From: Halococcus saccharolyticus DSM 5350 | GTDB taxonomy: Archaea; Halobacteriota; Halobacteria; Halobacteriales; Halococcaceae | Assembly: GCF_000336915.1 (NCBI RefSeq) | Contig: NZ_AOMD01000021.1 | Location: 1-64,000 of the forward strand | Direction of reading: 5' to 3' | DNA length: 64,000 bases | Shown: positions 1-64,000 of the stretch, one piece after another | Numbering within the stretch: the first letter of the stretch is position 1 | How the letters are laid out: each line of letters begins with the position of its first letter | The notes under the pieces: generated by a model | What the model was told of the DNA's origin: nothing | What the model saw: only the letters and a program-made list of their open reading frames with translations | Databases searched by the model: none | Made by a program: the position numbers and the translations under genes

Positions 1-315
1 GTCCCCGAGGCCGGGCTGCACGCCCGCCCCGCGTCCACGTTCGTCCGGACTGCAAACGAGTTCGACGCGGACATCGAAATCGCGCCCATCGAGGGCGAAC
101 CGGTGAACGCCCGGAGCATGCTTGCAGTGACGGGACTCGGAGTCGAGAGCGGCGAGGACGTCAGACTCTTCGTCGAGGGTGCAGACGCGGCGGCCGCGCT
201 CGACGCGCTCGAAGCCGTGCTCTCGACGCCGGAGGAAAGCAGTGGAGAACGCGAAGACGGTGACGGGGGAACGGACGAAGTGGTGGAAGACGGGAACGGG
301 ACGGAGAAGGGATGA
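1..315 (+). CDS. ptsH: HPr phosphocarrier protein (5' end outside window)
   Basis: This is the 3' part of an HPr gene; 104 codons are visible and the start lies upstream. HPr takes phosphate from enzyme I on a histidine and hands it to PTS EIIA-type proteins. The active-site motif GLHARPAS is visible at the very beginning, and a Ser46-like region (NARSML) follows. The HPr fold should end near LEAVLST. It is followed by about 30 acidic, Gly-rich residues, a tail that ordinary HPr of about 85 residues lacks. The stop overlaps the ptsI start (ATGA), so the two are translationally coupled. Confidence 0.93.
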   Translation, partial: VPEAGLHARPASTFVRTANEFDADIEIAPIEGEPVNARSMLAVTGLGVESGEDVRLFVEGADAAAALDALEAVLSTPEESSGEREDGDGGTDEVVEDGNGTEKG

Positions 316-1988
316 GGACGCTCGACGGCGTCGGGGTCACGCCGCAGTCCGGCATAGGCACAGCAACGTGGTACGACGACCGTGCGGACCTCCCGGAGCC
401 TCCGGACCCCCACGACATCGATCCCGAAGCAGAGTGGGACCGCTTCGAGAACGCCCGGAACGAGGCGCGGACCGAACTCGAACGCGAACGCGAGCGCGTC
501 GAACGGGCGGTCGGCGCGGAGGAGGCCGCGGTCTTCGAGGCGCACGTCCAGTTCCTCGACGATCCTCAGATCACCGAGAACATCGAGAGCGGCGTCGAGG
601 AGGGACTGCCGGCCGAACACGCCGTCAAGCGGGCGTTTGTCGACGGCATCGAGCAGTTCGAGAGCATGGCGGGACGGACGGCCGAGCGCGCCGACGATCT
701 CCGGGACGTCCGTGACCGTCTGCTCCACACCCTGACCGACGGCGAACGTGTCGACCTCGCCAGTCTCCCCGAGGGAACAGTGCTGCTCGCCGAGCGGCTG
801 ACGCCGAGCGACACCGTCCAACTCGACCCCGAGAGGATAGCGGGCTTCGCCACAGCACTCGGTGGGCGGACCTCGCATGCGGCGATCTTCGCGCGCGCTA
901 TCGGCCTACCGGCGGTGGTGGGCGTCGGCGACGCGCTCGCCGACGTCGAGGCAGGAACGGGGGTCGGCGTCGATGGCGAGGCGGGCACGATCCTCGTCGA
1001 ACCTGACGACGAGTCGAGCGAGCGCCTCGCCGACGCGCGCGAGGTCACGATCCGGCACGAACCGGTCTCGACGACCGATGGGACGCACATCGAGGTGGCC
1101 GCGAATCTCGGACGGCCCGCGGAACTCGACGGCGCGCGCGCGGCGGGTGCGGACGGCGTCGGGCTCTTCCGCACCGAGTTTCTCTTCCTCGATCGCGACG
1201 CGCCGCCCGACGAGGATGAACAGTACGAGGCGTATCTCGAAGCGTGCACGGCGTTCGACGGGCGGGTTGTCGTGCGTACACTCGATGTCGGGGGCGACAA
1301 ACCGATTCCCTACCTCGATCAGCCCGAGGAGACGAACCCGTTTCTGGGCGAGCGCGGCATCCGGCGCTCGCTCGGCCTCGATGGAGAGCTGTTCGAGACC
1401 CAGCTCCGGGCGCTGCTGCGAGCTGGCGCTGGGGCGGAACCCCTCTCGGTGATGTTTCCGCTCGTCGCCACAGTTGAGGAGCTCGACACGGCGCTCGACA
1501 CGGTCGAGCAGGTCACCGACGACCTCGCGAACGAGGAAGTCGAACACGCGATGCCGGAGCTGGGCGTGATGATCGAAACGCCGGCGAGCGTGCTCGTGGC
1601 CGCGGAACTCGCCGCACGCGTCGACTTTCTCTCCATTGGGACGAACGACCTCGCGCAGTACACGATGGCCGCCTCGCGGGAGAACGAGCGCGTCGCGACC
1701 CTGCACGACGCGCGCCAGCCATCCGTACTGCGCGCGATCCGCCGGACGGTCGAGGCGGGCCACGAGGCGGGCGCGTGGGTCGGGATGTGCGGTGAGATGG
1801 CTGGCGATCCCGCCCTCACCGAACTGCTCGTCGGACTGGGACTCGACGAACTCAGCATGAGCGCCGTGACGATCCCGGACGTGAAGGCAGCAGTAGCGGA
1901 AATCGATCGCGAACGGGCGCGTGAGCGGGCCGAACGCGCGCTCGTGGCCGAGACGAAAGACGACGTGCTTCGGGTTCTCGACGACTGA
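312..1988 (+). CDS. ptsI: Phosphoenolpyruvate-protein phosphotransferase (PTS enzyme I)
   Basis: Enzyme I (558 aa) autophosphorylates from PEP and phosphorylates HPr in the cytoplasm. The order is normal: N-terminal HPr-binding helical domain, the swivelling phospho-His domain with GGRTSHAAI (the His is the phosphorylation site), then the PEP-binding TIM barrel with GLFRTEFLF and the C-terminal GMCGEMAGD motif. The length fits the family. It overlaps the HPr gene by ATGA. A PTS is rare in archaea but established in some haloarchaea. Here the nearest downstream user is the DhaKLM kinase, with which it probably works. Confidence 0.96.
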   Translation: MRTLDGVGVTPQSGIGTATWYDDRADLPEPPDPHDIDPEAEWDRFENARNEARTELERERERVERAVGAEEAAVFEAHVQFLDDPQITENIESGVEEGLPAEHAVKRAFVDGIEQFESMAGRTAERADDLRDVRDRLLHTLTDGERVDLASLPEGTVLLAERLTPSDTVQLDPERIAGFATALGGRTSHAAIFARAIGLPAVVGVGDALADVEAGTGVGVDGEAGTILVEPDDESSERLADAREVTIRHEPVSTTDGTHIEVAANLGRPAELDGARAAGADGVGLFRTEFLFLDRDAPPDEDEQYEAYLEACTAFDGRVVVRTLDVGGDKPIPYLDQPEETNPFLGERGIRRSLGLDGELFETQLRALLRAGAGAEPLSVMFPLVATVEELDTALDTVEQVTDDLANEEVEHAMPELGVMIETPASVLVAAELAARVDFLSIGTNDLAQYTMAASRENERVATLHDARQPSVLRAIRRTVEAGHEAGAWVGMCGEMAGDPALTELLVGLGLDELSMSAVTIPDVKAAVAEIDRERARERAERALVAETKDDVLRVLDD

Positions 1989-2226
1989 CTCTCCTCATTT
2001 CGAGACCAACGCGCCGGCTGCGGACGAGTGGCCGACGGCCCGAACGGACAATTTGGGAGTTACCGTATCGGGGGTGTGCTTACCGTGCTCACCCGCTTTC
2101 GAGGGTGGAAAACCGACGAGGTTGCCACAGAAAAGACGGAAACGGCTGTGTTTTCTCGAAACGGCGGTGGAAGAGCCACGAATGCTCGCAAGAACTTTGA
2201 TCCGCCGGTCCGTGAGAAGAAGTGGC

Positions 2227-3228
2227 ATGAAGAAACTGATCAACGAACCGTCGGCCGTCGTCGACGAGATGCTCGACGGGATGGTCGCGGCCCACCCCCA
2301 GCAAGTACGACGACTCGACGGGGCCGAGGTGCTCGTTCGGAACGCCGCGCCGGTCGAGGGGAAAGTGGGGATCGTCAGCGGCGGCGGGAGCGGCCACGAG
2401 CCGACCCACGCGGGCTACCTCGGCCCGGGAATGCTCGACGGCGCGGCTGCGGGCGAGATGTTCACTTCGCCCACTGCCGACCAACTGGGAGAGATGATCG
2501 GGGCCTGTGACGGCGGCGAAGGCGTCCTCTGTGTCGTCAAAAACTACGAGGGCGACGTGATGAACTTCGACACCGCCGCGGAGATGGCCGACATGGAGGG
2601 CGTCGAGGTCGTACAGGTCGTGGTGAACGACGACGTCGCCGTCGAGGATTCGCTGTACACCTCGGGTCGGCGTGGGGTCTGTGGGACGATCTTCGTCCAC
2701 AAGATCGCGGGCGCGAAGGCCGCACAGGGAGCGCCGCTCTCGGCGGTAGCGACGGTCGCCGAGAAAGCCATCGACCGCGTCGGGACGATGGGGATGGCGC
2801 TCACCTCGTGTGTCACTCCGGAGAAGGGCGAACCCACGTTCGAGCTGGGTGACGACGAGATCGAACTCGGCATCGGCATCCACGGCGAGCCAGGGACGGA
2901 GCGCACGGACGTGATGACGGCCGACGAAGTCGCCGATCACCTCACCGAAGCAGTGCTTGCGGACCTCGACCTCGACGCGGGCGCGGAGGTGGCGACCATC
3001 GTCAACGGGATGGGCGGGACGCCCCTCTCGGAACTCTACATCGTCAACCGCCGGGTGCAGGAGGTGCTCGGCGAGCGGGAGATCGAGACACACGAGGCGT
3101 GGGTCGGCGACTACATGACCTCGCTCGACATGTGTGGCTGTTCGGTCACCGTCATGGAACTCGACGAGGAGCTGAAGGAGTTGCTCACGTCCTCGGTCGA
3201 CACGCCGGCGCTGACGGTGGCCGAGTGA
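2227..3228 (+). CDS. dhaK: Dihydroxyacetone kinase, substrate-binding subunit DhaK
   Basis: DhaK (333 aa) binds dihydroxyacetone covalently as a hemiaminal on a histidine so that DhaL-bound ADP/ATP can phosphorylate it. The glycine-rich GGGSGHEPTH loop is near residue 55 and the GIGIHGEPG motif carrying the nucleophilic His is near residue 220. The start at MKKLINEPS fits the family N-terminus; the same frame is open far upstream but that part is not protein-like. It is separated by 136 bp from dhaL, so dhaL may also have its own promoter. Confidence 0.94.
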   Translation: MKKLINEPSAVVDEMLDGMVAAHPQQVRRLDGAEVLVRNAAPVEGKVGIVSGGGSGHEPTHAGYLGPGMLDGAAAGEMFTSPTADQLGEMIGACDGGEGVLCVVKNYEGDVMNFDTAAEMADMEGVEVVQVVVNDDVAVEDSLYTSGRRGVCGTIFVHKIAGAKAAQGAPLSAVATVAEKAIDRVGTMGMALTSCVTPEKGEPTFELGDDEIELGIGIHGEPGTERTDVMTADEVADHLTEAVLADLDLDAGAEVATIVNGMGGTPLSELYIVNRRVQEVLGEREIETHEAWVGDYMTSLDMCGCSVTVMELDEELKELLTSSVDTPALTVAE

Positions 3229-3364
3229 ACGCGCTCGGACCGTCCGGACGACGGGCGTCGAGCGGAATCGTGCCCGGAACCGGATCAGGACCGGATATGG
3301 GCTGGAGCGGTCTCCACCAAGCGCCCGGCACAAACGCTTTGACGCTCTCCCGACAGTAGGCGGT

Positions 3365-4114
3365 ATGGCAGACGAGGACGCACAGCGCGAGGCGCTGCTT
3401 GACGCCATCGAGAACGTCGCTGCGCGGTTGGCCACGGAGAAATCACACCTCACCGAACTGGATTCGGCCATCGGCGACGCCGACCACGGGGCGAACATGG
3501 ACCGCGGGTTCGCGGCCGTCGTAGAGGAGGTCGAGGGGGTGGACGATGCGTCGGTCGCCGAAATAACCAAGACCGTCGGGGTGACGCTCGTCTCGACGGT
3601 TGGCGGGGCGTCGGGACCGCTGTACGGCGGGTCGATCATGTCCGCGAGCGGGGAGTTGGAGGAAGGGATCACCGCCGAGACGGCCGTCGCGTTCGCGGAG
3701 GCCTACCTCGAAAAAGTACAGGATAGAGGCGACGCGCAGGTGGGAGCGAAGACGATGGTCGACGCGCTCACACCGGCGGTCCACACGTTCAAGAAATCGA
3801 TAGAACAGGACGACCTCGATCCCCTCGAAGCGCTGGCGAAGGCGGTCGACGCCGCCGAGCGCGGGGCGCGATTCACGACCCCGATTCGAGCGAAGAAGGG
3901 CCGCGCGTCGTATCTCGGCTGGCGCTCCGTCGGGCATCGCGATCCGGGCGCGACGAGCACGCTGTTCATCCTCGAAACGCTGCTCGCGACGGCCGAAGAC
4001 CACCTCGACGGCGGTGTGGAACGCGACGCGGTCGCGCCGACGACGCCCGACGAAACTCCCGACACCGACGGTGATAGAGTGGATGGCGAGGGAACGGACG
4101 CGGAGGGCGGGTAA
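3365..4114 (+). CDS. dhaL: Dihydroxyacetone kinase, nucleotide-binding subunit DhaL
   Basis: DhaL (249 aa) holds ADP/ATP with Mg and transfers phosphate to DHA bound on DhaK. In the PTS type, the bound nucleotide is recharged by DhaM. The Mg-binding motif SAIGDADHGANM is near residue 35, and TVGGASGPLYG and the late GRASYLG motif are present. The C-terminal 35 residues are an acidic, Asp/Gly-rich extension beyond the usual length of about 210 aa. dhaM follows after three bases, so these two are clearly co-transcribed. Confidence 0.93.
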   Translation: MADEDAQREALLDAIENVAARLATEKSHLTELDSAIGDADHGANMDRGFAAVVEEVEGVDDASVAEITKTVGVTLVSTVGGASGPLYGGSIMSASGELEEGITAETAVAFAEAYLEKVQDRGDAQVGAKTMVDALTPAVHTFKKSIEQDDLDPLEALAKAVDAAERGARFTTPIRAKKGRASYLGWRSVGHRDPGATSTLFILETLLATAEDHLDGGVERDAVAPTTPDETPDTDGDRVDGEGTDAEGG

Positions 4115-4117
4115 TCG

Positions 4118-4498
4118 ATGACCGGACTCGTGGTGGTTTCACACAGCACGAAGGCCGCAGAGGGCATCGTCGAGATCGCCGCCGAGATGGGTGGCGAGCG
4201 CGCGCGCATCGAACCCGCCGGCGGCGATCCCGAGGGGGGCATCGGAACCACCGTCGAGAAGATCGCGTCGGCCATCGAGCGCGCGGCCGACGGCGACGGG
4301 GTCGTGGTGTGCTGTGACCTCGGCAGCGCGGTGATGAACGCCGAGATGGCGATCGAGACCGCCACGATCGACGAGGAGATCGTCATCGCCGACGGCCCGA
4401 TACTGGAGGGGGTGCTCAACGCCGCCGTCGAAGCGACGAGTCCGCAGGCCACGGTGGAGTCGGTCGTTGCGGCCGTCGAGGCGGCACGCGAACACTGA
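4118..4498 (+). CDS. dhaM: PTS-dependent dihydroxyacetone kinase phosphotransferase subunit DhaM
   Basis: DhaM (126 aa) has a mannose-type EIIA fold. It accepts phosphate from HPr and rephosphorylates the ADP on DhaL. The phospho-His is in the N-terminal VVVSHSTKAAEG motif. The CCDLGSAVMNAEMA segment matches the EIIA core. The protein is the EIIA domain alone: the HPr-like and EI-like domains fused to DhaM in some bacteria are absent, so it must depend on separate HPr and enzyme I such as those encoded 2-4 kb upstream. A GGAGG Shine-Dalgarno-like stretch lies 11 bases before the ATG. Confidence 0.92.
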   Translation: MTGLVVVSHSTKAAEGIVEIAAEMGGERARIEPAGGDPEGGIGTTVEKIASAIERAADGDGVVVCCDLGSAVMNAEMAIETATIDEEIVIADGPILEGVLNAAVEATSPQATVESVVAAVEAAREH

Positions 4499-4551
4499 GA
4501 GGGCGACGACCACCGGTGTTTAAGCGCCTCGCGCGTGTGGGTTGGTCCGCG

Positions 4552-4698
4552 ATGCCAGACGTCCATCTCGACGAGGACACCGTCGACCGGCTCGATCGCC
4601 TCCGCGTCGACGAAGAGTCCTACGACGAGATCGTGACCGAACTCATCAATATCTACGAGACAGAAGAGCGCACGCTGTTTCGTGGCGGTAGTCCCTAG
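4552..4698 (+). CDS. Small acidic haloarchaeal protein, antitoxin-like
   Basis: This is a 48-residue acidic protein. It begins MPDVHLDEDTVDRLDRL, followed by a helix and YDEIVTELINIYE. The beta-strand then helix-turn-helix layout resembles VapB/ribbon-helix-helix antitoxin-like micro-proteins common in haloarchaea, but no toxin gene is adjacent. A TTTAAG promoter-like stretch about 30 bases upstream supports the ATG at 4552 as a leaderless start. Its stop overlaps the end of the convergent gene on the other strand by four bases. Confidence 0.7.
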   Translation: MPDVHLDEDTVDRLDRLRVDEESYDEIVTELINIYETEERTLFRGGSP

Positions 4699-5150
4699 CT
4701 CTTCGCGCTCGCGCGGATGTCGTCCCACTTTCCTCGCTCTTCGAGGCGTTGCTGGAGTTCGTCGGCGTAGCGTTGGGTCAGTCGCTCGGCGTCGTCGATC
4801 CGCTCTTGGTCGGTGCCACCGTCGCCGCCACCCATCCCGAGCGCGCTCTTGATCGAGCCGAAGACCCCACCGTCGTCGCTTCCGCCCGATCCCTCGTCGC
4901 CCATCGCACCCATTCCGCCCATCCCGCCACCCACGTTGTCGAGTTCGGGCATGATGTGCGGGAGATTATCGGTGTTCGCGACGAGACGATCTTCGCCCCC
5001 TGTTGACTGTTCGACTTCGAACTCGACGGCGGTCATGATGAGTCCCCACTGCTGGCGGGAGAACTGGGAGTTCTCGACTGTCGAGGCGAACTCCTGATCG
5101 ACAGCCATCCGATCGCCGGCGATCCTGTCGCTCCACTCGCGGTCGCTCAT
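4695..5150 (-). CDS. DUF5799-like haloarchaeal protein
   Basis: This is a conserved haloarchaeal protein of 151 aa and unknown function. The N-terminal half is an ordered segment (SDREWSDRI, then FSRQQWGLIMTAVEFEVE). A Gly/Met-rich low-complexity linker lies near residues 72-112 (GGGMGGMGAMG), and an acidic helical C-terminus ends RLEERGKWDDIR. No signal peptide or membrane segment is visible. I assign the DUF from recognition of the pattern only. It converges on the small gene ending at 4698. Confidence 0.75.
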   Translation of the reverse strand: MSDREWSDRIAGDRMAVDQEFASTVENSQFSRQQWGLIMTAVEFEVEQSTGGEDRLVANTDNLPHIMPELDNVGGGMGGMGAMGDEGSGGSDDGGVFGSIKSALGMGGGDGGTDQERIDDAERLTQRYADELQQRLEERGKWDDIRASAKS

Positions 5151-5536
5151 GACCGGGGTTGGACGGGGGTGCGTATCAGGCTTCCGTGCACGGCGGGTAC
5201 GGTTGCGGTAGTGGTGTGGTTGCGGTGCGGGCCTGGCGGATGAAGGGCGAGCGAACGGAGTGAGCGAGCGGGTTTTTTAGTCCACCGGAAGATTCGCTTC
5301 GCTCGTCTTCCGAGCCTTGCTTCGTTACGCTCAGCAAGACAGGTTTTTACGAGTAGCGAGGGACGCGAAGCGTCCCTCGTACCGTGCGAGCGGGCCGAGG
5401 GCCCGCGAGCAGAGAGCGGTGCCCGCAGCGCGAGCGAAGCGAGCGCGAGGACACCCGACGTGGTTCGAAAGGCGCTTCGCGCCTTTCGTCATGCCGAGAC
5501 GGCTTCGCCGTCTCGTAGCAAAATAAAAAGTGGGCC
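5151..5536. repeat. Intergenic hairpin-rich repeat, copy A
   Basis: No gene is visible in this 386-base gap. It starts with GCGGT-rich sequence (about 5195-5230), then a GGCGAGCGAACGGAGTGAGCG block and a T-tract. A run of near-perfect hairpins follows: arms 5358-5365/5371-5378, 5467-5475/5479-5487 and 5495-5503/5507-5515, mostly with TTC or CGAAG loops. The same block order (GAGTGAGCG, T-tract, ACCGGAAGA, GAGCCTT) recurs at 7180-7490. The hairpins may act as RNA structures or transcription terminators for psmB, whose stop is immediately downstream. Confidence 0.8.
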
Positions 5537-6250
5537 TTAGAGTACCTGGTCGATACTCTCGTACTCTTCGGTCGTGACACCCTCGTCGGTGATCGTGGAG
5601 ACGATGATGCCGTTACCGCTGGCGGTGTCGCGCTCGACCGCACTCTTGACAGCGTGTGCGGCGACCGTTTCGGCCTCGTCGTTGCTCAGGCCCTCCTCGT
5701 ACTGCTGTTCGAGGACACCGTAGGCGAACGGCGAGCCCGAGCCGGTCGCGTTGTAATCCTCTTCCATGACGCTGCCCGAGGGATCGATACTGTAGATATG
5801 ACTCCCCTCGTCGTCGACACCGCCGAGGATCGGGTGCACGATGAAGAAGGCACCACTGCGGAGGAAGTTCGAGGTCAGCGTCGAGAGCGCCTGCATACTC
5901 ATCTCCTCGCTACGGCGGGCCTCGTAGAGGTCGACCTCCGCCCGGAGGTTGCTGATGAGCGCTTGGGCCGGACTCACCGCGCCGGAGATGGTGAGCGCCC
6001 CGCGAGGGTGGATCTCGGCGATTTTCTTCGCCTGCTTGCTCGACACCATGTTGCCGAAGCTCGCGCGGCGGTCGGTGGCGAGCACGACGCCCTCGCTGGT
6101 CGTGAGGCCAACGGTGGTCGTGCCCGTCTTGGTCATCTCCGATTTGTCCATCTCGGGCTCGGGGAGCGTGCCGAGCTCCGGCCCGTAGACGTCCTCCGAC
6201 GTCTGCAGACTAGGCTGAGAGAGGTTCTGGCCGTCGGGAAGCTGAGGCAT
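5537..6250 (-). CDS. psmB: Proteasome beta subunit
   Basis: This is the catalytic subunit of the archaeal 20S proteasome (237 aa). The propeptide should be removed before Thr44 in the KTG-TTTVGL motif, exposing the N-terminal threonine nucleophile. The conserved ATDRRAS, Lys in KQAKKI, and SGSG/GSGSPFAYG motifs are present. The start MPQLPDGQ gives a propeptide of 43 residues, normal for haloarchaea; a start 14 codons upstream is possible but less likely. The gene is separate from psmA (33.6 kb). Confidence 0.96.
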   Translation of the reverse strand: MPQLPDGQNLSQPSLQTSEDVYGPELGTLPEPEMDKSEMTKTGTTTVGLTTSEGVVLATDRRASFGNMVSSKQAKKIAEIHPRGALTISGAVSPAQALISNLRAEVDLYEARRSEEMSMQALSTLTSNFLRSGAFFIVHPILGGVDDEGSHIYSIDPSGSVMEEDYNATGSGSPFAYGVLEQQYEEGLSNDEAETVAAHAVKSAVERDTASGNGIIVSTITDEGVTTEEYESIDQVL

Positions 6251-6330
6251 ACGTCTCGTTCGTCCCGGACGCTGATAAAGCCAGTCTTTCACACTCGGAT
6301 TGCCGATTCGGGCCGCAGGAGCGAGTGGTG

Positions 6331-6504
6331 TTACTCGTCGGTCGCGCCTTCGTGGGCCTCGCCGAGTCGGTCGACGAGTCGTCCGATCGGGAGCGTCATG
6401 CCCAGTCGTTCGGTGAGTAGTGCGAGCGGGAACGTGACGATACCGAGCACGAGGGCGCTCTGATACGCGGCGAACAGGGTCGTGCGGCGCAGCCGTTCGA
6501 TCAT
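6331..6504 (-). CDS. Small single-span membrane protein
   Basis: This 57-residue ORF reads MIERLRRTTLFAAYQSALVL at its start. One hydrophobic segment follows near residues 14-30, and the C-terminus is acidic (ending GATDE). A good TATA box (CCTATATAAC, minus strand) lies about 32 bases before the ATG, supporting a leaderless transcript. The function is unknown. It sits upstream of psmB on the same strand with an 80-base gap and could be co-transcribed. It resembles small membrane proteins found widely in haloarchaea, though I cannot name the family. Confidence 0.7.
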   Translation of the reverse strand: MIERLRRTTLFAAYQSALVLGIVTFPLALLTERLGMTLPIGRLVDRLGEAHEGATDE

Positions 6505-6530
6505 GTCGTCACCCGAGGGACCGACAGAGA

Positions 6531-6540
6531 CCTATATAAC
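6531..6540 (-). promoter_or_regulatory. TATA box of the 57-aa membrane protein gene
   Basis: The minus strand reads GTTATATAGG here, about 30 bases upstream of the ATG at 6504. This is the expected position of an archaeal TATA box for a leaderless mRNA. Confidence 0.6.
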
Positions 6541-6588
6541 TATTTCGAGTCGCTGAACCGCTCGTATCGAAAGTACACTGCCGCAGTC

Positions 6589-6615
6589 GTGCGATTCAAC
6601 TATTTTTGATCGCAC
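6589..6615. promoter_or_regulatory. Inverted repeat GTGCGAT/ATCGCAC between divergent genes
   Basis: Perfect 7-bp arms (6589-6595 and 6609-6615) surround an AT-rich 13-base spacer in the divergent region between the small membrane protein and the DUF555 gene. It is framed by direct repeats AAGTACAC at 6571-6578 and 6619-6626. This could be an operator for either gene; no protein is implied. Confidence 0.35.
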
Positions 6616-6799
6616 CACAAGTACACCTGACCTCGGTGACGTCCGATCCGAATCGCTGGTGTTGATCACCGTTGTCGTCGCGATAACTTATGGACAGCAT
6701 CGCGTTCACGTGCGCGTCGGAACGAATCACGTCGCACCGGATCGTCACGACCGGCGACGGAACCGCAAGGCACGTCACGCCCCGGAGCAGATGGGAGAT

Positions 6800-7165
6800 A
6801 TGAGCGATTATCTCGTGGCGATGGAGGCGGCATGGTTGGTCCGGGACGTCGACGACGTCGACGACGCGATCGGGGTCGCGGTCAGCGAGGCCGGCAAGCG
6901 ACTCAACGAGCGCGATAAGTCCTACGTTGAGGTCGATGTCGGCGCGACTGGTTGTCCAGCCTGCGGCGAGCCGTTCGACTCGGCGTTCGTCGCGGCCGGT
7001 ACCGCGATCGTGGGGCTCGTCCTCGAAATCGAGATCTTCAACGCTGACGGCCGCGAGCACGCCCAGCGGATCGCGAAGAGCGAGGTCGGCGGCGCGCTGC
7101 GGGACGTGCCCCTCGACATCGTCGAGACCATCGAACACGATCCAGAAGAAGACGCGGAAGCGTAG
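6800..7165 (+). CDS. DUF555 (UPF0212) family protein
   Basis: This is a conserved archaeal protein of 121 aa and unknown biochemical function. It has the family pattern MSDYLVAMEAAWLVRDV, a CPACG cysteine pair in GATGCPACGEPFD, and a C-terminal IAKSEVGGALRDVPL segment. The pair of cysteines suggests a zinc or redox site. The start at 6800 was chosen because the family begins with this motif; an in-frame ATG three codons upstream is possible. No clear operon partner is present: hairpin repeat copy B follows. Confidence 0.85.
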   Translation: MSDYLVAMEAAWLVRDVDDVDDAIGVAVSEAGKRLNERDKSYVEVDVGATGCPACGEPFDSAFVAAGTAIVGLVLEIEIFNADGREHAQRIAKSEVGGALRDVPLDIVETIEHDPEEDAEA

Positions 7166-7493
7166 GCCATTGAATGCGGTGCGGCGGTAGTGCGGAGCGA
7201 CGGGAACCTGACGGATCGAGGGCGAGCGCCTGAGCGGTTCTGCGGTGCTGTGCGGTGGCGGTAGCGGAGAGCGTAGCAACTGCACCGCGAACGAGCCGGA
7301 GGCGAGTGAGCGGGGTTTTCGATCTACCGGAAGACGTTCGCGTCTGCCGAGCCTTCGCTCGCTTCGTCTTCGCGCGGCAAAGCCGCGCGAACAGTCCGCG
7401 GGACCGGAGATCCCGCGCTACTCACGAAGACATCTTTGTGAGGAGTTGAGCGCGACCGCAGGGAGCGCGAACCCCTGAAGTAAATAGGTGGGA
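7166..7493. repeat. Intergenic hairpin-rich repeat, copy B
   Basis: No gene is visible in this 328-base gap. GCGGT motifs occur at about 7178-7260, then GGCGAGTGAGCGGGGTTTT, TACCGGAAGA and GAGCCTTCG blocks in the same order as in copy A. Hairpins have arms 7371-7378/7382-7389 (CGCGCGGC/GCCGCGCG) and 7397-7403/7411-7417. It separates the convergent DUF555 gene and the HTH-CBS gene, so it lies downstream of both and could serve in bidirectional termination. Confidence 0.8.
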
Positions 7494-8036
7494 TCAGGAG
7501 AGGTGGGCGGCCACGTCGGCCTCGGTGATGATCCCAGCCATTCGCCCGCTCTCGACCACGATCACGGCGTCGTGGTGATCGAGATGGGTATCGACCGCGT
7601 CGAGCGTCGCGTCGGGGGCCACAGTGGTAATCGACTCGCGCATCACGTCGGCCACCGGGAGCTCGGCGGCGTCGTCGGTTCCGGCGCGGCGGATGTCACT
7701 GTTCGAAATGATCCCAACTGGGTACTCGTCGTGGACCACCGGAAGCTGGGAGTAGCCCGCCTCACCCATCCGTTCGATGGCCTCTCGAACGCTGTCGTCG
7801 GGGGCGACGTGAACGACCGACTCGCCCATCAGGTCGCGCGCACGGCGAATCCCGCCCTCGGCGGCGTCGAGCGCGGTCACGATCCGCCGGAGCGTCGAGA
7901 GCCGCGGATCGACATCCCCGCTCTCGATCCGCGCGATCAGCGGCTGGGAGACCCCTGCCCGCTCGGCGAGCGCACTCTGGGTGAGATCGACCTCGTGACG
8001 GCGTTCGCGGAGGTCGTCGGGCGTCGGCAGCTCCAT
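7494..8036 (-). CDS. HTH (XRE-type) and CBS-pair regulator
   Basis: This is a 180-aa predicted transcriptional regulator. Residues 4-60 form an XRE-type helix-turn-helix (LTQSALAERAGVSQPLIARIE), and residues 65-180 hold two CBS domains (LMGESVVHVAPDDSVREA and VMRESITTVAPDATLDA) that usually sense adenosyl ligands. This architecture is common in archaea and absent from most bacteria. The target is unknown; no metabolic operon is adjacent. It is flanked on both sides by GCGGT/hairpin repeats. Confidence 0.88.
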   Translation of the reverse strand: MELPTPDDLRERRHEVDLTQSALAERAGVSQPLIARIESGDVDPRLSTLRRIVTALDAAEGGIRRARDLMGESVVHVAPDDSVREAIERMGEAGYSQLPVVHDEYPVGIISNSDIRRAGTDDAAELPVADVMRESITTVAPDATLDAVDTHLDHHDAVIVVESGRMAGIITEADVAAHLS

Positions 8037-8339
8037 GTCCGGCGATAACTACGGGTAATGAAAAGCCTTCCGGGTCTCCACTTTCTTCGTCGGGTACGCT
8101 CGATTCGTTCGCAGCCCAACACCTGACACTCCACGCGACCGCAACCGCCACCGCACGACACCGTCCGAGCCCTCGATCCACCAGGAGAGCTTGCTCTCCT
8201 GAGCCTCGACTCGCTTTGATCGTCGAGACGCCGAGGTCCGCCCTGCGACCGCACCGCTACCGCAACTCACCGCCACCGCACCCGCCGGCCGACGGCCGGC
8301 AGCGACGCGCCTTTGATCTCCACCGACGAAGGGAAGCCA
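8037..8339. repeat. Intergenic GCGGT-rich region, copy C (inverted)
   Basis: This is a divergent intergenic region of 303 bases. On the minus strand it contains repeated GCGGT motifs in two clusters (about 8135-8160 and 8245-8285). Between them lies a hairpin with 9-bp arms at 8182-8190/8193-8201 (CAGGAGAGC/GCTCTCCTG) and a GGATCGAGGGCTCGG block. It resembles copies A and B in motif content but is shorter, diverged and in the opposite orientation. Promoters for both neighbours must lie here. Confidence 0.65.
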
Positions 8340-9230
8340 ATGCGTCGAGCGCTCGCCGTCGCGGCCTGTTGCGTTCTCGTGATCGGGGCGACACCGGCGA
8401 GCGCGCACGGCCAGCACCTCTCGGCGGACGCACAGTACGCCGACAACGGCACGGTCGTGATCGAGTCGCTGTTCACCGCGACCGGCGGCTTCCTCGTGCT
8501 CCACGCCGACGACGGTGGCGAGCCCGGCGCGCCGATCGGCCACACCCCGATCGAGTACGGCTACGAGACCGGGCTCACGGTCAACGTCAGCGACGAGGCG
8601 TGGCAGGCGTGGAACGGTCCGCGGACTGTGTGGGCGGTGCTCCACCTCGACGACGGCGACGGTGAGTTCGACCCAGCCGACGACGAACCGGCACCGGCCT
8701 TCGGCGGCAGCGCGAAACAGTCGTTCGCCGTCGGCAAGCGCGCAGCCGGTCCGGCGAGTGTCGTCGCGTCCGGATTCGGTAGCCAGCCAACGAACAGTTC
8801 AGTAACGATCGAACGGGTCGCGCTCGGTCGTGACGGCGCGGTCGTCGTGCGCGCCGATCGAGACGGCGAGCCGGGCGCGGTCGTCGGGCGCACCGCGCTC
8901 GCCGCTGGCGTCCACGAGAACGTCAGCGTCACTCTCGATCGGTCGTACTACCGTGATCAGGACTCACGCTTCGGGCTATGGGCTACCGTTGCGGAACGCG
9001 GATCACCCGTGATGATCGATAGTGGGCCCGTGGCGAGCGACTTCACCGTCCGAAAGGCCGCCAACACCACCGAAACTGACGCGACGACGGCCACAGCGAC
9101 GAGCGCCCGCTCTACGACTGGGACGAGCGAGGCGTCGACGACTGAAGGACCGGGATTCGGCCTCGCGGCAAGTGTGCTCGTGATCGCCGGAACTGTGGCG
9201 CTCGCGCTGGCCCGCAGACGACGGCGGTGA
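8340..9230 (+). CDS. Exported surface protein with two DUF7282-like repeats and PGF-type C-terminal anchor
   Basis: This is a 296-aa secreted protein. A Sec-type signal peptide occupies about residues 1-23 (RRALAVAACCVLVIGA, cut near ASAHG). Two similar beta domains follow, each with a GEPGA(P/V)(I/V)G core near residues 60 and 180. After a Thr/Ser-rich stalk comes PGFGLAASVLVIAGTVAL and a run of arginines, which matches the PGF-CTERM archaeosortase sorting signal. It is thus likely lipid-anchored on the cell surface and glycosylated on the stalk. The function of the repeated domain is not established. Confidence 0.82.
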   Translation: MRRALAVAACCVLVIGATPASAHGQHLSADAQYADNGTVVIESLFTATGGFLVLHADDGGEPGAPIGHTPIEYGYETGLTVNVSDEAWQAWNGPRTVWAVLHLDDGDGEFDPADDEPAPAFGGSAKQSFAVGKRAAGPASVVASGFGSQPTNSSVTIERVALGRDGAVVVRADRDGEPGAVVGRTALAAGVHENVSVTLDRSYYRDQDSRFGLWATVAERGSPVMIDSGPVASDFTVRKAANTTETDATTATATSARSTTGTSEASTTEGPGFGLAASVLVIAGTVALALARRRRR

Positions 9231-9299
9231 GTCGACGGACTGGGGACGTTCGACGCCCGTACCAGAACCGGCTTTTGGCTGTGGTCCGTAGTTCGGGCG

Positions 9300-10604
9300 A
9301 TGCCGTCCAGCCCCGATCGTGGTCTATCGCGACGCGAGTTCGGCAAGGCTGCCGTCGCGCTCGGCGGGGCGAGCGCGCTCACGGCGTGTCTCGACCGCTT
9401 CCGGAACGAGCCCGAAGAACCCGTCCCGAGCGGCGTCGCCAGCCTCGAACAGCTCCCGACGCGTCAACATGCGTGGCGCGACCGCATCCGACTCGACGAT
9501 CACGGCAACGCACTCCTTCCGCGCCACCAGATCCTGCTCTATCTGAACCTCGGTGTGGATGGTCCCCCGGGAACGGACGCCCGCAACACCGTCTCGGCGG
9601 CGCTTTCGACGCTGGACGAGGCCTACGAACGGAGCCACGAGGGACTCCTCCACTCGATGGCGTACTCGCCGGCGTACTTCGATCGGTTCGACGCGTCACT
9701 TCCTGACGACCTCGACCTCCCGCCGCCGCGCCGGCTCTCGGCGTTCGAACAGCCCGATCTCGACACCCAGGACGCCCTGCTCCACCTTGCGAGCGACCGA
9801 GCGGACGTCGTGCTCGAAGCCGACGAGGCGCTCACCGGCGACCGCGAGACCGCGAACGGCGTGACCGTCGATGCTCGCCTCACCGATGTCTTCTCGGTCG
9901 ATGCACGCCGGACCGGATTCGTCGGTGCGGGGATGCCCGCCGAGCGCCAGGGAGAACTCGAAGGGATTCCCGATTCGGGACCAGTACCCGAAAAATCGCC
10001 GCTGTTCATGGGATTTCAGGCGGGTTTCCGGAAGAACCAGGCGAGCGAGGACTACGTCACCCTGAACGAGGGCCCCTTCGCGGGCGGCACCACCAAGCAC
10101 GTCGCGAACATTCGCCAGCGCCTCGACGACTGGTACGGCGAACAGGACTTCGACGAGCGCGTGATGGAGATGTTCTCCCCCACCCACGCCGAAGAGGGTC
10201 TCGTCGAGGGTGTCGGGAGTAGTTTGGGAGCCGACAACGGGCTCACCCCTGCGATGATCGACAACATCGACGAGGCCGCCCGCGAGTTCGGCCGTGTCGG
10301 TCACGCCCAGAAGAACGCGCGTGCGAACCGTGATCCCGACGGGAACGTCCGCCTGCTGCGCCGGCACTTCGAGTCGACCGACGACGACATCGCGAGCCTC
10401 CACTTCCCGACGCTCCAGCGGGGGATCGGGGCGTTCGAGGAAGTGCGGAAAGCGATGAACGGTGTGGACCTCACGGCAGCGACGCCAGCAGTCCGTCAGC
10501 GGGTCAACAACGGCATCCTGGAGTACATCTTCGTCGAACACCGCGGGAACTTCCTCGTGCCGCCAATGGCGCTCCGCGCGCTGCCGACGCCGACTGGCGA
10601 GTGA
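9300..10604 (+). CDS. Tat-exported lipoprotein resembling DyP-type peroxidase (DUF7405-like)
   Basis: This is a 434-aa exported protein. The N-terminus has a twin-arginine signal (SRREFGK) and a lipobox LTAC, so Cys30 should be lipidated. The C-terminal half aligns by eye with dye-decolorising peroxidase/deferrochelatase proteins: a candidate heme-ligand His in GHAQKNARANRD, then LLRRHFES, HFPTLQRGIGAFEEV and YIFVEHRGNFLVPP. The catalytic GxxDG motif appears as GFQAG near residue 239, so the distal Asp is missing. It may bind heme or iron rather than act as a standard peroxidase. Confidence 0.65.
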   Translation: MPSSPDRGLSRREFGKAAVALGGASALTACLDRFRNEPEEPVPSGVASLEQLPTRQHAWRDRIRLDDHGNALLPRHQILLYLNLGVDGPPGTDARNTVSAALSTLDEAYERSHEGLLHSMAYSPAYFDRFDASLPDDLDLPPPRRLSAFEQPDLDTQDALLHLASDRADVVLEADEALTGDRETANGVTVDARLTDVFSVDARRTGFVGAGMPAERQGELEGIPDSGPVPEKSPLFMGFQAGFRKNQASEDYVTLNEGPFAGGTTKHVANIRQRLDDWYGEQDFDERVMEMFSPTHAEEGLVEGVGSSLGADNGLTPAMIDNIDEAAREFGRVGHAQKNARANRDPDGNVRLLRRHFESTDDDIASLHFPTLQRGIGAFEEVRKAMNGVDLTAATPAVRQRVNNGILEYIFVEHRGNFLVPPMALRALPTPTGE

Positions 10605-10807
10605 TTCATCCGCCGGCCTCGGGCGTGCCGCGCCGCTCGACAGAGCTTCGGATCAAGCTATGGATGCATCTCGTAACCAAAATGTCGAATTGAGATTGTT
10701 TTTGACACCGTACGAGATATAGGATGCGTATCTTGCATATTGAATACGCTCAATGGCGGAAGTAAGATCGGCGACAACTGGACGCAGAACCACGCGGCTT
10801 CGCGTAT

Positions 10808-11482
10808 TTACACCTCGCCTGCGGCTTCCAGTTTGAACCGCTCAATGAATTCTTTGACAACGGACATGCGACTTTCAGCGATACGGTGACCAGGCTCCGT
10901 ATACATTCGGTCTGGAAGTGAGAGAATCTTCTTATGAAAATGGTTCAGTTGTGTTTGGCCAGCTACAGTCTTGTCCGATTCAATCGGTAACTCTGGATCG
11001 TAGAGCGCTTGACCATGCTCTCCACCAAAAGAAAAGCAGCGGGCGATTCCAACTGCTTCAAGCGCGTCAAGATTATCAGCGTCACACAGCAATTTTGCCT
11101 CTACCGTCTTCGGCTCGATATCGTTTGAGTAGCGGTGTACTCGGATGCAGTGATTCACCTGCTCGATTTTCGTTTGCTCCAAACCAACATCGGAAAGGAT
11201 GGTATCTGCCTCCTTAGCACCCCAGATAGCGTGATCATCAATCTGTCCCTGATCTTCGCGCATGCGTCCGATGTCGTGTAGCAACGTTGCTAACCGAAGA
11301 ACCTGCTCGTTAGCATCGCTCCGTTCGGTCAATAGTGTTTCAGCGAGTCCTTCGACCCGCTGAACATGATACCAATCATGGGATGGAGAAGCCCCCTCAA
11401 AATAATTCTGAGCACAGTCGCGGACGGTTGCAATCGTCTCCATATCTCCATGCCTCAATGGTTTCTCATCAAAGCCTGCCAT
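10808..11482 (-). CDS. HD-domain phosphohydrolase
   Basis: This 224-aa protein is of the HD superfamily, metal-dependent phosphohydrolases that act on nucleotides or related substrates. The metal ligands are visible as HDWYH near residue 35, HD in ATLLHDIGR near residue 68, the distal HAIWGAKEA, and D in LLCDADNLDALEAVGI. It resembles the archaeal/YedJ-type HD family. A TATA-like ATTTAC just upstream supports the ATG at 11482. Base composition is clearly richer in A/T than its neighbours, and the flanking gaps are AT-rich too, suggesting transfer. Confidence 0.85.
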   Translation of the reverse strand: MAGFDEKPLRHGDMETIATVRDCAQNYFEGASPSHDWYHVQRVEGLAETLLTERSDANEQVLRLATLLHDIGRMREDQGQIDDHAIWGAKEADTILSDVGLEQTKIEQVNHCIRVHRYSNDIEPKTVEAKLLCDADNLDALEAVGIARCFSFGGEHGQALYDPELPIESDKTVAGQTQLNHFHKKILSLPDRMYTEPGHRIAESRMSVVKEFIERFKLEAAGEV

Positions 11483-11712
11483 GTACAGTGAAAGTAAATT
11501 CTGCGTTCTGAGAGTACTTTTCCAACACTGTTCTCGGTCGGAGCCAAGCAGTTGTTGGCAAGAGTCAGATCAATGAATAAGAGGCAAGAGATAGAGACAG
11601 TGGCCAGGTGCGAGATACACGCTCTCCATCTTGCACGAGATTTATGTCAGGGAGAATTTCTTACCCTAGTGCACAGTGCGATCGACTCATGATCTGACGG
11701 TTGAAACTCCAC

Positions 11713-12717
11713 TCAGTCGAGTTCGAGATCGCGAACAGCGACACCGGAGCCATCCTCGACGTGGCCGACCACGTGCCCGTCGGTCGCGTCGGCGAGGCGG
11801 TCGGCGTCGTCCGGATCGAGCGCCGCGACGAACCCCATCCCCATGTTGAACGTCCGGTACAGCTCCTCGTTGCCGACGTTGCCGGCCTCCGCCACGAACT
11901 CGAAGACATCCGGGACGGGTAGTGGGTCGGTGATCTCGTACCGGAACGACCCCATTCGCGAGAGGTTCGTCCAGCCGCCACCGGTAATGTGGGCGGCAGC
12001 GTGGGCCGCGTGGTCGTGGAGCGGGTCAAGCAGGTCGGCGTAGATTCGCGTCGGCTCCAGCAACACCTCGCCCACCGTCCGGTCGGGATCGGGTGGGAAC
12101 GGATCGTCGTACTCGCCCGCGCGGGTGGCGGCCTCGCGCGCGAGCGTCAGCCCGTTCGAGTGAATCCCCGAGGACGGGAACCCAACGAGCGCGTCGCCGG
12201 CCTGTGCACCATCGAAGAGGTCGGACTCTTCCGCGAGGCCAGCGCACGTCCCCGCGATGTCGAGACCGCGAACTACCTCGGGCATTACGGCGGTCTCACC
12301 GCCGACGAGCGCCACGCTCGCGCGCTCGGCCCCAGCCGCGAGCCCCTCGCCGATCGCGGCCGCGGTCGCGTCGTCTGGCTCGTCGACCGCGAGATAATCG
12401 ACGAACGCTACCGGCTCGACTCCGGCGGCCACGAGGTCGTTCGCGTTCATCGCGATGCAGTCGATCCCGACTGTGGAGTAGTCTCCCATTGCCTCGGCGA
12501 CGAGGAGTTTGGTGCCGACGCCGTCGGTCGCCAGCGCGAGATACTGGTCGCCGAGATCGACGAGACCGGCGTAATCACCCTCGGCGTCGTCGTCTCCCAC
12601 TGCCCCGACGAGCGCTGCGGTCGCGGCCTCGCTCGCCGCGATGTCGACGCCCGTTTCGGCGTAGGTGAGTTCCTCCTCGTCGGTACTCGCAGGCGGCTCG
12701 TCGGACTCGTCGGTCAT
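11713..12717 (-). CDS. purM: Phosphoribosylformylglycinamidine cyclo-ligase (AIR synthetase)
   Basis: PurM (334 aa) closes the imidazole ring of purines in an ATP-dependent step, making AIR from FGAM. Typical motifs are LTYAETGVDI, the ATP/FGAM-binding LATDGVGTKLL, MNANDLVAAGVEPV, GGETAVMPE and FPSSGIHSNGLTLAR, then HITGGGWTNLSRM. The start at MTDESDEPP puts a TATA-like TTTTG about 28 bases upstream. The gene appears monocistronic here; no other purine gene is adjacent, although guaB lies 12 kb away. Confidence 0.96.
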   Translation of the reverse strand: MTDESDEPPASTDEEELTYAETGVDIAASEAATAALVGAVGDDDAEGDYAGLVDLGDQYLALATDGVGTKLLVAEAMGDYSTVGIDCIAMNANDLVAAGVEPVAFVDYLAVDEPDDATAAAIGEGLAAGAERASVALVGGETAVMPEVVRGLDIAGTCAGLAEESDLFDGAQAGDALVGFPSSGIHSNGLTLAREAATRAGEYDDPFPPDPDRTVGEVLLEPTRIYADLLDPLHDHAAHAAAHITGGGWTNLSRMGSFRYEITDPLPVPDVFEFVAEAGNVGNEELYRTFNMGMGFVAALDPDDADRLADATDGHVVGHVEDGSGVAVRDLELD

Positions 12718-12783
12718 GGCGGAAGCGGCGCGGAGCGCGGACAAAAGCGCACCGGTGGCGGGCTCTCTCGACCTCTGTCCGAG

Positions 12784-14472
12784 TCACGACGTTTTTCCGT
12801 CCCGACGGTCACGCTCGTCGCGTTCCGGATCGCGCTCGGCGGGGTCGCCGTGACCGCCGCCGCCAGGCGTCCGCACGATCACCTCAGTTCCTGCCGCGAC
12901 GTCCTGAGTGGTTTTCGCCGGCACCGTCTCGCCGTCGATCAGGTTCTCGCCAGTCGCGCCGTCCTCGCCGCCGTCGATCCCCCGAGGCGCGACCCGACGG
13001 CGCTCGGTGAGCAGCGAGACGGTCGCGTCGACGCCGAGCGTGACGACACGTTCGATCCCCAACCCGCCGCGATAGCGCCCCGCTCCCCCGCTCCCCGGCC
13101 GGAGCGCGTAGCGCTCGACGCAGAGCGGGTAGGCGGCTTCGAGCGCCTCGATCGGCGTGTTCAGCGTGTTCGTCATCCCGACTTGGACGCCGTCCATCCC
13201 ATCCCCGTTGGGCCGTCCGCCTGCGCCGCCCCCGATGGTCTCGTAGTAGGTGAACCCGTCGTCGGGGTCGTCTCCGTCCGCCCCGGATCGACTGCCGACG
13301 ACGAGGTTGTTCATTGTTCCCTGGCCGGCGGCCGGCACGGTCTCGGGTGCGGCGTCGGCGAGCGCGGCGAAGATCACGTCGGTTACGCGCTGGCTGGTTT
13401 CGACGTTGCCCCCGACGACGGCGGCCGGTGGCTCGGGGTTTAGCACCGATCGCTCGGGCGCAGTAATTGAGATTGGATCGTAACACCCCTGGTTTGGCGG
13501 GATTTCCGGGTCGGTGACACAGCGCAGGACGAAGTAAACCGCGCTTTTCGCCACCGCGAGCGGTGCGTTCAGGTTGCCAGTGACTTGGTCTGCCGTACCG
13601 GCGAAATCGACGTTCAACTCCCCGCCGTCGATCGTCACCTCGACCTCGATCGGCACGTCCTCGTCGGTTACACCGTCGCCTTCGAGGATATCGTTCGCCG
13701 CGTAGGTGCCGTCCGGCAATCCTTCGAGTTCGGTTACCATCCGGTCGTGGGAGTAGTCGATCACGGCGTCGAATGCCGCGAGCAGCCGATCGTGGCCGTA
13801 GTCGGCGAGCAGCGAGCGGAGGCGCTCTCCGCCCCGGCGGTTGGCTGCGATCTGAGCGCGGAGGTCTGCCCGGCGTTCGCGGGGGTTCCGGACGTTCGCG
13901 AGCACGAGCGCCATCACGGCAGCGTCGATCTCACCATCCGCGACGAGGCGCGTCGGGGGGAGCCGGAGCCCCTCCTGGTGGATTTCGCGCGCGCCGGCTG
14001 GCATGCTTCCCGGGACCATTCCGCCGACATCGGCGTGATGGGCGCGTGAAACCGCGTAGCCCACGATCTCACCTGCGGCCGATCCGCGCTCTCCATCCGC
14101 TCCGTCCCCTTCGTTGACCTCGTCGTGTGCAATCGGCGAGACCATCGTCACGTCCGGGAGATGGGTCCCACCTTCGAAGGGGTCGTTGAGCACGAACACG
14201 TCGCCCGGTTCGGGATCGTGTTTGAGGACGGCGTCGACCGCCTCTGGCATCGCACCGAGATGCACAGGTATATGTTCAGCCTGAGCGACGAGCCGTCCGT
14301 CCGCGTCGAACAGCGCGGTCGAGCAGTCCTGGCGTTCCTTGATGTTCGGCGAGTACGCGCCCCGGATGAGGACGTCGCCCATCTCGTCGGCGATGCCTTC
14401 GAGCTGGTTCCGCACGATTTCGAGCGTCACCGCATCGAGATCGTTCACATCGTCGGTGCTATCCGTGCTCAC
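12784..14472 (-). CDS. hyuB: Hydantoinase B/5-oxoprolinase subunit
   Basis: This is the beta-type subunit (562 aa) of an ATP-dependent hydantoinase/5-oxoprolinase family enzyme. The family signature is visible: [16 protein letters not shown] near the start, [31 protein letters not shown] and the C-terminal GxGGxGRYRGG motif. The GTG start at 14472 overlaps the hyuA stop (GTGA), so it is translationally coupled as the second gene. The substrate (hydantoins, 5-oxoproline or an acetone/acetophenone-like compound) cannot be told from sequence. The C-terminus ends in a charged Arg/Asp tail. Confidence 0.92.
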
Positions 14473-16601
14473 GATCCGTCCTCCTTGGTGCAGACGAGCG
14501 CTCCGTCGTCGGCAATCACGCCACTCCACGACGGCAGCACGACCGCGGTGCTCTCGTCGGCTTCGAGGATCGCTGGCCCGTCGATCTCGCGACCGGTCGC
14601 GAGCCCATCGCGCGCGTAGACCGGCGTGTCGTAGCGTTCGTCGCCGAAAACGGCCGTTCGATCGCCCGTTCGTGGATTGCCCTCGCCGGCGTACGCCACG
14701 GTCTGCGGCTCGCGCTCGACAGTGGCGGCCGTCCGTAGCGTGACGAGTTCGACTGTGTCGTCCATCCGGTAGCCGAAGGCGGTCTCGTGGGCGGCGTGGA
14801 ATCGGGCTTGGAGGGCATCCGGATCGAGGGGATCGTCGACCGGAACAGTGAGCTCGAAGCTCTGACCGACGTACCGACAGTCAGCCACCCGCTCGATCCG
14901 GGCGGCCGATGGATCGGCGATGTCGGCGCACACCTCGTCGACGAGGTCGTCGTAGATCTCTTCGACCGCAGCGGCGTCGAGTGCATCGAGCGGTGTCCGG
15001 TGGGTCCGGACTGCGTCGTGTTTCTCGTCGGCCGCCAACAGCCCGTAGGCCGAGAGCACCCCACAGGCGCGCGGGATGACAATGGTCTCGATCCCGAGTG
15101 CGTCGGCGAGCGCGGCTGCGTGCATCGGCCCCGCGCCGCCGAATGCCGCGAGCCCGAACTGCCGGGGATCGTGGCCGCGCTCGACAGTTACAGAACGGAT
15201 CGCCCGCGTCATCGCCGCGTTCGCCACTCGATAGACGCCGCGGGCAGCAGCCACTGCCCCGTCGAGGCCGGTAGAACGCGCCTCGCTACCGAGATCCGCC
15301 TCCTCGGCGAGTGTGGCGAGCGTCTCGCGAGCTGCCGCCACGTCGAGTTCGAGTTCGCCGCCGAGCGCGGAGCCCTCGCCGATGTAACCGAGCACGACCG
15401 CGGCGTCCGTCACCGTCGGATCGGTTCCGCCGCGGCCGTAACACACCGGCCCGGGATCGGCACCCGCACTCTCGGGGCCGACTCTGAGCGCGCCGCCTGC
15501 GTCGACCCACGCGACCGAACCGCCGCCCGCGCCCACGGTGGTGAGATCGACCATCGGCGTGCCGATCGGCCGGTTCCCGATCGTGGCGTCGGTCGTGCGC
15601 TCGATCTCGCCGTCGCGGACGAGACTCACGTCCGATGACGTGCCGCCCATATCGAACGTGATCAGCCCGCGAAGGTCGCTCGTGTGTTCGTCGAGGTGTG
15701 TGCCCGCGGTCGCGTCGGCTCCGACGACGCCGGCTGCCGGTCCCGAGAGCACGGTGGTGACCGCGTGCTCGCGCACCGTGGCGGCGTCGGCGATCCCGCC
15801 GTTCGACTGCATCACTTTGGGTGCCGGTACGCTGAGATCAGCAGCGCGGGATTCGAGTCGGCCGATGTAGGCGTCGATCGTCGGCGTGACGTATGCGTCG
15901 GCGACGGTGGTCGCGGTGCGCTCGTACTCGCGGAATTCGGCGAGCACCTCGTGAGAGGCCGAGACGTGGACGTCGCACTCCCCGCGGAGCACGCTCGCGA
16001 CCCGCTCCTCGTTCTCCGGGTGGGCGTAGGCGTGGAGCAGACAGACCGCAACGCTCTCGATATCGTCATCGTCGAGTCGGTCGGCGAGATCGCGGATGTC
16101 GGCCTCGTCCACCGACGTTTCGATCCCGTCGACGGTCGCGCGCTCGTCGATCCCGTACCGCCGCCGACGGGGGACGAGCGGTGCGGGCTTCTCGGCGTCG
16201 AGATCGTAGAGCGCGGGGCGGTCCTGGCGACCGATTTCGAGGACGTCGCGGAACCCCTCGGTCGTGACGAGTGCGGTCTTCGCGCCGGTCCCTTCGAGAA
16301 GTGCGTTGACCGAGACCGTCGTACCGTGGACGAACGAATCGATGTCGTCGGGATCGATGCCGGCCTCGTCACAGGCTTTCCCGATCCCATCGACCACCCC
16401 GACGCTCTGGTCCGCGGTGCTCGGAACCTTCGCGGTCGTGAGTCCGTCGTCGGTCAGCACCACCACGTCGGTGAAGGTACCGCCGACGTCGACAGCGAGA
16501 CGGGCTCCGCGGGTCTCGGAAGCGAGACGTGCTTCGTGGGCCTCGATAGCCGAACGTGTTCCATCGTCGGCATCGGTGTCGGTGGCCCGATCGGCCGTCA
16601 T
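14469..16601 (-). CDS. hyuA: Hydantoinase A/5-oxoprolinase subunit
   Basis: This is the alpha-type subunit (710 aa) with an actin/ASKHA-like ATPase fold. Diagnostic segments are RLAVDVGGTFTDVVVL near residue 35, VHGTTVSVNALLEGTGAKTALVTTEGF, the VMQSNGGI block, the ATP-binding DMGGTSSDVSLV and GAGGGSVAW, and FGGAGPMHAAALAD near residue 500. The length is typical. It is first in a two-gene operon with hyuB. There are about 30 acidic residues before the conserved domain. No transporter or regulator neighbours hint at the substrate. Confidence 0.93.
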   Translation of the reverse strand: MTADRATDTDADDGTRSAIEAHEARLASETRGARLAVDVGGTFTDVVVLTDDGLTTAKVPSTADQSVGVVDGIGKACDEAGIDPDDIDSFVHGTTVSVNALLEGTGAKTALVTTEGFRDVLEIGRQDRPALYDLDAEKPAPLVPRRRRYGIDERATVDGIETSVDEADIRDLADRLDDDDIESVAVCLLHAYAHPENEERVASVLRGECDVHVSASHEVLAEFREYERTATTVADAYVTPTIDAYIGRLESRAADLSVPAPKVMQSNGGIADAATVREHAVTTVLSGPAAGVVGADATAGTHLDEHTSDLRGLITFDMGGTSSDVSLVRDGEIERTTDATIGNRPIGTPMVDLTTVGAGGGSVAWVDAGGALRVGPESAGADPGPVCYGRGGTDPTVTDAAVVLGYIGEGSALGGELELDVAAARETLATLAEEADLGSEARSTGLDGAVAAARGVYRVANAAMTRAIRSVTVERGHDPRQFGLAAFGGAGPMHAAALADALGIETIVIPRACGVLSAYGLLAADEKHDAVRTHRTPLDALDAAAVEEIYDDLVDEVCADIADPSAARIERVADCRYVGQSFELTVPVDDPLDPDALQARFHAAHETAFGYRMDDTVELVTLRTAATVEREPQTVAYAGEGNPRTGDRTAVFGDERYDTPVYARDGLATGREIDGPAILEADESTAVVLPSWSGVIADDGALVCTKEDGS

Positions 16602-16643
16602 GACCGACCGAACGACGGCAGTGGGTATGGGTTTTGGCCTCTC

Positions 16644-17282
16644 TTAGAAACCGAGACCGAACCGGAAGAGGACGAACACCGCCGAGCCGGCGCTCACGAC
16701 GAACGCGATCACGAAGACGACGACGCTCCACGAGAGCACCTTTCGGCCGTCGAGCGGACCGAACGGGAGCATGTTGAACCCTGCCAGGAGAAGATTGATC
16801 CCGACGCCGAACGCGCCGATGTCGCCGAGAAAGTCTCCCGAAAAGAGCGCGAGCGGCGCGAACCCGGCCGCGAGCACGAGGTTCGTCACCGGGCCGGCGA
16901 GCGCGATCAGACCGTTCTGTCGTTCGGTGATCCGGCCGCGGTGATAGACCGCGCCGGGGGCGGCAAACAGAAAGCCTGCGAACGCACTCGCGATCGCGAT
17001 GAACAACATCCCGTAGTCGGCGCGGAAGTGGGCGATCTGGCCGAAGCGCTGGGCGACGATCTTGTGGGCGAGTTCGTGGAGCAGAAATCCGATCCCCGCC
17101 GTGAGCATGCTGAGCGCGAACGCGTCGACGATCACCGGTGAGACGAGCGACCGCGGGCGTCCGGTTGCGAGCCCGGCTCTGACGATCCGCCCAGCCTGCG
17201 GATCGAGAAAGAGCGCGAACGCGAACCCGAGCGCGATCCACGCGATCGCGAGGTCGATCAGCTCTCGTCGGGCGAACCTCAC
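16644..17282 (-). CDS. M50-like membrane zinc metalloprotease
   Basis: This is a 212-aa polytopic membrane protein of the site-2-protease-like M50 group. The zinc motif HELAH is in LLHELAHKIVAQ near residue 68, and the second motif NMLPFGPLDGRKVL (typical NxxPxxxLDG) is near residue 174. About six hydrophobic segments surround these. A GPVTNL segment matches the family's third conserved element. Its targets are unknown. It follows the TraB gene on the same strand after a short gap, which suggests a two-gene membrane operon. Confidence 0.88.
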   Translation of the reverse strand: MRFARRELIDLAIAWIALGFAFALFLDPQAGRIVRAGLATGRPRSLVSPVIVDAFALSMLTAGIGFLLHELAHKIVAQRFGQIAHFRADYGMLFIAIASAFAGFLFAAPGAVYHRGRITERQNGLIALAGPVTNLVLAAGFAPLALFSGDFLGDIGAFGVGINLLLAGFNMLPFGPLDGRKVLSWSVVVFVIAFVVSAGSAVFVLFRFGLGF

Positions 17283-17298
17283 GCAGAATCCCTCCGGC

Positions 17299-18816
17299 TC
17301 ACGTCACTGTCTCCCAGATGAGATCGGCGCTGTTTCGCGCCCCCTCGAGCATCAGTTGGGTGATGTCGACGCTGGCGGAGAAGTAGGGGAGCACGACCGA
17401 GAGGAAGAGGAAACTCGCGACGATGCTCCCGACGTTGGTCAGCGCGACCACCGCGATCAATCGGAAGAGAGCGACCTCCTGGAGCCGATCGAGGAGTTCG
17501 GGGATCGGGGCCTCCTCGTCACCGAGGATCTCGTTCAGCGTGCTGATGTCGCCGATGTTTACGTCCAGATAGCGGAGCTCGACGTAGCCCGCGAACCAGC
17601 CGGGTGCGAGCAGCGGGTTCACGCTGGTGAGCCACGCCACCAACCCCCCGACACCGGCACTGGTCCAGTGTGCGCCTGCGACGCGGGCGAGTGCGGCCGC
17701 AAAGACGCCGTTGATGAGGAACCACGCGCCGAACAGCCGGAGGAGGAACTCGTTGCGCGCGCCAGCCATCGCGAGCAGGACGAAGAAGGCGAGAAAGCCG
17801 AGCGTGAACAGGTAGCCGACGATCTTGTAGGGAGAGAACCGGACGCTTGATTCCCGACCGACGAGTTCCTCCTGCGGTGGCAGGAGCTCCGGATCGTCGA
17901 GGTAGCGCTCGATCCCGCTTTGGTGGCCTGCACCGACCACCGCGACCACGCGGTGGCCCGCCTTGCGGAGTTCCACGAGCCGGTGGGCGATGAACGCGTC
18001 GCGCTCGTCGATCAGCGCCTCCGCACCGCCCGGCGAAAAGGCTCGGAACTCCTCCAACATCGCGCCGACGACGTCCGCGTCGGTCAGGTCCTCCATCGCC
18101 AGCTCCTCCTGTTCGCCCTCCTCGGGGGCAGTCAGCACGAACAGGCCGAGAAAGAGCAGTGCGACGCCGAGACCCAGGGCGCTCCCGACCAAGAGGAAAT
18201 CGACCGCCGAGGCGACGAATCCGGGCAGTGCGAGACCAGATGGGATGACGAGTGGGCCGAACAGCGCCTCCAGCGGAAAGCCGACGATCGCTCCCACCGA
18301 GAGGCCGAGTCCGAGCGCGACCGCTGATGGCGGGGCAAACGCCAGCGGGAGGCTCGACAACATCCGGAGTTTCTCGATCCCGGTCATCCGGGTCCAGAAC
18401 CGTTGGACCGTCACCTGGATATCGCGATCGACGAGCGCTATCCCGAGGCCGAGGTCTTCGGCGGTCTCGATCGCCGCGAGCATGTCCGCCCCGGGCGTGA
18501 TGTCGAACTCGTCGCCGAGCCTGGTCTGCACGTACGAAAGCAGCCAGTACGCGAGGAACTGAAAGACGGTGTTCCCGCGGAGGAGGTCGCCGGCGTCGAG
18601 ATCGTCGGGCTCTTCGCCTTTCATCTGGCGGTAGCGTCCCTCGTCGATCTCGACCGCCACGATGTCCGGCCGCTCGTCGGCGATGGTGCGCTCGACCTCG
18701 TCGACGCTGTCGGCCGAGACGTGGGCAGTGCCGACGACCCGGACGCTGCCCGGTCCGGCTCCAGCGGCGGAGCCGGAACCGGAATCAGCGTCCCCGGTCG
18801 TCGCTGAATCGCTCAT
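17299..18816 (-). CDS. TraB/PrgY family membrane protein
   Basis: This is a 505-aa TraB-domain protein. The N-terminal domain has the conserved VGTAHVS motif near residue 30 and VAVEIDEGRYRQM near 60. A late GAGHQSG motif is near residue 300, followed by several membrane spans in the C-terminal 200 residues. TraB/GumN proteins are proposed metalloprotease-like or pheromone-shutdown proteins; the archaeal role is unknown. I chose the second of two nearby ATGs because a TATA-like GGTAAGAAACC (18836-18846) then sits about 25 bases upstream. Starting at 18828 would add four residues. Confidence 0.88.
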   Translation of the reverse strand: MSDSATTGDADSGSGSAAGAGPGSVRVVGTAHVSADSVDEVERTIADERPDIVAVEIDEGRYRQMKGEEPDDLDAGDLLRGNTVFQFLAYWLLSYVQTRLGDEFDITPGADMLAAIETAEDLGLGIALVDRDIQVTVQRFWTRMTGIEKLRMLSSLPLAFAPPSAVALGLGLSVGAIVGFPLEALFGPLVIPSGLALPGFVASAVDFLLVGSALGLGVALLFLGLFVLTAPEEGEQEELAMEDLTDADVVGAMLEEFRAFSPGGAEALIDERDAFIAHRLVELRKAGHRVVAVVGAGHQSGIERYLDDPELLPPQEELVGRESSVRFSPYKIVGYLFTLGFLAFFVLLAMAGARNEFLLRLFGAWFLINGVFAAALARVAGAHWTSAGVGGLVAWLTSVNPLLAPGWFAGYVELRYLDVNIGDISTLNEILGDEEAPIPELLDRLQEVALFRLIAVVALTNVGSIVASFLFLSVVLPYFSASVDITQLMLEGARNSADLIWETVT

Positions 18817-18828
18817 TGGCGAATCCAT

Positions 18829-19218
18829 GGACCCCGGTTTCTTACCCCTGTCGGGATCGATGTTCGCCGTCGGTTTGCCGTTGCCGGCGAACGGGTTCGT
18901 CGTGCAGGCGCTCGGCCGTCACCGAGTCAGCAGCACGATCCGGGATGTCGTGGAATCGGGATCACTGACGATGGCACGCGACAAGCGGAAGCCTACGGCT
19001 GTCGCTGCGGGATCTCGTTTCGTGAAAGCGCGGGAGGGATACGGACAGACGATGCCACGCCGTCGTCACCTCCCGCGTTCCGACTGGCGATGACTACGCC
19101 AATCGGGTACGTTCATATTTCGTATACTGTGAAGAAGTTTTCGACACAGTACGGCAGCGAGTAAGACGATACGTGGACGAACACAACGGCGAGGGGCAGG
19201 GATTCGCGTGGTCGTCGC
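18829..19218. other. Intergenic region with a TACTGTG/CACAGTA inverted repeat
   Basis: This is a gap of about 390 bases with no convincing gene; the plus-strand open frame in it lacks haloarchaeal amino-acid composition. The TraB promoter is at its left end. At 19125-19151 a 7-bp inverted repeat (TACTGTG, 13-base spacer, CACAGTA) lies in an AT-richer stretch, possibly an operator or a hairpin. It is downstream of the thioesterase gene. Confidence 0.4.
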
Positions 19219-19659
19219 TTACTGGCCCTCGCCGGCGAGGGCTTCATCCCGTAGGCGTTCGCCCCTGTCGGAGCTGACACCGAGTTCGGGGACGGTCGTC
19301 GGCTCGCGGTCGTCGTCGATGGCGACGTACACGAAGTACGATTCCGTTGCTTTCTGCTGCTTTCCGTTCCGGAGGTTTTCCCGGTAGACCTGTAGCCTGA
19401 CTCGCACGCTCGTTCGCCCGGCACGGTAGACGTACGACTTGATGAGCGACGTATCGCCGACCTGGATCGGTCGCTCGAAATCGACTTGATTGATCCGAGC
19501 GGTGACACACGAGTTGCCGGCGAACCGCATCGCGCTCATCGCGCCAACCTCGTCCATCCACTTCAGGACGTGACCACCGTGGGCGGTCTGGAGGTTGTTC
19601 GCGTGGTTCGGTTGGACCATGACCCGGTTCTCGATGTACGTCTCTTCCACGTCGATCAT
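19219..19659 (-). CDS. Acyl-CoA thioesterase, hotdog fold
   Basis: This is a 146-aa hotdog-fold thioesterase of the YciA/BACH group, predicted to hydrolyse acyl-CoA. The conserved block NHANNLQTAHGGHVLKWMDE near residue 20 contains the catalytic Asp/Glu and the CoA-binding HGG. The VTARINQVDFERPIQVGD strand is typical. A single hotdog domain implies a hexamer. The final ten residues are a weakly conserved charged tail. No operon partners are evident. Confidence 0.88.
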   Translation of the reverse strand: MIDVEETYIENRVMVQPNHANNLQTAHGGHVLKWMDEVGAMSAMRFAGNSCVTARINQVDFERPIQVGDTSLIKSYVYRAGRTSVRVRLQVYRENLRNGKQQKATESYFVYVAIDDDREPTTVPELGVSSDRGERLRDEALAGEGQ

Positions 19660-19777
19660 GACGGCCGTTCGGCCACGATCGGAATGAGCCTGCTGGATTC
19701 CGCCGGCGTCCGTGTTTGGTCGCCGTTCGCCGACCGTGGCGAAGAACGCTTATCCGCAACGCTCGCTACGCTCCGGT

Positions 19778-20233
19778 ATGAGCCTCGACGTCGAGACGCC
19801 ACCACCGCCCGAGCTCGCCACCGGCGTCGACGCCGACGCGTACGACGATGCCGACGTGGGTGGCGACGAGTACCGCCGCGAGGAACTCGCCGGGTTTCTC
19901 GCCGAGGGCGCGTGGGAGGAGGCGTTCACGGCGTGGCGGGCCGAGACAGACGTGACCGAGACCGAGTTCGCCATCGTCCGCGACCTCGATCTCCTCGCCC
20001 GATTCGACTTCTTCTGGGATGACTTCGCCGATCGGGTGGGGTATCACGCGCCCGGTCTGCCCGAAGACTGGAAGGAACGCGACCTCCACCCTGATCTCGA
20101 CTCGTGGCAGCGGGTGTCGTCGATCAACGCCGGGCTGACCGAACTCGGTCAGACCGTCTGTGACGTGCTGAAGAGCGAGTACATCGACTGGGAGGCCGAC
20201 TACGACGCACCCGACGACCTTCCGGATTTCTGA
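19778..20233 (+). CDS. Conserved haloarchaeal hypothetical protein
   Basis: This is a 151-aa acidic cytoplasmic protein with no membrane segment. The frame is open upstream, but the ATG at 19778 is preceded by a TTATCC promoter-like stretch near position -27 and gives a clean start MSLDVETPPPPELA. Distinctive features are many aromatic residues (FDFFWDDFADRVGYH) and a late SSINAGLTELGQTVCDVLKS helix. I do not recognise a characterised family. Its end nearly touches the convergent zinc-ribbon gene. Confidence 0.75.
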   Translation: MSLDVETPPPPELATGVDADAYDDADVGGDEYRREELAGFLAEGAWEEAFTAWRAETDVTETEFAIVRDLDLLARFDFFWDDFADRVGYHAPGLPEDWKERDLHPDLDSWQRVSSINAGLTELGQTVCDVLKSEYIDWEADYDAPDDLPDF

Positions 20234-20377
20234 TTACTCACGCGAGACTGCGAGGTTTTGGAGCGGACCACCGCACTCCGGACACGGTCCGCTCTCCTCG
20301 TTACCAGCCACCCGGTTGTGACAGTCCATGCACTCGTGGTACGATTCCTCCGGGCGATACGGGTCGGTTCTGACCAT
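20234..20377 (-). CDS. Rubrerythrin-like zinc-ribbon micro-protein
   Basis: This is a 47-residue protein with two CxxC-type knuckles: ECMDCHN near residue 15 and GPCPECGG near residue 31. Such rubredoxin/rubrerythrin-like micro-proteins are common in haloarchaea and probably bind zinc; their function is mostly unknown. It begins MVRTDPYRPEESYHEC. The gene is AT-moderate and is followed upstream by an AT-rich 260-base gap. Confidence 0.75.
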   Translation of the reverse strand: MVRTDPYRPEESYHECMDCHNRVAGNEESGPCPECGGPLQNLAVSRE

Positions 20378-20641
20378 GCATCTCCGACGACACCGATCAA
20401 TTAAAGTGCTATGCTATAACACGCCAATGATGTGCAAATTCACTAAACATGTATACACATCATAGAACACCGACAACGACGTTCATCTCTCGACAGACGA
20501 CGGAAAATAACTGTCATTCGTTCAATGCTCGTCGGGTTGGATACGACTTTGAGCATCTCCGCACTCCTGATGGGAGTCGTGACCAGCGTCGGCGGATGAT
20601 CCGACCGAGTGGTTAAGAGCTATCGTGTCGTACGGAAGCAC

Positions 20642-20809
20642 ATGAGTGCTGATCTCGTACCGCCACGCGAACGCGAGTGTGTACGGTGTGGCCGACAGGA
20701 AGCCTGGGATGAGGACGCGTCGACGTGGACGATCGACGACGATGCGGTCGGTCGCGTCTACTGCGTTCACGAATGGGATATCAACGGAGAGTACAGTCCG
20801 TTTCGATAG
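20642..20809 (+). CDS. HEWD family micro-protein
   Basis: This is a 55-residue haloarchaeal protein named for its C-terminal HEWD motif (YCVHEWDINGEYSPF). A CVRCGRQEAW pair of cysteines near residue 15 and a Cys before HEWD suggest metal binding. A TATA-like GGTTAAGA box lies about 28 bases upstream of the ATG at 20642, which decides this start over an in-frame GTG 11 codons earlier. Function unknown. Confidence 0.8.
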   Translation: MSADLVPPRERECVRCGRQEAWDEDASTWTIDDDAVGRVYCVHEWDINGEYSPFR

Positions 20810-20946
20810 CACTGGTGGTTGTGCTCCGCTCTGACGTGATTCTTGCCAACTTTCGACACCTTGTGGATGTTCCTGAGACGACAGCGGTGTCTCGCTGCCA
20901 CGTCCAGTCCGCCAACAGTTAAGTCCCCGTCGGCGTATGGCCGGGT

Positions 20947-21243
20947 ATGGATGCGACGCCAGCGGAGATCGGCTCGCTTGTCGGCCGCGAGGTGTATTCG
21001 AACAACGGTGTGTTCGTCGGTGAGGTCGAAGACGTCCGTATCGACCTCGATCACGAGGTCGTCACGGGGATCGCGGTCGGGGGACTCAATCGGGAAGTGC
21101 TCGGCGGACGCGCGCGCAACGCCGGCGGCGTCATCGTCCCGTTCCGGTGGGTGCGCTCGGTCGGTGACATCGTGCTCGTCAACGACGTCATCGAGCGCCT
21201 CCGCGAACCCGAGACTGAAAGCGAGACGGAAGCGACCGCCTAG
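20947..21243 (+). CDS. PRC-barrel domain protein
   Basis: This is a 98-aa protein with a single PRC-barrel: IGSLVGREVYSNNGVFVGEVEDVRIDL, then VIVPFRWVRSVGDIVLV. Stand-alone archaeal PRC-barrel proteins are linked to RNA metabolism and, more recently, to cell-division proteins (CdpB family); the role of this copy is not evident. The TATA-like AGTTAAGT about 28 bases upstream supports leaderless transcription. The stop overlaps the convergent TrkA-DHH gene by four bases. Confidence 0.85.
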   Translation: MDATPAEIGSLVGREVYSNNGVFVGEVEDVRIDLDHEVVTGIAVGGLNREVLGGRARNAGGVIVPFRWVRSVGDIVLVNDVIERLREPETESETEATA

Positions 21244-22679
21244 CTCCCGTTCTCGTCGACGCCCATCGCCGCGAACAGCTTTCTCCGGACTGCTTCCTCG
21301 GTGAGCTGAAGCAGCGTCTCGCGGTTGTCGTCGCTGGTCTCGATCCCGGTGAAGATCCCGAGCGGGATGGCGACGGTCGCGTCGGTCGAGTGGCCCACGG
21401 CCTCGCCGATGTCCTCGAAGGCGTCTTCGAGGATGTTCCGGATGTTGAGCCGGATGTCCTTCGAGCGCGCCGAGAGGGTGATGCGCTCGTCGTCGATCGC
21501 GAACACCGCGGTCGTGGTGACACCCTCCAGATTCAGGAGATGTTGGGCGGCCTGGCTGAGCGCGTCACGGTCGTGGATGAACCCCGCGTTCGAGACGAGA
21601 TGCGAGCCCCGCACCTCCCGATTGCGGATGGCCTCGGCGAGCACGTCGAGCGTCTCGGGGCTCATCGATGGCGACTCGACCTGCTCTAGGGTGTCGTGGT
21701 CGGCGAACGGGTAGAGATACGAGGCCGCCGTCAGATCCGCTGGAGTCGTATCGCGCTTGAAGTCCAGCGTCTCGGCACGGATGCCGTAGAGCAGCGCGGT
21801 CGCGACGGTGTCGTCGAGCCCGAGGTCGAACTCCTGGACGTACTTGGTCAGGATCGTCGAGGTCGAGGAGACGTTCGAGCGCACGTCCGTAAACGCCGCC
21901 TCGTAGTCGGTGTCGGGTTCGTTGTGATCGATCAGGATGTCGACCGGGCGCTCGATCTCGCGTTCCATCGAGCGGGCGTGATCGACCAGCGCGAGCGTGT
22001 CGTACCCATCGAAATCGACCTCGTCGCGCGCGAGCAGTTCGACGCCGATCAGGTTGACGAACGCTCGATCCTCCTGGTGGCCGATCTCGCCGTCGTAGAG
22101 GATGTCAGCCTCGATCCCGCGGGCCTCGGCGATCGCCCGGAACGCGACCGCGCTCGCGATCGAGTCCGGGCCCGGGTTGTCGTGGGCGAGGATCGCGAGT
22201 TTCGACTCGGTCGCGTCGATGACGTCCGCGAGCTGGCCCGCCTTGTGTTCGAGTTCGCCGGTTTCGAGCGCCCGGAGCGCGGCGTCGGCGATCACCTGGG
22301 AGGGGTTGATGACGGCGTCCGCGCCCGCCTCCCGGAGTTCGTCGGCGGTGACCGGATCGGAGGCCCGCGCGACGACGAACTGGTCGTCGCCGCGGTCGCG
22401 GATGCGTTCGACCGCGGCTTGGTTCGCCTCGATGTCGGTCGAGAGGATCAACACCACGTCGCGGTCCGCGACCGCCTCGGGAACCTCCTCGTCCGCGATG
22501 TCCGCGGTCTTCGCGTTCAGGTCCTGGTCACGCAGCGCCTCGACTCGGCCGTCGTCGGCGTCGATGATGAGAACGTCCTTGCCCTCGTCGGCGAGTTCCT
22601 CGGCGACGGCGTAGCCGACGCTGCCACAGCCGAGGATCGCGTACGTGGACATCGAGGCCATCGTGATGCCCGTGCTCAT
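21240..22679 (-). CDS. TrkA-N (RCK-type) and DHH phosphoesterase fusion
   Basis: This is a 479-aa two-domain protein. Residues 11-140 are a Rossmann RCK/TrkA-N domain (ILGCGSVGYAVAEELA), which binds NAD-type nucleotides. Residues 155-470 are a DHH-DHHA1 phosphoesterase with HDNPGPDSIAS, LVDHAR and LIDHNEPD metal motifs, the group that includes c-di-AMP and nanoRNA phosphodiesterases. The fusion suggests a nucleotide-responsive link between K+/redox sensing and cyclic dinucleotide turnover. A TATA-like box at 22701-22711 supports the start. The fusion type is shared among haloarchaea. Confidence 0.9.
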   Translation of the reverse strand: MSTGITMASMSTYAILGCGSVGYAVAEELADEGKDVLIIDADDGRVEALRDQDLNAKTADIADEEVPEAVADRDVVLILSTDIEANQAAVERIRDRGDDQFVVARASDPVTADELREAGADAVINPSQVIADAALRALETGELEHKAGQLADVIDATESKLAILAHDNPGPDSIASAVAFRAIAEARGIEADILYDGEIGHQEDRAFVNLIGVELLARDEVDFDGYDTLALVDHARSMEREIERPVDILIDHNEPDTDYEAAFTDVRSNVSSTSTILTKYVQEFDLGLDDTVATALLYGIRAETLDFKRDTTPADLTAASYLYPFADHDTLEQVESPSMSPETLDVLAEAIRNREVRGSHLVSNAGFIHDRDALSQAAQHLLNLEGVTTTAVFAIDDERITLSARSKDIRLNIRNILEDAFEDIGEAVGHSTDATVAIPLGIFTGIETSDDNRETLLQLTEEAVRRKLFAAMGVDENGS

Positions 22680-22700
22680 TACCTCCGGTCAGTCGTGGGG

Positions 22701-22711
22701 CTACTTTATTC
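22701..22711 (-). promoter_or_regulatory. TATA box of the TrkA-DHH gene
   Basis: The minus strand reads GAATAAAGTAG about 27 bases upstream of the ATG at 22679, fitting a near-leaderless transcript. A GGAGG just before the ATG is also visible. Confidence 0.5.
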
Positions 22712-22800
22712 CTGCAGTTCGTTCCGGCCCGTCTCGTGCGTGGCGGGCACGACTTCAAAGGAAACGTATTTGACTGGGGCCGGGTAATTCCGAATCGTCA

Positions 22801-22874
22801 GGGCCGGTAGCTCAGTTAGGCAGAGCATCTGACTCTTAATCAGACAGTCGGGGGTTCAAATCCCTCCCGGCCCG
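22801..22874 (+). tRNA. tRNA-Lys (anticodon CTT)
   Basis: This is a complete 74-nt cloverleaf. The acceptor GGGCCGG pairs with CCGGCCC, with a G discriminator. The D-arm contains AGCTCAGTTAGGCAGAGC, the anticodon stem is TCTGA/TCAGA with loop CTCTTAA (anticodon CTT), and the T-arm loop is TTCAAAT. No intron and no encoded CCA are present. Its last base directly abuts the stop codon of the convergent nuclease-MCM gene, a tight arrangement suggestive of past integration at the tRNA 3' end. Confidence 0.97.
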
Positions 22875-24515
22875 CTATGTTGTCCGAATGTGGTCTTTTT
22901 CGGGTTCGTACACCTCACCACGAGTTCGGAACTTCTCTATTAGATTTTTAGCCATTTCACGTTCAATACCCGCGTTTGCTGCGCTGTCGAGCACGTTCTC
23001 TATCGGTGCTCCATTGCTGGTTTCATCTTGAATCTCGGTGATTATTCTCTTCATTCCTTTTATTTCATCTCGATTATCATCTACAACCCCTGTTCCGACA
23101 GTATCGGTGTCAAATGGTACGGTTTCACAACTTATTTCGAGTGGAGAGAGCGTCTGGCTAGCAACTTCGACATCTTCCACAGTGACTGTGTCTGAGAGAC
23201 GCATCCGAGCACTTGCCTGCGCAGAAGCATGCAACGAACGGCTAGTCGAAATGCTCACATCTATGACGTCTGCTTCATTCCATCTTTCGATGATCTCTTC
23301 GGCTTTCATTTGGGCCTCGTCAGTCATTTGTGGCTTCGGAAACTTCCGAATAGAATAGGCGATATAGGCAGTCAAGTCGCTGATTGACAGAGTTTCGATT
23401 TTGGATGATTCCAGCCCAGTAAAGTTGCGGGGAAGTGTAATTTCACCTCGATCCGTGTTCAACCAGGCTTTGGCGTCGAACACCTCAAAAACCGCAGGCT
23501 GAAGTGGGATTTGTTCATCAAGTGATTCGTATTCGTCGACTTTTCCGTATTTTACTGTGGACGTTGCCAAACAAGAGAAATTGGCCTCATATTCATTATG
23601 ATGGTCCGCTTCAGTTGCAGTTACTCTCTGCTGTTCAAGTGGCTCAATGAGAGAATCTTTTCCGCTCAACTGAGCTATTCTGTCAAGGGCGACTACTCCG
23701 TTTGGACATTCAGTAAGTACGCCTCGATGTGTTCGTCCGCCGGAGTTGTATTTGCCGATAAGCCCACCTCTAGTCGCGGTACTGTAATTCACATACGTTG
23801 AAGGCTCTGCGAGGTTGAGCACCTCATCAAGCACTTCGGTTGCTCGGTCTCCTGCCTCGGTAATCAACAAAACGTGGAATGGATTGTCTCCACGAAAGAG
23901 TTGAAACGCAATCGCCAACTTAGCAGCCGGAGAGACAGGGTGACCAGATGGGATACTCTGAGTTAGGATCGAATACACATCATTGGTTTCGGCTAGTTCC
24001 GTGAATCGGATACGTTCTCCCTCAGTAATCGGTTGTTTGTCATTTATTCCTTCATTCGATTTATTGGCCTTTTGACTTCGGAGATTGATGTCTGAAGTGG
24101 CGTACCGCTCCAGTATATCGTTCGCGTCGGCCTCATTGACCAGAGAGATGATTGTATCGGGACCAACGAGCTTGACGTTTGCTTCCTTGGCAGACTCATG
24201 TGCTCCATCAGAAAATCCGCTCGTCGTCACCAGCAGAACTTCGTCTACATTTTGTTTGTGGTGCAGGTACGAATACTGCTGTACGTGACGGCGGAAAAGC
24301 TGGCCGCTTCGCTGCTTGGCCTGAATTAGCTTCTTTTGGCGATATGGTTCATCTCGCGTGGCGATAACGTCTATTCCGTCATCACCTGAGGCGACAGTTG
24401 TCGCCGTCTGCCACCCCAATCGTTCCCACAGTTCCGCAACAAAATCCTCGAAATCACGAGGGGTGATGGATGAAAGTGCCTCATAGAAATTTCCGACAGC
24501 TTCGTTCTCAGTCAT
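22875..24515 (-). CDS. Mrr-type nuclease fused to a catalytically degenerate MCM helicase
   Basis: This 546-aa protein is AT-rich relative to its neighbours. Residues 18-130 are an Mrr-like PD-(D/E)xK nuclease: FEDFVAELWERLGW, GDDGID (Asp49), IQAK (Gln65, Lys67), then LVTTSGFSDGA. Residues 170-460 follow an archaeal MCM ATPase module in order: ELAETNDVYSILTQSI, KLAIAFQLFRGD, then TEAGDRAT at the Walker A position (no GKS), GVVALDRI at Walker B, EPLEQQRV, KYGKVDEYE and EQIPLQPAVFEVFD at the arginine-finger site. The MCM lid and C-terminal winged helix are preserved, ending GEVYEPEKDHIRTT. The MCM N-terminal OB domain is absent. The ATG at 24515 fits a TATA box 29 bases upstream. Function unknown; probably defence- or element-related. 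Confidence 0.85.
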   Translation of the reverse strand: MTENEAVGNFYEALSSITPRDFEDFVAELWERLGWQTATTVASGDDGIDVIATRDEPYRQKKLIQAKQRSGQLFRRHVQQYSYLHHKQNVDEVLLVTTSGFSDGAHESAKEANVKLVGPDTIISLVNEADANDILERYATSDINLRSQKANKSNEGINDKQPITEGERIRFTELAETNDVYSILTQSIPSGHPVSPAAKLAIAFQLFRGDNPFHVLLITEAGDRATEVLDEVLNLAEPSTYVNYSTATRGGLIGKYNSGGRTHRGVLTECPNGVVALDRIAQLSGKDSLIEPLEQQRVTATEADHHNEYEANFSCLATSTVKYGKVDEYESLDEQIPLQPAVFEVFDAKAWLNTDRGEITLPRNFTGLESSKIETLSISDLTAYIAYSIRKFPKPQMTDEAQMKAEEIIERWNEADVIDVSISTSRSLHASAQASARMRLSDTVTVEDVEVASQTLSPLEISCETVPFDTDTVGTGVVDDNRDEIKGMKRIITEIQDETSNGAPIENVLDSAANAGIEREMAKNLIEKFRTRGEVYEPEKDHIRTT

Positions 24516-24539
24516 GAATGCTACATGAACGAGCAGACA

Positions 24540-24549
24540 CAATAAACGA
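24540..24549 (-). promoter_or_regulatory. TATA box of the nuclease-MCM fusion gene
   Basis: The minus strand reads ATCGTTTATT about 29 bases before the ATG at 24515. It favours that ATG over an upstream in-frame TTG. Confidence 0.5.
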
Positions 24550-24580
24550 TAGGGCGTCAGGTGTAGGTGATATTTCTGTA

Positions 24581-26065
24581 CTAACTATCCGGGCTGTAGT
24601 TCGGCGCTTCGTCGGTAATCACGACGTCGTGGGCGTGGCCCTCGGTCTGGCCCGCCGAGGAGACTCGGACGAACTCCGCACGGCGCTTGAACTCGGGGAT
24701 GGTTCCAGCACCCACGTAGCCCATCCCACTTTTCATCCCGCCGACGAGCTGGAAGAGTTCGCTCTCGACGCTGCCCTTGTACGGCGTCGCGGCCTCGACG
24801 CCCTCGGGAACGAAGTCCTCGTCCTCGTCGGCCTCCTTGAGATACCGATCGCCGCCGCCGGACTGCATCGCGCCAACCGAGCCCATCCCGCGGTACTGCT
24901 TGTAGCGCTTGCCGTTCATCGTGACCACGCGGCCGGGCGCTTCGTCGGTCCCAGCGAAGTACGATCCCAACATGACGGCGTCCGCACCCGCCGCGATCGC
25001 CTTGATCGCGTCGCCCGAGTAGCGGATACCGCCGTCGGCGATCACGGGAATGTCGTGCTGGCTGGCGACGTCGGCGACCTGGGCAACGGCGGTGATCTGG
25101 GGCATTCCCGCGCCCGTGACGACTCGGGTGGTGCAGATCGAGCCCGGACCGATGCCGACCTTGATCCCGTCGGCGAACTCGACGAGCTCTTGGGCGGCCT
25201 CACGCGTCCCGACATTGCCAACCACGACGTCGGCCTCGACGCCGGCGGCGAGTTCGCGCGCACTGTCGATCACGTTGCGGTTGTGGGCGTGCGCGCAGTC
25301 GATGAACAGCACGTCGGCGTCGGCCTCGTCGACCGCGGCGGCGCGCTCTTTTTCGAAGGGACCGACGGCGACCCCGACTCGCAGACGACCATCGGCGTCG
25401 CGCGCGGCGGTGTCGTACTCGCGGCGCTGGAGGATGCCCTGCATCGTCACCAATCCGACGAGTCGGTCGCCGTCGTCGACGATCGGGACGCGCTCGATCT
25501 TGTGCTCGTACATGAGTTCGAGCGCGTCGCGCGCGTCGACGTCCTCGGGAGCGGTGATGACCTCGTCGGTCATCGCCTCGCGGACTTCGTCGCGGTCGCC
25601 GACTTCGAGGTAGGGACGGATGTCGGTCCCGGAGATAATTCCCAACACCTCGCCGTCGTCGTCGACGACTGGCGCGCCGCTGACGCCCTCCTCGTCCATC
25701 ATCTCGTCGACCGCTCGCACCGTTTGATCGGGGCTCGCGGTAACGACCTCGCGGATGATGAGATCGTCGGCGCGCTTGACGCGCTCGACTTCGTCGACGA
25801 TCTCGTCGATGTCCATATTTCGGTGGAGCACACCGAGCCCGCCCCGGCGTGCCATCGCGATCGCGAGATCGCTCTCGGTGACGGTGTCCATCGCGGCCGA
25901 GAGCACAGGAACGGAGAGTTCGACCGATGTCGAGACACGCGTGGCCGTGTCGGCGTCGTCGGGCTCGACACGACTCTCCTTCGGCCGGAGCAACACGTCG
26001 TCGAACGTCAGCGCTTCCGGAACGCGGAGTTTCTCGGAGAAGGGTTCCGCTCTGTCGCTTACCAT
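24581..26065 (-). CDS. guaB: IMP dehydrogenase
   Basis: GuaB (494 aa) oxidises IMP to XMP with NAD+ in GMP synthesis. It has a TIM barrel interrupted by a CBS pair (about residues 95-210, [11 protein letters not shown] and [11 protein letters not shown]). The catalytic loop [16 protein letters not shown] carries the active cysteine, and the IMP-binding [22 protein letters not shown] and MGSVGAM motifs are present. I chose the second ATG (MVSDRAEPF) because a TTTTCA box then sits about 25 bases upstream. Confidence 0.97.
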
Positions 26066-26216
26066 GTAAACGGTCACCGTCCCGGCATGAAAAACGTTGC
26101 GAGACCGGGTGTCGAATCGATCCGTTCTCGGACGACTGTGGCACGCAACCCACTCTCCAGGGTCGTGTGGCCACGCCTCACGGAACGTTTATTCACGTCT
26201 CCCAGTATTTCCTGGT

Positions 26217-26429
26217 ATGGACGTCGCCAGTCCACTCACCGCGCGCAGCGCCGATCAGTCGAACCCCGACATCACGGAAGGCACACTCTTTACACTCGCG
26301 CGCAAATTCATCGCTCTGGCGACGATTCCGGTCGGCAAAGCGTGGCATCCGTGGATGGCTGCCAGCGATCCCGACTCATACCATCCGTCCAACCCCTCGG
26401 CGACGGGAGACGGCCAGCCCGCCCCGTGA
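26217..26429 (+). CDS. Small hypothetical protein coupled to a membrane protein gene
   Basis: This is a 70-residue protein of unknown function: MDVASPLTARSADQSN, a mildly hydrophobic middle (FTLARKFIALATIPVGKAW), and a Pro/Ser/Asp-rich end. A TATA-like CGTTTATTC about 28 bases upstream supports the ATG. Its stop overlaps the GTG start of the next gene (GTGA), so the two are probably one operon acting at the membrane. Confidence 0.65.
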   Translation: MDVASPLTARSADQSNPDITEGTLFTLARKFIALATIPVGKAWHPWMAASDPDSYHPSNPSATGDGQPAP

Positions 26430-27430
26430 GCCACTCCCAACACCCGGTCGCGCTCGGACTCGAACAGCGAGTCGGCGGTGCAGCCCGCCTGCTGGCGACC
26501 GTGATGGCGCTCCCGCTCGTCGACGGGATCTTCCCCGCGCTGGTGCTCGCCGGGGCGCTCGACGGCCCGCTGGGTATCCTCGAAGTCGGACTTCTCGTGT
26601 TCGGCGGCAGCGCGACCGTCGCCGTGATCCTCGCCGAGATGGACGGCACCTGGCGAGACCAGGTCCGGACGACGCTCGTGGTCGGGGTCGTCGTAATCGC
26701 GATCGCCGCGATCGAGTCCGCGCTCGCACCCACGATCGCGAGCCTGCTCAACCTCGCGATCTTCGAGCGGTTCGCGGCGGTGGTCATCCTCGCAGTCGCG
26801 GCCAAGACCGCGAGCGCGCGTGTCGGCGAGTATCTCCCGCGTCCGGCGGTCATCATCGGGCTCGGGGCGCTCGCCAGCCTCGATCCCGCCGGCGCACGGC
26901 TCGTCTTGGTCCCCGACCCGGCGCTGGTGATCAAGGGCACGCTCGCTGCCGGCGTTGGCGTGGCGTTCGCGCTCGGGGTCGCGGTCTGTGGGCCGTGGCT
27001 CCGGACCGCGGTCGACGTCGATCGGTTCCGGTTCGGCAGCGCGGTCGCGCTCGGCGTGCTCGCGCTCTCGGTGCTCGGGTTCGTTCCGGACGACGCTCCG
27101 CTCGCGCTCTCGGTCCTCGTGGTCACGGGGCTGCTCGCGTTCGATCCCGGCGAGGCGAGCGACGACCCCGGGACGGCGAGGCGGAACGGATCGGACCGGA
27201 GTGAGCCGTCGGAAAACGATCAGGCGGTCGGCACGATGGCCGACGGTGGCGAGCCGAGTGGAACGAGGCGAGCCTCGTCGGACGAGCAAGACGAGGCGCG
27301 ACCGGAGGAAACGACTCGAAACAGCGAACGGCGAAGCGGTGAGCGAAGCGAGTCCGACGGTGGCGACACGTCCACCACGGACGCGAGTACCGATACCGAT
27401 ATCGGTTCCGACCGCGCGCCCTGGCTGTAA
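26426..27430 (+). CDS. DUF5794-like polytopic membrane protein with acidic tail
   Basis: This is a 334-aa integral membrane protein with about eight hydrophobic spans in residues 15-240 (ATVMALPLVDGIFPALVLAGAL, LEVGLLVFGGSATVAVILA). A GTG start overlapping the preceding stop is chosen; the same frame is open for 2 kb upstream only because it is antisense to guaB. The last 95 residues are Ser/Asp/Glu/Thr-rich, and the DNA encoding them (27240-27360) has the GAGCGAAGCGAG character of intergenic hairpin repeats. Function unknown. Confidence 0.78.
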   Translation: MSHSQHPVALGLEQRVGGAARLLATVMALPLVDGIFPALVLAGALDGPLGILEVGLLVFGGSATVAVILAEMDGTWRDQVRTTLVVGVVVIAIAAIESALAPTIASLLNLAIFERFAAVVILAVAAKTASARVGEYLPRPAVIIGLGALASLDPAGARLVLVPDPALVIKGTLAAGVGVAFALGVAVCGPWLRTAVDVDRFRFGSAVALGVLALSVLGFVPDDAPLALSVLVVTGLLAFDPGEASDDPGTARRNGSDRSEPSENDQAVGTMADGGEPSGTRRASSDEQDEARPEETTRNSERRSGERSESDGGDTSTTDASTDTDIGSDRAPWL

Positions 27431-27462
27431 AGGTTTAGGGCCATCGCTCCCCGCGTCACGGT

Positions 27463-27696
27463 ATGGCCGACAACCGCGTCGTCGAAGGGCGGATGGTCAC
27501 GCCGGAAGCGCTCGCCGAACTCATCGAGGACGACGACGTGATGGACGCCGAACCCATCACCGACGCCGACCGGGAGTGTCCCGACTGTGGGGGCAACGTC
27601 CTCGAAGTCGGCTACATGCCCCAAATTACCGAGTTCGTCACTGGCCGGAAATGCCAGGACTGCGGATGGAAAGAAACCGACACGGACGAGGACTGA
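27463..27696 (+). CDS. DUF5795-like zinc-ribbon protein
   Basis: This 77-aa acidic protein has a two-knuckle zinc ribbon: ECPDCGGN near residue 39 and KCQDCGWKE near residue 63. Such ribbons often bind nucleic acid or serve as protein adapters. The TATA-like AAGGTTTAGGG about 28 bases upstream supports a leaderless transcript starting at the ATG. It probably has its own promoter despite the short gap to the membrane protein gene. Confidence 0.82.
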   Translation: MADNRVVEGRMVTPEALAELIEDDDVMDAEPITDADRECPDCGGNVLEVGYMPQITEFVTGRKCQDCGWKETDTDED

Positions 27697-27729
27697 CGCG
27701 AGCGGGCCGTCAACGACCGTTTTTCGACA

Positions 27730-28158
27730 CTACTGTGCGTGCGATGACTCGGATTCGGTCGGCAAAGTGAGGTCCATCCCGACGAGCTCGGGCGCACAGG
27801 TCTCGAAGTCGAACTCTTCGTAGAACGCCGGTTCGCTCGCGATCAGATTGATGAACGCCGACGGTGGTACGTTCGCTTCGAGCCACGACACGAGTTCATT
27901 CATGATGCGGCTTCCGAGACCGCGGCCTTGATGATCCGGTGCAACCGCAATGTCGACGATCTGAAAGACCGTCGCGCCGTCGCCGACGATGCGCCCCATC
28001 CCCACGAGGTCGCCGTCCGCGCGGATCGTCACCGCTGCGCACTCGTCGCCGATCCCCGCCCTCGCGGCGTCGAGTGATCGCTCGCGCATTCCTGCCGCCG
28101 ATCGGAGGTGGACGAACTCGCGCGGCGTCGGTGGTTCCATGACGATGTCGTACTCCAT
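27730..28158 (-). CDS. GNAT family N-acetyltransferase
   Basis: This 142-aa GNAT enzyme transfers an acyl group from acyl-CoA to an unknown amine. The CoA pyrophosphate loop is visible in VDIAVAPDHQGRGLGSRIMNEL (Q/RxxGxG) near residue 75, and the late INLIASEPAFYEEFDFE strand-helix matches the family. An in-frame ATG at codon 7 is an alternative start. It lies divergent from the tRNA-Trp gene. Confidence 0.88.
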   Translation of the reverse strand: MEYDIVMEPPTPREFVHLRSAAGMRERSLDAARAGIGDECAAVTIRADGDLVGMGRIVGDGATVFQIVDIAVAPDHQGRGLGSRIMNELVSWLEANVPPSAFINLIASEPAFYEEFDFETCAPELVGMDLTLPTESESSHAQ

Positions 28159-28291
28159 ACGAAGCGCTCGACGGATGGGAGGATAAACGGCTCGCCGTCG
28201 TTCGAGAACGACCGGACCGACCGCGGCGTGTCCGCTCGGTTCTGCTCGGTTGGACCCAGCTGTGACGACCGGTATCGACGCGAGACCGAAA

Positions 28292-28301
28292 TCGGTTTAC
28301 C
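28292..28301 (+). promoter_or_regulatory. TATA-like box of tRNA-Trp
   Basis: ATCGGTTTAC lies about 30 bases upstream of the mature tRNA 5' end at 28326, the usual distance for an archaeal tRNA promoter. Confidence 0.5.
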
Positions 28302-28325
28302 CGCGCCCCCGTTGGGTTCGGGCGC

Positions 28326-28503
28326 GGGGTCGTGGCCAAGCCAGGTATGGCGACTGACTCCAGAGGCACCGCGCCCGGTGACGAGACTCCAGACTGATAT
28401 ACAGAGCGGGCGGCTGATCACCGCCTGCCGTGACGACCCTCTGGAGGACCGAGGCGCAACCGGAGATATCAGTCGATCGGGGGTTCAAATCCCTCCGACC
28501 CCA
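28326..28503 (+). tRNA. tRNA-Trp (anticodon CCA) with a 104-nt intron
   Basis: The exons are 28326-28363 and 28468-28503. The acceptor GGGGTCG pairs with CGACCCC, with an A discriminator. The D-arm is GCCA/TGGC, the anticodon stem is ACTGA (28353-28357) with TCAGT (28469-28473), and the anticodon CCA is at 28360-28362. A 104-nt intron (28364-28467) sits after position 37. It holds box C-like GTGACGA twice (28378-28384, 28430-28436) and CTGA boxes (28394-28397, 28414-28417). This matches the known haloarchaeal tRNA-Trp intron that acts as a C/D guide RNA for 2'-O-methylation of the same tRNA. Confidence 0.95.
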
Positions 28504-28728
28504 TTTCTTCGCGGCGAGCAACTCCGCGAGCCGCGAGAATGGAACGCGGAGGGATTTGAATTAGGGAATGAAGCGAGCGGAGCGAGCGAAACGACCGTGG
28601 TTCAAAATCCCTCCGACCCCACTTCCTATGACCCGTCGCTCTTCGGCGAACGAATGAAATGAGCAGCGCAAAGAAACGAATAGAACCAGGTGACGATTCT
28701 CAAACCGAGTGACGACCTGCCACCACGA
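28504..28728. repeat. tRNA-Trp 3'-end copies and hairpin repeat
   Basis: Downstream of tRNA-Trp the tRNA 3' terminus reappears. TTCAAAATCCCTCCGACCCC recurs at 28601-28620 with flanking GG and ACTTC, matching the tRNA end except for one extra A. The inverse CGGAGGGATTTGAA lies at 28547-28560. Between them is a GAAGCGAGCGGAGCGAGCG hairpin-type block (28570-28590). The arrangement could be an att-site remnant or a locally duplicated processing/terminator signal. No gene is visible up to 28728. Confidence 0.75.
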
Positions 28729-28827
28729 TCACCGCTTATCTATCCACGCTGTATTGCTCTCCTCGGTCGTGTAGCCGAGTCCCAACGCACGCCGGAGCCG
28801 CCGGAGGGAGTTCGATATAGTGGTCAT
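28729..28827 (-). CDS. Possible 32-aa basic micro-protein
   Basis: The minus-strand ORF reads MTTISNSLRRLRRALGLGY and ends AWIDKR. It has haloarchaeal-like codon choice and a plausible TATA (CTTATTAC) about 38 bases upstream of the ATG. The amphipathic Arg/Leu helix resembles small haloarchaeal peptides, but I cannot place it in a family. It is too short to be certain; homologues in other species would settle it. Confidence 0.35.
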   Translation of the reverse strand: MTTISNSLRRLRRALGLGYTTEESNTAWIDKR

Positions 28828-28992
28828 AGCGTCTGACGCATGTCACACTTTGACAGTATTTGTAATAAGCTTTGTCCCGCTGCGAGAAACGGCAGCTTCG
28901 ACGATACGTCGGATCGCGGCTCGGCTCCGACGCGTGACCTTCCACTCTCGGCGAGTCCGAACGCTCATGCCGACCGCCGGCCTTCTCGATGT
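28828..28992. other. Intergenic region upstream of dinB
   Basis: This is an AT-richer stretch with TGTAATAAGC (28861-28870) that may serve as TATA box for the small minus-strand ORF. Nothing else coding is supported. Confidence 0.4.
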
Positions 28993-30354
28993 ATGGCCGA
29001 GCGTGGCGATCCGCGCCTGCCGGGCGTCACCGACGACGACCCCGACCGCGTGATCTGTCACGTCGACATGGACTGTTTTTACGCCGCGTGCGAGCGCCTC
29101 CGGAAGCCGGAGCTGCGGGGCGAACCCGTCGTCGTCGGGATGGGCTACGAACCCGGCGAGTCCCACGGTGCGGTCGCGACAGCGAGCTACGAGGCCCGCG
29201 CCCACGGAATCGAGAGTGCGCAGGGAATCGCGGCGGCGCTCGACCGTCTTCCACGCGTCGAAGACATCGACGATCCCGACGACACCGACGCAGTAGGTCA
29301 CTACTGTGCGGTCGACATGGAGTACTACGAAACGGTGAGCGACGAGGTACGATCGGTTCTCGACGACTGCGCCGGCACCGTCCGAGCGGTGAGCATCGAC
29401 GAAGCGTATCTCGACATCACCGACAGAACGAGTTGGCAGCGCGTCGACGGCCGGACGCTCGCCGAGGGGTACGCCCGCCACGTCAAAGAGCGCATCCACG
29501 AGTCGGTGGGCGTGGTCGCGAGCGTCGGCGTCGCACCCACGATGAGCGCCGCGAAGGTCGCGAGCGACCACGACAAGCCCGACGGCCTCGTGGTGATCGA
29601 ACCCGGGGAGGTCCGCGAGTTCTTCGCCCCACTCGACGTCGAGGCCGTCCACGGGGTGGGCCCCGTCACGGCGCGCGAACTCCGCGAGATCGGAATCGAG
29701 ACCGCAGGCGACCTCGCGGCGGCCGATCCCGACGCACTCGCCCCTTTCGGTGAGCGCGGCCGGGAGATCCGATCGTTCGCGCGTGGCGACGACCACAGGT
29801 CTGTAACGCCCGTCGGTCGGCCGAAGAGCCTCTCGCGCGAGTCGGCGTTCACCGAAGCCACCGCCGATGTCGAGGCAAAGCGCGAACGGGTGGCGACGCT
29901 CACCGCCGCGGTCGCCGACCGTGCCGACCGCGAGGACGCGCTGTATCAGACGATCGGCATCAAGGTCGTGACGCCACCGTTCGACGTCAACACCCGCGCG
30001 CGCTCGCTGCCCGGTCCCGTAGCCGACGCCGATCTCGTTCACGACGTCGCGCTCTCCTTGCTTGCCGAGTTCCACGAGGCCGACGTCAGAAAGCTCGGCG
30101 TCCGAGTCTCGAACCTCGCGTTCGCTGCGGGCGAACAGTCCGATCTCGACGGCTGGGAGACGGTCGAGCCCGTCGACAAACAGGCCGACGGCCGATCGGA
30201 CGGCGGAACCGATCCCACCGACGAAAACAGATCGGTGGGCGCGACTGAACTGACTGAGTGGACGAACGAGGAACCGACCATCGACGAAGGGGATTCCGAC
30301 TCTCGGTCGGACCAAGGACAGCGAACCCTCGGTGAGTTCGACGCGGACGGGTAG
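28993..30354 (+). CDS. dinB: DNA polymerase IV (Y family)
   Basis: This is a 453-aa translesion DNA polymerase. Catalytic carboxylates are in HVDMDCFYAACE near residue 22 and SIDEAYLD near residue 135. The thumb HhH segment is VHGVGPVTARELREIGIET and the little-finger domain runs to about residue 390. The C-terminus has a typical PCNA-interacting box QRTLGEF after an acidic, disordered linker. The start MAERGDPRLPG was chosen by family fit; upstream codons in the same frame look non-coding. Confidence 0.95.
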   Translation: MAERGDPRLPGVTDDDPDRVICHVDMDCFYAACERLRKPELRGEPVVVGMGYEPGESHGAVATASYEARAHGIESAQGIAAALDRLPRVEDIDDPDDTDAVGHYCAVDMEYYETVSDEVRSVLDDCAGTVRAVSIDEAYLDITDRTSWQRVDGRTLAEGYARHVKERIHESVGVVASVGVAPTMSAAKVASDHDKPDGLVVIEPGEVREFFAPLDVEAVHGVGPVTARELREIGIETAGDLAAADPDALAPFGERGREIRSFARGDDHRSVTPVGRPKSLSRESAFTEATADVEAKRERVATLTAAVADRADREDALYQTIGIKVVTPPFDVNTRARSLPGPVADADLVHDVALSLLAEFHEADVRKLGVRVSNLAFAAGEQSDLDGWETVEPVDKQADGRSDGGTDPTDENRSVGATELTEWTNEEPTIDEGDSDSRSDQGQRTLGEFDADG

Positions 30355-30384
30355 GTACATAGGTTCCGCGAGCCAACCGCGACT

Positions 30385-30945
30385 ATGGAGTTCCGTGCAC
30401 GCGATCACGTGCCCGCACTGACCGGTGTGCTCTCCGCGATATCGCTCGCGCTCGTGTTCGGAGCGGTTCTCGGAACGATCCCTGTCGAGTCACTCCCGCG
30501 CGTTCCCTCCGGGATCGTCGACGCGATCCCACACGTGAACGCCGCCATCAGCCTCGTCGCCATCGGCACCATCACGACTGCGTGGCGCGCCATCCGTCGC
30601 GGCAACGTGGACCGCCACCGCGCGCTCATGCTGGCGTCGCTCGTCCTGTTCGTCGCCTTTCTCGCCCTCTATCTCTACAGGGTCGCACTCGTGGGCACTG
30701 CGCCCTTCCCAGGCCCCGAGACGATCTACCAGTTCGTCTATCTCCCGATCCTCGCCATCCACATCACGCTCGCGATCGTCTGCGTCCCGCTGCTGTACTA
30801 CGTGCTCCTGCTCGCGCTCACGCGACCGATCGAGGAACTCCCGCAGACGAGCCACCGCCGCATCGGGCGCGTTGCCGCGAGCCTCTGGCTGGTTTCGTTT
30901 GGCCTCGGCGTGGTGGTGTACGCGATGCTCTACGTGATCTACTGA
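30385..30945 (+). CDS. DUF420 (CtaM-like) membrane protein
   Basis: This 186-aa protein has about five membrane spans and belongs to the DUF420 family. A bacterial member (CtaM/YozB) is needed for assembly of heme-copper cytochrome oxidases. Conserved histidines occur at AIPHVNAAIS, DRHRALMLAS and AIHITLAIV, consistent with heme or metal binding. A TATA-like TAGGTACATAGG about 28 bases upstream fits a leaderless mRNA. No oxidase genes are in the window, so an assembly role remains an inference. Confidence 0.85.
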   Translation: MEFRARDHVPALTGVLSAISLALVFGAVLGTIPVESLPRVPSGIVDAIPHVNAAISLVAIGTITTAWRAIRRGNVDRHRALMLASLVLFVAFLALYLYRVALVGTAPFPGPETIYQFVYLPILAIHITLAIVCVPLLYYVLLLALTRPIEELPQTSHRRIGRVAASLWLVSFGLGVVVYAMLYVIY

Positions 30946-30995
30946 CGGTCGTTCCGGTTGGAAAGTATTTTGTCCGAGCTTACACGACCGGGTGC

Positions 30996-31067
30996 ATGGC
31001 CGATCCACCCGATAGCACGTCACGAATGCGAGAGGGTCGCTGTAGACCGGCTGAGGCGTGGCCGTGA
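30996..31067 (+). CDS. 23-codon ORF overlapping the permease start
   Basis: This short ORF (MADPPDSTSRMREG, ending AEAWP) begins about 28 bases after a TATA-like GTATTTTG, so it would be the first ORF on a leaderless transcript. Its stop overlaps the GTG at 31064 of the following permease (GTGA). It may be a coupling leader peptide or the remnant of a lost upstream gene. It has no recognisable domain. Confidence 0.3.
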   Translation: MADPPDSTSRMREGRCRPAEAWP

Positions 31068-32698
31068 CGACGCTGCCCTCGATCCGCAACGCACGTCTCG
31101 TCGCACGGGTCGAGATACGGCGGTCGTGGCGCAAGCTCCGCGCGAACCCCGGTCGGCTCGTGCTGCTCGCGCTCGCGATGATGTTCCCGGCGTTGCTCGT
31201 CGTCGCTGCACCGTTCGGAGCGTACTTCCTCGGGCGCGCGCTTCGCGGCGGTGGATTCGTACTCCCGCTCCGGCCGATCCGGGGGACTGCGACGTTTTTC
31301 ATCCTGCTCAGCGTCTTTGGTAACGCCTACCGCGTGCTCCAGCAGACCGGCAATCTCGACGAGCGAGAGGGGATCCTGACTACGATCCCTGCCCGCGACG
31401 CCGCCACCGGAGTGCTTCTCGCTGAATTCGGGCGGCTGCTCGTGATCGGCATCGTGCCCGTCGTCGGTGTCGTAGCCGGGTTCGTGCTCGGCGCACACTC
31501 TCCACTCAGCGCAGTGGTGCTTCCTGTAGCGGCACTGGGGCTCCTCGCCCTCGGAGTCACCGCCGGCTTCGCGCTCGGAATGGCGCTGAAACTCGGGTTC
31601 GCGCGATCGCAGTTCCTCGCGAGCCACAAGACCGCCATCGGCGCGCTCGCCTTCCTCGTCTACATGGCTGTCGTCTTCTTCCCACAGTTCGCGAGCATCA
31701 CGGGCAGTTCGTTCGACCTCTACGCGCTGCTCGGCGGGCTGCCAACGGGCTGGATCGCGGATCTCGCACTGCTCGGCGCACCCGGTGTGAGTGTGAGCTC
31801 ACTGCGGGCCGGACTCGCCGCAAGCACGCTACTCGTCGGCGTTCCGGCGTTCACCGGCCTCTCGACCCGGCTCGCAGCCCGGTACTGGTACGCCGACGCC
31901 ATTCAGCCCGACGACGGCAACGCCGTGAAGCCGACGACCGACGATACACCAGTATCGATTTTCGAAGGGATCGTCGCACGGCCCACGCTCGCGGCCGCGA
32001 GGAAGACGTGGCTGCGCGCGCGGCGTGCGCCGATCACCCTCAGCTACGTGCTCTACCCGGCGTTCGTGTTCGTTGTCCCGCTCCAGAACGCCGTCCGCAC
32101 GGGCGCGATCCCGCCGACGCTCCCCGCGCTCGTCGCGATCTACGGCGCGTGGATGACTGGCGTGGCGTTCGCGCTCAACCCGATCGGCGACGAGGGTGCG
32201 ACGCTTTCCGTCACGCTCACCGCGGCCACACCCGGCACGCAACTGGTCCGGGGGAAGATCCTCCCTGGAGTCGCGATCGGCGCGCCCGCAACGACGATCG
32301 CGACGGTCGTCGCCGGCGCTTTCAGCCCGCTCGATGTTGTCTCGGTCGCTGCTCTCGCCGTCGCCGCAGTGGCGTGCTGTGTCGGTGGTTCGGGGCTCGC
32401 GGCCGGTATCGGGGCCGCCTTTCCCCGGTTCGGGAGTGTAAACATCACAGGGAACCGCGAGGTGGTCGTCCCAAGCCTCACGGCGTTCGCAGTGTTTTCA
32501 CTCGGCTTGTTCGTGTTCGCGCTGCCCGCTCTCGTCGTTAGTGTCCCATCGATCGCACCGGGAATCGCCACAGCGATCGACGTCTCTCCCACGGCGGTAA
32601 CGACCGCCGGAGTTCTTCTCACCGCGCTGTCGATCGGTGTCGTGGGCTGGCTCGCCTCCCGGTACGCCGGACGGGCGATCGACGGGTACACGCTGTAG
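31058..32698 (+). CDS. Polytopic membrane protein, ABC-exporter-permease-like
   Basis: This is a 546-aa membrane protein with about twelve predicted spans and few charged loops. The N-terminal VARVEIRRSWRKLRANPG and paired halves with repeated LLxxxxxGxGxx membrane blocks resemble the large ABC-2-like permeases of archaea, but there is no nucleotide-binding protein gene next to it. GTG at 31058 or 31064 are both possible starts; the second overlaps the stop of the tiny upstream ORF. The substrate is unknown. Confidence 0.75.
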   Translation: MAVTTLPSIRNARLVARVEIRRSWRKLRANPGRLVLLALAMMFPALLVVAAPFGAYFLGRALRGGGFVLPLRPIRGTATFFILLSVFGNAYRVLQQTGNLDEREGILTTIPARDAATGVLLAEFGRLLVIGIVPVVGVVAGFVLGAHSPLSAVVLPVAALGLLALGVTAGFALGMALKLGFARSQFLASHKTAIGALAFLVYMAVVFFPQFASITGSSFDLYALLGGLPTGWIADLALLGAPGVSVSSLRAGLAASTLLVGVPAFTGLSTRLAARYWYADAIQPDDGNAVKPTTDDTPVSIFEGIVARPTLAAARKTWLRARRAPITLSYVLYPAFVFVVPLQNAVRTGAIPPTLPALVAIYGAWMTGVAFALNPIGDEGATLSVTLTAATPGTQLVRGKILPGVAIGAPATTIATVVAGAFSPLDVVSVAALAVAAVACCVGGSGLAAGIGAAFPRFGSVNITGNREVVVPSLTAFAVFSLGLFVFALPALVVSVPSIAPGIATAIDVSPTAVTTAGVLLTALSIGVVGWLASRYAGRAIDGYTL

Positions 32699-32793
32699 CT
32701 CTCGATCGCGCGCTCCCGATCGATCCCTCCGTCGTCGTTCGGCTCACCGTCGCGAACCGTACCATATTTTGACTGGGACCGCGGATAGCGACC

Positions 32794-33420
32794 GTGCAGA
32801 ACGTTACCGACCGCACGAGCAACCCTTTCGGAATGCGCCCGCCGTGCGAGCAGTTCGTCCCCGGCTACGGCGACGCTAACGCCGATTTCCACGTCATCGG
32901 CGATCATCCCGGCGTTCACGGTGGCGTCGAAACCGGCGTTCCTTTCACGAACGCCGCCGGCCGTCGCCTCCAACGCGTTCTCCATGCAGCCGGACTACTC
33001 GACGAACCTGACTCCGACGCCCCAACGACCGACGATGTCTTCTTCTCGTATCTCCACACCTGCGTCGCCGAGCACCCCACACCGGCGTCGTACGCCGACT
33101 GCGAGCGCTTTTTCGACGCCGAGCTCCGTGCGATCAGCGCCCACGTTCTCCTCCCGGTCGGCGAGCGTGCGACCCAATACGTCCTCGAACACTACACCGC
33201 CCGCCCGGTGTCCGACGACCTCGATATGGACGCACTCCACGCGACCGAACTCCGCGGCGGCGGCTGGCTCGTTTTGCCGATCGCCGAACCTGCCGAGTGG
33301 ACTGAGGACGAAGCCGATCGAATGACCCGTGCCCTCGATACGCTCCTCGCGACCGACTACCGGCGCGAGACCGATCTCGGCCGGTTCATCCCCGGCGGCG
33401 ACTCCTACCGCGTTCGGTGA
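32794..33420 (+). CDS. Uracil-DNA glycosylase superfamily protein
   Basis: This 208-aa protein has the UDG fold. The active-site region reads FHVIGDHPGVHGG, then GVPFTNAAGRRLQRVL, corresponding to the GEAPG and GxPFVGxAG motifs of family 4/5 enzymes. The late strand LPIAEPAEW takes the place of the usual HPS(P) loop, and the iron-sulfur cysteines of family 4 are not all present. It may remove uracil or another base, or be a diverged non-enzymatic member. GTG start; TATA-like CATATTTTG is about 28 bases upstream. Confidence 0.8.
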   Translation: MQNVTDRTSNPFGMRPPCEQFVPGYGDANADFHVIGDHPGVHGGVETGVPFTNAAGRRLQRVLHAAGLLDEPDSDAPTTDDVFFSYLHTCVAEHPTPASYADCERFFDAELRAISAHVLLPVGERATQYVLEHYTARPVSDDLDMDALHATELRGGGWLVLPIAEPAEWTEDEADRMTRALDTLLATDYRRETDLGRFIPGGDSYRVR

Positions 33421-33594
33421 CTGATCTATCGACGGTTGTTAAAATCCGACAGTTGTGAAGCTACTACGGCAGAGCAATGATAGACGAGACCCATCTGGCA
33501 GTCACACTGCTCGATGAATCGGTGAGGACTGCGACGATCGCTCACGACCCAAAACAGGACGGTAAACCGAGAAGGGAACCGGGAACGTGGTTCG

Positions 33595-34344
33595 TTATTC
33601 GTCGTCCGACTCGTCGACGTCCAGATCTTGCTCGTCGAGATACGACTCGATCTCGTCGTCGTCGAGCTGCCTGAACCGTTCGGTCTCGACGTCGATGGTG
33701 GCGACGCCGGTCCCCGACGCCTCGATCGCGTCGTCGGTGGCGGTCGCGAGGGTTTCGAGCGCGAGCCCGATCCCGCCGTCGAGATCCATCTCCTCGCGGT
33801 AGTTCTCTTCGAGGTGATCGAGCATCTCCGAGCGACCCGATCCGACCGCGAGCGCCTGCCACTCGGTGGGCGTGCCCGAGGGATCGGTTTCGTAGAGACG
33901 GGGTTCGCCGTCCTCGACGCCGCCGATGATCAGCGCGACGCCGAACGGACGCGCGCCGCCGACCTGGGTGTACTGCTGGATGTGGTCGGTGACGTCTTTG
34001 GTGAGCGTCTCGACGCCGATCGGCTCGCCGTAGCGGAGCTGGTTGACCTGGGCCTGGCGGCGGGCGAAGTCGATGAGTTGGCGGGCGTCGGCGACGTGGC
34101 CCGCGCTGGCGATACCGATGTGGTCGTCGGCCTTGTGGATCTTCTCGACGCTGGAGCGCTCTTCGAGCGGCGAGCGAAAGCGCTTGTCGACCGCGAGCAC
34201 GACGCCGTCCGGCGTTCGGACGCCGATACTCGCGGTGCCGCGTTTGACTGCCTCGCGAGCGTACTCGACCTGGTAGAGTCGCCCGTCGGGCGAGAAGATC
34301 GTGATCCCGCGATCGTAGGCCTGCTGTTGGGATTGTCCCTGCAT
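33595..34344 (-). CDS. psmA: Proteasome alpha subunit
   Basis: This is a 20S proteasome outer-ring subunit (249 aa). The N-terminal gate segment YDRGITIFSPDGRLYQVEYA is the family signature, followed by KRGTASIGVRTPDGVVLAVD. The C-terminus is acidic with an LDEQDLDVDESDDE tail; gating ATPases dock on the alpha ring. It is the last gene of a minus-strand operon following rnp2 after three bases, a layout long noted as the archaeal proteasome/RNA-processing superoperon. Confidence 0.96.
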   Translation of the reverse strand: MQGQSQQQAYDRGITIFSPDGRLYQVEYAREAVKRGTASIGVRTPDGVVLAVDKRFRSPLEERSSVEKIHKADDHIGIASAGHVADARQLIDFARRQAQVNQLRYGEPIGVETLTKDVTDHIQQYTQVGGARPFGVALIIGGVEDGEPRLYETDPSGTPTEWQALAVGSGRSEMLDHLEENYREEMDLDGGIGLALETLATATDDAIEASGTGVATIDVETERFRQLDDDEIESYLDEQDLDVDESDDE

Positions 34345-34347
34345 AGT

Positions 34348-34824
34348 TCAGATATCGAGCGACGTCGTCCCCACGAACCCGGGTTCCCCGTGAACGTCGA
34401 ATCGCCCGTTCCGCACGACAGCGGGCCGCTGTGAGTCCGCGAACACGACGTTTCTCTCGGCCACTTCTCGGGACGCGCGACCTATATACCTTTCTTCACA
34501 GGCACGAACCGTCCCGCTCACCCCCAGCACTCGAACGCCGACCGGCGATCCCGAGACCTCGTCGACGCACGCGATCGCGGCCCGCGCCCGTTCGACTTCC
34601 TCGCGTCGTACGCGGACGATCGCCGTCCCGTCCCCGTCGGCGAACGAGAAGTCGAGAACTCGGAGATCGACGTCCGCGGCCCCCGGATCGCCGAGCAGGT
34701 TCTGGGCGGCGTACCAGCACGCGCGCTGAAACGCGTGTTTACCGAGATCGGCGTCGGGCCACGACTCGATCGCGACCGCGAGGTAGCGCCGCCGCGGCCG
34801 GAGATGCTTCGGGAGGTGTTTCAT
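34348..34824 (-). CDS. rnp2: RNase P protein component 2 (Pop5 homolog)
   Basis: This is the Rpp14/Pop5-type subunit (158 aa) of archaeal RNase P, which helps the catalytic RNA cleave tRNA 5' leaders. The pattern MKHLPKHLRPRRRYLAVAIES and the later VLGVSGTVRACEERYIG are typical. It overlaps the methyltransferase gene by four bases and is followed by psmA, so it is translationally coupled. The last 30 residues are a variable extension. Confidence 0.92.
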   Translation of the reverse strand: MKHLPKHLRPRRRYLAVAIESWPDADLGKHAFQRACWYAAQNLLGDPGAADVDLRVLDFSFADGDGTAIVRVRREEVERARAAIACVDEVSGSPVGVRVLGVSGTVRACEERYIGRASREVAERNVVFADSQRPAVVRNGRFDVHGEPGFVGTTSLDI

Positions 34825-35507
34825 TCCTCTTCGTTCGCCCCGTTCAGTCCGAACCCGCGCGCCGCGCCCTCGTTCGTCGTCGATTCGGCGTCGTCGGTCG
34901 CTGCGGCGCGCTCGGCGACGAGGACGCCGACCTGGTCGTGGACGCGCTCGACCGTGGTGAGCGAAAAGCCCGCGTCGGTCAGCGCGTCCGCGAGCATCCC
35001 GACGGTCGCGGGATCGTCGACCTCGGGCGAGTAAAACGGTGCGTCGGGATCGGCCTCGCCGAAAAGCATCACGTCGCCGAGGACGAACTTTCGAGGACCG
35101 AGCCCGGCGATGGTCTCGATCGCCTCGATCTTTTCCTCGTTGCCCAGATGGTGCATCGCGAAGTTCGAGACCACGACGTCCACCGGATCGTCGACGGCGG
35201 GCTCTCTGAAGCTTCCCTCCGCGAGCGCGAGGTTGTCGATCCCGACCTCCTCGGCCTTCGTTCGGGCTTCGTCCATCATCCCTGCGGAGATGTCCCGGCC
35301 GATGACGCGCTCGGCGTCGGGCGCGAGCGCGAGCGCGATCGCTCCCGTCCCCGTCCCGAGATCGAGCACGGTGTCGTCGGGTTCGTGACTGGCGTGTTTC
35401 ACGACGAGGGAGGCCGCCGCTCGGTACTCGTCGCTGTCCTGGCTCTCGTCGTAGGCCGTGGCGTGGTCGTCGAACCGCGCTGCGTGCTCCTCAATCGTCT
35501 TCTTCAT
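34821..35507 (-). CDS. Class I SAM-dependent methyltransferase
   Basis: This 228-aa methyltransferase has the SAM-binding motif VLDLGTGTGAIALALA near residue 47, an acidic loop GRDISAGMM, and the VVSNFAMHHLG motif near residue 108. It sits between rnp3 and rnp2 with overlaps on both sides (17 bases with rnp3). Its position suggests an RNA- or translation-related substrate, but this is only inferred. Start MKKTIEEH was chosen; a start nine codons upstream is possible. The C-terminus is a variable acidic tail. Confidence 0.88.
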   Translation of the reverse strand: MKKTIEEHAARFDDHATAYDESQDSDEYRAAASLVVKHASHEPDDTVLDLGTGTGAIALALAPDAERVIGRDISAGMMDEARTKAEEVGIDNLALAEGSFREPAVDDPVDVVVSNFAMHHLGNEEKIEAIETIAGLGPRKFVLGDVMLFGEADPDAPFYSPEVDDPATVGMLADALTDAGFSLTTVERVHDQVGVLVAERAAATDDAESTTNEGAARGFGLNGANEEE

Positions 35508-36219
35508 ACCGCCCCCTACGGACCCCCGGCTCAATGAACGACTCGCTTAGGCGCTCACGATTGCGCGCGGCGAGTCGGCCCCATTCAGCGAGCCCCCGCT
35601 CGATCTGCTCGCGGTCGAACCCGATCGCCTCGCCGACCGCGAGGAGTTCGCGCGGCGCGCGGAGCTGGAGGTGGTTTTCGGGGCTCGCGCTCACGACATA
35701 CGGCGTGTCGTATTGGAACACGATCTCGCGGAGCTTCCGGAGGTCGGCGAGCGCCTGGACCCGCCGACCACCGCTCAGTCGGAGCACCCGCCCGAGATCG
35801 AACTCGAAGCGGACGCCGTTCCGTGCGGCCGCACGCGCGAGAACGTGGTTCACGTCGCCATCGGCCATCGGACTGGTGAGCACGTCGACGCGGGGCTCCT
35901 CGCATGCAAAGCGGTTCAGCGTGCGCGATCCCTCGACCAGCACCAGGGTACGCTCTCCGCGGCAATCCTTGACGCGTGCGCTCGCCGCCGAAGCGTCGTC
36001 GGCCTCGATCTCGACCGCGTCCACGACATCGATGTCGTACTCCGCGGCGATTTCCTCCCTGCCCGGCCCGTCGCGATCGGGTTCGTCGACCATCCCCGTC
36101 TCGGGTGCGTTTCGGACCACGATCCCGTCGAACTCGTACGCCGCCGCGGTCAGGGCGAACCGTGCGACGGTGCTCTCGCCAACGGGGTACGCCCGAACTG
36201 CCTCGTAGCAATCGGCCAT
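35491..36219 (-). CDS. rnp3: RNase P protein component 3 (Rpp30 homolog)
   Basis: This is a 242-aa TIM-barrel subunit of archaeal RNase P that pairs with Rnp2. Features are the N-terminal YEAVRAYP and YEFDGIVVRN segments, the RFEFDLGRVLRLSGG motif near residue 145 and the PYVVSASPENHLQLR barrel strand near 183. It follows directly on the RNA-binding protein gene and overlaps the methyltransferase, so it is in the middle of the five-gene operon 36645 to 33595. Confidence 0.92.
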   Translation of the reverse strand: MADCYEAVRAYPVGESTVARFALTAAAYEFDGIVVRNAPETGMVDEPDRDGPGREEIAAEYDIDVVDAVEIEADDASAASARVKDCRGERTLVLVEGSRTLNRFACEEPRVDVLTSPMADGDVNHVLARAAARNGVRFEFDLGRVLRLSGGRRVQALADLRKLREIVFQYDTPYVVSASPENHLQLRAPRELLAVGEAIGFDREQIERGLAEWGRLAARNRERLSESFIEPGVRRGRYEEDD

Positions 36220-36645
36220 CTACGACCGGGCTTCGAGCGCATCGGCGGCGTTCTCGACCGCCGACTCCTTCTTCGCGGGGTAGGCTTCGATCTTCCCGCG
36301 AAGCTCGAGACCCTCGCCTCGCTCGACCCGTCCCTTGTAGGCCGCCTGCTTGTCGAGGCGCATGAACAGCGCGCAGTTGTCGTTCACCCGCTCGTCGAGC
36401 TCGTCGCGGATGCGATCGAGATCGAGGTCCGCGAGGCGGTCGAGGACGTGGCGAACGTCGTCGGCGTTCTCGGCGCGCGCCGACAGCACCACGATCCGGT
36501 CGCCGTGATGGCCCTCGCTCGCGACCCGGTCGATTGCGAACTCCTTGGGAAGGAGTGTCCGGAGCGCACGCTCGACGCGGGCCTCGTCCTCGGTGGCATA
36601 GCAGAACGCACGAAGATCGACGTAGTGGAAGGGGGTTTCAGTCAT
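36220..36645 (-). CDS. COG1325-type RNA-binding protein
   Basis: This 141-aa archaeal protein is of the predicted RNA-binding/exosome-associated family. It starts MTETPFHYVDLRAFCYATED and contains GHHGDRIVVLSARAENADDV near residue 55 and the CALFMRLDKQAAYKG motif near 95. It is the first gene of the operon with rnp3, rnp2 and psmA; its stop and the rnp3 start are directly adjacent. The start was placed by the family N-terminus, since the open frame continues 39 codons upstream. Confidence 0.88.
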   Translation of the reverse strand: MTETPFHYVDLRAFCYATEDEARVERALRTLLPKEFAIDRVASEGHHGDRIVVLSARAENADDVRHVLDRLADLDLDRIRDELDERVNDNCALFMRLDKQAAYKGRVERGEGLELRGKIEAYPAKKESAVENAADALEARS

Positions 36646-36682
36646 GCAGCCAGTACGGTGGCGCGGGTAAAAGGAACTGCGT

Positions 36683-36865
36683 TCAGTCCTCGGCGGGTTC
36701 GAGCGAGTCCTCGGGAACGCCGGACTCTTGGCCGTCCTCGAAGTTGACGGTGTAGGTCGCATCGCCGAACATCGTCTCCATCACCTGTGTGACGGTACCG
36801 GTCTCGCCGTCGTACTCGCTGTGCTCGTCGTGAAAGAGGACCTGATCGTCTTCCTCGAAGCTCAT
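36683..36865 (-). CDS. DUF1918-type small protein
   Basis: This 60-residue beta-rich acidic protein reads MSFEEDDQVLFHDEHSEYDG, then GTVTQVMETMFGDATYTVNFE. The fold resembles the small SH3-like barrel of DUF1918 proteins. It precedes the RNA-binding gene on the same strand by about 40 bases and may belong to the same transcript. Function unknown. Confidence 0.75.
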   Translation of the reverse strand: MSFEEDDQVLFHDEHSEYDGETGTVTQVMETMFGDATYTVNFEDGQESGVPEDSLEPAED

Positions 36866-37046
36866 GGCTCCGCTACCGCTCGGTCGGATAAAAACGGCGT
36901 GGATTCGCCCGGTCGGGTTGTCTCGCCGGCTGAACGTTTATGTTAGGGGCCGACGAACCCGTCCCCATGATTTTGCATGTTCGATCGCTTGCGTCGTCGA
37001 ACGATCGCGGTCCGTGGAGCCCACCGCTCCGCCACGACGCCGCACG

Positions 37047-37604
37047 ATGACCCTCGACGAGCTCTGGTTTCTCGCTGACGAGGCCGACCAACGCGCGGCA
37101 CGAGCCTACCACGACCTCCTCGACGGCCGCGAGCCGACGATGGAGACCACCCACCACCGTCGGGTATCGCGAGGACGGTTTCGCACTCTCGCCGAGCGCA
37201 TCCGTGAGACCGGCGCGCCGTACGGCGCACACACCATCGTCTACCGCCCGTCGGGCGAACTCCTGCTGTGTCGTCACGACGGCGTCGGGCTGTGGGTGCT
37301 CCCCGGCGGCGAGATCGACGGTAACGAGGGGTTCCGAGCGGCTGCCGAGCGCGAACTCGCCGAGGAGGCTGGGATCGAAGCGAACTACGACGGCCTCGCC
37401 ATCGCCGCACGGATCGAGGTCCGGTGTGACGATCACGCCACGTGGGGCGTGATGCCGGTGTTCGCCGCCGCGGCCGAGACCACAACCACCACCATGGTGG
37501 CCGATCCCGACGACGAGATCTCGGCCGCCGAGTGGTTCGACAATCTGCCCGACGACACCCGCGATCGCGAGGATCTGGTTGCGTGGCGCGAGCGAGTGCT
37601 ATGA
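37047..37604 (+). CDS. NUDIX hydrolase
   Basis: This 185-aa protein has an intact NUDIX box near residues 94-116, GGEIDGNEGFRAAAERELAE with the following EAGI, including the RExxEE metal ligands. An N-terminal helical extension of about 60 residues (DELWFLADEADQRAARAYHDLL) matches the group of haloarchaeal NUDIX proteins with such a domain. The substrate is a nucleotide-type diphosphate but cannot be specified. The first ATG giving the helical domain was chosen. Confidence 0.88.
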   Translation: MTLDELWFLADEADQRAARAYHDLLDGREPTMETTHHRRVSRGRFRTLAERIRETGAPYGAHTIVYRPSGELLLCRHDGVGLWVLPGGEIDGNEGFRAAAERELAEEAGIEANYDGLAIAARIEVRCDDHATWGVMPVFAAAAETTTTTMVADPDDEISAAEWFDNLPDDTRDREDLVAWRERVL

Positions 37605-37651
37605 ATCGATTCGCCGTCGGCCGGGTGCAGCGGCGGCACGATGCCGTCTCC

Positions 37652-38467
37652 TTACGCTGACTCGGAACGCTCCTCCACCGGCCGCTCGCCGAGAATCTCG
37701 ACCTCGTCGCCGACCGCGAGCTCCGCTCCCCACGCTGATTCGGGAACCTGTGTGTTGAGCATGAGACGGAAAAAGTGGTCGAATCGGTCGGAATCCGTCC
37801 ACTCGGGCAACATCTCCTCGCGTTTCTCGACGAAGACTCGCTGGAACTCGTCGTGGGCCTCGCCGGTGTGTGGATCGCGCGTCGGCACGACACACCGCTG
37901 GCACGGGTTGATTCCCTCGAACAAGACATCACCGATCTCGAACGCAACGAGATGGTCGTGGTCCGCGAACAGACGATCCTCCCAGAACGGCGGCACGCCG
38001 TCGATCTCGAGGTTCGCCCGTAGCCGGAGGCGCAGCTCCTCGACGCCGATGTCGGGGAACCACGAGGCGACTTCACGGAGCGTCCCGGTGCTGATGAGCG
38101 TCGGTCCCGAGAGGGTGGTGTCGTCGGGAAAGCCGCCAGCAGTCTCTCGTTTCAACTGGACTGGGGGATCGAACTGGCTGCTCAGCCAGCTCTCGGCCGA
38201 TTCACGATCGGTTTCGAGATCGAACCGCTCGGCACCACCGACGTCCTCCCGGTGGAGCGTGACCGCGGAGAATCCGGGATCGAACGTCGAACGAATCCGA
38301 TGGACCTTCGGTGTGCGCTTCCCGTTAATGTAGCGGTCGTCCGCATCGACCATGGCGTACTCGCGGTCGTGTTCGAGCCCACCGTTTTCGACGATCCGCG
38401 CCGTGTCGCACGCGACGGGATCGAGCGATTTGATCGGAAAGACGGCGATGCGTGCTAGTCGGGCCAT
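37652..38467 (-). CDS. MOSC domain protein
   Basis: This 271-aa protein has the MOSC N-terminal beta-barrel (RIAVFPIKSLDPVACDTARI) and a C-terminal MOSC domain whose conserved Cys lies in GINPCQRCVVPTRDPHTG near residue 195. Relatives (YcbX, mARC) handle molybdenum cofactor and reduce N-hydroxylated compounds, usually with a ferredoxin domain; here that domain is absent. The frame is open upstream, but the start MARLARIAV matches the family. Confidence 0.88.
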   Translation of the reverse strand: MARLARIAVFPIKSLDPVACDTARIVENGGLEHDREYAMVDADDRYINGKRTPKVHRIRSTFDPGFSAVTLHREDVGGAERFDLETDRESAESWLSSQFDPPVQLKRETAGGFPDDTTLSGPTLISTGTLREVASWFPDIGVEELRLRLRANLEIDGVPPFWEDRLFADHDHLVAFEIGDVLFEGINPCQRCVVPTRDPHTGEAHDEFQRVFVEKREEMLPEWTDSDRFDHFFRLMLNTQVPESAWGAELAVGDEVEILGERPVEERSESA

Positions 38468-38540
38468 CCGTGTTCCACGACGATTTCTCTGTGACTCACT
38501 ACCGCGTTTCGATTCGGTGTCGGCAACGGTCGTGTTCCGC

Positions 38541-38924
38541 TTAGACCGTCTCGTCGGGATCGATCCCGACGTGCCGTCCGCCGCGCGCGATGTCGACGCC
38601 GATGAATCCGAGTACGAGCGCGAAGCCGAACATCCCCGCGGTGGACACCGTCGCCCCCTCGCCACGGAGGAAACCGGACGTGACGTTCAGAAAGAGTGCA
38701 ACCGCCATCAGGAAGTAGGCGGCTCCACAGAGACGGTGCCAGCCGACCAGCGCCGTGAGTGCGGTGTCGAAGCCGGCGAGTACGAACAACACACCAGCGA
38801 CGAGAAACCCGCCCAGCGGGAACGCAATGTCGATCGATTCTGGCACGCCAACGACGGCGAGAAACCCGCCCACCACCGCGAAATCCACGAGGCCGAGCCA
38901 TCGCGACATTCGACGATACTTCAT
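38541..38924 (-). CDS. Four-span membrane protein
   Basis: This 127-aa integral membrane protein has four hydrophobic segments (WLGLVDFAVVGGFLAVVG, AFPLGGFLVAGVLFVLAGF, GAAYFLMAVALFLNV, GMFGFALVLGFIGVDIA). A TATA-like GCACTATTTC about 26 bases upstream of the ATG decides the start. The function is unknown and it lies alone between oppositely functioning genes. Confidence 0.75.
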   Translation of the reverse strand: MKYRRMSRWLGLVDFAVVGGFLAVVGVPESIDIAFPLGGFLVAGVLFVLAGFDTALTALVGWHRLCGAAYFLMAVALFLNVTSGFLRGEGATVSTAGMFGFALVLGFIGVDIARGGRHVGIDPDETV

Positions 38925-38994
38925 GGACTCATGCTCGCTGCCGATGAAATAGTGCTGTCGCCCTCGCGATCCGCTTCCGTAGACCGGCACTCGA

Positions 38995-39816
38995 TTACCC
39001 GTACGATTTCCCTTCTCGCGTCTCGGCGTTCAGCCGTCGGATCGCGGCCTGAGCGTTGCTCGCGTCGTACCCGAAGAGGACGTCGGTGGCGTAGGCGTCG
39101 GCGACCTCGGCGGCATGGACCAGGTTCTCGATGTCGACATCGACGGCGTACAGCTCGATCGCGAGCGGCGCGTCGAGCGCGTCACGAAACCCGCTTGCGA
39201 GTGATTCGAGCCAATAGGTCGTGCCGTAGGCCGTGTCGTACAGCGGGACCACGAATTCGTCGACGTACTCGGAAAGTGCATCGAGATCGAGTCCCGATCG
39301 CCCGTGGAGGTGGCCGGGGTAGGGATCGGGATGGAGCGTGAGCGAGAGATCCCCACCTACCTGGTCGGCGGCTTCGCTCACGAACTCGGTGACGACCGAC
39401 GCGCGCCACGCGAAGCGGTCGTCGTACGCGCTTTCTTCGAACTGCTCGACGCAGCGATCGCAGAAACAGTATTCGGGTCTGGGAAAGCCGACATCGTCGA
39501 GCCGGACGTCACCGCTCGCGTCGGCTGCGTCCGCGATGGTTTCGAGCAGTCCCTCGCGGTAGTCGGGGTGGGTCGGACAAACATATCCCCAGTCGAAGTA
39601 CTGGCGCTCGCGGGTGGCGATCTCGCCGTCCTCAGTCACGGGGACGAGTTCGGGACTCGCGTCGGCGGCCGCGGTGTCGGCGTGACACGAAATCATGCTC
39701 GTCGCCGCGGCGATCGGTTCCCGTGCCTGACCGCTCACCGACTTGACCTCGTAGCACCGCCGATCGAATGTCGGCCAGTCGAGCTCCTCGGCGTTGCGCG
39801 TCACGACCCCGAACAT
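38995..39816 (-). CDS. Haloarchaeal hypothetical protein, probable TIM barrel
   Basis: This is a 273-aa cytoplasmic protein. A CFCDRC cysteine cluster (EYCFCDRCVEQFEE) near residue 117 and barrel-like strand ends (VRLDDVGFPR, LSLTLHPDPYPG, FVVPLYDTAYGTTYW, LAIELYAVDVD) recall the glycosidase-like TIM barrels of the DUF4015/GHL10 kind, which I infer only by pattern. The Cys cluster suggests metal binding. A TATA-like CGCTTACCCC about 25 bases upstream supports the start. Confidence 0.7.
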   Translation of the reverse strand: MFGVVTRNAEELDWPTFDRRCYEVKSVSGQAREPIAAATSMISCHADTAAADASPELVPVTEDGEIATRERQYFDWGYVCPTHPDYREGLLETIADAADASGDVRLDDVGFPRPEYCFCDRCVEQFEESAYDDRFAWRASVVTEFVSEAADQVGGDLSLTLHPDPYPGHLHGRSGLDLDALSEYVDEFVVPLYDTAYGTTYWLESLASGFRDALDAPLAIELYAVDVDIENLVHAAEVADAYATDVLFGYDASNAQAAIRRLNAETREGKSYG

Positions 39817-39860
39817 ACCCGTACTGAGAGCCGCCACGGGGTAAGCGGTTCGTTCGGTCG

Positions 39861-40067
39861 CTACTTCGATCCGGTGGCGGCGAGCACGATACCGAACAGG
39901 AGACCGACGACGAGCAACCCACCACCGCCGAGGGCGTAGAGCTCGGTGGTCGTCCACTGGAACCGATCGCCATAACGGATGATTCCTGCCGTGAGCAGTA
40001 GTGTGAGTCCGGACCCGACGAGCGTCGTCACGAAATCGAACCCGAATCGAGCACCAGGATCGGCCAT
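39861..40067 (-). CDS. Small two-span membrane protein
   Basis: This 68-aa membrane protein has two spans (FVTTLVGSGLTLLLTAGII and ALGGGGLLVVGLLFGIVLA). Its frame continues open upstream for 41 codons to a TAG, and beyond that to an ATG at 40262, see the separate finding. Function unknown. Confidence 0.65.
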   Translation of the reverse strand: MADPGARFGFDFVTTLVGSGLTLLLTAGIIRYGDRFQWTTTELYALGGGGLLVVGLLFGIVLAATGSK

Positions 40068-40193
40068 GTTTTCCCGCCTCTCCGGCGTGAGTTCGTTCTT
40101 CGGGTGGCTGTTGCAAGCGACCGATCCGCCTGCAGAACCATTGTCACCACTATGCGTCGAAACCGGACGGATCGCTCCGGCCGCGTCAGCCTA

Positions 40194-40262
40194 TCGACGC
40201 GCGACAGCGACCGCGAGAACGATTGCAAACAACGCGACCACGGCAGTGATTTTTCGGGACAT
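40194..40262 (-). pseudogene. Possible signal-peptide-like 23-codon ORF upstream of the small membrane gene
   Basis: The minus-strand ATG at 40262 opens MSRKITAVVALFAIVLAVAV followed by ARR and a TAG (40191-40193). The reading frame after the TAG joins, without another stop, the start of the 68-aa membrane protein at 40067. This could be a stand-alone micro-peptide, a gene broken by an amber mutation, or coincidence in GC-rich DNA. Haloarchaea do not use pyrrolysine, so readthrough by that route is unlikely. Confidence 0.25.
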
Positions 40263-40337
40263 CACCAGGTAGGACAGAACAACGGAACATAATCGTTGTG
40301 GCATCACGCCACGGATCACTTCGAGAGTCGGGTTCGA

Positions 40338-41528
40338 TCATCGCATCAGCACCACCAGAACGACACCGAAGACGAGCGCGCAGACGCCGGCCAACAACAG
40401 TAGAATTCGGTAGCCACTCCGCACCGCGAGTGCTGCGAACAGGATCGGACCGGCCGCCCGGCCGACGAAACTCGCACTACCGCGGAGGCTCAGCGCTCCG
40501 GCCCGAAACTGCGTCGGGACGAGATCGCTCACGCCGGCGTCGATCGATGGCAGCGCCAACCCCCATCCGGCACCGAAGCCGAGCGTCGCGACGGCGATCA
40601 GCAGGGGCGTGGCCGCGAGCCACGCACCTACGAGTCCGATCCCGATCGCCACGAACGCCACTGTGAGTATCTCGTGGTCCGAGAGCCGTTTGGCGAGACG
40701 ACCGTTTTGCGTGGCGGCGACCGTCGACGCCACCTCGCCGGTCGTCACCACGAGGCCGATCAGTACCGGCGACAGCTCGTACGTCGCCGCCAGTAGGAAC
40801 GGGAGCGCGGTGAAGACCGTCCCGACGAGCAGGAAGTCGACCAGAAACGCCGATCCGTACAGGACGATCGCTTCTCGGGCCGAGAGCGCGCCGACCACCC
40901 GCCGGAGATAGACGAGGTTCCTGGTCTCGCGCTCTCCGGAGGGTTCTTCGAGAACCAGGTGGGCGAAGAGCGCGACCGGCACGCCGAGGAGGTACATGGC
41001 GAACGGGGCGTTCCACGAGACGGCGACGAGCGCCCCACCCACGAGCGGGTACGCAGCCGCTCCGGCCGAGAGCGCCGCCGTGTTCGCGCCGAGAACCGCG
41101 TTCCGCTGGACATCCTCGAAGGCGTCGCTGACGAGCGTGACGGTGGTGATACCGATACCGGCGAGGGCCGTTCCCTGTACGAACCGGAGAGCTAGCACGA
41201 CCGGGAACGCCGGTCGAAACACGACGACCCCGCCGGCGAGACTCCAGACGAGGAGGCTGGCGACGAGGATCCGCCGTCGGCCGACGCGGTCCGTGAGGAG
41301 CCCCATCACCGGCGAGAGGAAGATGCCGGGGATCAGTACCGCGGAGAGCAGCAGGCTGGCTCCCGTGTCGGTGACGCCGAACGCATCCCGGAACACGGGG
41401 AGCCCCGGACTGATGAGCGCCACGCTGAAAGGGGCCAGCAGCGTGCTCAACAGGACGGCCTGAACGGTGGACGACCGCCACGGCACCGATATGTCCCGGG
41501 ACGCGTCGGAAGTCGCCAACTGAAACAC
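40338..41528 (-). CDS. MFS transporter (drug-exporter-like)
   Basis: This is a 396-aa major facilitator with twelve spans. The MFS signature LTDRVGRRRILVASLLVWSL is near residue 90 and the alternating LSAGAAAYPLVGGALV fifth-helix motif resembles drug:H+ exporters. A GTG at 41528 is proposed as start; an upstream in-frame TTG (41552) would be unusual. An inverted repeat CCCACAA/TTGTGGG (41546-41552/41562-41568) lies just before the start and may be an operator. It sits downstream of pyrBI on the same strand with about 50 bases between. Confidence 0.85.
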   Translation of the reverse strand: MFQLATSDASRDISVPWRSSTVQAVLLSTLLAPFSVALISPGLPVFRDAFGVTDTGASLLLSAVLIPGIFLSPVMGLLTDRVGRRRILVASLLVWSLAGGVVVFRPAFPVVLALRFVQGTALAGIGITTVTLVSDAFEDVQRNAVLGANTAALSAGAAAYPLVGGALVAVSWNAPFAMYLLGVPVALFAHLVLEEPSGERETRNLVYLRRVVGALSAREAIVLYGSAFLVDFLLVGTVFTALPFLLAATYELSPVLIGLVVTTGEVASTVAATQNGRLAKRLSDHEILTVAFVAIGIGLVGAWLAATPLLIAVATLGFGAGWGLALPSIDAGVSDLVPTQFRAGALSLRGSASFVGRAAGPILFAALAVRSGYRILLLLAGVCALVFGVVLVVLMR

Positions 41529-41579
41529 CGACGAGTACGAAACATCCCACAAGCTTGTCGTTTGTGGGCGTGGGACCGA

Positions 41580-42047
41580 TCAGACGCTGATGTGTTCGGT
41601 GAGGTTCTCGCGGAGGATCGTTTCGCAGTACGCACATCGCACGCCGTCGTCGAGCACCTCGAACCGTGAGGTCACGGGCTCGCCGTCGGTGGTAATGCAG
41701 TCGTGGTTCGGACACGAGAGCACGCCTTCGACGACGGCGGGCCGCTCAACGCGGTGTTTCTCCGCGACGCCGTACTCCCGGATGATGTTGATCGACGCCG
41801 CGGGCGCGATCAGCGAGATCACGTCGACCTCGTCCTGGCTGAGTTCGCGGCCCTCGATCTTCACGACGTCCTTGTGGCCCAGCCGATCGGACGGGACGTT
41901 CATCCCGACGCTCACGACCTCGTCGGTCGAGCCGTCGATCCCGAGGATGGCGAGCACGTCGGGCGCGTGTCCGCCCGCGATGTGGTCGATCACGGTGCCG
42001 TCCTGAATCTTGCTGATCCGGAGTTCGTGGTCGTCGCGCTCGCTCAT
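41580..42047 (-). CDS. pyrI: Aspartate carbamoyltransferase regulatory subunit
   Basis: This 155-aa subunit binds allosteric nucleotides and the catalytic trimers. The N-terminal allosteric domain starts [16 protein letters not shown]. The C-terminal zinc domain carries four cysteines, CPNHDC and CAYC. It follows pyrB with ATGA overlap, so both are translated together in stoichiometric amounts. Confidence 0.96.
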
Positions 42048-43012
42048 CGAGACCCTCCGTTCGCGCTGTCGTCGGTCGCGTCCGCAGCCTCCTCACCGTC
42101 GGTGTCGTCGAGCAGCAGATCGAGCAGCGCCATCCGGACGGGAACACCGTTGTGGGCCTGCTCGAAGTAGTGGGCGTGCTCGGTCGCGTCGACGGCGGGC
42201 GCGATCTCGTCGACCCGGGGAAGTGGATGCATCACGATGCACTCGTCGCGGGCGCGCTCGAGAGTCTCGGCGTCGATGCGGTACTCGCCCGCCACCGCGC
42301 GGTACTCGTTCTCGTCGGGAAAGCGTTCGCGCTGGATCCGAGTGACGTAGAGCACGTCGAGTTCGGAGAGAACCTCGTCGAGATCATCGTGTTCGCGGAC
42401 CTGTGCACCGGCCTCGTGGAGGTCGTACCGCACGGAACGGGGAAGCCGGAGACTTTCCGGACTCACGAAGTGCTGGCTGGCGTCGAACTTGGTGAGCGCG
42501 TACGCGAGCGAATGCACCGTCCGCCCGTACTTCAGATCACCCATGATCCCGACCGTGAGATCGGCAAGTCCGCCCGCGTTCTCGCGCATGGTGTAGAGAT
42601 CGAGCAGGGTCTGGGTGGGGTGTTGGCCCGCGCCGTCGCCGGCGTTCAGGAGTGGAACATCGACGAACTCGCTCGCCATCGTCGCCGCACCCTCGCTGGG
42701 ATGGCGGAGTACGAGGGCGTCTGCGTACCCCTCGATCACACGCACGGTGTCGGCGAGGCTCTCGCCTTTGGTCGCACTCGAGGAATCGACCGGTCCCATA
42801 TCGAGCGCGTCGCCGCCGAGGCGCTTGATCGCGGCCTCGAAGCTCATCCGGGTGCGCGTGCTCGGTTCGAAAAAGCACAGGCCGAGCAGCCGCCCCGCGT
42901 GGCGGTCACGATCCGGGGGATCGCGTTCGATAGCGGCAGCACGATCGAGCACCGTCTCGATGTCGGCGCGCGAGAGGTTCTTCGCGGTGATGACGTGGTC
43001 ACGATCGTCCAT
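42044..43012 (-). CDS. pyrB: Aspartate carbamoyltransferase catalytic subunit
   Basis: PyrB (322 aa) makes carbamoyl aspartate in pyrimidine synthesis. It has the carbamoyl-phosphate motif STRTRMSFE near residue 52, [12 protein letters not shown] near 132, HPLPRVDEI near 264 and the C-terminal [13 protein letters not shown]. First gene of the pyrBI pair, divergent from aglB across a 240-base spacer that must contain both promoters. Confidence 0.97.
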
Positions 43013-43220
43013 TGGTTGTGGGGAGACACCTCCGTTGTGCGGCTCGGTGGGCCATTCTCGTGTCGAGTCGAACGGCCGATCGTCTTGTAGTTGTGGATAC
43101 GGCGGTCGCGGAGCTGTGGGGATGGCGGTCGCGGCGCTCGAACCGGTCGAGCGGCACGCTCGGTCGGGATGGTCGACCGTGCGAACCGTCGCCGTCGGGC
43201 GGTGATCGGACGTTTCACAA

Positions 43221-43230
43221 GCCTTATGCG
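43221..43230 (+). promoter_or_regulatory. TATA-like box of aglB
   Basis: GCCTTATGCG sits about 28 bases upstream of the aglB ATG at 43254, fitting a leaderless start. Confidence 0.45.
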
Positions 43231-43253
43231 CGTCTCGGGGGTGGATAGCGCCA

Positions 43254-46200
43254 ATGAGTCAACGCCGGGAGCAACTCGCCGAGCGACTCCCCGCGCTCGA
43301 CGCCCTCGAGTCGTGGTATCACGTTCCGCTTCTGGTCGTGCTCGTTGGGTTCATGTTCTGGATCCGGGTGCGAAACTGGCGGCGATTCCTCGTCGACGGC
43401 GAAGTCCTCTTCAGCGGCAACGACGCCTGGTATCACCTCCGGCAGGTGGAGTACACGGTCGTGAACTGGCCATCGACGCTGCCGTTCGAGCCGTGGACCA
43501 GTTTCCCCACGGGGACGGCCGTCGGCCAGTTCGGCACGCTGTACGATCAGATCGTCGCCACCGCGGCGCTCGTGATCGGGCTCGGCAGTCCTTCGGAGCA
43601 GACCACCGCGCTCACGCTGCTGTTCGCGCCCGCAGTGTTCGGGACGCTCGTCGCGATCCCGGCGTACTTCCTCGCCAAACGGTTCGGCGGCCGGTTCGGC
43701 GGCGTGGTCGGGGTGGCGATCCTCGCGCTCTCGCCGAGTACGTTCCTCGCACGCTCGGTCGCGGGGTTTTCGGACCACCACGCCGCGGAGGCGTTCTTCC
43801 AGGTGCTCGCGGTCGCCGTGATCGTGATCGCACTCACGGTCGCCGAACGCGAGAAACCCGTCTACGAGCAGTTCGTCGAGCGTGACGCGTCCAGCCTGCG
43901 CCGACCGATCGGCTGGGCCGTCCTCGCCGGCATCGCCATCTCTGTCTACATCTGGGTGTGGCCGCCCGGCCTCCTGCTCGTCGGGATCTTCGGCGTCTTC
44001 CTCCTCATCGCGCTGCCGGCCGCGTATCTGCGCGGCGAGAGTCCGGAACACGTCGCCATCGTGAGCGCGGTCACGCTGTCGGTCGTCGGTGTTCTCACGC
44101 TCGTCACCTTCCAATCGACCGAGATCAGCGTGACCAGCTTCTCGCTGCTCCATCCCGCGCTCGCGTTCCTGGGGGCGATCGGCTGCGTGTTCATGGCGTG
44201 GCTCGCCCGGACGGTCGAAGCGCGCGACCTACCGGGGCTCGCCTACCCGGGGACGATCCTCGGGCTGTTCGTTCTCGGCGCGGTCGTGATGGCGATCGTC
44301 ACGCCCTCGCTGTTCGAGTACTTCCTGAACCAGCTCGAACGCATCGTCGGGCTCGGATCGAGCGCGACTGCGCTGACCGTCGGCGAGGCTCAGCCACCCT
44401 TCCAGGCCGGCGTGCCGTTCGGTGAAGCAGTCAACCAGGCACTCGGCTTCTTCCGGAACTCCTACGGGCTCGCCTTCTTCACCGGGATCGCCGGCGCGGT
44501 AGTGTTGTTTGTGCGGCTCGTACTCGGGCGGAGCAAACAGCAAGCGGCTGCGGTGTTCATTCTTGTCTGGACCGCACTGATGGTCGCGGCGACGCTGACC
44601 CAGACACGGTTCAACTACTACCTCATCGTCCCGATCTGTGTGCTGAACGCCGTCCTCGTCGGGGAGTTGATCCGGTTTCTCGCGTCCACCGATACAGCCA
44701 CGGGCCTCCGGAACCTTGAGGCCTATCAGGTGCTCACGGTGCTCGCGGTCGTCCTGCTCATCACCGCACCGCTCGTCGTGGGCAGCGGCGCGGCGTTGAC
44801 GAGCGCCGGCGGCTACGCGGACGAGCGTTCGTACCCCGGCTCCACCGTCCGTGGCTGGAGCGGGAGCCTCGACTGGATGGCGAACAACACGCCCGCGGAG
44901 GGGACCTACGGCGGGTACAACAACTCGATGGACTACTACGGTGAGTACGAGCGTACCGACGACTTCGATTACCCCGACGGAGCCTACGGCGTACTGTCGT
45001 GGTGGGACTACGGCCACTGGATCACGACGCTCGGCGAGCGCATCCCGACGGCGAACCCCTTCCAGCAGAACGCTCGCCAGGCCGCGAACTTCCTGCTCGC
45101 CGACAACGTCTCGCGAGCCAACGAGATCGCACGGACGGAGGATGGTGAGGGCGTGCGCTACGTGATGATCGACTGGCGGATGGCCGATCCCGCCGGCGGG
45201 GCGCTGTTCACCGCACCGTTCACGTGGTACAACGACGGTCCGCTGTCGGTCTATGACGACGTGACGCCGATCGTGACTCAGCAAGCGGGGAGCCAACGGC
45301 CCTCGCTCGCGTTTTACGCCTACGAGCAGCGCCACTACGAGACGATGCGGACCAGGCTGTACTCGTTCCACGGAAGCGCGGTCGAACCCGAGCCGGTCGT
45401 GGTCGACTACGAGAGCCCGATTCCGCAGGGCGGCTCCATAGCACAGGCGTCCCCCCCATCGGGCAACGAGTCGGCGATCAAGCGCTTCGACAACATGTCG
45501 GCCGCACGGGCGTTCGTCGAGGAGGACGGCTCGGCCCAGATCGGTGGCGTCGGGGCCTATCCTCAGGAGCGCGTGGCAGCGCTCGAACACTACCGGCTGG
45601 CCGACGCGAGCCAGCGGCTTTCGAGTCAGCTCACCCAAACGCTGTTCCAGCGACTCCAGGCGACGGGCCTGAACGCGAGCGAACTGGTCCCCACGTCGCC
45701 GAGTTGGGTCAAGACGTTCGAGCGGGTGCCCGGCGCGGCGGTCGAGGGCACCGGTCCGGCGAACACGACTGTCGAAGCCACCGTCGAAATGCGCATGCCC
45801 GGCTCCGAAAGCACGTTCAACTACACCCAGCAGGCCACGACCGACGACCAGGGCGAGTTCACGATGACGCTGCCGTACTCCACCACCGGCTACGAGCAGT
45901 GGGGGACCGAGCAAGGTGCGACGAACGTCTCGGTCCAGGCGACCGGGCCGTACACCTTCCAGACGCCGGTCGAAGGTGGCAGTGACAACGCGAGTCGGTG
46001 GAACGCGACCGCCGAAGTCTCCGAGGGAGCGGTGATCGGCCGGACCAACGAGAGCGTCACAGTCGATCTCCAGCAGGAATCGGTATCGATCCCGGCGGAC
46101 ACCTCGGCCGGGAACGACACGGCGAGCGGCAACGCGAGTGCCGCGACGAACGCCTCGGCCACCGAGAACGGCTCTGCCGACGCGAACGCGAGTAGTGCCG

Positions 46201-46319
46201 GAGGCGGTACGAACGCCACCGGTGCGAACATGACGAACGCGAGTTCGATGGCGGCTCCCGGCGAGCGTGTCGCCGATGCGACTCGGGCAGCATCGCCGCA
46301 GGCGGAGGGAGCACGATGA
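43254..46319 (+). CDS. aglB: Dolichyl-phosphooligosaccharide-protein glycotransferase
   Basis: AglB (1021 aa) is the archaeal STT3-type oligosaccharyltransferase, which transfers lipid-linked glycans to Asn in N-x-S/T on exported proteins. About thirteen N-terminal spans hold the [13 protein letters not shown] acidic motif near residue 60. The external domain has the acceptor-binding WWDYG motif near residue 583. The C-terminal extracellular region from about residue 830 is beta-rich and ends in an Asn/Ala/Ser-rich tail with eight N-x-S/T sequons in about 55 residues. The stop overlaps the next gene by ATGA. Confidence 0.96.
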
Positions 46320-47266
46320 GCGGGCGAGAGTCGATGCGTGAGTGGTTCGTCGTCTACCTCAAGGGGATGTTCATGGGGGCTGCGGACGCAGTGCCCGGCG
46401 TCTCGGGTGGAACGATCGCGCTCATCACCGGGATCTACGAGCGGCTGATTGCCGCGATCACGGCGCTCGATCCGGGCGTGCTGCGGTACCTACCGCGGGT
46501 CCACCGTCGGACGGAGCGCGCCGAACTCCGGGCCGCGCTGGTGGCAATGGACATCCCCTTCCTGCTCGCGCTCGGGGCAGGGATCGTAACGGCACTGGTC
46601 ACCGTCGCGCAAGTCATGCACTACGCCTTCGAGACCTACCCAGGGCTCGTGGCGGCGCTGTTTTTCGGCTTGATCGCGGCCTCAGCGATCGTCCTCTACG
46701 ACCACGTCTCGCTCGACACGCCGCGGCGAGTCGCGGTCGCGGTGTTCGGGTTCGTGCTCGCGTTCGCACTCTCGGGGCCGGAAGTCAGCAACTCGATGCC
46801 GAACTCGCCGCTGTTCGTCCTCGTCGCCGGCTCGATCGCGATCGCCGGCATGATCCTGCCCGGAATCTCAGGGGCCTTCTTCCTCTACGTTCTCGGCCAG
46901 TACGAGTACCTGACGGGCACTCTCACGGAGTTCACTGACGGGTTCGTCGGTCTGCTGTCGGGCGGCAGCCTCGATGTCCTGATCGAACCGGGCATCGTGA
47001 TCCTCGCGTTCGGCATCGGCGCACTCGTCGGCCTCTTTTCGATCGCCTACGCCATCCGGTGGGCGCTCGCAAACTACCGGGAGGCGACGTTGACGTTCCT
47101 CGTGAGTCTGATGGTCGGCGCACTCCGACTGCCCGCTACTGAAGTGATCAACAACACGCCCGTTGTGACACCGACCGCAATCGGATCGATCCTCGCTGTC
47201 GCCGCGGTCGGTGGCGCGCTGGTGCTGCTCGTCGATCGCTACACCGCCGACATCGATTTCTCCTGA
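46316..47266 (+). CDS. DUF368 family membrane protein (polyprenyl-phosphate flippase family)
   Basis: This 316-aa polytopic protein begins WFVVYLKGMFMGAADAVPGVSGGT, the DUF368 signature; the second such glycine-rich motif IAGMILPGISGAFFLYVLGQYEYL is near residue 180. Bacterial DUF368 proteins (PopT/UptA type) return undecaprenyl phosphate across the membrane. The ATGA overlap with aglB strongly suggests the archaeal protein recycles dolichyl phosphate released by AglB. That specific function is inferred from family and position. Confidence 0.9.
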   Translation: MSGRESMREWFVVYLKGMFMGAADAVPGVSGGTIALITGIYERLIAAITALDPGVLRYLPRVHRRTERAELRAALVAMDIPFLLALGAGIVTALVTVAQVMHYAFETYPGLVAALFFGLIAASAIVLYDHVSLDTPRRVAVAVFGFVLAFALSGPEVSNSMPNSPLFVLVAGSIAIAGMILPGISGAFFLYVLGQYEYLTGTLTEFTDGFVGLLSGGSLDVLIEPGIVILAFGIGALVGLFSIAYAIRWALANYREATLTFLVSLMVGALRLPATEVINNTPVVTPTAIGSILAVAAVGGALVLLVDRYTADIDFS

Positions 47267-47405
47267 AGACGGTTTCGACCGCCCACTTCGTCGTTGATGT
47301 CCTCGTGAGGGGTGGCCGTTCCACAGAAATCGCCATGTCGGAACGGGAAATCACCGATCGCGAACACACGAGACTGGCGGTGGTGTCGGGAGCGAGGACG
47401 GGGGG

Positions 47406-47417
47406 CTATATAGTATA
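47406..47417 (+). promoter_or_regulatory. Strong TATA box (CTATATAGTATA)
   Basis: An AT-only stretch in GC-rich DNA, about 66 bases before the ATG at 47483. This predicts a transcript with a leader of about 40 bases, consistent with the clear Shine-Dalgarno (GGAGG, 47473-47477) five bases before that ATG. Confidence 0.55.
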
Positions 47418-47482
47418 CTGGCAGCCGCAGGCAGAACGTCAAGACAGTTGCTGTGTGTTTACTGGGATAGGGGGAGGAAGCC

Positions 47483-47893
47483 ATGAGTCCACTATCCGAA
47501 GACGTACGGCTACCGTGCGGGTGGGTATGCAAACACGTCGAGGAGGACGAACTCGTGTTCGCGTACGATACCTTCGAGGTAGAAGCCACGAAGGCCGACA
47601 GCTCGGACCCACTATCCTTCGATATGGCCGGGCGCTGGCAGCTGACGTGTCGCGAGCGTGCTGGCGGGACGGTAAACGAGCGCTCGATCGGCTACGTCAC
47701 GAGTCGTGGAGCCGCGACCGAGACGCTGCTGTCGTGTATGGAACACGCGAGCGCGAACGCCAGACGGAGCGATTCGGGCGAGCCGTTGACGCTCGATACC
47801 ATCGCCGCGGGCGCGGATCGCTGTGACGGCACGGCACCGATGCGAGCCGATCGGACCCGCTACGGCGGTGGGCGGCGAGGACGCACGCACTGA
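47483..47893 (+). CDS. Hypothetical haloarchaeal protein
   Basis: This 136-aa protein belongs to no family I recognise. It begins MSPLSEDVRLPCGWVCKHVE, has a beta-rich middle (WQLTCRERAGGTVNERSIG) and a helical TLLSCMEHASANARRS segment; four cysteines are spread over the first 90 residues. The last 25 residues are basic. It has an unusual Shine-Dalgarno-led leader for a haloarchaeon. Confidence 0.65.
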   Translation: MSPLSEDVRLPCGWVCKHVEEDELVFAYDTFEVEATKADSSDPLSFDMAGRWQLTCRERAGGTVNERSIGYVTSRGAATETLLSCMEHASANARRSDSGEPLTLDTIAAGADRCDGTAPMRADRTRYGGGRRGRTH

Positions 47894-47933
47894 TCGTCCG
47901 GCCGCGTCGTGGCGGATCCAACGACAACACACC

Positions 47934-47960
47934 TATTACACGCCGGGCGCAACCCCCGGC
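47934..47960 (+). promoter_or_regulatory. gfcR promoter with hairpin at the start
   Basis: TATA-like CTATTAC (47934-47940) is followed by an inverted repeat GCCGGG (47942-47947)/CCCGGC (47955-47960) that ends one base before the gfcR ATG. It lies between TATA and the expected transcription start, the place for an operator. Confidence 0.45.
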
Positions 47961-47961
47961 G

Positions 47962-48603
47962 ATGAAGAACGTCGACGACCTGATCGGCAGCGCGAACGAA
48001 CTGGCTGACCAGGGGCTCTCGAACGGCGAGATCGCCGACGAGCTCAACGTCTCGCGCGAGACCGCGAGCTGGCTGGTCGAACGTGGCGGCGGCACGGCGA
48101 CCCGCGAACCCGCACCGACCGACGCGCTCGAAGACATCCACATCGACTGGAGCGCGTTCGGCCGCGACAGCACCCGGCTCTCGTACGTCGGCCGTGCGAT
48201 GGCCGACCTGCTTGGCAGTACGGACGGCGACAACGAGGAGATCGATCTCGTGGTCGGGATCGAGAAGGCCGGTACGCCGCTCGCGACCACGGTCGCGCTC
48301 GAACTCGACGCCGATCTCGCGACCTATGCCCCACGAAAACACCAATGGGAGGAGGGCGACATCGATGACCTCAGCGGCAACTTCTCGCGAAACTTCGCCG
48401 AGATCCGTGATCGGGAGTGTTACGTGGTCGACGACACCATCACGAGCGGCACGACGATGACCGAGACGATCGAGGCCATCGCCGAGGAAGGTGGCACGCC
48501 GGTCGGCTGTGGCGTGCTGGTCGACAAGCGTGGCGTCGAGGACTTGGAGGGCGTGCCGGTCGAATCGCTCCTCCAGGTCATCCGCGTCGGTCAGGAGGGA
48601 TGA
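47962..48603 (+). CDS. gfcR: Transcriptional regulator GfcR (orotate PRTase-like)
   Basis: This 213-aa protein has an N-terminal HTH (LSNGEIADELNVSRETASWLV) and a C-terminal phosphoribosyltransferase domain with the PRPP loop VVDDTITSGTTMTETIEAI near residue 153. In Haloferax, GfcR activates glycolytic sugar-degradation genes; the PRTase domain is thought to sense a ligand rather than act in pyrimidine synthesis. It was formerly annotated as orotate PRTase-like. The neighbourhood is not a pyrimidine operon, supporting the regulator role. Confidence 0.92.
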   Translation: MKNVDDLIGSANELADQGLSNGEIADELNVSRETASWLVERGGGTATREPAPTDALEDIHIDWSAFGRDSTRLSYVGRAMADLLGSTDGDNEEIDLVVGIEKAGTPLATTVALELDADLATYAPRKHQWEEGDIDDLSGNFSRNFAEIRDRECYVVDDTITSGTTMTETIEAIAEEGGTPVGCGVLVDKRGVEDLEGVPVESLLQVIRVGQEG

Positions 48604-48685
48604 GGCCACCTGCCGTGACCTATCGTGGGACACCACCGCACGGCCAGTAGTAACATGTATCAACTGCCGGAATAAATCGAGAACA

Positions 48686-49165
48686 GTGTCGCCGGATAGC
48701 GGATCGGATAACGCCACCGAACGGCGCAAGGCCGGACCACGAACCGCCGAGAAAGTCGGCGTCGAGCGGTGGATCGAAGGCGTCTTCTTCGGTTGTGCGG
48801 AGGTCGCGGTACTCGGCTTGCCGGCACTTTTCAGTCTGCTCGACGCGTCCGCCAACGCCGAAGTAAAAATCGCCGCTATCGTCGCGCTGTCGACCGCCGT
48901 GATCGCCATCGGGACGATCCGAACCGGATGGACGAGGCTTTCGTGGCCGCCGCTGACGCCACGACTGCTTCTCGCTCGCGCCGTCATCCACAACCTGCTC
49001 GTCCTGGTCGCGGCCTACGGCGGTGCGACGATCGATCTCTTCTCGGGATCGGCACTCGGCTCTGCCGTGTTCGCCGTCATCGTCGCGGCCGGCACGGTGT
49101 GGGTGTTCCCGCAGATCGCCGACCGTGTCTCGGTGCTCCCGCCGTGGTGGCAATGGGGCCAGTAG
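48686..49165 (+). CDS. Four-span membrane protein
   Basis: This 159-aa membrane protein has about four spans (FFGCAEVAVLGLPALFSLL, IAAIVALSTAVIAIGTI, LLLARAVIHNLLVLVAAYGG, GSAVFAVIVAAGTVWVF). The N-terminal 30 residues are hydrophilic and disordered. GTG start was chosen because the frame upstream has gfcR-antisense character. Function unknown. It ends shortly before the convergent phosphodiesterase gene. Confidence 0.7.
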   Translation: MSPDSGSDNATERRKAGPRTAEKVGVERWIEGVFFGCAEVAVLGLPALFSLLDASANAEVKIAAIVALSTAVIAIGTIRTGWTRLSWPPLTPRLLLARAVIHNLLVLVAAYGGATIDLFSGSALGSAVFAVIVAAGTVWVFPQIADRVSVLPPWWQWGQ

Positions 49166-49184
49166 CAGCCTCGAACCGAGTCTC

Positions 49185-50561
49185 TCAGAGCGGGTCGGTC
49201 TCGAACGCCATCTCGACATCGATGTCGAGGACGTCGACGAGCGTCGGCGCGACCGTCCGCGCGTCGACCGCCTCGGGCACCGATTCGGGTGCGGCCGGGC
49301 CACCGAGCCCGTAGAATCCTTCACAGTCCCGGCGGCCGTGCGATCCACCGACGAGCGTGGGATCGAGCGAAGCGAGGCCGCTGTCGCCGAAGAACAGTTC
49401 ACAGGGGTCGAAGCCGGGTTTGGCGTGGATGTCCATGTCGGTCGCGTAGTACGGTGCATCGCTTTCCTCGCGCCACCAGTAGTACTGGAACCACGCCGAC
49501 GGCTCCGCGACGAGCACCAAGTCGCCCGCGTTCGGATGGTCGACACCGTACTCGACCTTCCCCTCGTCGCCGAGCACGCGCTCGACGCCGTCCAGCGGGG
49601 CGAGCGCCTCACGAGCGTCATCGACACACCCCTCGTCGGCGTAGACGTGTGTCACCTGGTGGTCGACCATCGCGAACGCCCTCGAAGAGCGGAGATCGAT
49701 CTCTTCGCCACCCTCGCCGTCGTGCATCACCGAGAGCAGTCCGGCATCCCGGAGCGCACGGTTCGGGAACACTGGTGTGTCGACGTCGTGGAAGCCGTAC
49801 TCGCTGACGACGTTCACGACGGTTTCGGCCCACCGGTCGTCGCCACGGAGTCCGTCGATGAACTCGCCGATCAGGTCGTCGACCACGCCGATCGCGTCGT
49901 CGAGTTCGTCGCTGGAGCCGTGCCGGAGACCGTCGTAATCGAGGTGGGGAACGTAGATCCATAGGAGATCGGGATCGTAGCGTTCGATCGCTTCGCTCGC
50001 GGCGTCGAGGATCCACGTCGACGATTCCTCGTTCGCGCCCGGCCCCCAGTAGGTGTGCAGCGGGAAGTGGCCGTACTTTTCTTGAAGATCGTCGTAGAAG
50101 CCATCTGGATTGGTCCAGCAGTTCATCTCGAGGATGTTGTTGTCCTCGTCCTCGATCGGCGAGGGCGTGAGCGCGATGTCGGCGGTCGTGTCGATGAGAT
50201 GCTGGAAGCAGAATACTCCAGTAGTAAGGCCGGCGTCGCTCGCGGTCTCCCAGAGACGGTCGCGGTCGGCACGGTCGCGTTCCCAGAACGCGACCTCGTC
50301 GTTCGCGCGGTCGTACTCGCCGCTGGAGACGTCGCCGTGGGATTCGGGCGAGCGCCCGGTCGCGAGCGTGGTCTGGACCGGGAGCGTGACCGCGGGGAAC
50401 GGCGGTTCGAGCGTCGCCCGGGCCGGCTCGCCGACGAGATCGGCGAGGTTCGGCGCGAGCCCCCGATCGAGGTGGTCGGGTTCGAGGCCGATGACGTCAA
50501 GGACGATCGCCCGGCTAGCCGTCTCGGCGATTCCATCGTTATCAGGAGTTTCGGTTGTCAT
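49185..50561 (-). CDS. Alkaline-phosphatase-superfamily phosphodiesterase, EboF-like
   Basis: This 458-aa enzyme is of the nucleotide pyrophosphatase/phosphodiesterase group. It has the metal Asp in VLDVIGLEPDHL, a Thr nucleophile in PFPAVTLPVQTTLATG near residue 58, and metal ligands in VPHLDYDGLRHG and GGSHGRRD. The usual SDHG motif reads SEYG (VVSEYGFHDVDTPVFPN), a variant I associate with the phosphodiesterase of the bacterial ebo cluster. It overlaps the inositol-phosphate synthase by ATGA and is translated with it. No signal peptide is apparent, so it should act in the cytoplasm. Confidence 0.85.
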   Translation of the reverse strand: MTTETPDNDGIAETASRAIVLDVIGLEPDHLDRGLAPNLADLVGEPARATLEPPFPAVTLPVQTTLATGRSPESHGDVSSGEYDRANDEVAFWERDRADRDRLWETASDAGLTTGVFCFQHLIDTTADIALTPSPIEDEDNNILEMNCWTNPDGFYDDLQEKYGHFPLHTYWGPGANEESSTWILDAASEAIERYDPDLLWIYVPHLDYDGLRHGSSDELDDAIGVVDDLIGEFIDGLRGDDRWAETVVNVVSEYGFHDVDTPVFPNRALRDAGLLSVMHDGEGGEEIDLRSSRAFAMVDHQVTHVYADEGCVDDAREALAPLDGVERVLGDEGKVEYGVDHPNAGDLVLVAEPSAWFQYYWWREESDAPYYATDMDIHAKPGFDPCELFFGDSGLASLDPTLVGGSHGRRDCEGFYGLGGPAAPESVPEAVDARTVAPTLVDVLDIDVEMAFETDPL

Positions 50562-51787
50562 GGTGTGTTCTCCGTCTCCTCGTTGGCCGTCGATGTGTTC
50601 CTGTGTTGGTCAGCGTACTCGTAGAGTCGATCGAACTGCCGCGAGAGATCGTGTTCGTCGACGCCGAGCGGGTCCTTGAAGAAGGACGCGAGGTGGGGTT
50701 GGAGCCCACCTTCGCCCTGTTCGTCGGCGTGCGCGAGCAGTCGCACGAGATCGAGCACGAGCGGTGCGGCGAGTGCCGAGTCCGACCCTTCCCACGTGAA
50801 CTGCAACTTCATTTGCGTGCCGAGAAAGCCCTGAAATCGGATGTCGTCCCACGCAGTCTTCCAGTCGCCGAGCGCGGGCGTGTAGTCGATCCGGACCCGA
50901 TTGTGGGTGTCGTACTCGAGAATCTCGTCGAGGACGCCACCCTTGCTCTGGAGTTTTCCGGCCTTGTTCGCGTCGTCTTCGAGCACCTCACCGTCACGAT
51001 TGCCGAGGATGTTGTGGCCCTCCCACGAGAGTACTCGGAGGTTCCGCCCGGCGAACATCGGCGCGAGCGCGCTCTTCAGGAGCGTTTCGCCGGTTTTGCC
51101 GTCACGACCCATGTGAGGGACGTTCTCCCGGTCGGCGAGCTCCCGAATCCCACCGAGCGCGTTCGCGGCGTTCGGGGTGAAGTTCACGAACGGGTGGCCG
51201 TCATCGATGGCGGCGTAGGCGTAGAGCGCGCTCGCCGGGAGGGGATCGTCGGCGTCGAGTCCGGCCTCGATCGCCCCGACCGAGTCGTACTGGTCGGGAT
51301 CGGCGGGCATCGGCTCCGCAGAGGCGACGTTCACCACCACGACCCGATCGAGATCTTCGTTTTCCTGGAAGGCGGCGTAGTCGGCACGGATGCGCTCGAC
51401 GATCTCTCGAAGCGAGAGCGTCTCGTCGTCGAACGCTGCATCGTCGGTGAGCTCTGCGACGGTGCGCCCACAGTTGCGTGCGGTGCCGGTCACGATCCGG
51501 TCGTCGATCGTAGCGAGATCGTCCCGAACCGCGTCGAGGGTATCGCGGTCGGGAACGCCGTTGCGTTCGTGGAGGCGTTCGGCCGTCTCGACCACGCTGC
51601 CGGCCTGGATGTCGTGACCACCGAAGACCAGCGACCCGACCGCCGGGAGGTCGAGGTCCGTCAGCGGAGCGCGCTCGGTCACCATCCCGTCGGTGACGGT
51701 CGCCTCGCGAGCGATCGCGCGCGCGCCGATCATTGCGGTCGTGGCGACGTTTCCGCGTGCCCCGATCAGCCACACGCCGGTGGTCAC
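50558..51787 (-). CDS. ino1: Inositol-3-phosphate synthase
   Basis: This 409-aa enzyme turns glucose 6-phosphate into inositol 3-phosphate with NAD+. The Rossmann start VWLIGARGNVATT and the family blocks DLDLPAVGSLVFGGHDI, FVNFTPNAAN, GKTGETLLKSALAPMFAGRN, VLSWEGHNILGNRDG and the catalytic lysines in these blocks are present. It begins at a GTG. Inositol phosphate supports archaeal lipids and perhaps solutes. Here its coupling with an EboF-like phosphodiesterase ties it to the adjacent isomerase/UbiA cluster. Confidence 0.93.
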   Translation of the reverse strand: MTTGVWLIGARGNVATTAMIGARAIAREATVTDGMVTERAPLTDLDLPAVGSLVFGGHDIQAGSVVETAERLHERNGVPDRDTLDAVRDDLATIDDRIVTGTARNCGRTVAELTDDAAFDDETLSLREIVERIRADYAAFQENEDLDRVVVVNVASAEPMPADPDQYDSVGAIEAGLDADDPLPASALYAYAAIDDGHPFVNFTPNAANALGGIRELADRENVPHMGRDGKTGETLLKSALAPMFAGRNLRVLSWEGHNILGNRDGEVLEDDANKAGKLQSKGGVLDEILEYDTHNRVRIDYTPALGDWKTAWDDIRFQGFLGTQMKLQFTWEGSDSALAAPLVLDLVRLLAHADEQGEGGLQPHLASFFKDPLGVDEHDLSRQFDRLYEYADQHRNTSTANEETENTP

Positions 51788-51989
51788 GTGGACCTCCCGC
51801 GCGACGTGTCAGTGACCGCTGGCACGTCGTCGCTTCCCTCCGTGTCGGCGACGGACGCCGAAGGTCGAGTCGGCAGTGGCGATACTGTGCTCCGCGCCGA
51901 ACGATCGCCGGCAGTTTCCAGTGACGTCACTACGAGAGATCGTCGTCGGCGACCCCTGTACCTTGTGATGCTGAACGAACGGTCGGGCG

Positions 51990-52352
51990 TTACCGACCCA
52001 CGATGGGATCGCGCAGCGCCGCGACCTCCTCGACGATCGCCGCCACGTTCTCACTACGGACACCGTTCTCGCGGAGCGCGGCTTCGAGGTGGCCCGCGAC
52101 GGCGTCGAAATCCTCGTCGGCGATGTCGAGATGGGCGTGGGCCGCGCGCATGTCGTCGCCGGTGTACTCGACCGGTCCGCCGGCGACCGAACTCACGAAC
52201 GCGATCTGGTGCGCTCGGAGGTCGTCCATCGCGGTATCCTCGAAGAATCCGGCGAGGCGGTCGTCGTCGAGCACGCGGTCGTAGAAGTCGTCGACGACCG
52301 CTACGACGGCGTCTCGACCGCCGATCTCGGTGTAGAGGCTGGACTCACTCAT
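51990..52352 (-). CDS. Truncated hemoglobin (group I-like)
   Basis: This 120-aa globin reads SLYTEIGGRDAVVAVVDDFYDRVL, the family's B-helix start, with F-helix AHAHLDIADEDFDAVAGHLEAAL; the proximal heme His lies in AHAHLDI. The pattern GPVEYTGDDM is typical for trHb1 proteins. It probably binds O2 or NO. It lies between the inositol-phosphate synthase and the TatD gene, divergent from the latter. Confidence 0.9.
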   Translation of the reverse strand: MSESSLYTEIGGRDAVVAVVDDFYDRVLDDDRLAGFFEDTAMDDLRAHQIAFVSSVAGGPVEYTGDDMRAAHAHLDIADEDFDAVAGHLEAALRENGVRSENVAAIVEEVAALRDPIVGR

Positions 52353-52451
52353 CCGTGTCACGATCCTGACGGGCACCCCACATGAAAATATCGACGATCG
52401 ACGGGTAGGGTCAACCAGAACGCAGTAGTACGATCGGGCCGCAGGATCGCC

Positions 52452-53255
52452 ATGGAGATCATCGACCCGCACATGCACATGGTGTCGCGCTCGGCCGACG
52501 ACTATCGACGCGCGCGCCGTGCCGGCGTCGAGTGCTGTATCGAGCCCGCGTTCTGGAGCGGGACCGACAAGCAGTACGCCGGTTCCTTTTTCGATTACTT
52601 CGAGCAGATTATCGATTTCGAGACCGACCGCGCCGAGCGCGCGGCGGGGATGGACCACTACGTGACGATCGGGCTCGAACCCAAGGAGGCGAACTACCGC
52701 GAGATGGCCGAGGAGGTGCTCGACCGCGTCCCCGAGTACCTCGACCGCGAGAACGTCGTCGGCGTCGGCGAGATCGGGTTCGATCAGGGGACCGACGACG
52801 AGGAGTGGGCTCTTCGCGAGCAGCTCCGAATGGCCGAGGAGCGTGAACTCCCGGTCATCATCCATACACCACACACGAACAAACCGGAGGGCACCGAACG
52901 GATCGTCGAGATCATCGAAGACGAGGGCGTGACCCAGGAACGCATCGTCATCGATCACAACACGCCCGAGACGATCGAGACGTCCCTCACGACGGATTGC
53001 TGGGTCGGGTTCACGCTCTACCCCGGGAAGATCGAGGACGAGAAAGCGATCGATCTCCTCGAAGAACACGGCACCGACAAGATGCTGTTCAACAGCGCCG
53101 CCGACTGGGACCCCTCGGACCCGCTCGCGGTGCCGAAGGCTCGCGACAAGATGCTCGATCGGGGCTGGCCGCGCGAGGACGTCAAGAAGGTCGTCTTCGA
53201 CAATCCCTACGAGTTCTTCGACCAGTCGCCGAACTTCGAGTACGACCCGCGATGA
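52452..53255 (+). CDS. TatD-family metal-dependent hydrolase, EboB-like
   Basis: This 267-aa amidohydrolase-fold protein has metal-site motifs IIDPHMHM (start), GVGEIGFDQG near residue 112, HTPHTNKPEG near 140 and IDHNTPE near 172. It is not a typical DNase TatD; its long insert FWSGTDKQYAGSFFDYFEQI and later NSAADWDPSDP resemble the hydrolase of ebo-type clusters. It is coupled to the next gene by ATGA overlap (53252-53255). Confidence 0.87.
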   Translation: MEIIDPHMHMVSRSADDYRRARRAGVECCIEPAFWSGTDKQYAGSFFDYFEQIIDFETDRAERAAGMDHYVTIGLEPKEANYREMAEEVLDRVPEYLDRENVVGVGEIGFDQGTDDEEWALREQLRMAEERELPVIIHTPHTNKPEGTERIVEIIEDEGVTQERIVIDHNTPETIETSLTTDCWVGFTLYPGKIEDEKAIDLLEEHGTDKMLFNSAADWDPSDPLAVPKARDKMLDRGWPREDVKKVVFDNPYEFFDQSPNFEYDPR

Positions 53256-54082
53256 AGTTCGGGTTCTCGGCCAACGCGTTCCGCGAGTACGACTGGAAGG
53301 AAACCATCGAGATCGTCGCTGACGCGGGCTACGACGGGATCGAACTCCTGTTCGACCGGCCGCATCTCTACCCCCACGACGTCGACGACGGGACGGTCGC
53401 CGACGTGCGCGACGCGCTCGACGAGCACGGACTCGCCATCAGTAACTGTAACGCGTTCATGTTGACGGCGATCGAGGGGTTCCACCATCCCTCGTACATC
53501 GAACCCGATCCCGAGTACCGCCAGGAGCGCATCGACTACACGAAGGCCGCGCTACGAACCGCCGCCGCACTCGATCACGACTACATCTCGATCGAGCCTG
53601 GCGGGCCGACTCCCGAGGAAAAATCCCGTGAGTGGGCGCTCGAAACGTTCGCCGAGAGCCTTGAGGAAGTGCTCCCGGTGGCCGAGGACGTCGACGTGGA
53701 TCTCCACGTCGAACCCGAGCCCGACCTCCTGATCGAAACTAGTACCGAGTTCCGCGAGTTCGCCGACCGGATCGACCATCCTCGGATTCGGTGTAATTTC
53801 GACGCCGGCCACCTCTTTTGCGTCGGCGAGGACCCCGTCGAAGCCTTCGACGCACTCGAACCGTTCGTGGATCACGTCCATCTGGAAGACATCCCCGAAG
53901 ACCGGAGCCACGAGCACACCCAGCTCGGTGACGGCGCGATGCCCATCGACAAGTTCCTCGGCGCGCTCGACGATCGTGACTACGAGGGATTCGTCACGGT
54001 CGAACTCTACCCCTACGAGGAAACCGCGGCCGAGACCGCCCGCGACGCGATGACCTACCTCGAAGACGGCGGGTGGGTCTGA
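53252..54082 (+). CDS. Sugar phosphate isomerase/epimerase 1 (xylose-isomerase-like TIM barrel), EboE-like
   Basis: This 276-aa TIM barrel is of the AP-endonuclease-2/xylose isomerase-like superfamily. Metal-ligand signatures are GYDGIELLFDRPHLYP, DLHVEPEPD, RCNFDAGHLFCVGE, DHVHLEDIPEDRSHEH and VTVELYPYE. The substrate is unknown. It overlaps the TatD gene (ATGA) and is followed five bases later by the UbiA gene, so it belongs to the same transcript. A paralog follows UbiA. Confidence 0.88.
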   Translation: MKFGFSANAFREYDWKETIEIVADAGYDGIELLFDRPHLYPHDVDDGTVADVRDALDEHGLAISNCNAFMLTAIEGFHHPSYIEPDPEYRQERIDYTKAALRTAAALDHDYISIEPGGPTPEEKSREWALETFAESLEEVLPVAEDVDVDLHVEPEPDLLIETSTEFREFADRIDHPRIRCNFDAGHLFCVGEDPVEAFDALEPFVDHVHLEDIPEDRSHEHTQLGDGAMPIDKFLGALDDRDYEGFVTVELYPYEETAAETARDAMTYLEDGGWV

Positions 54083-54086
54083 GAGG

Positions 54087-55004
54087 GTGGCCGTCGGCGA
54101 GTCCGGTTTGAGCGAGCGATTCACGACCTACGCGAGCCTGGTGCGCGTCCCGAACCTCTTCAGCGCGCCCCCGGACGTCCTGCTCGGTGCGGCACTTGCG
54201 AGTGCGGCCGGCGCGGCGGTCTCGCTCCCCGCGCTCGCCGGCCTCTGTCTCGCCGCCGTTCTGCTGTACGCCGGTGGCACCACGCTGAACGACTACTTCG
54301 ACGCGCCGATCGACCGATCCGAGCGACCCGAGCGCCCGATTCCCTCCGGCGAGGTGACGCGTCGGACGGCGGGCGCGCTCGGTGGATCGCTGCTTGTGGT
54401 CGGCGTCGCGCTCACGTTCGTCGCTGCCGGGACGCGCGCCGGTGCGATCGCCGCCGGACTCGCGGCCGTCATCGCGCTCTACGACGGCGCGCTGAAGGGC
54501 GGCCCCGTTGGCTTCCTCGCGATGGGGGGCGCGCGCGGGTTGAACGTCCTCCTCGGAACGGCTGCCGCGGGCGCGGTCGATTTCCCGACGTGGACGCTCG
54601 CGGTGCCGGCGGTCGTCGTGCTCTACATCGCCGCGGTGACGTACATGGCCGCGAACGAGGCGACCGCTACCCCACGGAAGGCGGTCGCGACCGCGGCCGC
54701 TGGAGTCGTCGTAGCTGCCGCAACGGTGTTCGCAGTGATCGCGACGGTCGGTCCGCCGACCGTTCAAGCCGGACTCGCAGCCGGGCTCGTCGCCGGTTTC
54801 CTCGCGTGGACCGGGCGTGCGCTTGAACCAGCGTACGCCGATCCTCGTCCCCGAACTGTCGGTCCCGCGGTCGGTACCTGCGTGCTCGCGCTCGTGGTGC
54901 TCGATGCGGCGTTCGCGGCGATCGTCGGCGTCGGGTGGGCGCTTGCTGTGCTCGTCTTTCTCGTGCCCGCAGTCGGGCTGGCCCGATTGTTCGATGTCTC
55001 GTAA
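54087..55004 (+). CDS. UbiA-family prenyltransferase, EboC-like
   Basis: This is a 305-aa membrane prenyltransferase with about eight spans. The first aspartate motif NDYFDAPIDRSERPERPIPSG is intact near residue 69. The second motif region YDGALKGGPVGFLAMGGARGLN lacks the second usual DxxxD acidic pair, as in the EboC-like/MpaA-type subgroup. It probably transfers a prenyl group to a polar acceptor. GTG start; the gene sits between two sugar-phosphate isomerase paralogs. Confidence 0.88.
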   Translation: MAVGESGLSERFTTYASLVRVPNLFSAPPDVLLGAALASAAGAAVSLPALAGLCLAAVLLYAGGTTLNDYFDAPIDRSERPERPIPSGEVTRRTAGALGGSLLVVGVALTFVAAGTRAGAIAAGLAAVIALYDGALKGGPVGFLAMGGARGLNVLLGTAAAGAVDFPTWTLAVPAVVVLYIAAVTYMAANEATATPRKAVATAAAGVVVAAATVFAVIATVGPPTVQAGLAAGLVAGFLAWTGRALEPAYADPRPRTVGPAVGTCVLALVVLDAAFAAIVGVGWALAVLVFLVPAVGLARLFDVS

Positions 55005-55035
55005 GGTGTTTCGGGGTGGCGGCCGTTCGACTGGC

Positions 55036-55884
55036 ATGGTCGATCTCGCGTTCTCGACGAACGCCTACACCCGCCACGCACTCCCCGAGGCGATCGATCG
55101 AATCGCCGACCACGGCTATGCTGGCGTCGAAATCCTGGGAGACAAACCCCACGCCTACTTCCCGAATTTCGACGACGCCGACGAGGGGGACCTGATCGCG
55201 GCGCTCGACGACACAGAACTACAGATATCGAACGTCAACGCCAACACCGCGACGGGCTACTACGACGACGCACCGCCCTCGTCGTTTTTCGATCCGAGCG
55301 TGATCACCGCGGACGATGACGACCGTGAGTGGCGGATCGAGTACACGAAACGCGCGATCGATCTCGCTTCTATAACTAGTGCGCCCGCAGTCTGTCTCGC
55401 CACCGGCCGACCACTCCCCGGGACGCCGCCCGAACGCGCCCACGAGTATCTCCGTGACTCGCTCGATTCGATTCTCGACTACGCCGAGGATCGTGGAGTG
55501 AGCGTCGGGATCGAGTACGAGCCCGAACTCCTCGTGGAGTGTACCGAGGAAGTGCTCGCGCTCATCGACGACGTCGGTCGCGACTCGCTCGGGATCAACC
55601 TCGACGTCGGCCACGCCGCGGTCTACGGCGAGGATCCCGCCGAAGCGATCCGGCAGAGTGCGGGCCACATCACGGGCGTCCATCTGGAGGACATCGTCGG
55701 CGGCGTCCGAGGAAAGCACTACCACCGGATCCCCGGCGAGGGAGACCTCGACTTCCGGGCGATCTTCGACGCGCTCGACGACATCGGCTACGACGGGTTC
55801 GCAACGCTCGAACTCTACACCTACCCCGATCGCCCAGACGAAGCCGCACGGGAGGCGTACGAGGAACTCTCGGCGTACTGCTGA
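55036..55884 (+). CDS. Sugar phosphate isomerase/epimerase 2 (xylose-isomerase-like TIM barrel), EboE-like
   Basis: This is a 282-aa TIM barrel related to the gene at 53252 but clearly diverged. Signatures are GYAGVEILGDKPHAYFP, VGIEYEPELLVECTEEV, LGINLDVGHAAVYGED, GVHLEDIVGGVRGKHYH and ATLELYTYPDRP. The start was chosen at MVDLAFSTNAYTRH, matching the paralog's MKFGFSANAF start. Last gene of the four-gene plus-strand operon. Confidence 0.88.
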   Translation: MVDLAFSTNAYTRHALPEAIDRIADHGYAGVEILGDKPHAYFPNFDDADEGDLIAALDDTELQISNVNANTATGYYDDAPPSSFFDPSVITADDDDREWRIEYTKRAIDLASITSAPAVCLATGRPLPGTPPERAHEYLRDSLDSILDYAEDRGVSVGIEYEPELLVECTEEVLALIDDVGRDSLGINLDVGHAAVYGEDPAEAIRQSAGHITGVHLEDIVGGVRGKHYHRIPGEGDLDFRAIFDALDDIGYDGFATLELYTYPDRPDEAAREAYEELSAYC

Positions 55885-56030
55885 GATCGCAGTCGGCTCG
55901 GTGGGAGCGGACGGTCACGGAAAACGATCCGAGATTTTCAACACAGTCCCCTATACGGGGAGGAGTCGTGGGAAACGGGGTGAACGAGCCCGTCCGATAC
56001 TCTCAAACCACGTCCCCACGGGAATCCGAT

Positions 56031-58514
56031 ATGGAGTTCCACGACGCCGCGAACTTCCTCTTCGGGCTGCGGCGCTACCCCCCAAAGCCGCGGCTCTCCG
56101 CGACGCGCGACCTCTTGTCCGCACTCGACGATCCACAGGAGGGAATCGCGTTCGTCCAGGTCGCTGGCTCGAACGGGAAGGGATCCACCGCCCGGATGAC
56201 CGAGTCGATCCTCCGCGAGGCCGGTCTCGATGTCGGGCTCTACACCTCGCCGCATCTCGATTCGGTCCGCGAGCGCGTCACGGTGAACGGTCGATCGATC
56301 ACGGAGGCCGCCCTCACTGAGTACGTCGAGACAGTACGGCCCTACGTCGTCGATCGCGCGACCGACGGCGCGTCGCCGACCTTCTTCGAGACGGTCACGG
56401 GACTCGCGTTCTGGGAGTTCGCGCGCCAGGACGTCGACTGTGCGGTGCTCGAAGTCGGCATCGGGGGACAGTACGACGCGACCAGCGTCGTCGATCCGGT
56501 GGCGAGCGCGGTCACGAGCGTCACGCTCGAACACACCGACGTGCTCGGCGAGACAGTCGAGGAGATCGGACGCGACCTCGCCCACGTCGCGCCCGATGAC
56601 GGCCCGCTCGTGACCGCCGCGACCGGCGACGCGCGATCGGGGATCGACACGGTGGCCGACGAGGTCGTGACGGTTGGCTCCGGAACTGACACCGATGTCG
56701 CCGTGAGTTACGACGGTCGCGTCGGTATCGAGAGTCGGGTCGAACTCACCGGTACTGACTGGGACGTCGAAACCAGACTCCCGCTCGTGGGTGCACACCA
56801 GGCCGACAACGCCGGCGTCGCGGCCCCGCTTGCCCGCCACGTCGGGGACGCACTTGGGGTCGAGATCGACACAGATGATCTCGCGAGCGGGCTGCGTACG
56901 GCTCACTGGCCCGGCCGGTTCGAGGTCATGGGCCGGGAACCGCTGGTCGCCCTCGACGGCGCACACAATCCCGGAGCGTGCGAGCGCCTCGCGAGCGTCC
57001 TCCGTGAGTTCAAGTACGATGATCTCCATGTGGTGTTCGGCGCGCTCGCCGACAAGGACCATCGAGGCATGGTCGAGGCGCTCCCGACGCCGGATCGTGC
57101 CGTCACCTGCCAGCCCGACGTCGACCGTGCGGAAGACGAGGGGGTGCTCGCGACATCGTTCGAGCGCGATGGCGTCGTCGTCGAGAGTCGAAACGCCGTC
57201 ACCGATGGGGTGGCCGAGGCGGTCGCGGCCGCCGATCCCGACGACTGTGTCGTCGTCTGTGGCTCGCTCTACACCGTCCGGGAGGCCCGGACCCGGTGGA
57301 GTCGCCTCGACGTCCCGAAGCGCGTCGACGATCTCGACGACGCTCGCCGGGTGCTCTCCGGGGCACACGTCACCGATCCCGGCGTCTACCGGATGCGGGG
57401 CAAAACCGTCCACCGTACCCTGAAGACACGAGTGCGACCGCGCCAGGCGCAGTATCTCAAGGAGGAACTGCTCTCGCTCGGTGGCGAGTGTGCGGTCTCG
57501 GGATTGAACGACCAGAACGAGGAGCGACTCGACGTCGTGCTTGCGGGCACGCTCGCCCAGTTCAAACGGCTCGTCGCGAAGCTCGACGCCCAGCCATACG
57601 GACTCGGCCCGCTCGCCGCCGATATCGCCCGCGCGCTCGACATCGATTCGTCGGCAAGAAGCCGTGGCGACGAGGATACAACGGCGAGACTGGATTATCC
57701 GTGGGACGACGGCACTGCCGTCATGGGGATTCTCAACGTCACGCCCGACAGTTTCCACGACGGTGGCGAGTTCGACGAGACCGATGCCGCGGTTCGGCGG
57801 GCCGAGGAGATGGTCGCAGCGGGGGCCGACGTGATCGATATCGGTGGCGAGAGCACCCGCCCCGGTGCGGAGCCGGTGTCGGTGGTCGACGAGCACGATC
57901 GGGTGGTCCCCGTGATCGAGCGCATCGCCGACGTCGACGCGTTGCTCTCGATCGATACCCGGAAGGCCGAAGTCGCCCGGGCAGCACTGGAGGCCGGAGC
58001 CGACATCGTGAACGACGTCTCCGGACTCGACGATCCCGAGATGCGCTTCGTGGCTGCCGAGTTCGACTGTCCGATCGTCGTGATGCACAGTATCGACGCG
58101 CCAGTCGCTCCCGACGCCGAGCCGGAGTACGACGACGTGGTCGAGGACGCGATTCGGGAGCTCGAACCCCTCGTCAGGCGATGTGTGCAGGCGGGGCTCG
58201 ACCGCGAACAGATCATCGTCGATCCCGGACTGGGATTCGCGAAAACCGAACGGGAGGACTTCTCGCTTCTCGGCCGTCTCGGGGAGTTCCGTGCGCTCGA
58301 CTGCCCCGTCCTCGTGGGCCACTCCCACAAATCGATGTTCGGCCTCGTCGGCAGCGAGGCCGGCGAGCGACTCCCGGCCACGGTGGCGGCGAGCGCGCTC
58401 GCGGCCGAGCGCGGTGCCGACATCGTCCGTGTTCACGACGTCGCCGAGACCGTCGCCGCCGTAAGCGTGAGTGAGGCCACCACCGCACCGCATACGTTCG
58501 ATCGCGACGAGTGA
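56031..58514 (+). CDS. folCP: Bifunctional folylpolyglutamate/dihydrofolate synthase and dihydropteroate synthase (FolCP)
   Basis: This 827-aa fusion makes folate. Residues 1-440 are a FolC ligase (VAGSNGKGSTARM P-loop, YTSPHLDSVRERV, ALDGAHNPGACERL). A linker region follows (about 441-555). Residues 560-827 are a FolP TIM barrel (GILNVTPDSFHDGG, DIGGESTRPGAEPVS, DPGLGFAKT, VGHSHKSMFG). Haloarchaea carry this fusion, known from Haloferax volcanii. No operon partners; an upstream 146-base gap is empty. Confidence 0.96.
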   Translation: MEFHDAANFLFGLRRYPPKPRLSATRDLLSALDDPQEGIAFVQVAGSNGKGSTARMTESILREAGLDVGLYTSPHLDSVRERVTVNGRSITEAALTEYVETVRPYVVDRATDGASPTFFETVTGLAFWEFARQDVDCAVLEVGIGGQYDATSVVDPVASAVTSVTLEHTDVLGETVEEIGRDLAHVAPDDGPLVTAATGDARSGIDTVADEVVTVGSGTDTDVAVSYDGRVGIESRVELTGTDWDVETRLPLVGAHQADNAGVAAPLARHVGDALGVEIDTDDLASGLRTAHWPGRFEVMGREPLVALDGAHNPGACERLASVLREFKYDDLHVVFGALADKDHRGMVEALPTPDRAVTCQPDVDRAEDEGVLATSFERDGVVVESRNAVTDGVAEAVAAADPDDCVVVCGSLYTVREARTRWSRLDVPKRVDDLDDARRVLSGAHVTDPGVYRMRGKTVHRTLKTRVRPRQAQYLKEELLSLGGECAVSGLNDQNEERLDVVLAGTLAQFKRLVAKLDAQPYGLGPLAADIARALDIDSSARSRGDEDTTARLDYPWDDGTAVMGILNVTPDSFHDGGEFDETDAAVRRAEEMVAAGADVIDIGGESTRPGAEPVSVVDEHDRVVPVIERIADVDALLSIDTRKAEVARAALEAGADIVNDVSGLDDPEMRFVAAEFDCPIVVMHSIDAPVAPDAEPEYDDVVEDAIRELEPLVRRCVQAGLDREQIIVDPGLGFAKTEREDFSLLGRLGEFRALDCPVLVGHSHKSMFGLVGSEAGERLPATVAASALAAERGADIVRVHDVAETVAAVSVSEATTAPHTFDRDE

Positions 58515-58574
58515 ACCGGTTCTCCCTGTCGGGTGAGCCGTTAGCGCTCATAGACGGCGCGTGACCCGCTCGGC

Positions 58575-59783
58575 TCACTCTCCATCGGTCTCTCCCGTCG
58601 TCCCCGCTTCGTCGGTCGTCTCCTCCTCGTCAGTCGGTTCCTCGGCTTCGGTTTCGTCGGTGCCATCGCGCTCCGTGGTCGTGGCCGCCTGCTCGTCGTT
58701 CGCTCGTTCCGGCGGCCCGTCTTCACCGGTCGTCGCTCCCTGGCCGCTCTGTTCCTGGCTCGTCGGAGACGGTGACGATGTAGTGGTTTGACTCGCTGTC
58801 GCCGTGTTCGTCGTCGTTGTCGCCGTGGTCGTTGCTGTCGCTGCTGACGTCGTGGTGGTCGTCGTTGCGGTCGGCGTGCTCGTCGTCTGACTCGCTGTGG
58901 CCGTTCCCGTAGCGCTCGGTGTAGCGGTATCCGTCGATGTGTCTGTATCCTCGGTCTCCGATGTTGCCGTGGCCGTCTGCGTCGGGGTCGATGTCGCAGT
59001 TTCCGTCGAGGTCGGCGTTTCGGTAGTCGTTGGTGTCTCGGTCGCTGTCGGTGTGTCGGTAGTCGTTGACGAGGCTGTCGCCGAGGTTTCGCTGGGTGTT
59101 GGCGTCGCGGTTGGTGACGGCGTCGATGTGGCCGTTGGCGTCGCTGTCGGTGTTGCGGTCGGTGACGACGTGGGTGTCGGTGTAGCGGTCGGCGTAGCGG
59201 TGGGGGTCGGCGTTGGTGTGGTCGTCGCTGTCGGGGATGCGGTGGCTGTGGCGGTCGATGTTGTTGTCGGCGTCGCGGTTGGTGTCTGTGTAGTGGTGGC
59301 AGTAGGTGTCGGCGTATCGGTAGGTGTTGGTGTGTTCGTTGAGGTCGCTGTCGGCGTCGGTGTCTCGGTGGGCGTCGGCATGTCGGTGGCTGTCGGTGTG
59401 GCAGTTGTCGTCGCTGTAGCAGTCGATGTCGTCACTGAGGATGTGGGTGACGCGGTGGCTGTCGGCGTTGGCGACGGTGTCTGCGTCGATCGTTCCGTCG
59501 TGGTTGGTCCCGGTGTCGTGGTGGTTTCGTTCGTGGACCGCGTCGTTGGTTCCGTCGTCACGGTCGGTGTGGTCGTGGCGTTCGCGCCGTCGACGATCGG
59601 GCCGGCTGCGGCCGGCTCGTTTTCACTCCCCCCGGGATCGTCGAGCACGCTCGTGAGGAGAAACCCGACGCCTGCGAGGAGGATGACGATTACGAGGACA
59701 CCGACTGCGGGTGCCAGCCACCGCTCGATGGCGGACAGTTCGTCCTGATCAAGCAGCTCCGATTCTGGCCCCGGTTCGATCAC
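58575..59783 (-). CDS. Membrane-tethered Thr/Pro-rich repetitive protein
   Basis: This is a 402-aa protein. A single membrane span near residues 24-46 (LAPAVGVLVIVILLAGVGFLL) leads into about 280 residues of low-complexity Thr/Pro/Ala/Ser repeats (TPTATPT types) and an acidic, Glu/Asp/Thr-rich end. The N-terminal 23 residues are acidic. Such segments are typical stalks for O-glycosylation between membrane and surface. No enzymatic domain is visible. Repeats at the DNA level give a mirror-image open frame on the plus strand that is not a gene. Confidence 0.7.
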   Translation of the reverse strand: MIEPGPESELLDQDELSAIERWLAPAVGVLVIVILLAGVGFLLTSVLDDPGGSENEPAAAGPIVDGANATTTPTVTTEPTTRSTNETTTTPGPTTTERSTQTPSPTPTATASPTSSVTTSTATATTTATPTATDMPTPTETPTPTATSTNTPTPTDTPTPTATTTQTPTATPTTTSTATATASPTATTTPTPTPTATPTATPTPTSSPTATPTATPTATSTPSPTATPTPSETSATASSTTTDTPTATETPTTTETPTSTETATSTPTQTATATSETEDTDTSTDTATPSATGTATASQTTSTPTATTTTTTSAATATTTATTTTNTATASQTTTSSPSPTSQEQSGQGATTGEDGPPERANDEQAATTTERDGTDETEAEEPTDEEETTDEAGTTGETDGE

Positions 59784-59940
59784 TTGGAGTACGTACGCCG
59801 TTCGAGCTTATCTGCCTTGTCGTGGCGTACGAAGGCACGATCGCTGGAAATAGTTCTTAGCGCACCCGTCGGCCGATGACTCCTGTCGTTCGGTTTTCCC
59901 CCAACCGAAACGGTTTGTAAGTGCTCCGTGAACACTGGCC

Positions 59941-61737
59941 GTGCTCTCCGACATCGAGCGCTACCTCAACGTCCGCAGTGCATCGACCGGGTCGTTCGCG
60001 CCCTCGGGCGACCTCGCTTTCCTGCTCGACACCACCGGCACGCCCCAAATTTGGACGCTTCCCGAACCCGGGGGCTGGCCCGACCAACGAACGTTCGCCG
60101 ACGAGCGCGTCACCTTCGCTTCGTTTTCGCCGACACGCGACGAACTGATCTTCGGGCGGGACGAGGGCGGCAACGAGCGTGTCCAGCTCTCCCGACTCGA
60201 TCCCGACGGCTCGGTGACGCCGCTCACCGACCGTCCCGCAGCCAAACATAGATGGGGCGGCTGGAGCCACGACGGCGAACGGTTCGCGTTCACCGCCAAC
60301 CGGCGCGACGAGTCGGTCTTCGACGTCTACACACAGGTACGCGACGCGACGGGTGACGACGCCGAACTCGTTCACGAGGGTGACGGCTGGCTCACCGTCG
60401 CCGGCTTCGGCCCCGACGACGATCGCCTCGTCGTGAGCGAGGCGCATTCGAGCTTCGATCAGGACCTCCACGTGCTCGATCTCGATACTGGGGCGATCGA
60501 GCACGTCACGCCCCACGAGAACGACGTGCGCTTCATGGGTGTCGAATGGGGACCCGACGGCGACGCGCTCTACTGCCTGACCGACCGCGACGGCGACACC
60601 CTCTCGCTCGCGCGGCTCGATCTCGGCAGTTTGGAAATCGAACCGATCGTCGACGATCCGGAGTGGAACGTCGATCGATTCGTGCTCGACGGAGACACCG
60701 GCCGGCTGGTCTACGGACGCAACGTCGACGGCTACACCGATCTCACGGTCGGGCGACTCACGGGCGAGACGACGATCGAGACGTTCCCGACGCCCGATCT
60801 CCCCGACGGCCTCGCGGGCGCGATCGAGTTCGACGACGACGCCGAGCGCTTCGCGATCACGGTGACGGGTCCGCGCGAGAACGCGAACGTCCACGTCGTC
60901 GACATCGCATCCGGCGAGAGCGACCGCTGGACGCACGCCTCGACCGCCGGCCTCGCCGAGGATCGGTTTCACGACTCCGAGCTCGTGCAGTTCGAGAGCT
61001 TCGACGCCCGGGAGATTCCGGCGTTTTTCTCGCTGCCCGCCGATCCCGCGCCGGGCGACACACCGGTCGTCGTCGACATCCACGGTGGCCCCGAGAGCCA
61101 GCGCCGGCCACGATTTAGCCCCGTCACCCAGTACCTCCTCGATCAGGGGTATGCGGTCTTCGAGCCGAACGTCCGGGGCTCGTCGGGCTACGGCAAAGCG
61201 TACACCCACCTCGACGACGTCGAAAAGCGGATGGATTCGGTGGCCGACATCGAGGCGGGCGTCGAGTGGCTCGGCGATCTCTCACCTGTAGACCCCGACC
61301 GGATCGCGGTGATGGGCGGCTCCTACGGCGGGTTCATGACGCTCGCGGCGCTCACCGAATATCCCGATCTGTTCGCCGCCGGGGTCGACATCGTGGGGAT
61401 CGCGAACTTCGTGACGTTCCTCGAAAACACCGGACCATGGCGGCGTGAACTCCGAGAGGCCGAATACGGGTCGCTCGAAACCGACCGCGATCTCCTCGAA
61501 TCCATCAGTCCGATCCACCGCGCCGACCGTATCGACGCGCCCCTGTTCGTGCTCCACGGCGAGAACGACCCGCGCGTGCCGGTCGGCGAGGCAGAACAGA
61601 TCGCAGAGCGCGTCAGCGAGCAGGGTGTCCCCGTCGAGAAACTCCTCTTCGAGGACGAGGGCCACGGGATCACGAAACGCGAGAACCGGATCGAGGCCTA
61701 CACCGCCATCGCGCGGTTCCTCGACGAGCACGTCTGA
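59941..61737 (+). CDS. S9-family prolyl oligopeptidase-like serine peptidase
   Basis: This is a 598-aa two-domain peptidase. The N-terminal beta-propeller covers about residues 1-330 (repeated DGDALYCLTDRDGD-type blades). The C-terminal alpha/beta-hydrolase has the nucleophile in MGGSYGGFMTLAAL near residue 460, Asp in GENDPRVPVGEAEQ and His in FEDEGHGITKREN. It cleaves short peptides, probably in the cytoplasm since no signal is present. GTG start supported by a TATA-like TTTGTAAG upstream. Confidence 0.93.
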   Translation: MLSDIERYLNVRSASTGSFAPSGDLAFLLDTTGTPQIWTLPEPGGWPDQRTFADERVTFASFSPTRDELIFGRDEGGNERVQLSRLDPDGSVTPLTDRPAAKHRWGGWSHDGERFAFTANRRDESVFDVYTQVRDATGDDAELVHEGDGWLTVAGFGPDDDRLVVSEAHSSFDQDLHVLDLDTGAIEHVTPHENDVRFMGVEWGPDGDALYCLTDRDGDTLSLARLDLGSLEIEPIVDDPEWNVDRFVLDGDTGRLVYGRNVDGYTDLTVGRLTGETTIETFPTPDLPDGLAGAIEFDDDAERFAITVTGPRENANVHVVDIASGESDRWTHASTAGLAEDRFHDSELVQFESFDAREIPAFFSLPADPAPGDTPVVVDIHGGPESQRRPRFSPVTQYLLDQGYAVFEPNVRGSSGYGKAYTHLDDVEKRMDSVADIEAGVEWLGDLSPVDPDRIAVMGGSYGGFMTLAALTEYPDLFAAGVDIVGIANFVTFLENTGPWRRELREAEYGSLETDRDLLESISPIHRADRIDAPLFVLHGENDPRVPVGEAEQIAERVSEQGVPVEKLLFEDEGHGITKRENRIEAYTAIARFLDEHV

Positions 61738-61839
61738 TCCGATCGCTGTGACGACCGCGGAGTGGCGCTTTCGCGACGTAAAATCATGTGAAACGAACGA
61801 AAACGTCCAAACGGTTTGACATCACACGACGGGACGGCG

Positions 61840-62397
61840 ATGAAAGATACGGCGGATTTATTCCGCTGGCGGGAAATCGTCCGTGGTATGGACGCCGCCG
61901 GTCGTTCGGAGCAGTGGGTCGAAAACCAGCTCGGGAGGCTGACCGACGAGTACGATTCGTCGTCGGTCCACCAGACGAGCTGGGCGGTGTCGGCGGAGCG
62001 CTACGAGCGGATCGCGGGCGTCGCGGCCAACGAACGCGCCGCGGCGGGGGTTCGCGTCACGAACGCCGACGACGAGGTGCTGTTGGTGCGCGACCGACGC
62101 GATGAATGGGCCGCCCCACGGGGGCGGGTCGAGCCCGACGAATCGCTCGAAACCGGAGCCATCCGGAACGTGCGCGAGGCAACTGGCGTCGAGTGTGCGA
62201 TCGAGGACGTCGAACGGATCTCGATCGTCGGCGTCGGCGACGAGACCGACCGCGACCGCTCTTCGATCTACTGCCTCGTGGTGCTGTTCGCCGGCTCGTG
62301 TGGCCCCGACGAACGCGTCGATCCCGCCGAGACGCCGGTCCGGTGGCGACGGAGCCGGCCGACCGACGGCCTCGATCCGGGCGTGCTCGCGATCTGA
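61840..62397 (+). CDS. NUDIX-fold protein with degenerate catalytic box
   Basis: This 185-aa protein has a haloarchaeal N-terminal helical domain (FRWREIVRGMDAAGRSEQWVENQL) and a NUDIX fold. The NUDIX box near residue 97 reads GRVEPDESLETGAIRNVREATG: the RE of REUxEE is RN and the second E of EE is A, so two metal-binding acidic residues are missing. It may be non-catalytic and ligand-sensing. The ATG at 61840 was chosen; one eight codons earlier is possible. Confidence 0.8.
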   Translation: MKDTADLFRWREIVRGMDAAGRSEQWVENQLGRLTDEYDSSSVHQTSWAVSAERYERIAGVAANERAAAGVRVTNADDEVLLVRDRRDEWAAPRGRVEPDESLETGAIRNVREATGVECAIEDVERISIVGVGDETDRDRSSIYCLVVLFAGSCGPDERVDPAETPVRWRRSRPTDGLDPGVLAI

Positions 62398-62487
62398 CCA
62401 CGAACAGTTCGTTTTTCTCCACAGCTGGACCAGCGGACGGCGGACCGACGGACAGATACATACTCACGGGGCGCGAACCTCAAGCCG

Positions 62488-63246
62488 ATGCTTCGATCGG
62501 TCGCCGGGCTGCTCGCGTGGGTGGTCTCGGTCGTGCTGCGGCTCGCGTTCGTGGTCGCGATAATCGGGCTCGCCGCCGGGTTCGCGTTCGGTGGGGGCGA
62601 TCTTCCGACCTCGGTCGCCGAGCTGGGCGACGACGTGGGCGGGGTCGCCGACGCTGCCGCCGACGGCGTCAGCGAACTCGGTGGCGTCGGCGGGGTGAGT
62701 GGTGTCGACGGTGCGGACGCCGCCGACAACGTGAGCGTCCCCTCGATTCCGGAGTCCGACGCCAGCGAGCTCAACGGCACTCGGGTCGAGTATCTCGTCC
62801 ACCAGGAGGTCAACGAGGAGCGCGTCGAGCACAACCGTTCGAAACTCGCGTTCGACACCGAACTCCGCCCGGTCGCCCGGTATCACAGCGCCGATATGGC
62901 GAACCGAAGCTACTTCGCCCACGTCGGCCCGGACGGCGAGACGCTTGGCGATCGGTACGCGAAGTTCAACTACCAGTGTCGCGTCCCCACGAGCGGATTC
63001 AAGTACGCGACCGGCGGCGAGAACATCCTCTACACCTACTACGACGCACCGGTCAGGATGAACGACCGGTCGGTCAACTACGACACGCCCGAGGAGCTCG
63101 CCCAGGGGATCGTGAACGGCTGGATGAACTCCACGAGCCATCGGGAGAACCTTCTCAAACCCTACTGGCGACAGGAGGCGATCGGGGTGTACGTCCAACA
63201 GACCGACGGCCAGACCCGAGTGTACGCCACCCAGAACTTCTGTTGA
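62488..63246 (+). CDS. CAP-domain (SCP/PR1-like) exported protein
   Basis: This 252-aa protein has an N-terminal membrane segment (residues 7-33, LLAWVVSVVLRLAFVVAII) and an acidic, Asp/Gly/Val-rich linker. The C-terminal CAP domain is from about residue 100. Family signatures are HQEVNEERVEHNRSKLAF, ARYHSADMANRSYFAHVGPDG, ATGGENIL and WMNSTSHRENLL, with the His/Glu site intact. It is likely held at the cell surface; substrates of archaeal CAP proteins are unknown. Confidence 0.9.
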   Translation: MLRSVAGLLAWVVSVVLRLAFVVAIIGLAAGFAFGGGDLPTSVAELGDDVGGVADAAADGVSELGGVGGVSGVDGADAADNVSVPSIPESDASELNGTRVEYLVHQEVNEERVEHNRSKLAFDTELRPVARYHSADMANRSYFAHVGPDGETLGDRYAKFNYQCRVPTSGFKYATGGENILYTYYDAPVRMNDRSVNYDTPEELAQGIVNGWMNSTSHRENLLKPYWRQEAIGVYVQQTDGQTRVYATQNFC

Positions 63247-63247
63247 G

Positions 63248-64000
63248 TCAGGCGTCGTCCGAACCGTCGGGTCGTGAATGCGACTCCCAAAAGTTCGCGA
63301 GCTGTGAGTCGAGGAACATCGGCGTCATCGTGGTCCATTCCTCGCGTTCCTCGGCCGGGAGGTACTCGTGGACCGATCGCGGCGCATCGGAGGTATAGCG
63401 CTCGTCGAGAAACGCCCGGACGCCGACCTCCTCGGGGCCCCGGATGACCCGGCCGATGGCCTGCCGCGCGCGCCGGACTGCGGGCACGGTGAGCGCGTAC
63501 TCGAAGGCCTTGTCCTCCCCGAACGCCGCGCCGTAGGCCCGCCGCACGGCGCGAATCCGCGGTGAGGCGACGTTCACGAGCGGGACGCCGACGACCGCGC
63601 ACGCGCTCAGTTTCGCGCCGTCGTAGTCTACACCTTCGGTCAGTGTCCCGCGCGTCGAGGTGACGAGCACCTTCCCGCCACCGGCGAAGAAGTCGCGCTT
63701 CAGTGCCTCGGTCGTCTCGGCGCTCGACGGCTCGTCGATCAGGACGGGTTTCTCGACCGACTCGCGAAGGCGATCCGCCGCCCACGCCGCCTCGCGGTAG
63801 CTCGGCAGACAGACCAGCACGTTGCCCGGGCTTCGTGCGATCTCCCGGAGCGCGTAGGCGTAGGTTTCGCGGACCTCGTTCCCCGAGTCGGGCGGACCGC
63901 GGTTCCGCGCGGTGAACGCCGGTACGTCGACGATCCAGCTCGCGCGGTTTTCCGCGGGGAAGGTCAGATCGTACGTCCGCTCGGCGATCGGGCGCTCGGT
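63248..64000 (-). CDS. ATP-dependent helicase, XPD/Rad3-like (N-terminal part outside window)
   Basis: This is the C-terminal 250 residues of a superfamily 2 helicase; the frame is open to the window edge. Motif V appears as STRGTLTEGVDYDG and motif VI as QAIGRVIRGPEEVG, both typical for XPD/DinG-type helicases. The region VPAFTARNRG and FENRA-type segments precede a Walker-B-distal motif LVCLPSYREA. The function is probably DNA repair or recombination. It converges on the CAP gene with a one-base gap between stop codons. Confidence 0.85.
   Translation of the reverse strand, partial: TERPIAERTYDLTFPAENRASWIVDVPAFTARNRGPPDSGNEVRETYAYALREIARSPGNVLVCLPSYREAAWAADRLRESVEKPVLIDEPSSAETTEALKRDFFAGGGKVLVTSTRGTLTEGVDYDGAKLSACAVVGVPLVNVASPRIRAVRRAYGAAFGEDKAFEYALTVPAVRRARQAIGRVIRGPEEVGVRAFLDERYTSDAPRSVHEYLPAEEREEWTTMTPMFLDSQLANFWESHSRPDGSDDA

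Follow-up and report, generated by a model that had tools for sequence, protein, structure and literature searches.

The stretch of DNA analysed here (the window; 64,000 nucleotides from Halococcus saccharolyticus DSM 5350) contains on its minus strand, at 22875-24515, a gene whose intact reading frame encodes a protein of 546 aa, with the ATG at 24515, the stop codon at 22875-22877 and a GC content per codon position of 0.58/0.40/0.46. An earlier note on this DNA had described the product as an Mrr nuclease fused to a catalytically dead MCM, a description borne out by Pfam matches together with the loss of the ATP motifs; the coordinates and the motif readings given there (TEAGDRAT, LDRI and EVFD) also proved right on alignment with the host MCM. 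The fusion gene has a GC content of 47%, against 65-69% in its surroundings. Its stop codon is abutted by the 3' end of a tRNA-Lys (CTT) gene (22801-22875, plus strand), an integration hot spot, and the insert as a whole extends over 22876-24581: collinearity with three genomes of the same genus is lost at the 3' end of the tRNA and regained at the stop codon of guaB. The conserved flanks are guaB (IMP dehydrogenase; 24581-26077, minus strand) and a DHH/TrkA-N family gene (21240-22679, minus strand).

The three same-genus genomes are collinear on either flank, and each contains a different cargo between tRNA-Lys and guaB: a 162-aa membrane protein in G001, a 261-aa protein with multiple membrane spans in G008, and, in G005, a 261-aa protein accompanied by an IS-like gene and a duplicate of the tRNA 3' end. 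The fusion gene sits in a variable island, and the earlier note had proposed checking whether homologs recur in such islands. In another genus of the family, a longer variable stretch lies beside the same tRNA and includes a tyrosine recombinase in one genome. At its right edge, the insert in the window showed no duplicated tRNA 3' end (att site). Overall, the tRNA-Lys(CTT) site acts as a hot spot at which single-gene cargo integrates. Cargo loci of this hot spot are 22801-24581 of the window, L079, L080, L081 and L087-L089, where tRNA-Lys(CTT) adjoins the DHH/TrkA gene.

A nuclease joined to an inactivated MCM module

The nuclease half is defined by a Pfam match to Mrr_cat at residues 15-125 (24141-24473, minus strand; E 7e-24, 84.6 bits against a cutoff of 21). 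The note had claimed that Mrr replaces the N-terminal OB domain of MCM, and residues 1-146 are indeed Mrr, with no Pfam match to MCM_OB or MCM_N in the protein. All invariant nuclease residues are kept in the alignment (F22, E23, D45, D49, Q65 and K67), and the catalytic D49, Q65 and K67 are invariant across both alignments made (A2 and A3). Among haloarchaea, Mrr is already known as an enzyme of type IV (PMC7776575). In PADLOC, solely the Mrr stretch of the fusion matched ZorD, PDC-S02 and mREase_IV (type IV, Zorya); the partner domains and partner genes of Zorya or other PADLOC systems are absent, the insert being a single gene between tRNA-Lys and guaB. The host genome encodes a second Mrr-domain protein (L002, 1501-1953; contig C18 of G000), 43% identical over the nuclease, whose C-terminal part consists of membrane segments. 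Relatives encode several Mrr proteins, each with differing partner domains.

The MCM half follows a disordered linker (residues 147-159, 24039-24077; pLDDT under 50) and contains an AAA+ core, a lid and a C-terminal winged helix in this order, as the note had stated and profile searches confirmed. The catalytically dead AAA+ core (residues 163-350, 23466-24029) is supported by profile, alignment and fold, with a match to the MCM P-loop domain at residues 170-348 (Pfam PF00493; E 1.9e-14, 53.8 bits against a cutoff of 23.3). The lid (residues 380-455, 23151-23378; pLDDT mostly >90) and the winged helix (residues 479-546, 22878-23081), the best conserved part, gave matches slightly below the Pfam cutoffs, to MCM_lid at 381-454 (E 4e-5) and MCM_WH_arc at 483-544 (E 5e-4), respectively. 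The NCBIfam model NF040949 aligns residues 147-545 with MCM positions 249-681 (E 2.7e-32), at a score of 111.9 bits that does not reach the curated cutoff of 940, and sequence matches in the PDB are to MCMs of archaea (E 1e-21). With a mean pLDDT of 77.7, the predicted structure forms four confident blocks; the linkers between them (147-159, 356-371 and 460-479) are of low confidence, and the predicted fold of residues 137-462 matches MCM AAA+ domains with Z 33.5 and an rmsd of 2.2 A over 290 residues. The MCM homology claimed in the note thus holds by profile as well as by predicted structure. The peptides it had called near-verbatim are close to those of the host MCM, but not verbatim (KLAIAFQLF for KLAMTLQLF, KYGKVDEYE for KYGRFDQYE, and at the C-terminal end GEVYEPEKDHIRTT for GEVYEPQTDHLRTT).

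The ATPase motifs were read from an alignment of the fusion with the host MCM and other haloarchaeal, plasmid and viral MCMs. Walker A (residues 219-226, 23838-23861) has lost its lysine, with LLITEAGDRATE in the fusion and LLIGDPGTGKSQ in the host MCM, and Walker B (residues 277-280, 23676-23687) has lost its DE pair, with VALDRIAQL in place of AAVDELDKM. The asparagine of sensor 1 is missing (ATSTVKYG; host GAANPKYG), the arginine finger (residues 344-347, 23475-23486) reads EVFD instead of SRFD, and the sensor-2 arginine of the lid is also lost. In addition, glutamate replaces lysine in the pre-sensor-1 hairpin (TEAD; host SKAG), and the helix-2 insert is 7 residues shorter than that of MCM. 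Walker A, Walker B and the arginine finger are invariant in 26/26 core haloarchaeal MCMs (PMC3972481). Judging from these motifs, neither normal ATP binding nor normal ATP hydrolysis is expected of the MCM scaffold of the fusion. Because the defining features of MCM were tested and found missing, the protein is not to be classed as an MCM helicase; it is an Mrr-type nuclease whose partner module is new and derived from MCM.

No orthologous fusion was detected in 17 other genomes of its own family, in an order sample of 392 genomes, in three large families (146, 125 and 170 genomes, the last searched without a positive control), in a phylum sample of 177 genomes, or on plasmids or in phages; these samples overlap, and the thresholds used would miss very divergent fusions. 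Peptide-pattern scans for the fusion in genomic and viral contigs were also negative. A homologous fusion with an intact Walker A, which would have made the gene simply a variant helicase, was likewise not found in the searched samples. Two plasmid "restriction endonucleases" (H16 and H17) match the protein to residue 205, but are not MCM beyond the nuclease and hence are no fusions, and Mrr proteins of 541-555 aa in relatives have partner domains other than MCM. The fusion is a singleton in the samples searched. A text search of the literature for inactivated or dead MCM in connection with defence found no paper, in keeping with the earlier note, to which no described system of this kind was known.

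Decay of the ATPase and retention of the winged helix

Identity between the fusion and the host MCM increases from 30% in the ATPase to 36% in the lid and 49% in the winged helix, whereas chromosomal MCMs show the reverse order, with the ATPase most conserved; the ratio of winged-helix to ATPase identity is 1.62 for the fusion and 0.72-0.94 for chromosomal MCMs. Likewise, 32% of the invariant MCM columns are retained in the ATPase, compared with 56% in the linker and winged helix. The winged helix of the fusion is nearest to the MCM of its own genome, by 1-3 points over other families (52, 51 and 49%). A viral source was rejected, as viral MCM tails are 21-35% identical and chromosomal MCMs up to 47%. 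When neutral change of the MCM part to 34% identity was simulated in 300 runs, a mean of 14 and a minimum of 4 stop codons arose, whereas none is present in the 546 codons of the fusion; selection has therefore maintained the frame while constraint on the ATPase was lifted, and chance decay is an unlikely source of the protein.

Three parallels to the fusion are recognizable from sequence: headless dead MCMs at six loci, a full-length dead MCM on a plasmid, and proteins consisting of a winged-helix tail without the ATPase. The headless dead MCMs (387-440 aa) are encoded on haloarchaeal plasmids and chromosomes, with L137 (2065-3384) and L139 (2194-3381) on Natrinema plasmids and L174 (6452-7660), L175 (4644-5966), L177 (4512-5675) and L178 (4137-5303) in four genomes; a pattern scan of viral contigs for such proteins found none. 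Like the fusion, they are devoid of the N-terminal tier and of Walker A and B, have a shortened helix-2 insert and keep the winged helix, but unlike it they contain no nuclease, and the kinship is weakly supported: the MCM half of the fusion and the headless group lie on one side of a branch with support 74/85, where long branches meet. Descent of the fusion from a decaying plasmid clade (L129/L130/L131/L133) is neither favoured nor rejected (AU p 0.08). Two further headless genes, at G054:C85:95253-96143 and G069:C17:220781-221443, are broken by in-frame stops, which points to rapid turnover of the group.

The full-length dead MCM (L131, 1218-3320; 700 aa) lies on the Haloarcula plasmid pHsi139 and has lost Walker A, Walker B, sensor 1 and the arginine finger. 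Its winged helix is 87% identical to the MCM of the presumed host family, whereas identity in the ATPase is 44%. The related plasmid MCMs L129 and L133 read SQFD instead of SRFD. The tail-only plasmid proteins, L140 (2890-3255), L141 (2545-3252), L142 (2614-3198), L143 (2725-3204) and one at L129 (2186-2863), have unrelated N-termini followed by an MCM winged-helix tail that ends in GEVYEP..LRTT or a similar sequence; those at L142 and L143 lie near genes for ParA and a DNA adenine methylase. An MCM C-terminal remnant on a Haloarcula marina plasmid (L138, 2749-3348) is broken by a stop or frameshift and is annotated as a hypothetical gene on the opposite strand. According to a published survey of MCMs in haloarchaea, the motifs are intact in 9/9 ATPase-bearing outliers, and four further outliers are N-terminal-only (PMC3972481); the dead MCMs and MCM-tail proteins described here are a set absent from that survey.

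The headless group forms a single clade on the ATPase and lid (98/95), whereas in the winged-helix tree L177 and L178 group with the chromosomal MCMs of their family (SH-aLRT 99), a conflict suggestive of tail replacement or tracking. L177 is found on the same strand as the chromosomal mcm gene, 88 bp downstream of it, and its winged helix is 77% identical to the MCM of its own genome, against 28% in the ATPase; the winged helix of L175 is also nearest to the MCM of its own genome. The best winged-helix match belonged to the same family in four of the five elements of known host family (nominal p 8e-4; 7e-3 with the related L177 and L178 counted once), the host families of plasmids being inferred from organism names. 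Thus, in the fusion and its parallels, the sequences indicate that the ATPase tends to decay while the winged helix stays conserved, and in most cases the tail is closest to the MCM of the host's own family.

Possible functions of the fusion and relation to known systems

The archaeal MCM winged helix contacts ORB-bound Orc1-1, as described in Sulfolobus (PMC12141716); it is dispensable for unwinding, which it restrains (PMC4619765), and in another archaeal MCM it impedes oligomerisation (PMC13049513). The earlier note had suggested, as one option, that the MCM part docks on or mimics MCM rings so that the nuclease acts at replication forks, and such docking may occur. Docking on the initiation or loading machinery appears better supported than docking on elongating rings, because the winged helix and not the ATPase is the most constrained part and because of the contact with Orc1-1. 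The explanation tentatively preferred here, plausible but far from secured, is that the dead MCM serves as an adaptor through which the nuclease reaches the machinery for MCM loading, probably acting on plasmids or viruses. The fusion would then be an MCM mimic armed with a nuclease, encoded by one gene that travels as mobile cargo at a tRNA-Lys hot spot; its dead MCM part would act as adaptor and not as motor. The winged-helix tail would dock on the usual contacts of the MCM winged helix, namely origin-bound Orc1/Cdc6 or an MCM under loading, and the nuclease would thereby be brought to DNA starting replication and cut there. Plasmids or viruses with host-type initiators would be the likely targets; given the mobility of the cargo, the carrier could just as well be an element directed against another element.

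Intact nuclease residues, a complete loss of ATPase residues and a preserved MCM AAA+ fold, all read from sequence and prediction, argue for the adaptor, as do the headless dead MCM located 88 bp downstream of mcm and the free winged-helix tails on plasmids. The contrast in identity between winged helix and ATPase, here and in other dead MCMs, the family matches of the tails, the contact with Orc1-1, the variable-island site and the type IV nature of haloarchaeal Mrr point the same way. Against it stand the singleton status of the fusion, a winged helix just 1-3 points nearer to the host MCM than to those of other families, and the knowledge of the Orc1-1 contact from Sulfolobus and not from haloarchaea; a constitutive nuclease would also have to spare host origins.

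It is rather unlikely that the dead AAA+ module instead poisons rings by entering MCM hexamers of host, plasmid or virus as a dominant-negative subunit and stalling or marking them, so that the nuclease cuts the stalled fork. The kept AAA+ fold (Z 33 in the predicted structure) fits such a role, and a headless dead MCM directly downstream of mcm would be expected of a subunit or regulator. However, the residues of the cis side (Walker A/B, sensor 1) have gone along with those of the trans side (arginine finger, sensor 2), no N-terminal tier is present, conservation is lowest in the ATPase, and one archaeal MCM requires ATP and DNA for assembly (PMC13049513). Ordinary Mrr-type (type IV) restriction, with an MCM remnant used for oligomerisation or winged-helix DNA binding and no link to replication, seems improbable to a similar degree. 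Mrr domains of this family carry very different partners, membrane segments among them, the PADLOC matches lie in the Mrr portions of Zorya and type IV proteins, and an MCM winged helix could bind DNA; yet this gives no account of winged helices that track host MCMs during ATPase decay in several dead MCMs.

Less probable again is a regulator or hijacker of replication, which would compete with MCM for the loader and shut down or redirect host replication for the element, the nuclease trimming or being secondary. Nuclease-less dead MCMs and tail-only proteins do exist, mainly on plasmids, and inactivated PolB2 and RadA are known in archaea (PMC4104785), but all nuclease residues are retained in the fusion. 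A functionless chimera decaying after recombination at the tRNA site, consistent with a singleton and a fast-evolving ATPase, is very improbable given the open frame and the preserved nuclease residues and C-terminus.

If the adaptor explanation is true, the nuclease would be directed at replication initiation itself. A broader and somewhat more speculative proposal is that haloarchaeal mobile DNA uses MCM-derived adaptors for the origin-licensing machinery of the host, comprising dead MCMs as well as isolated winged-helix tails with host-matched sequence; armed here with a nuclease, the adaptor would form an origin-targeted defence or inter-element weapon that senses the start of replication and not DNA sequence or modification. 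Host-matched winged-helix tails predict lineage-specific binding to host Orc1/Cdc6 or MCM, and such binding would reveal how MCM loading works in archaea other than Sulfolobus.

What distinguishes the fusion from known systems? With Mrr or type IV restriction endonucleases (PF04471), such as H. volcanii HVO_0682, it has in common the nuclease domain with its D and QxK motif, but their partner is a modification-reading or membrane module and that of the fusion a dead replicative helicase. ZorD of Zorya likewise joins an Mrr-like nuclease to a helicase-family protein; it is, however, a SWI2/SNF2 helicase with a C-terminal Mrr-like nuclease, an SF2 motor and partner proteins, whereas the fusion is a single gene with an MCM fold and a dead motor. 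Archaeal MCM helicases (PF00493, NF040949; 698 aa in the host) are alike in fold, in C-terminus and in the order of AAA+ core, lid and winged helix, but the fusion has no N-terminal OB/zinc tier, has lost all ATPase motifs and has gained a nuclease. The catalytically inactive MCM2 of Methanopyrus kandleri (PDB 3f8t) is a precedent for an inactive archaeal MCM (PMC3972481), and its fold matches the fusion at Z 31 with 27% identity; it keeps the MCM N-terminal subdomains, which the fusion does not have, and contains no nuclease. The inactivated PolB2 and RadA paralogs share the principle of replication or recombination enzymes kept without catalysis, in other protein families and without a fused nuclease (PMC4104785).
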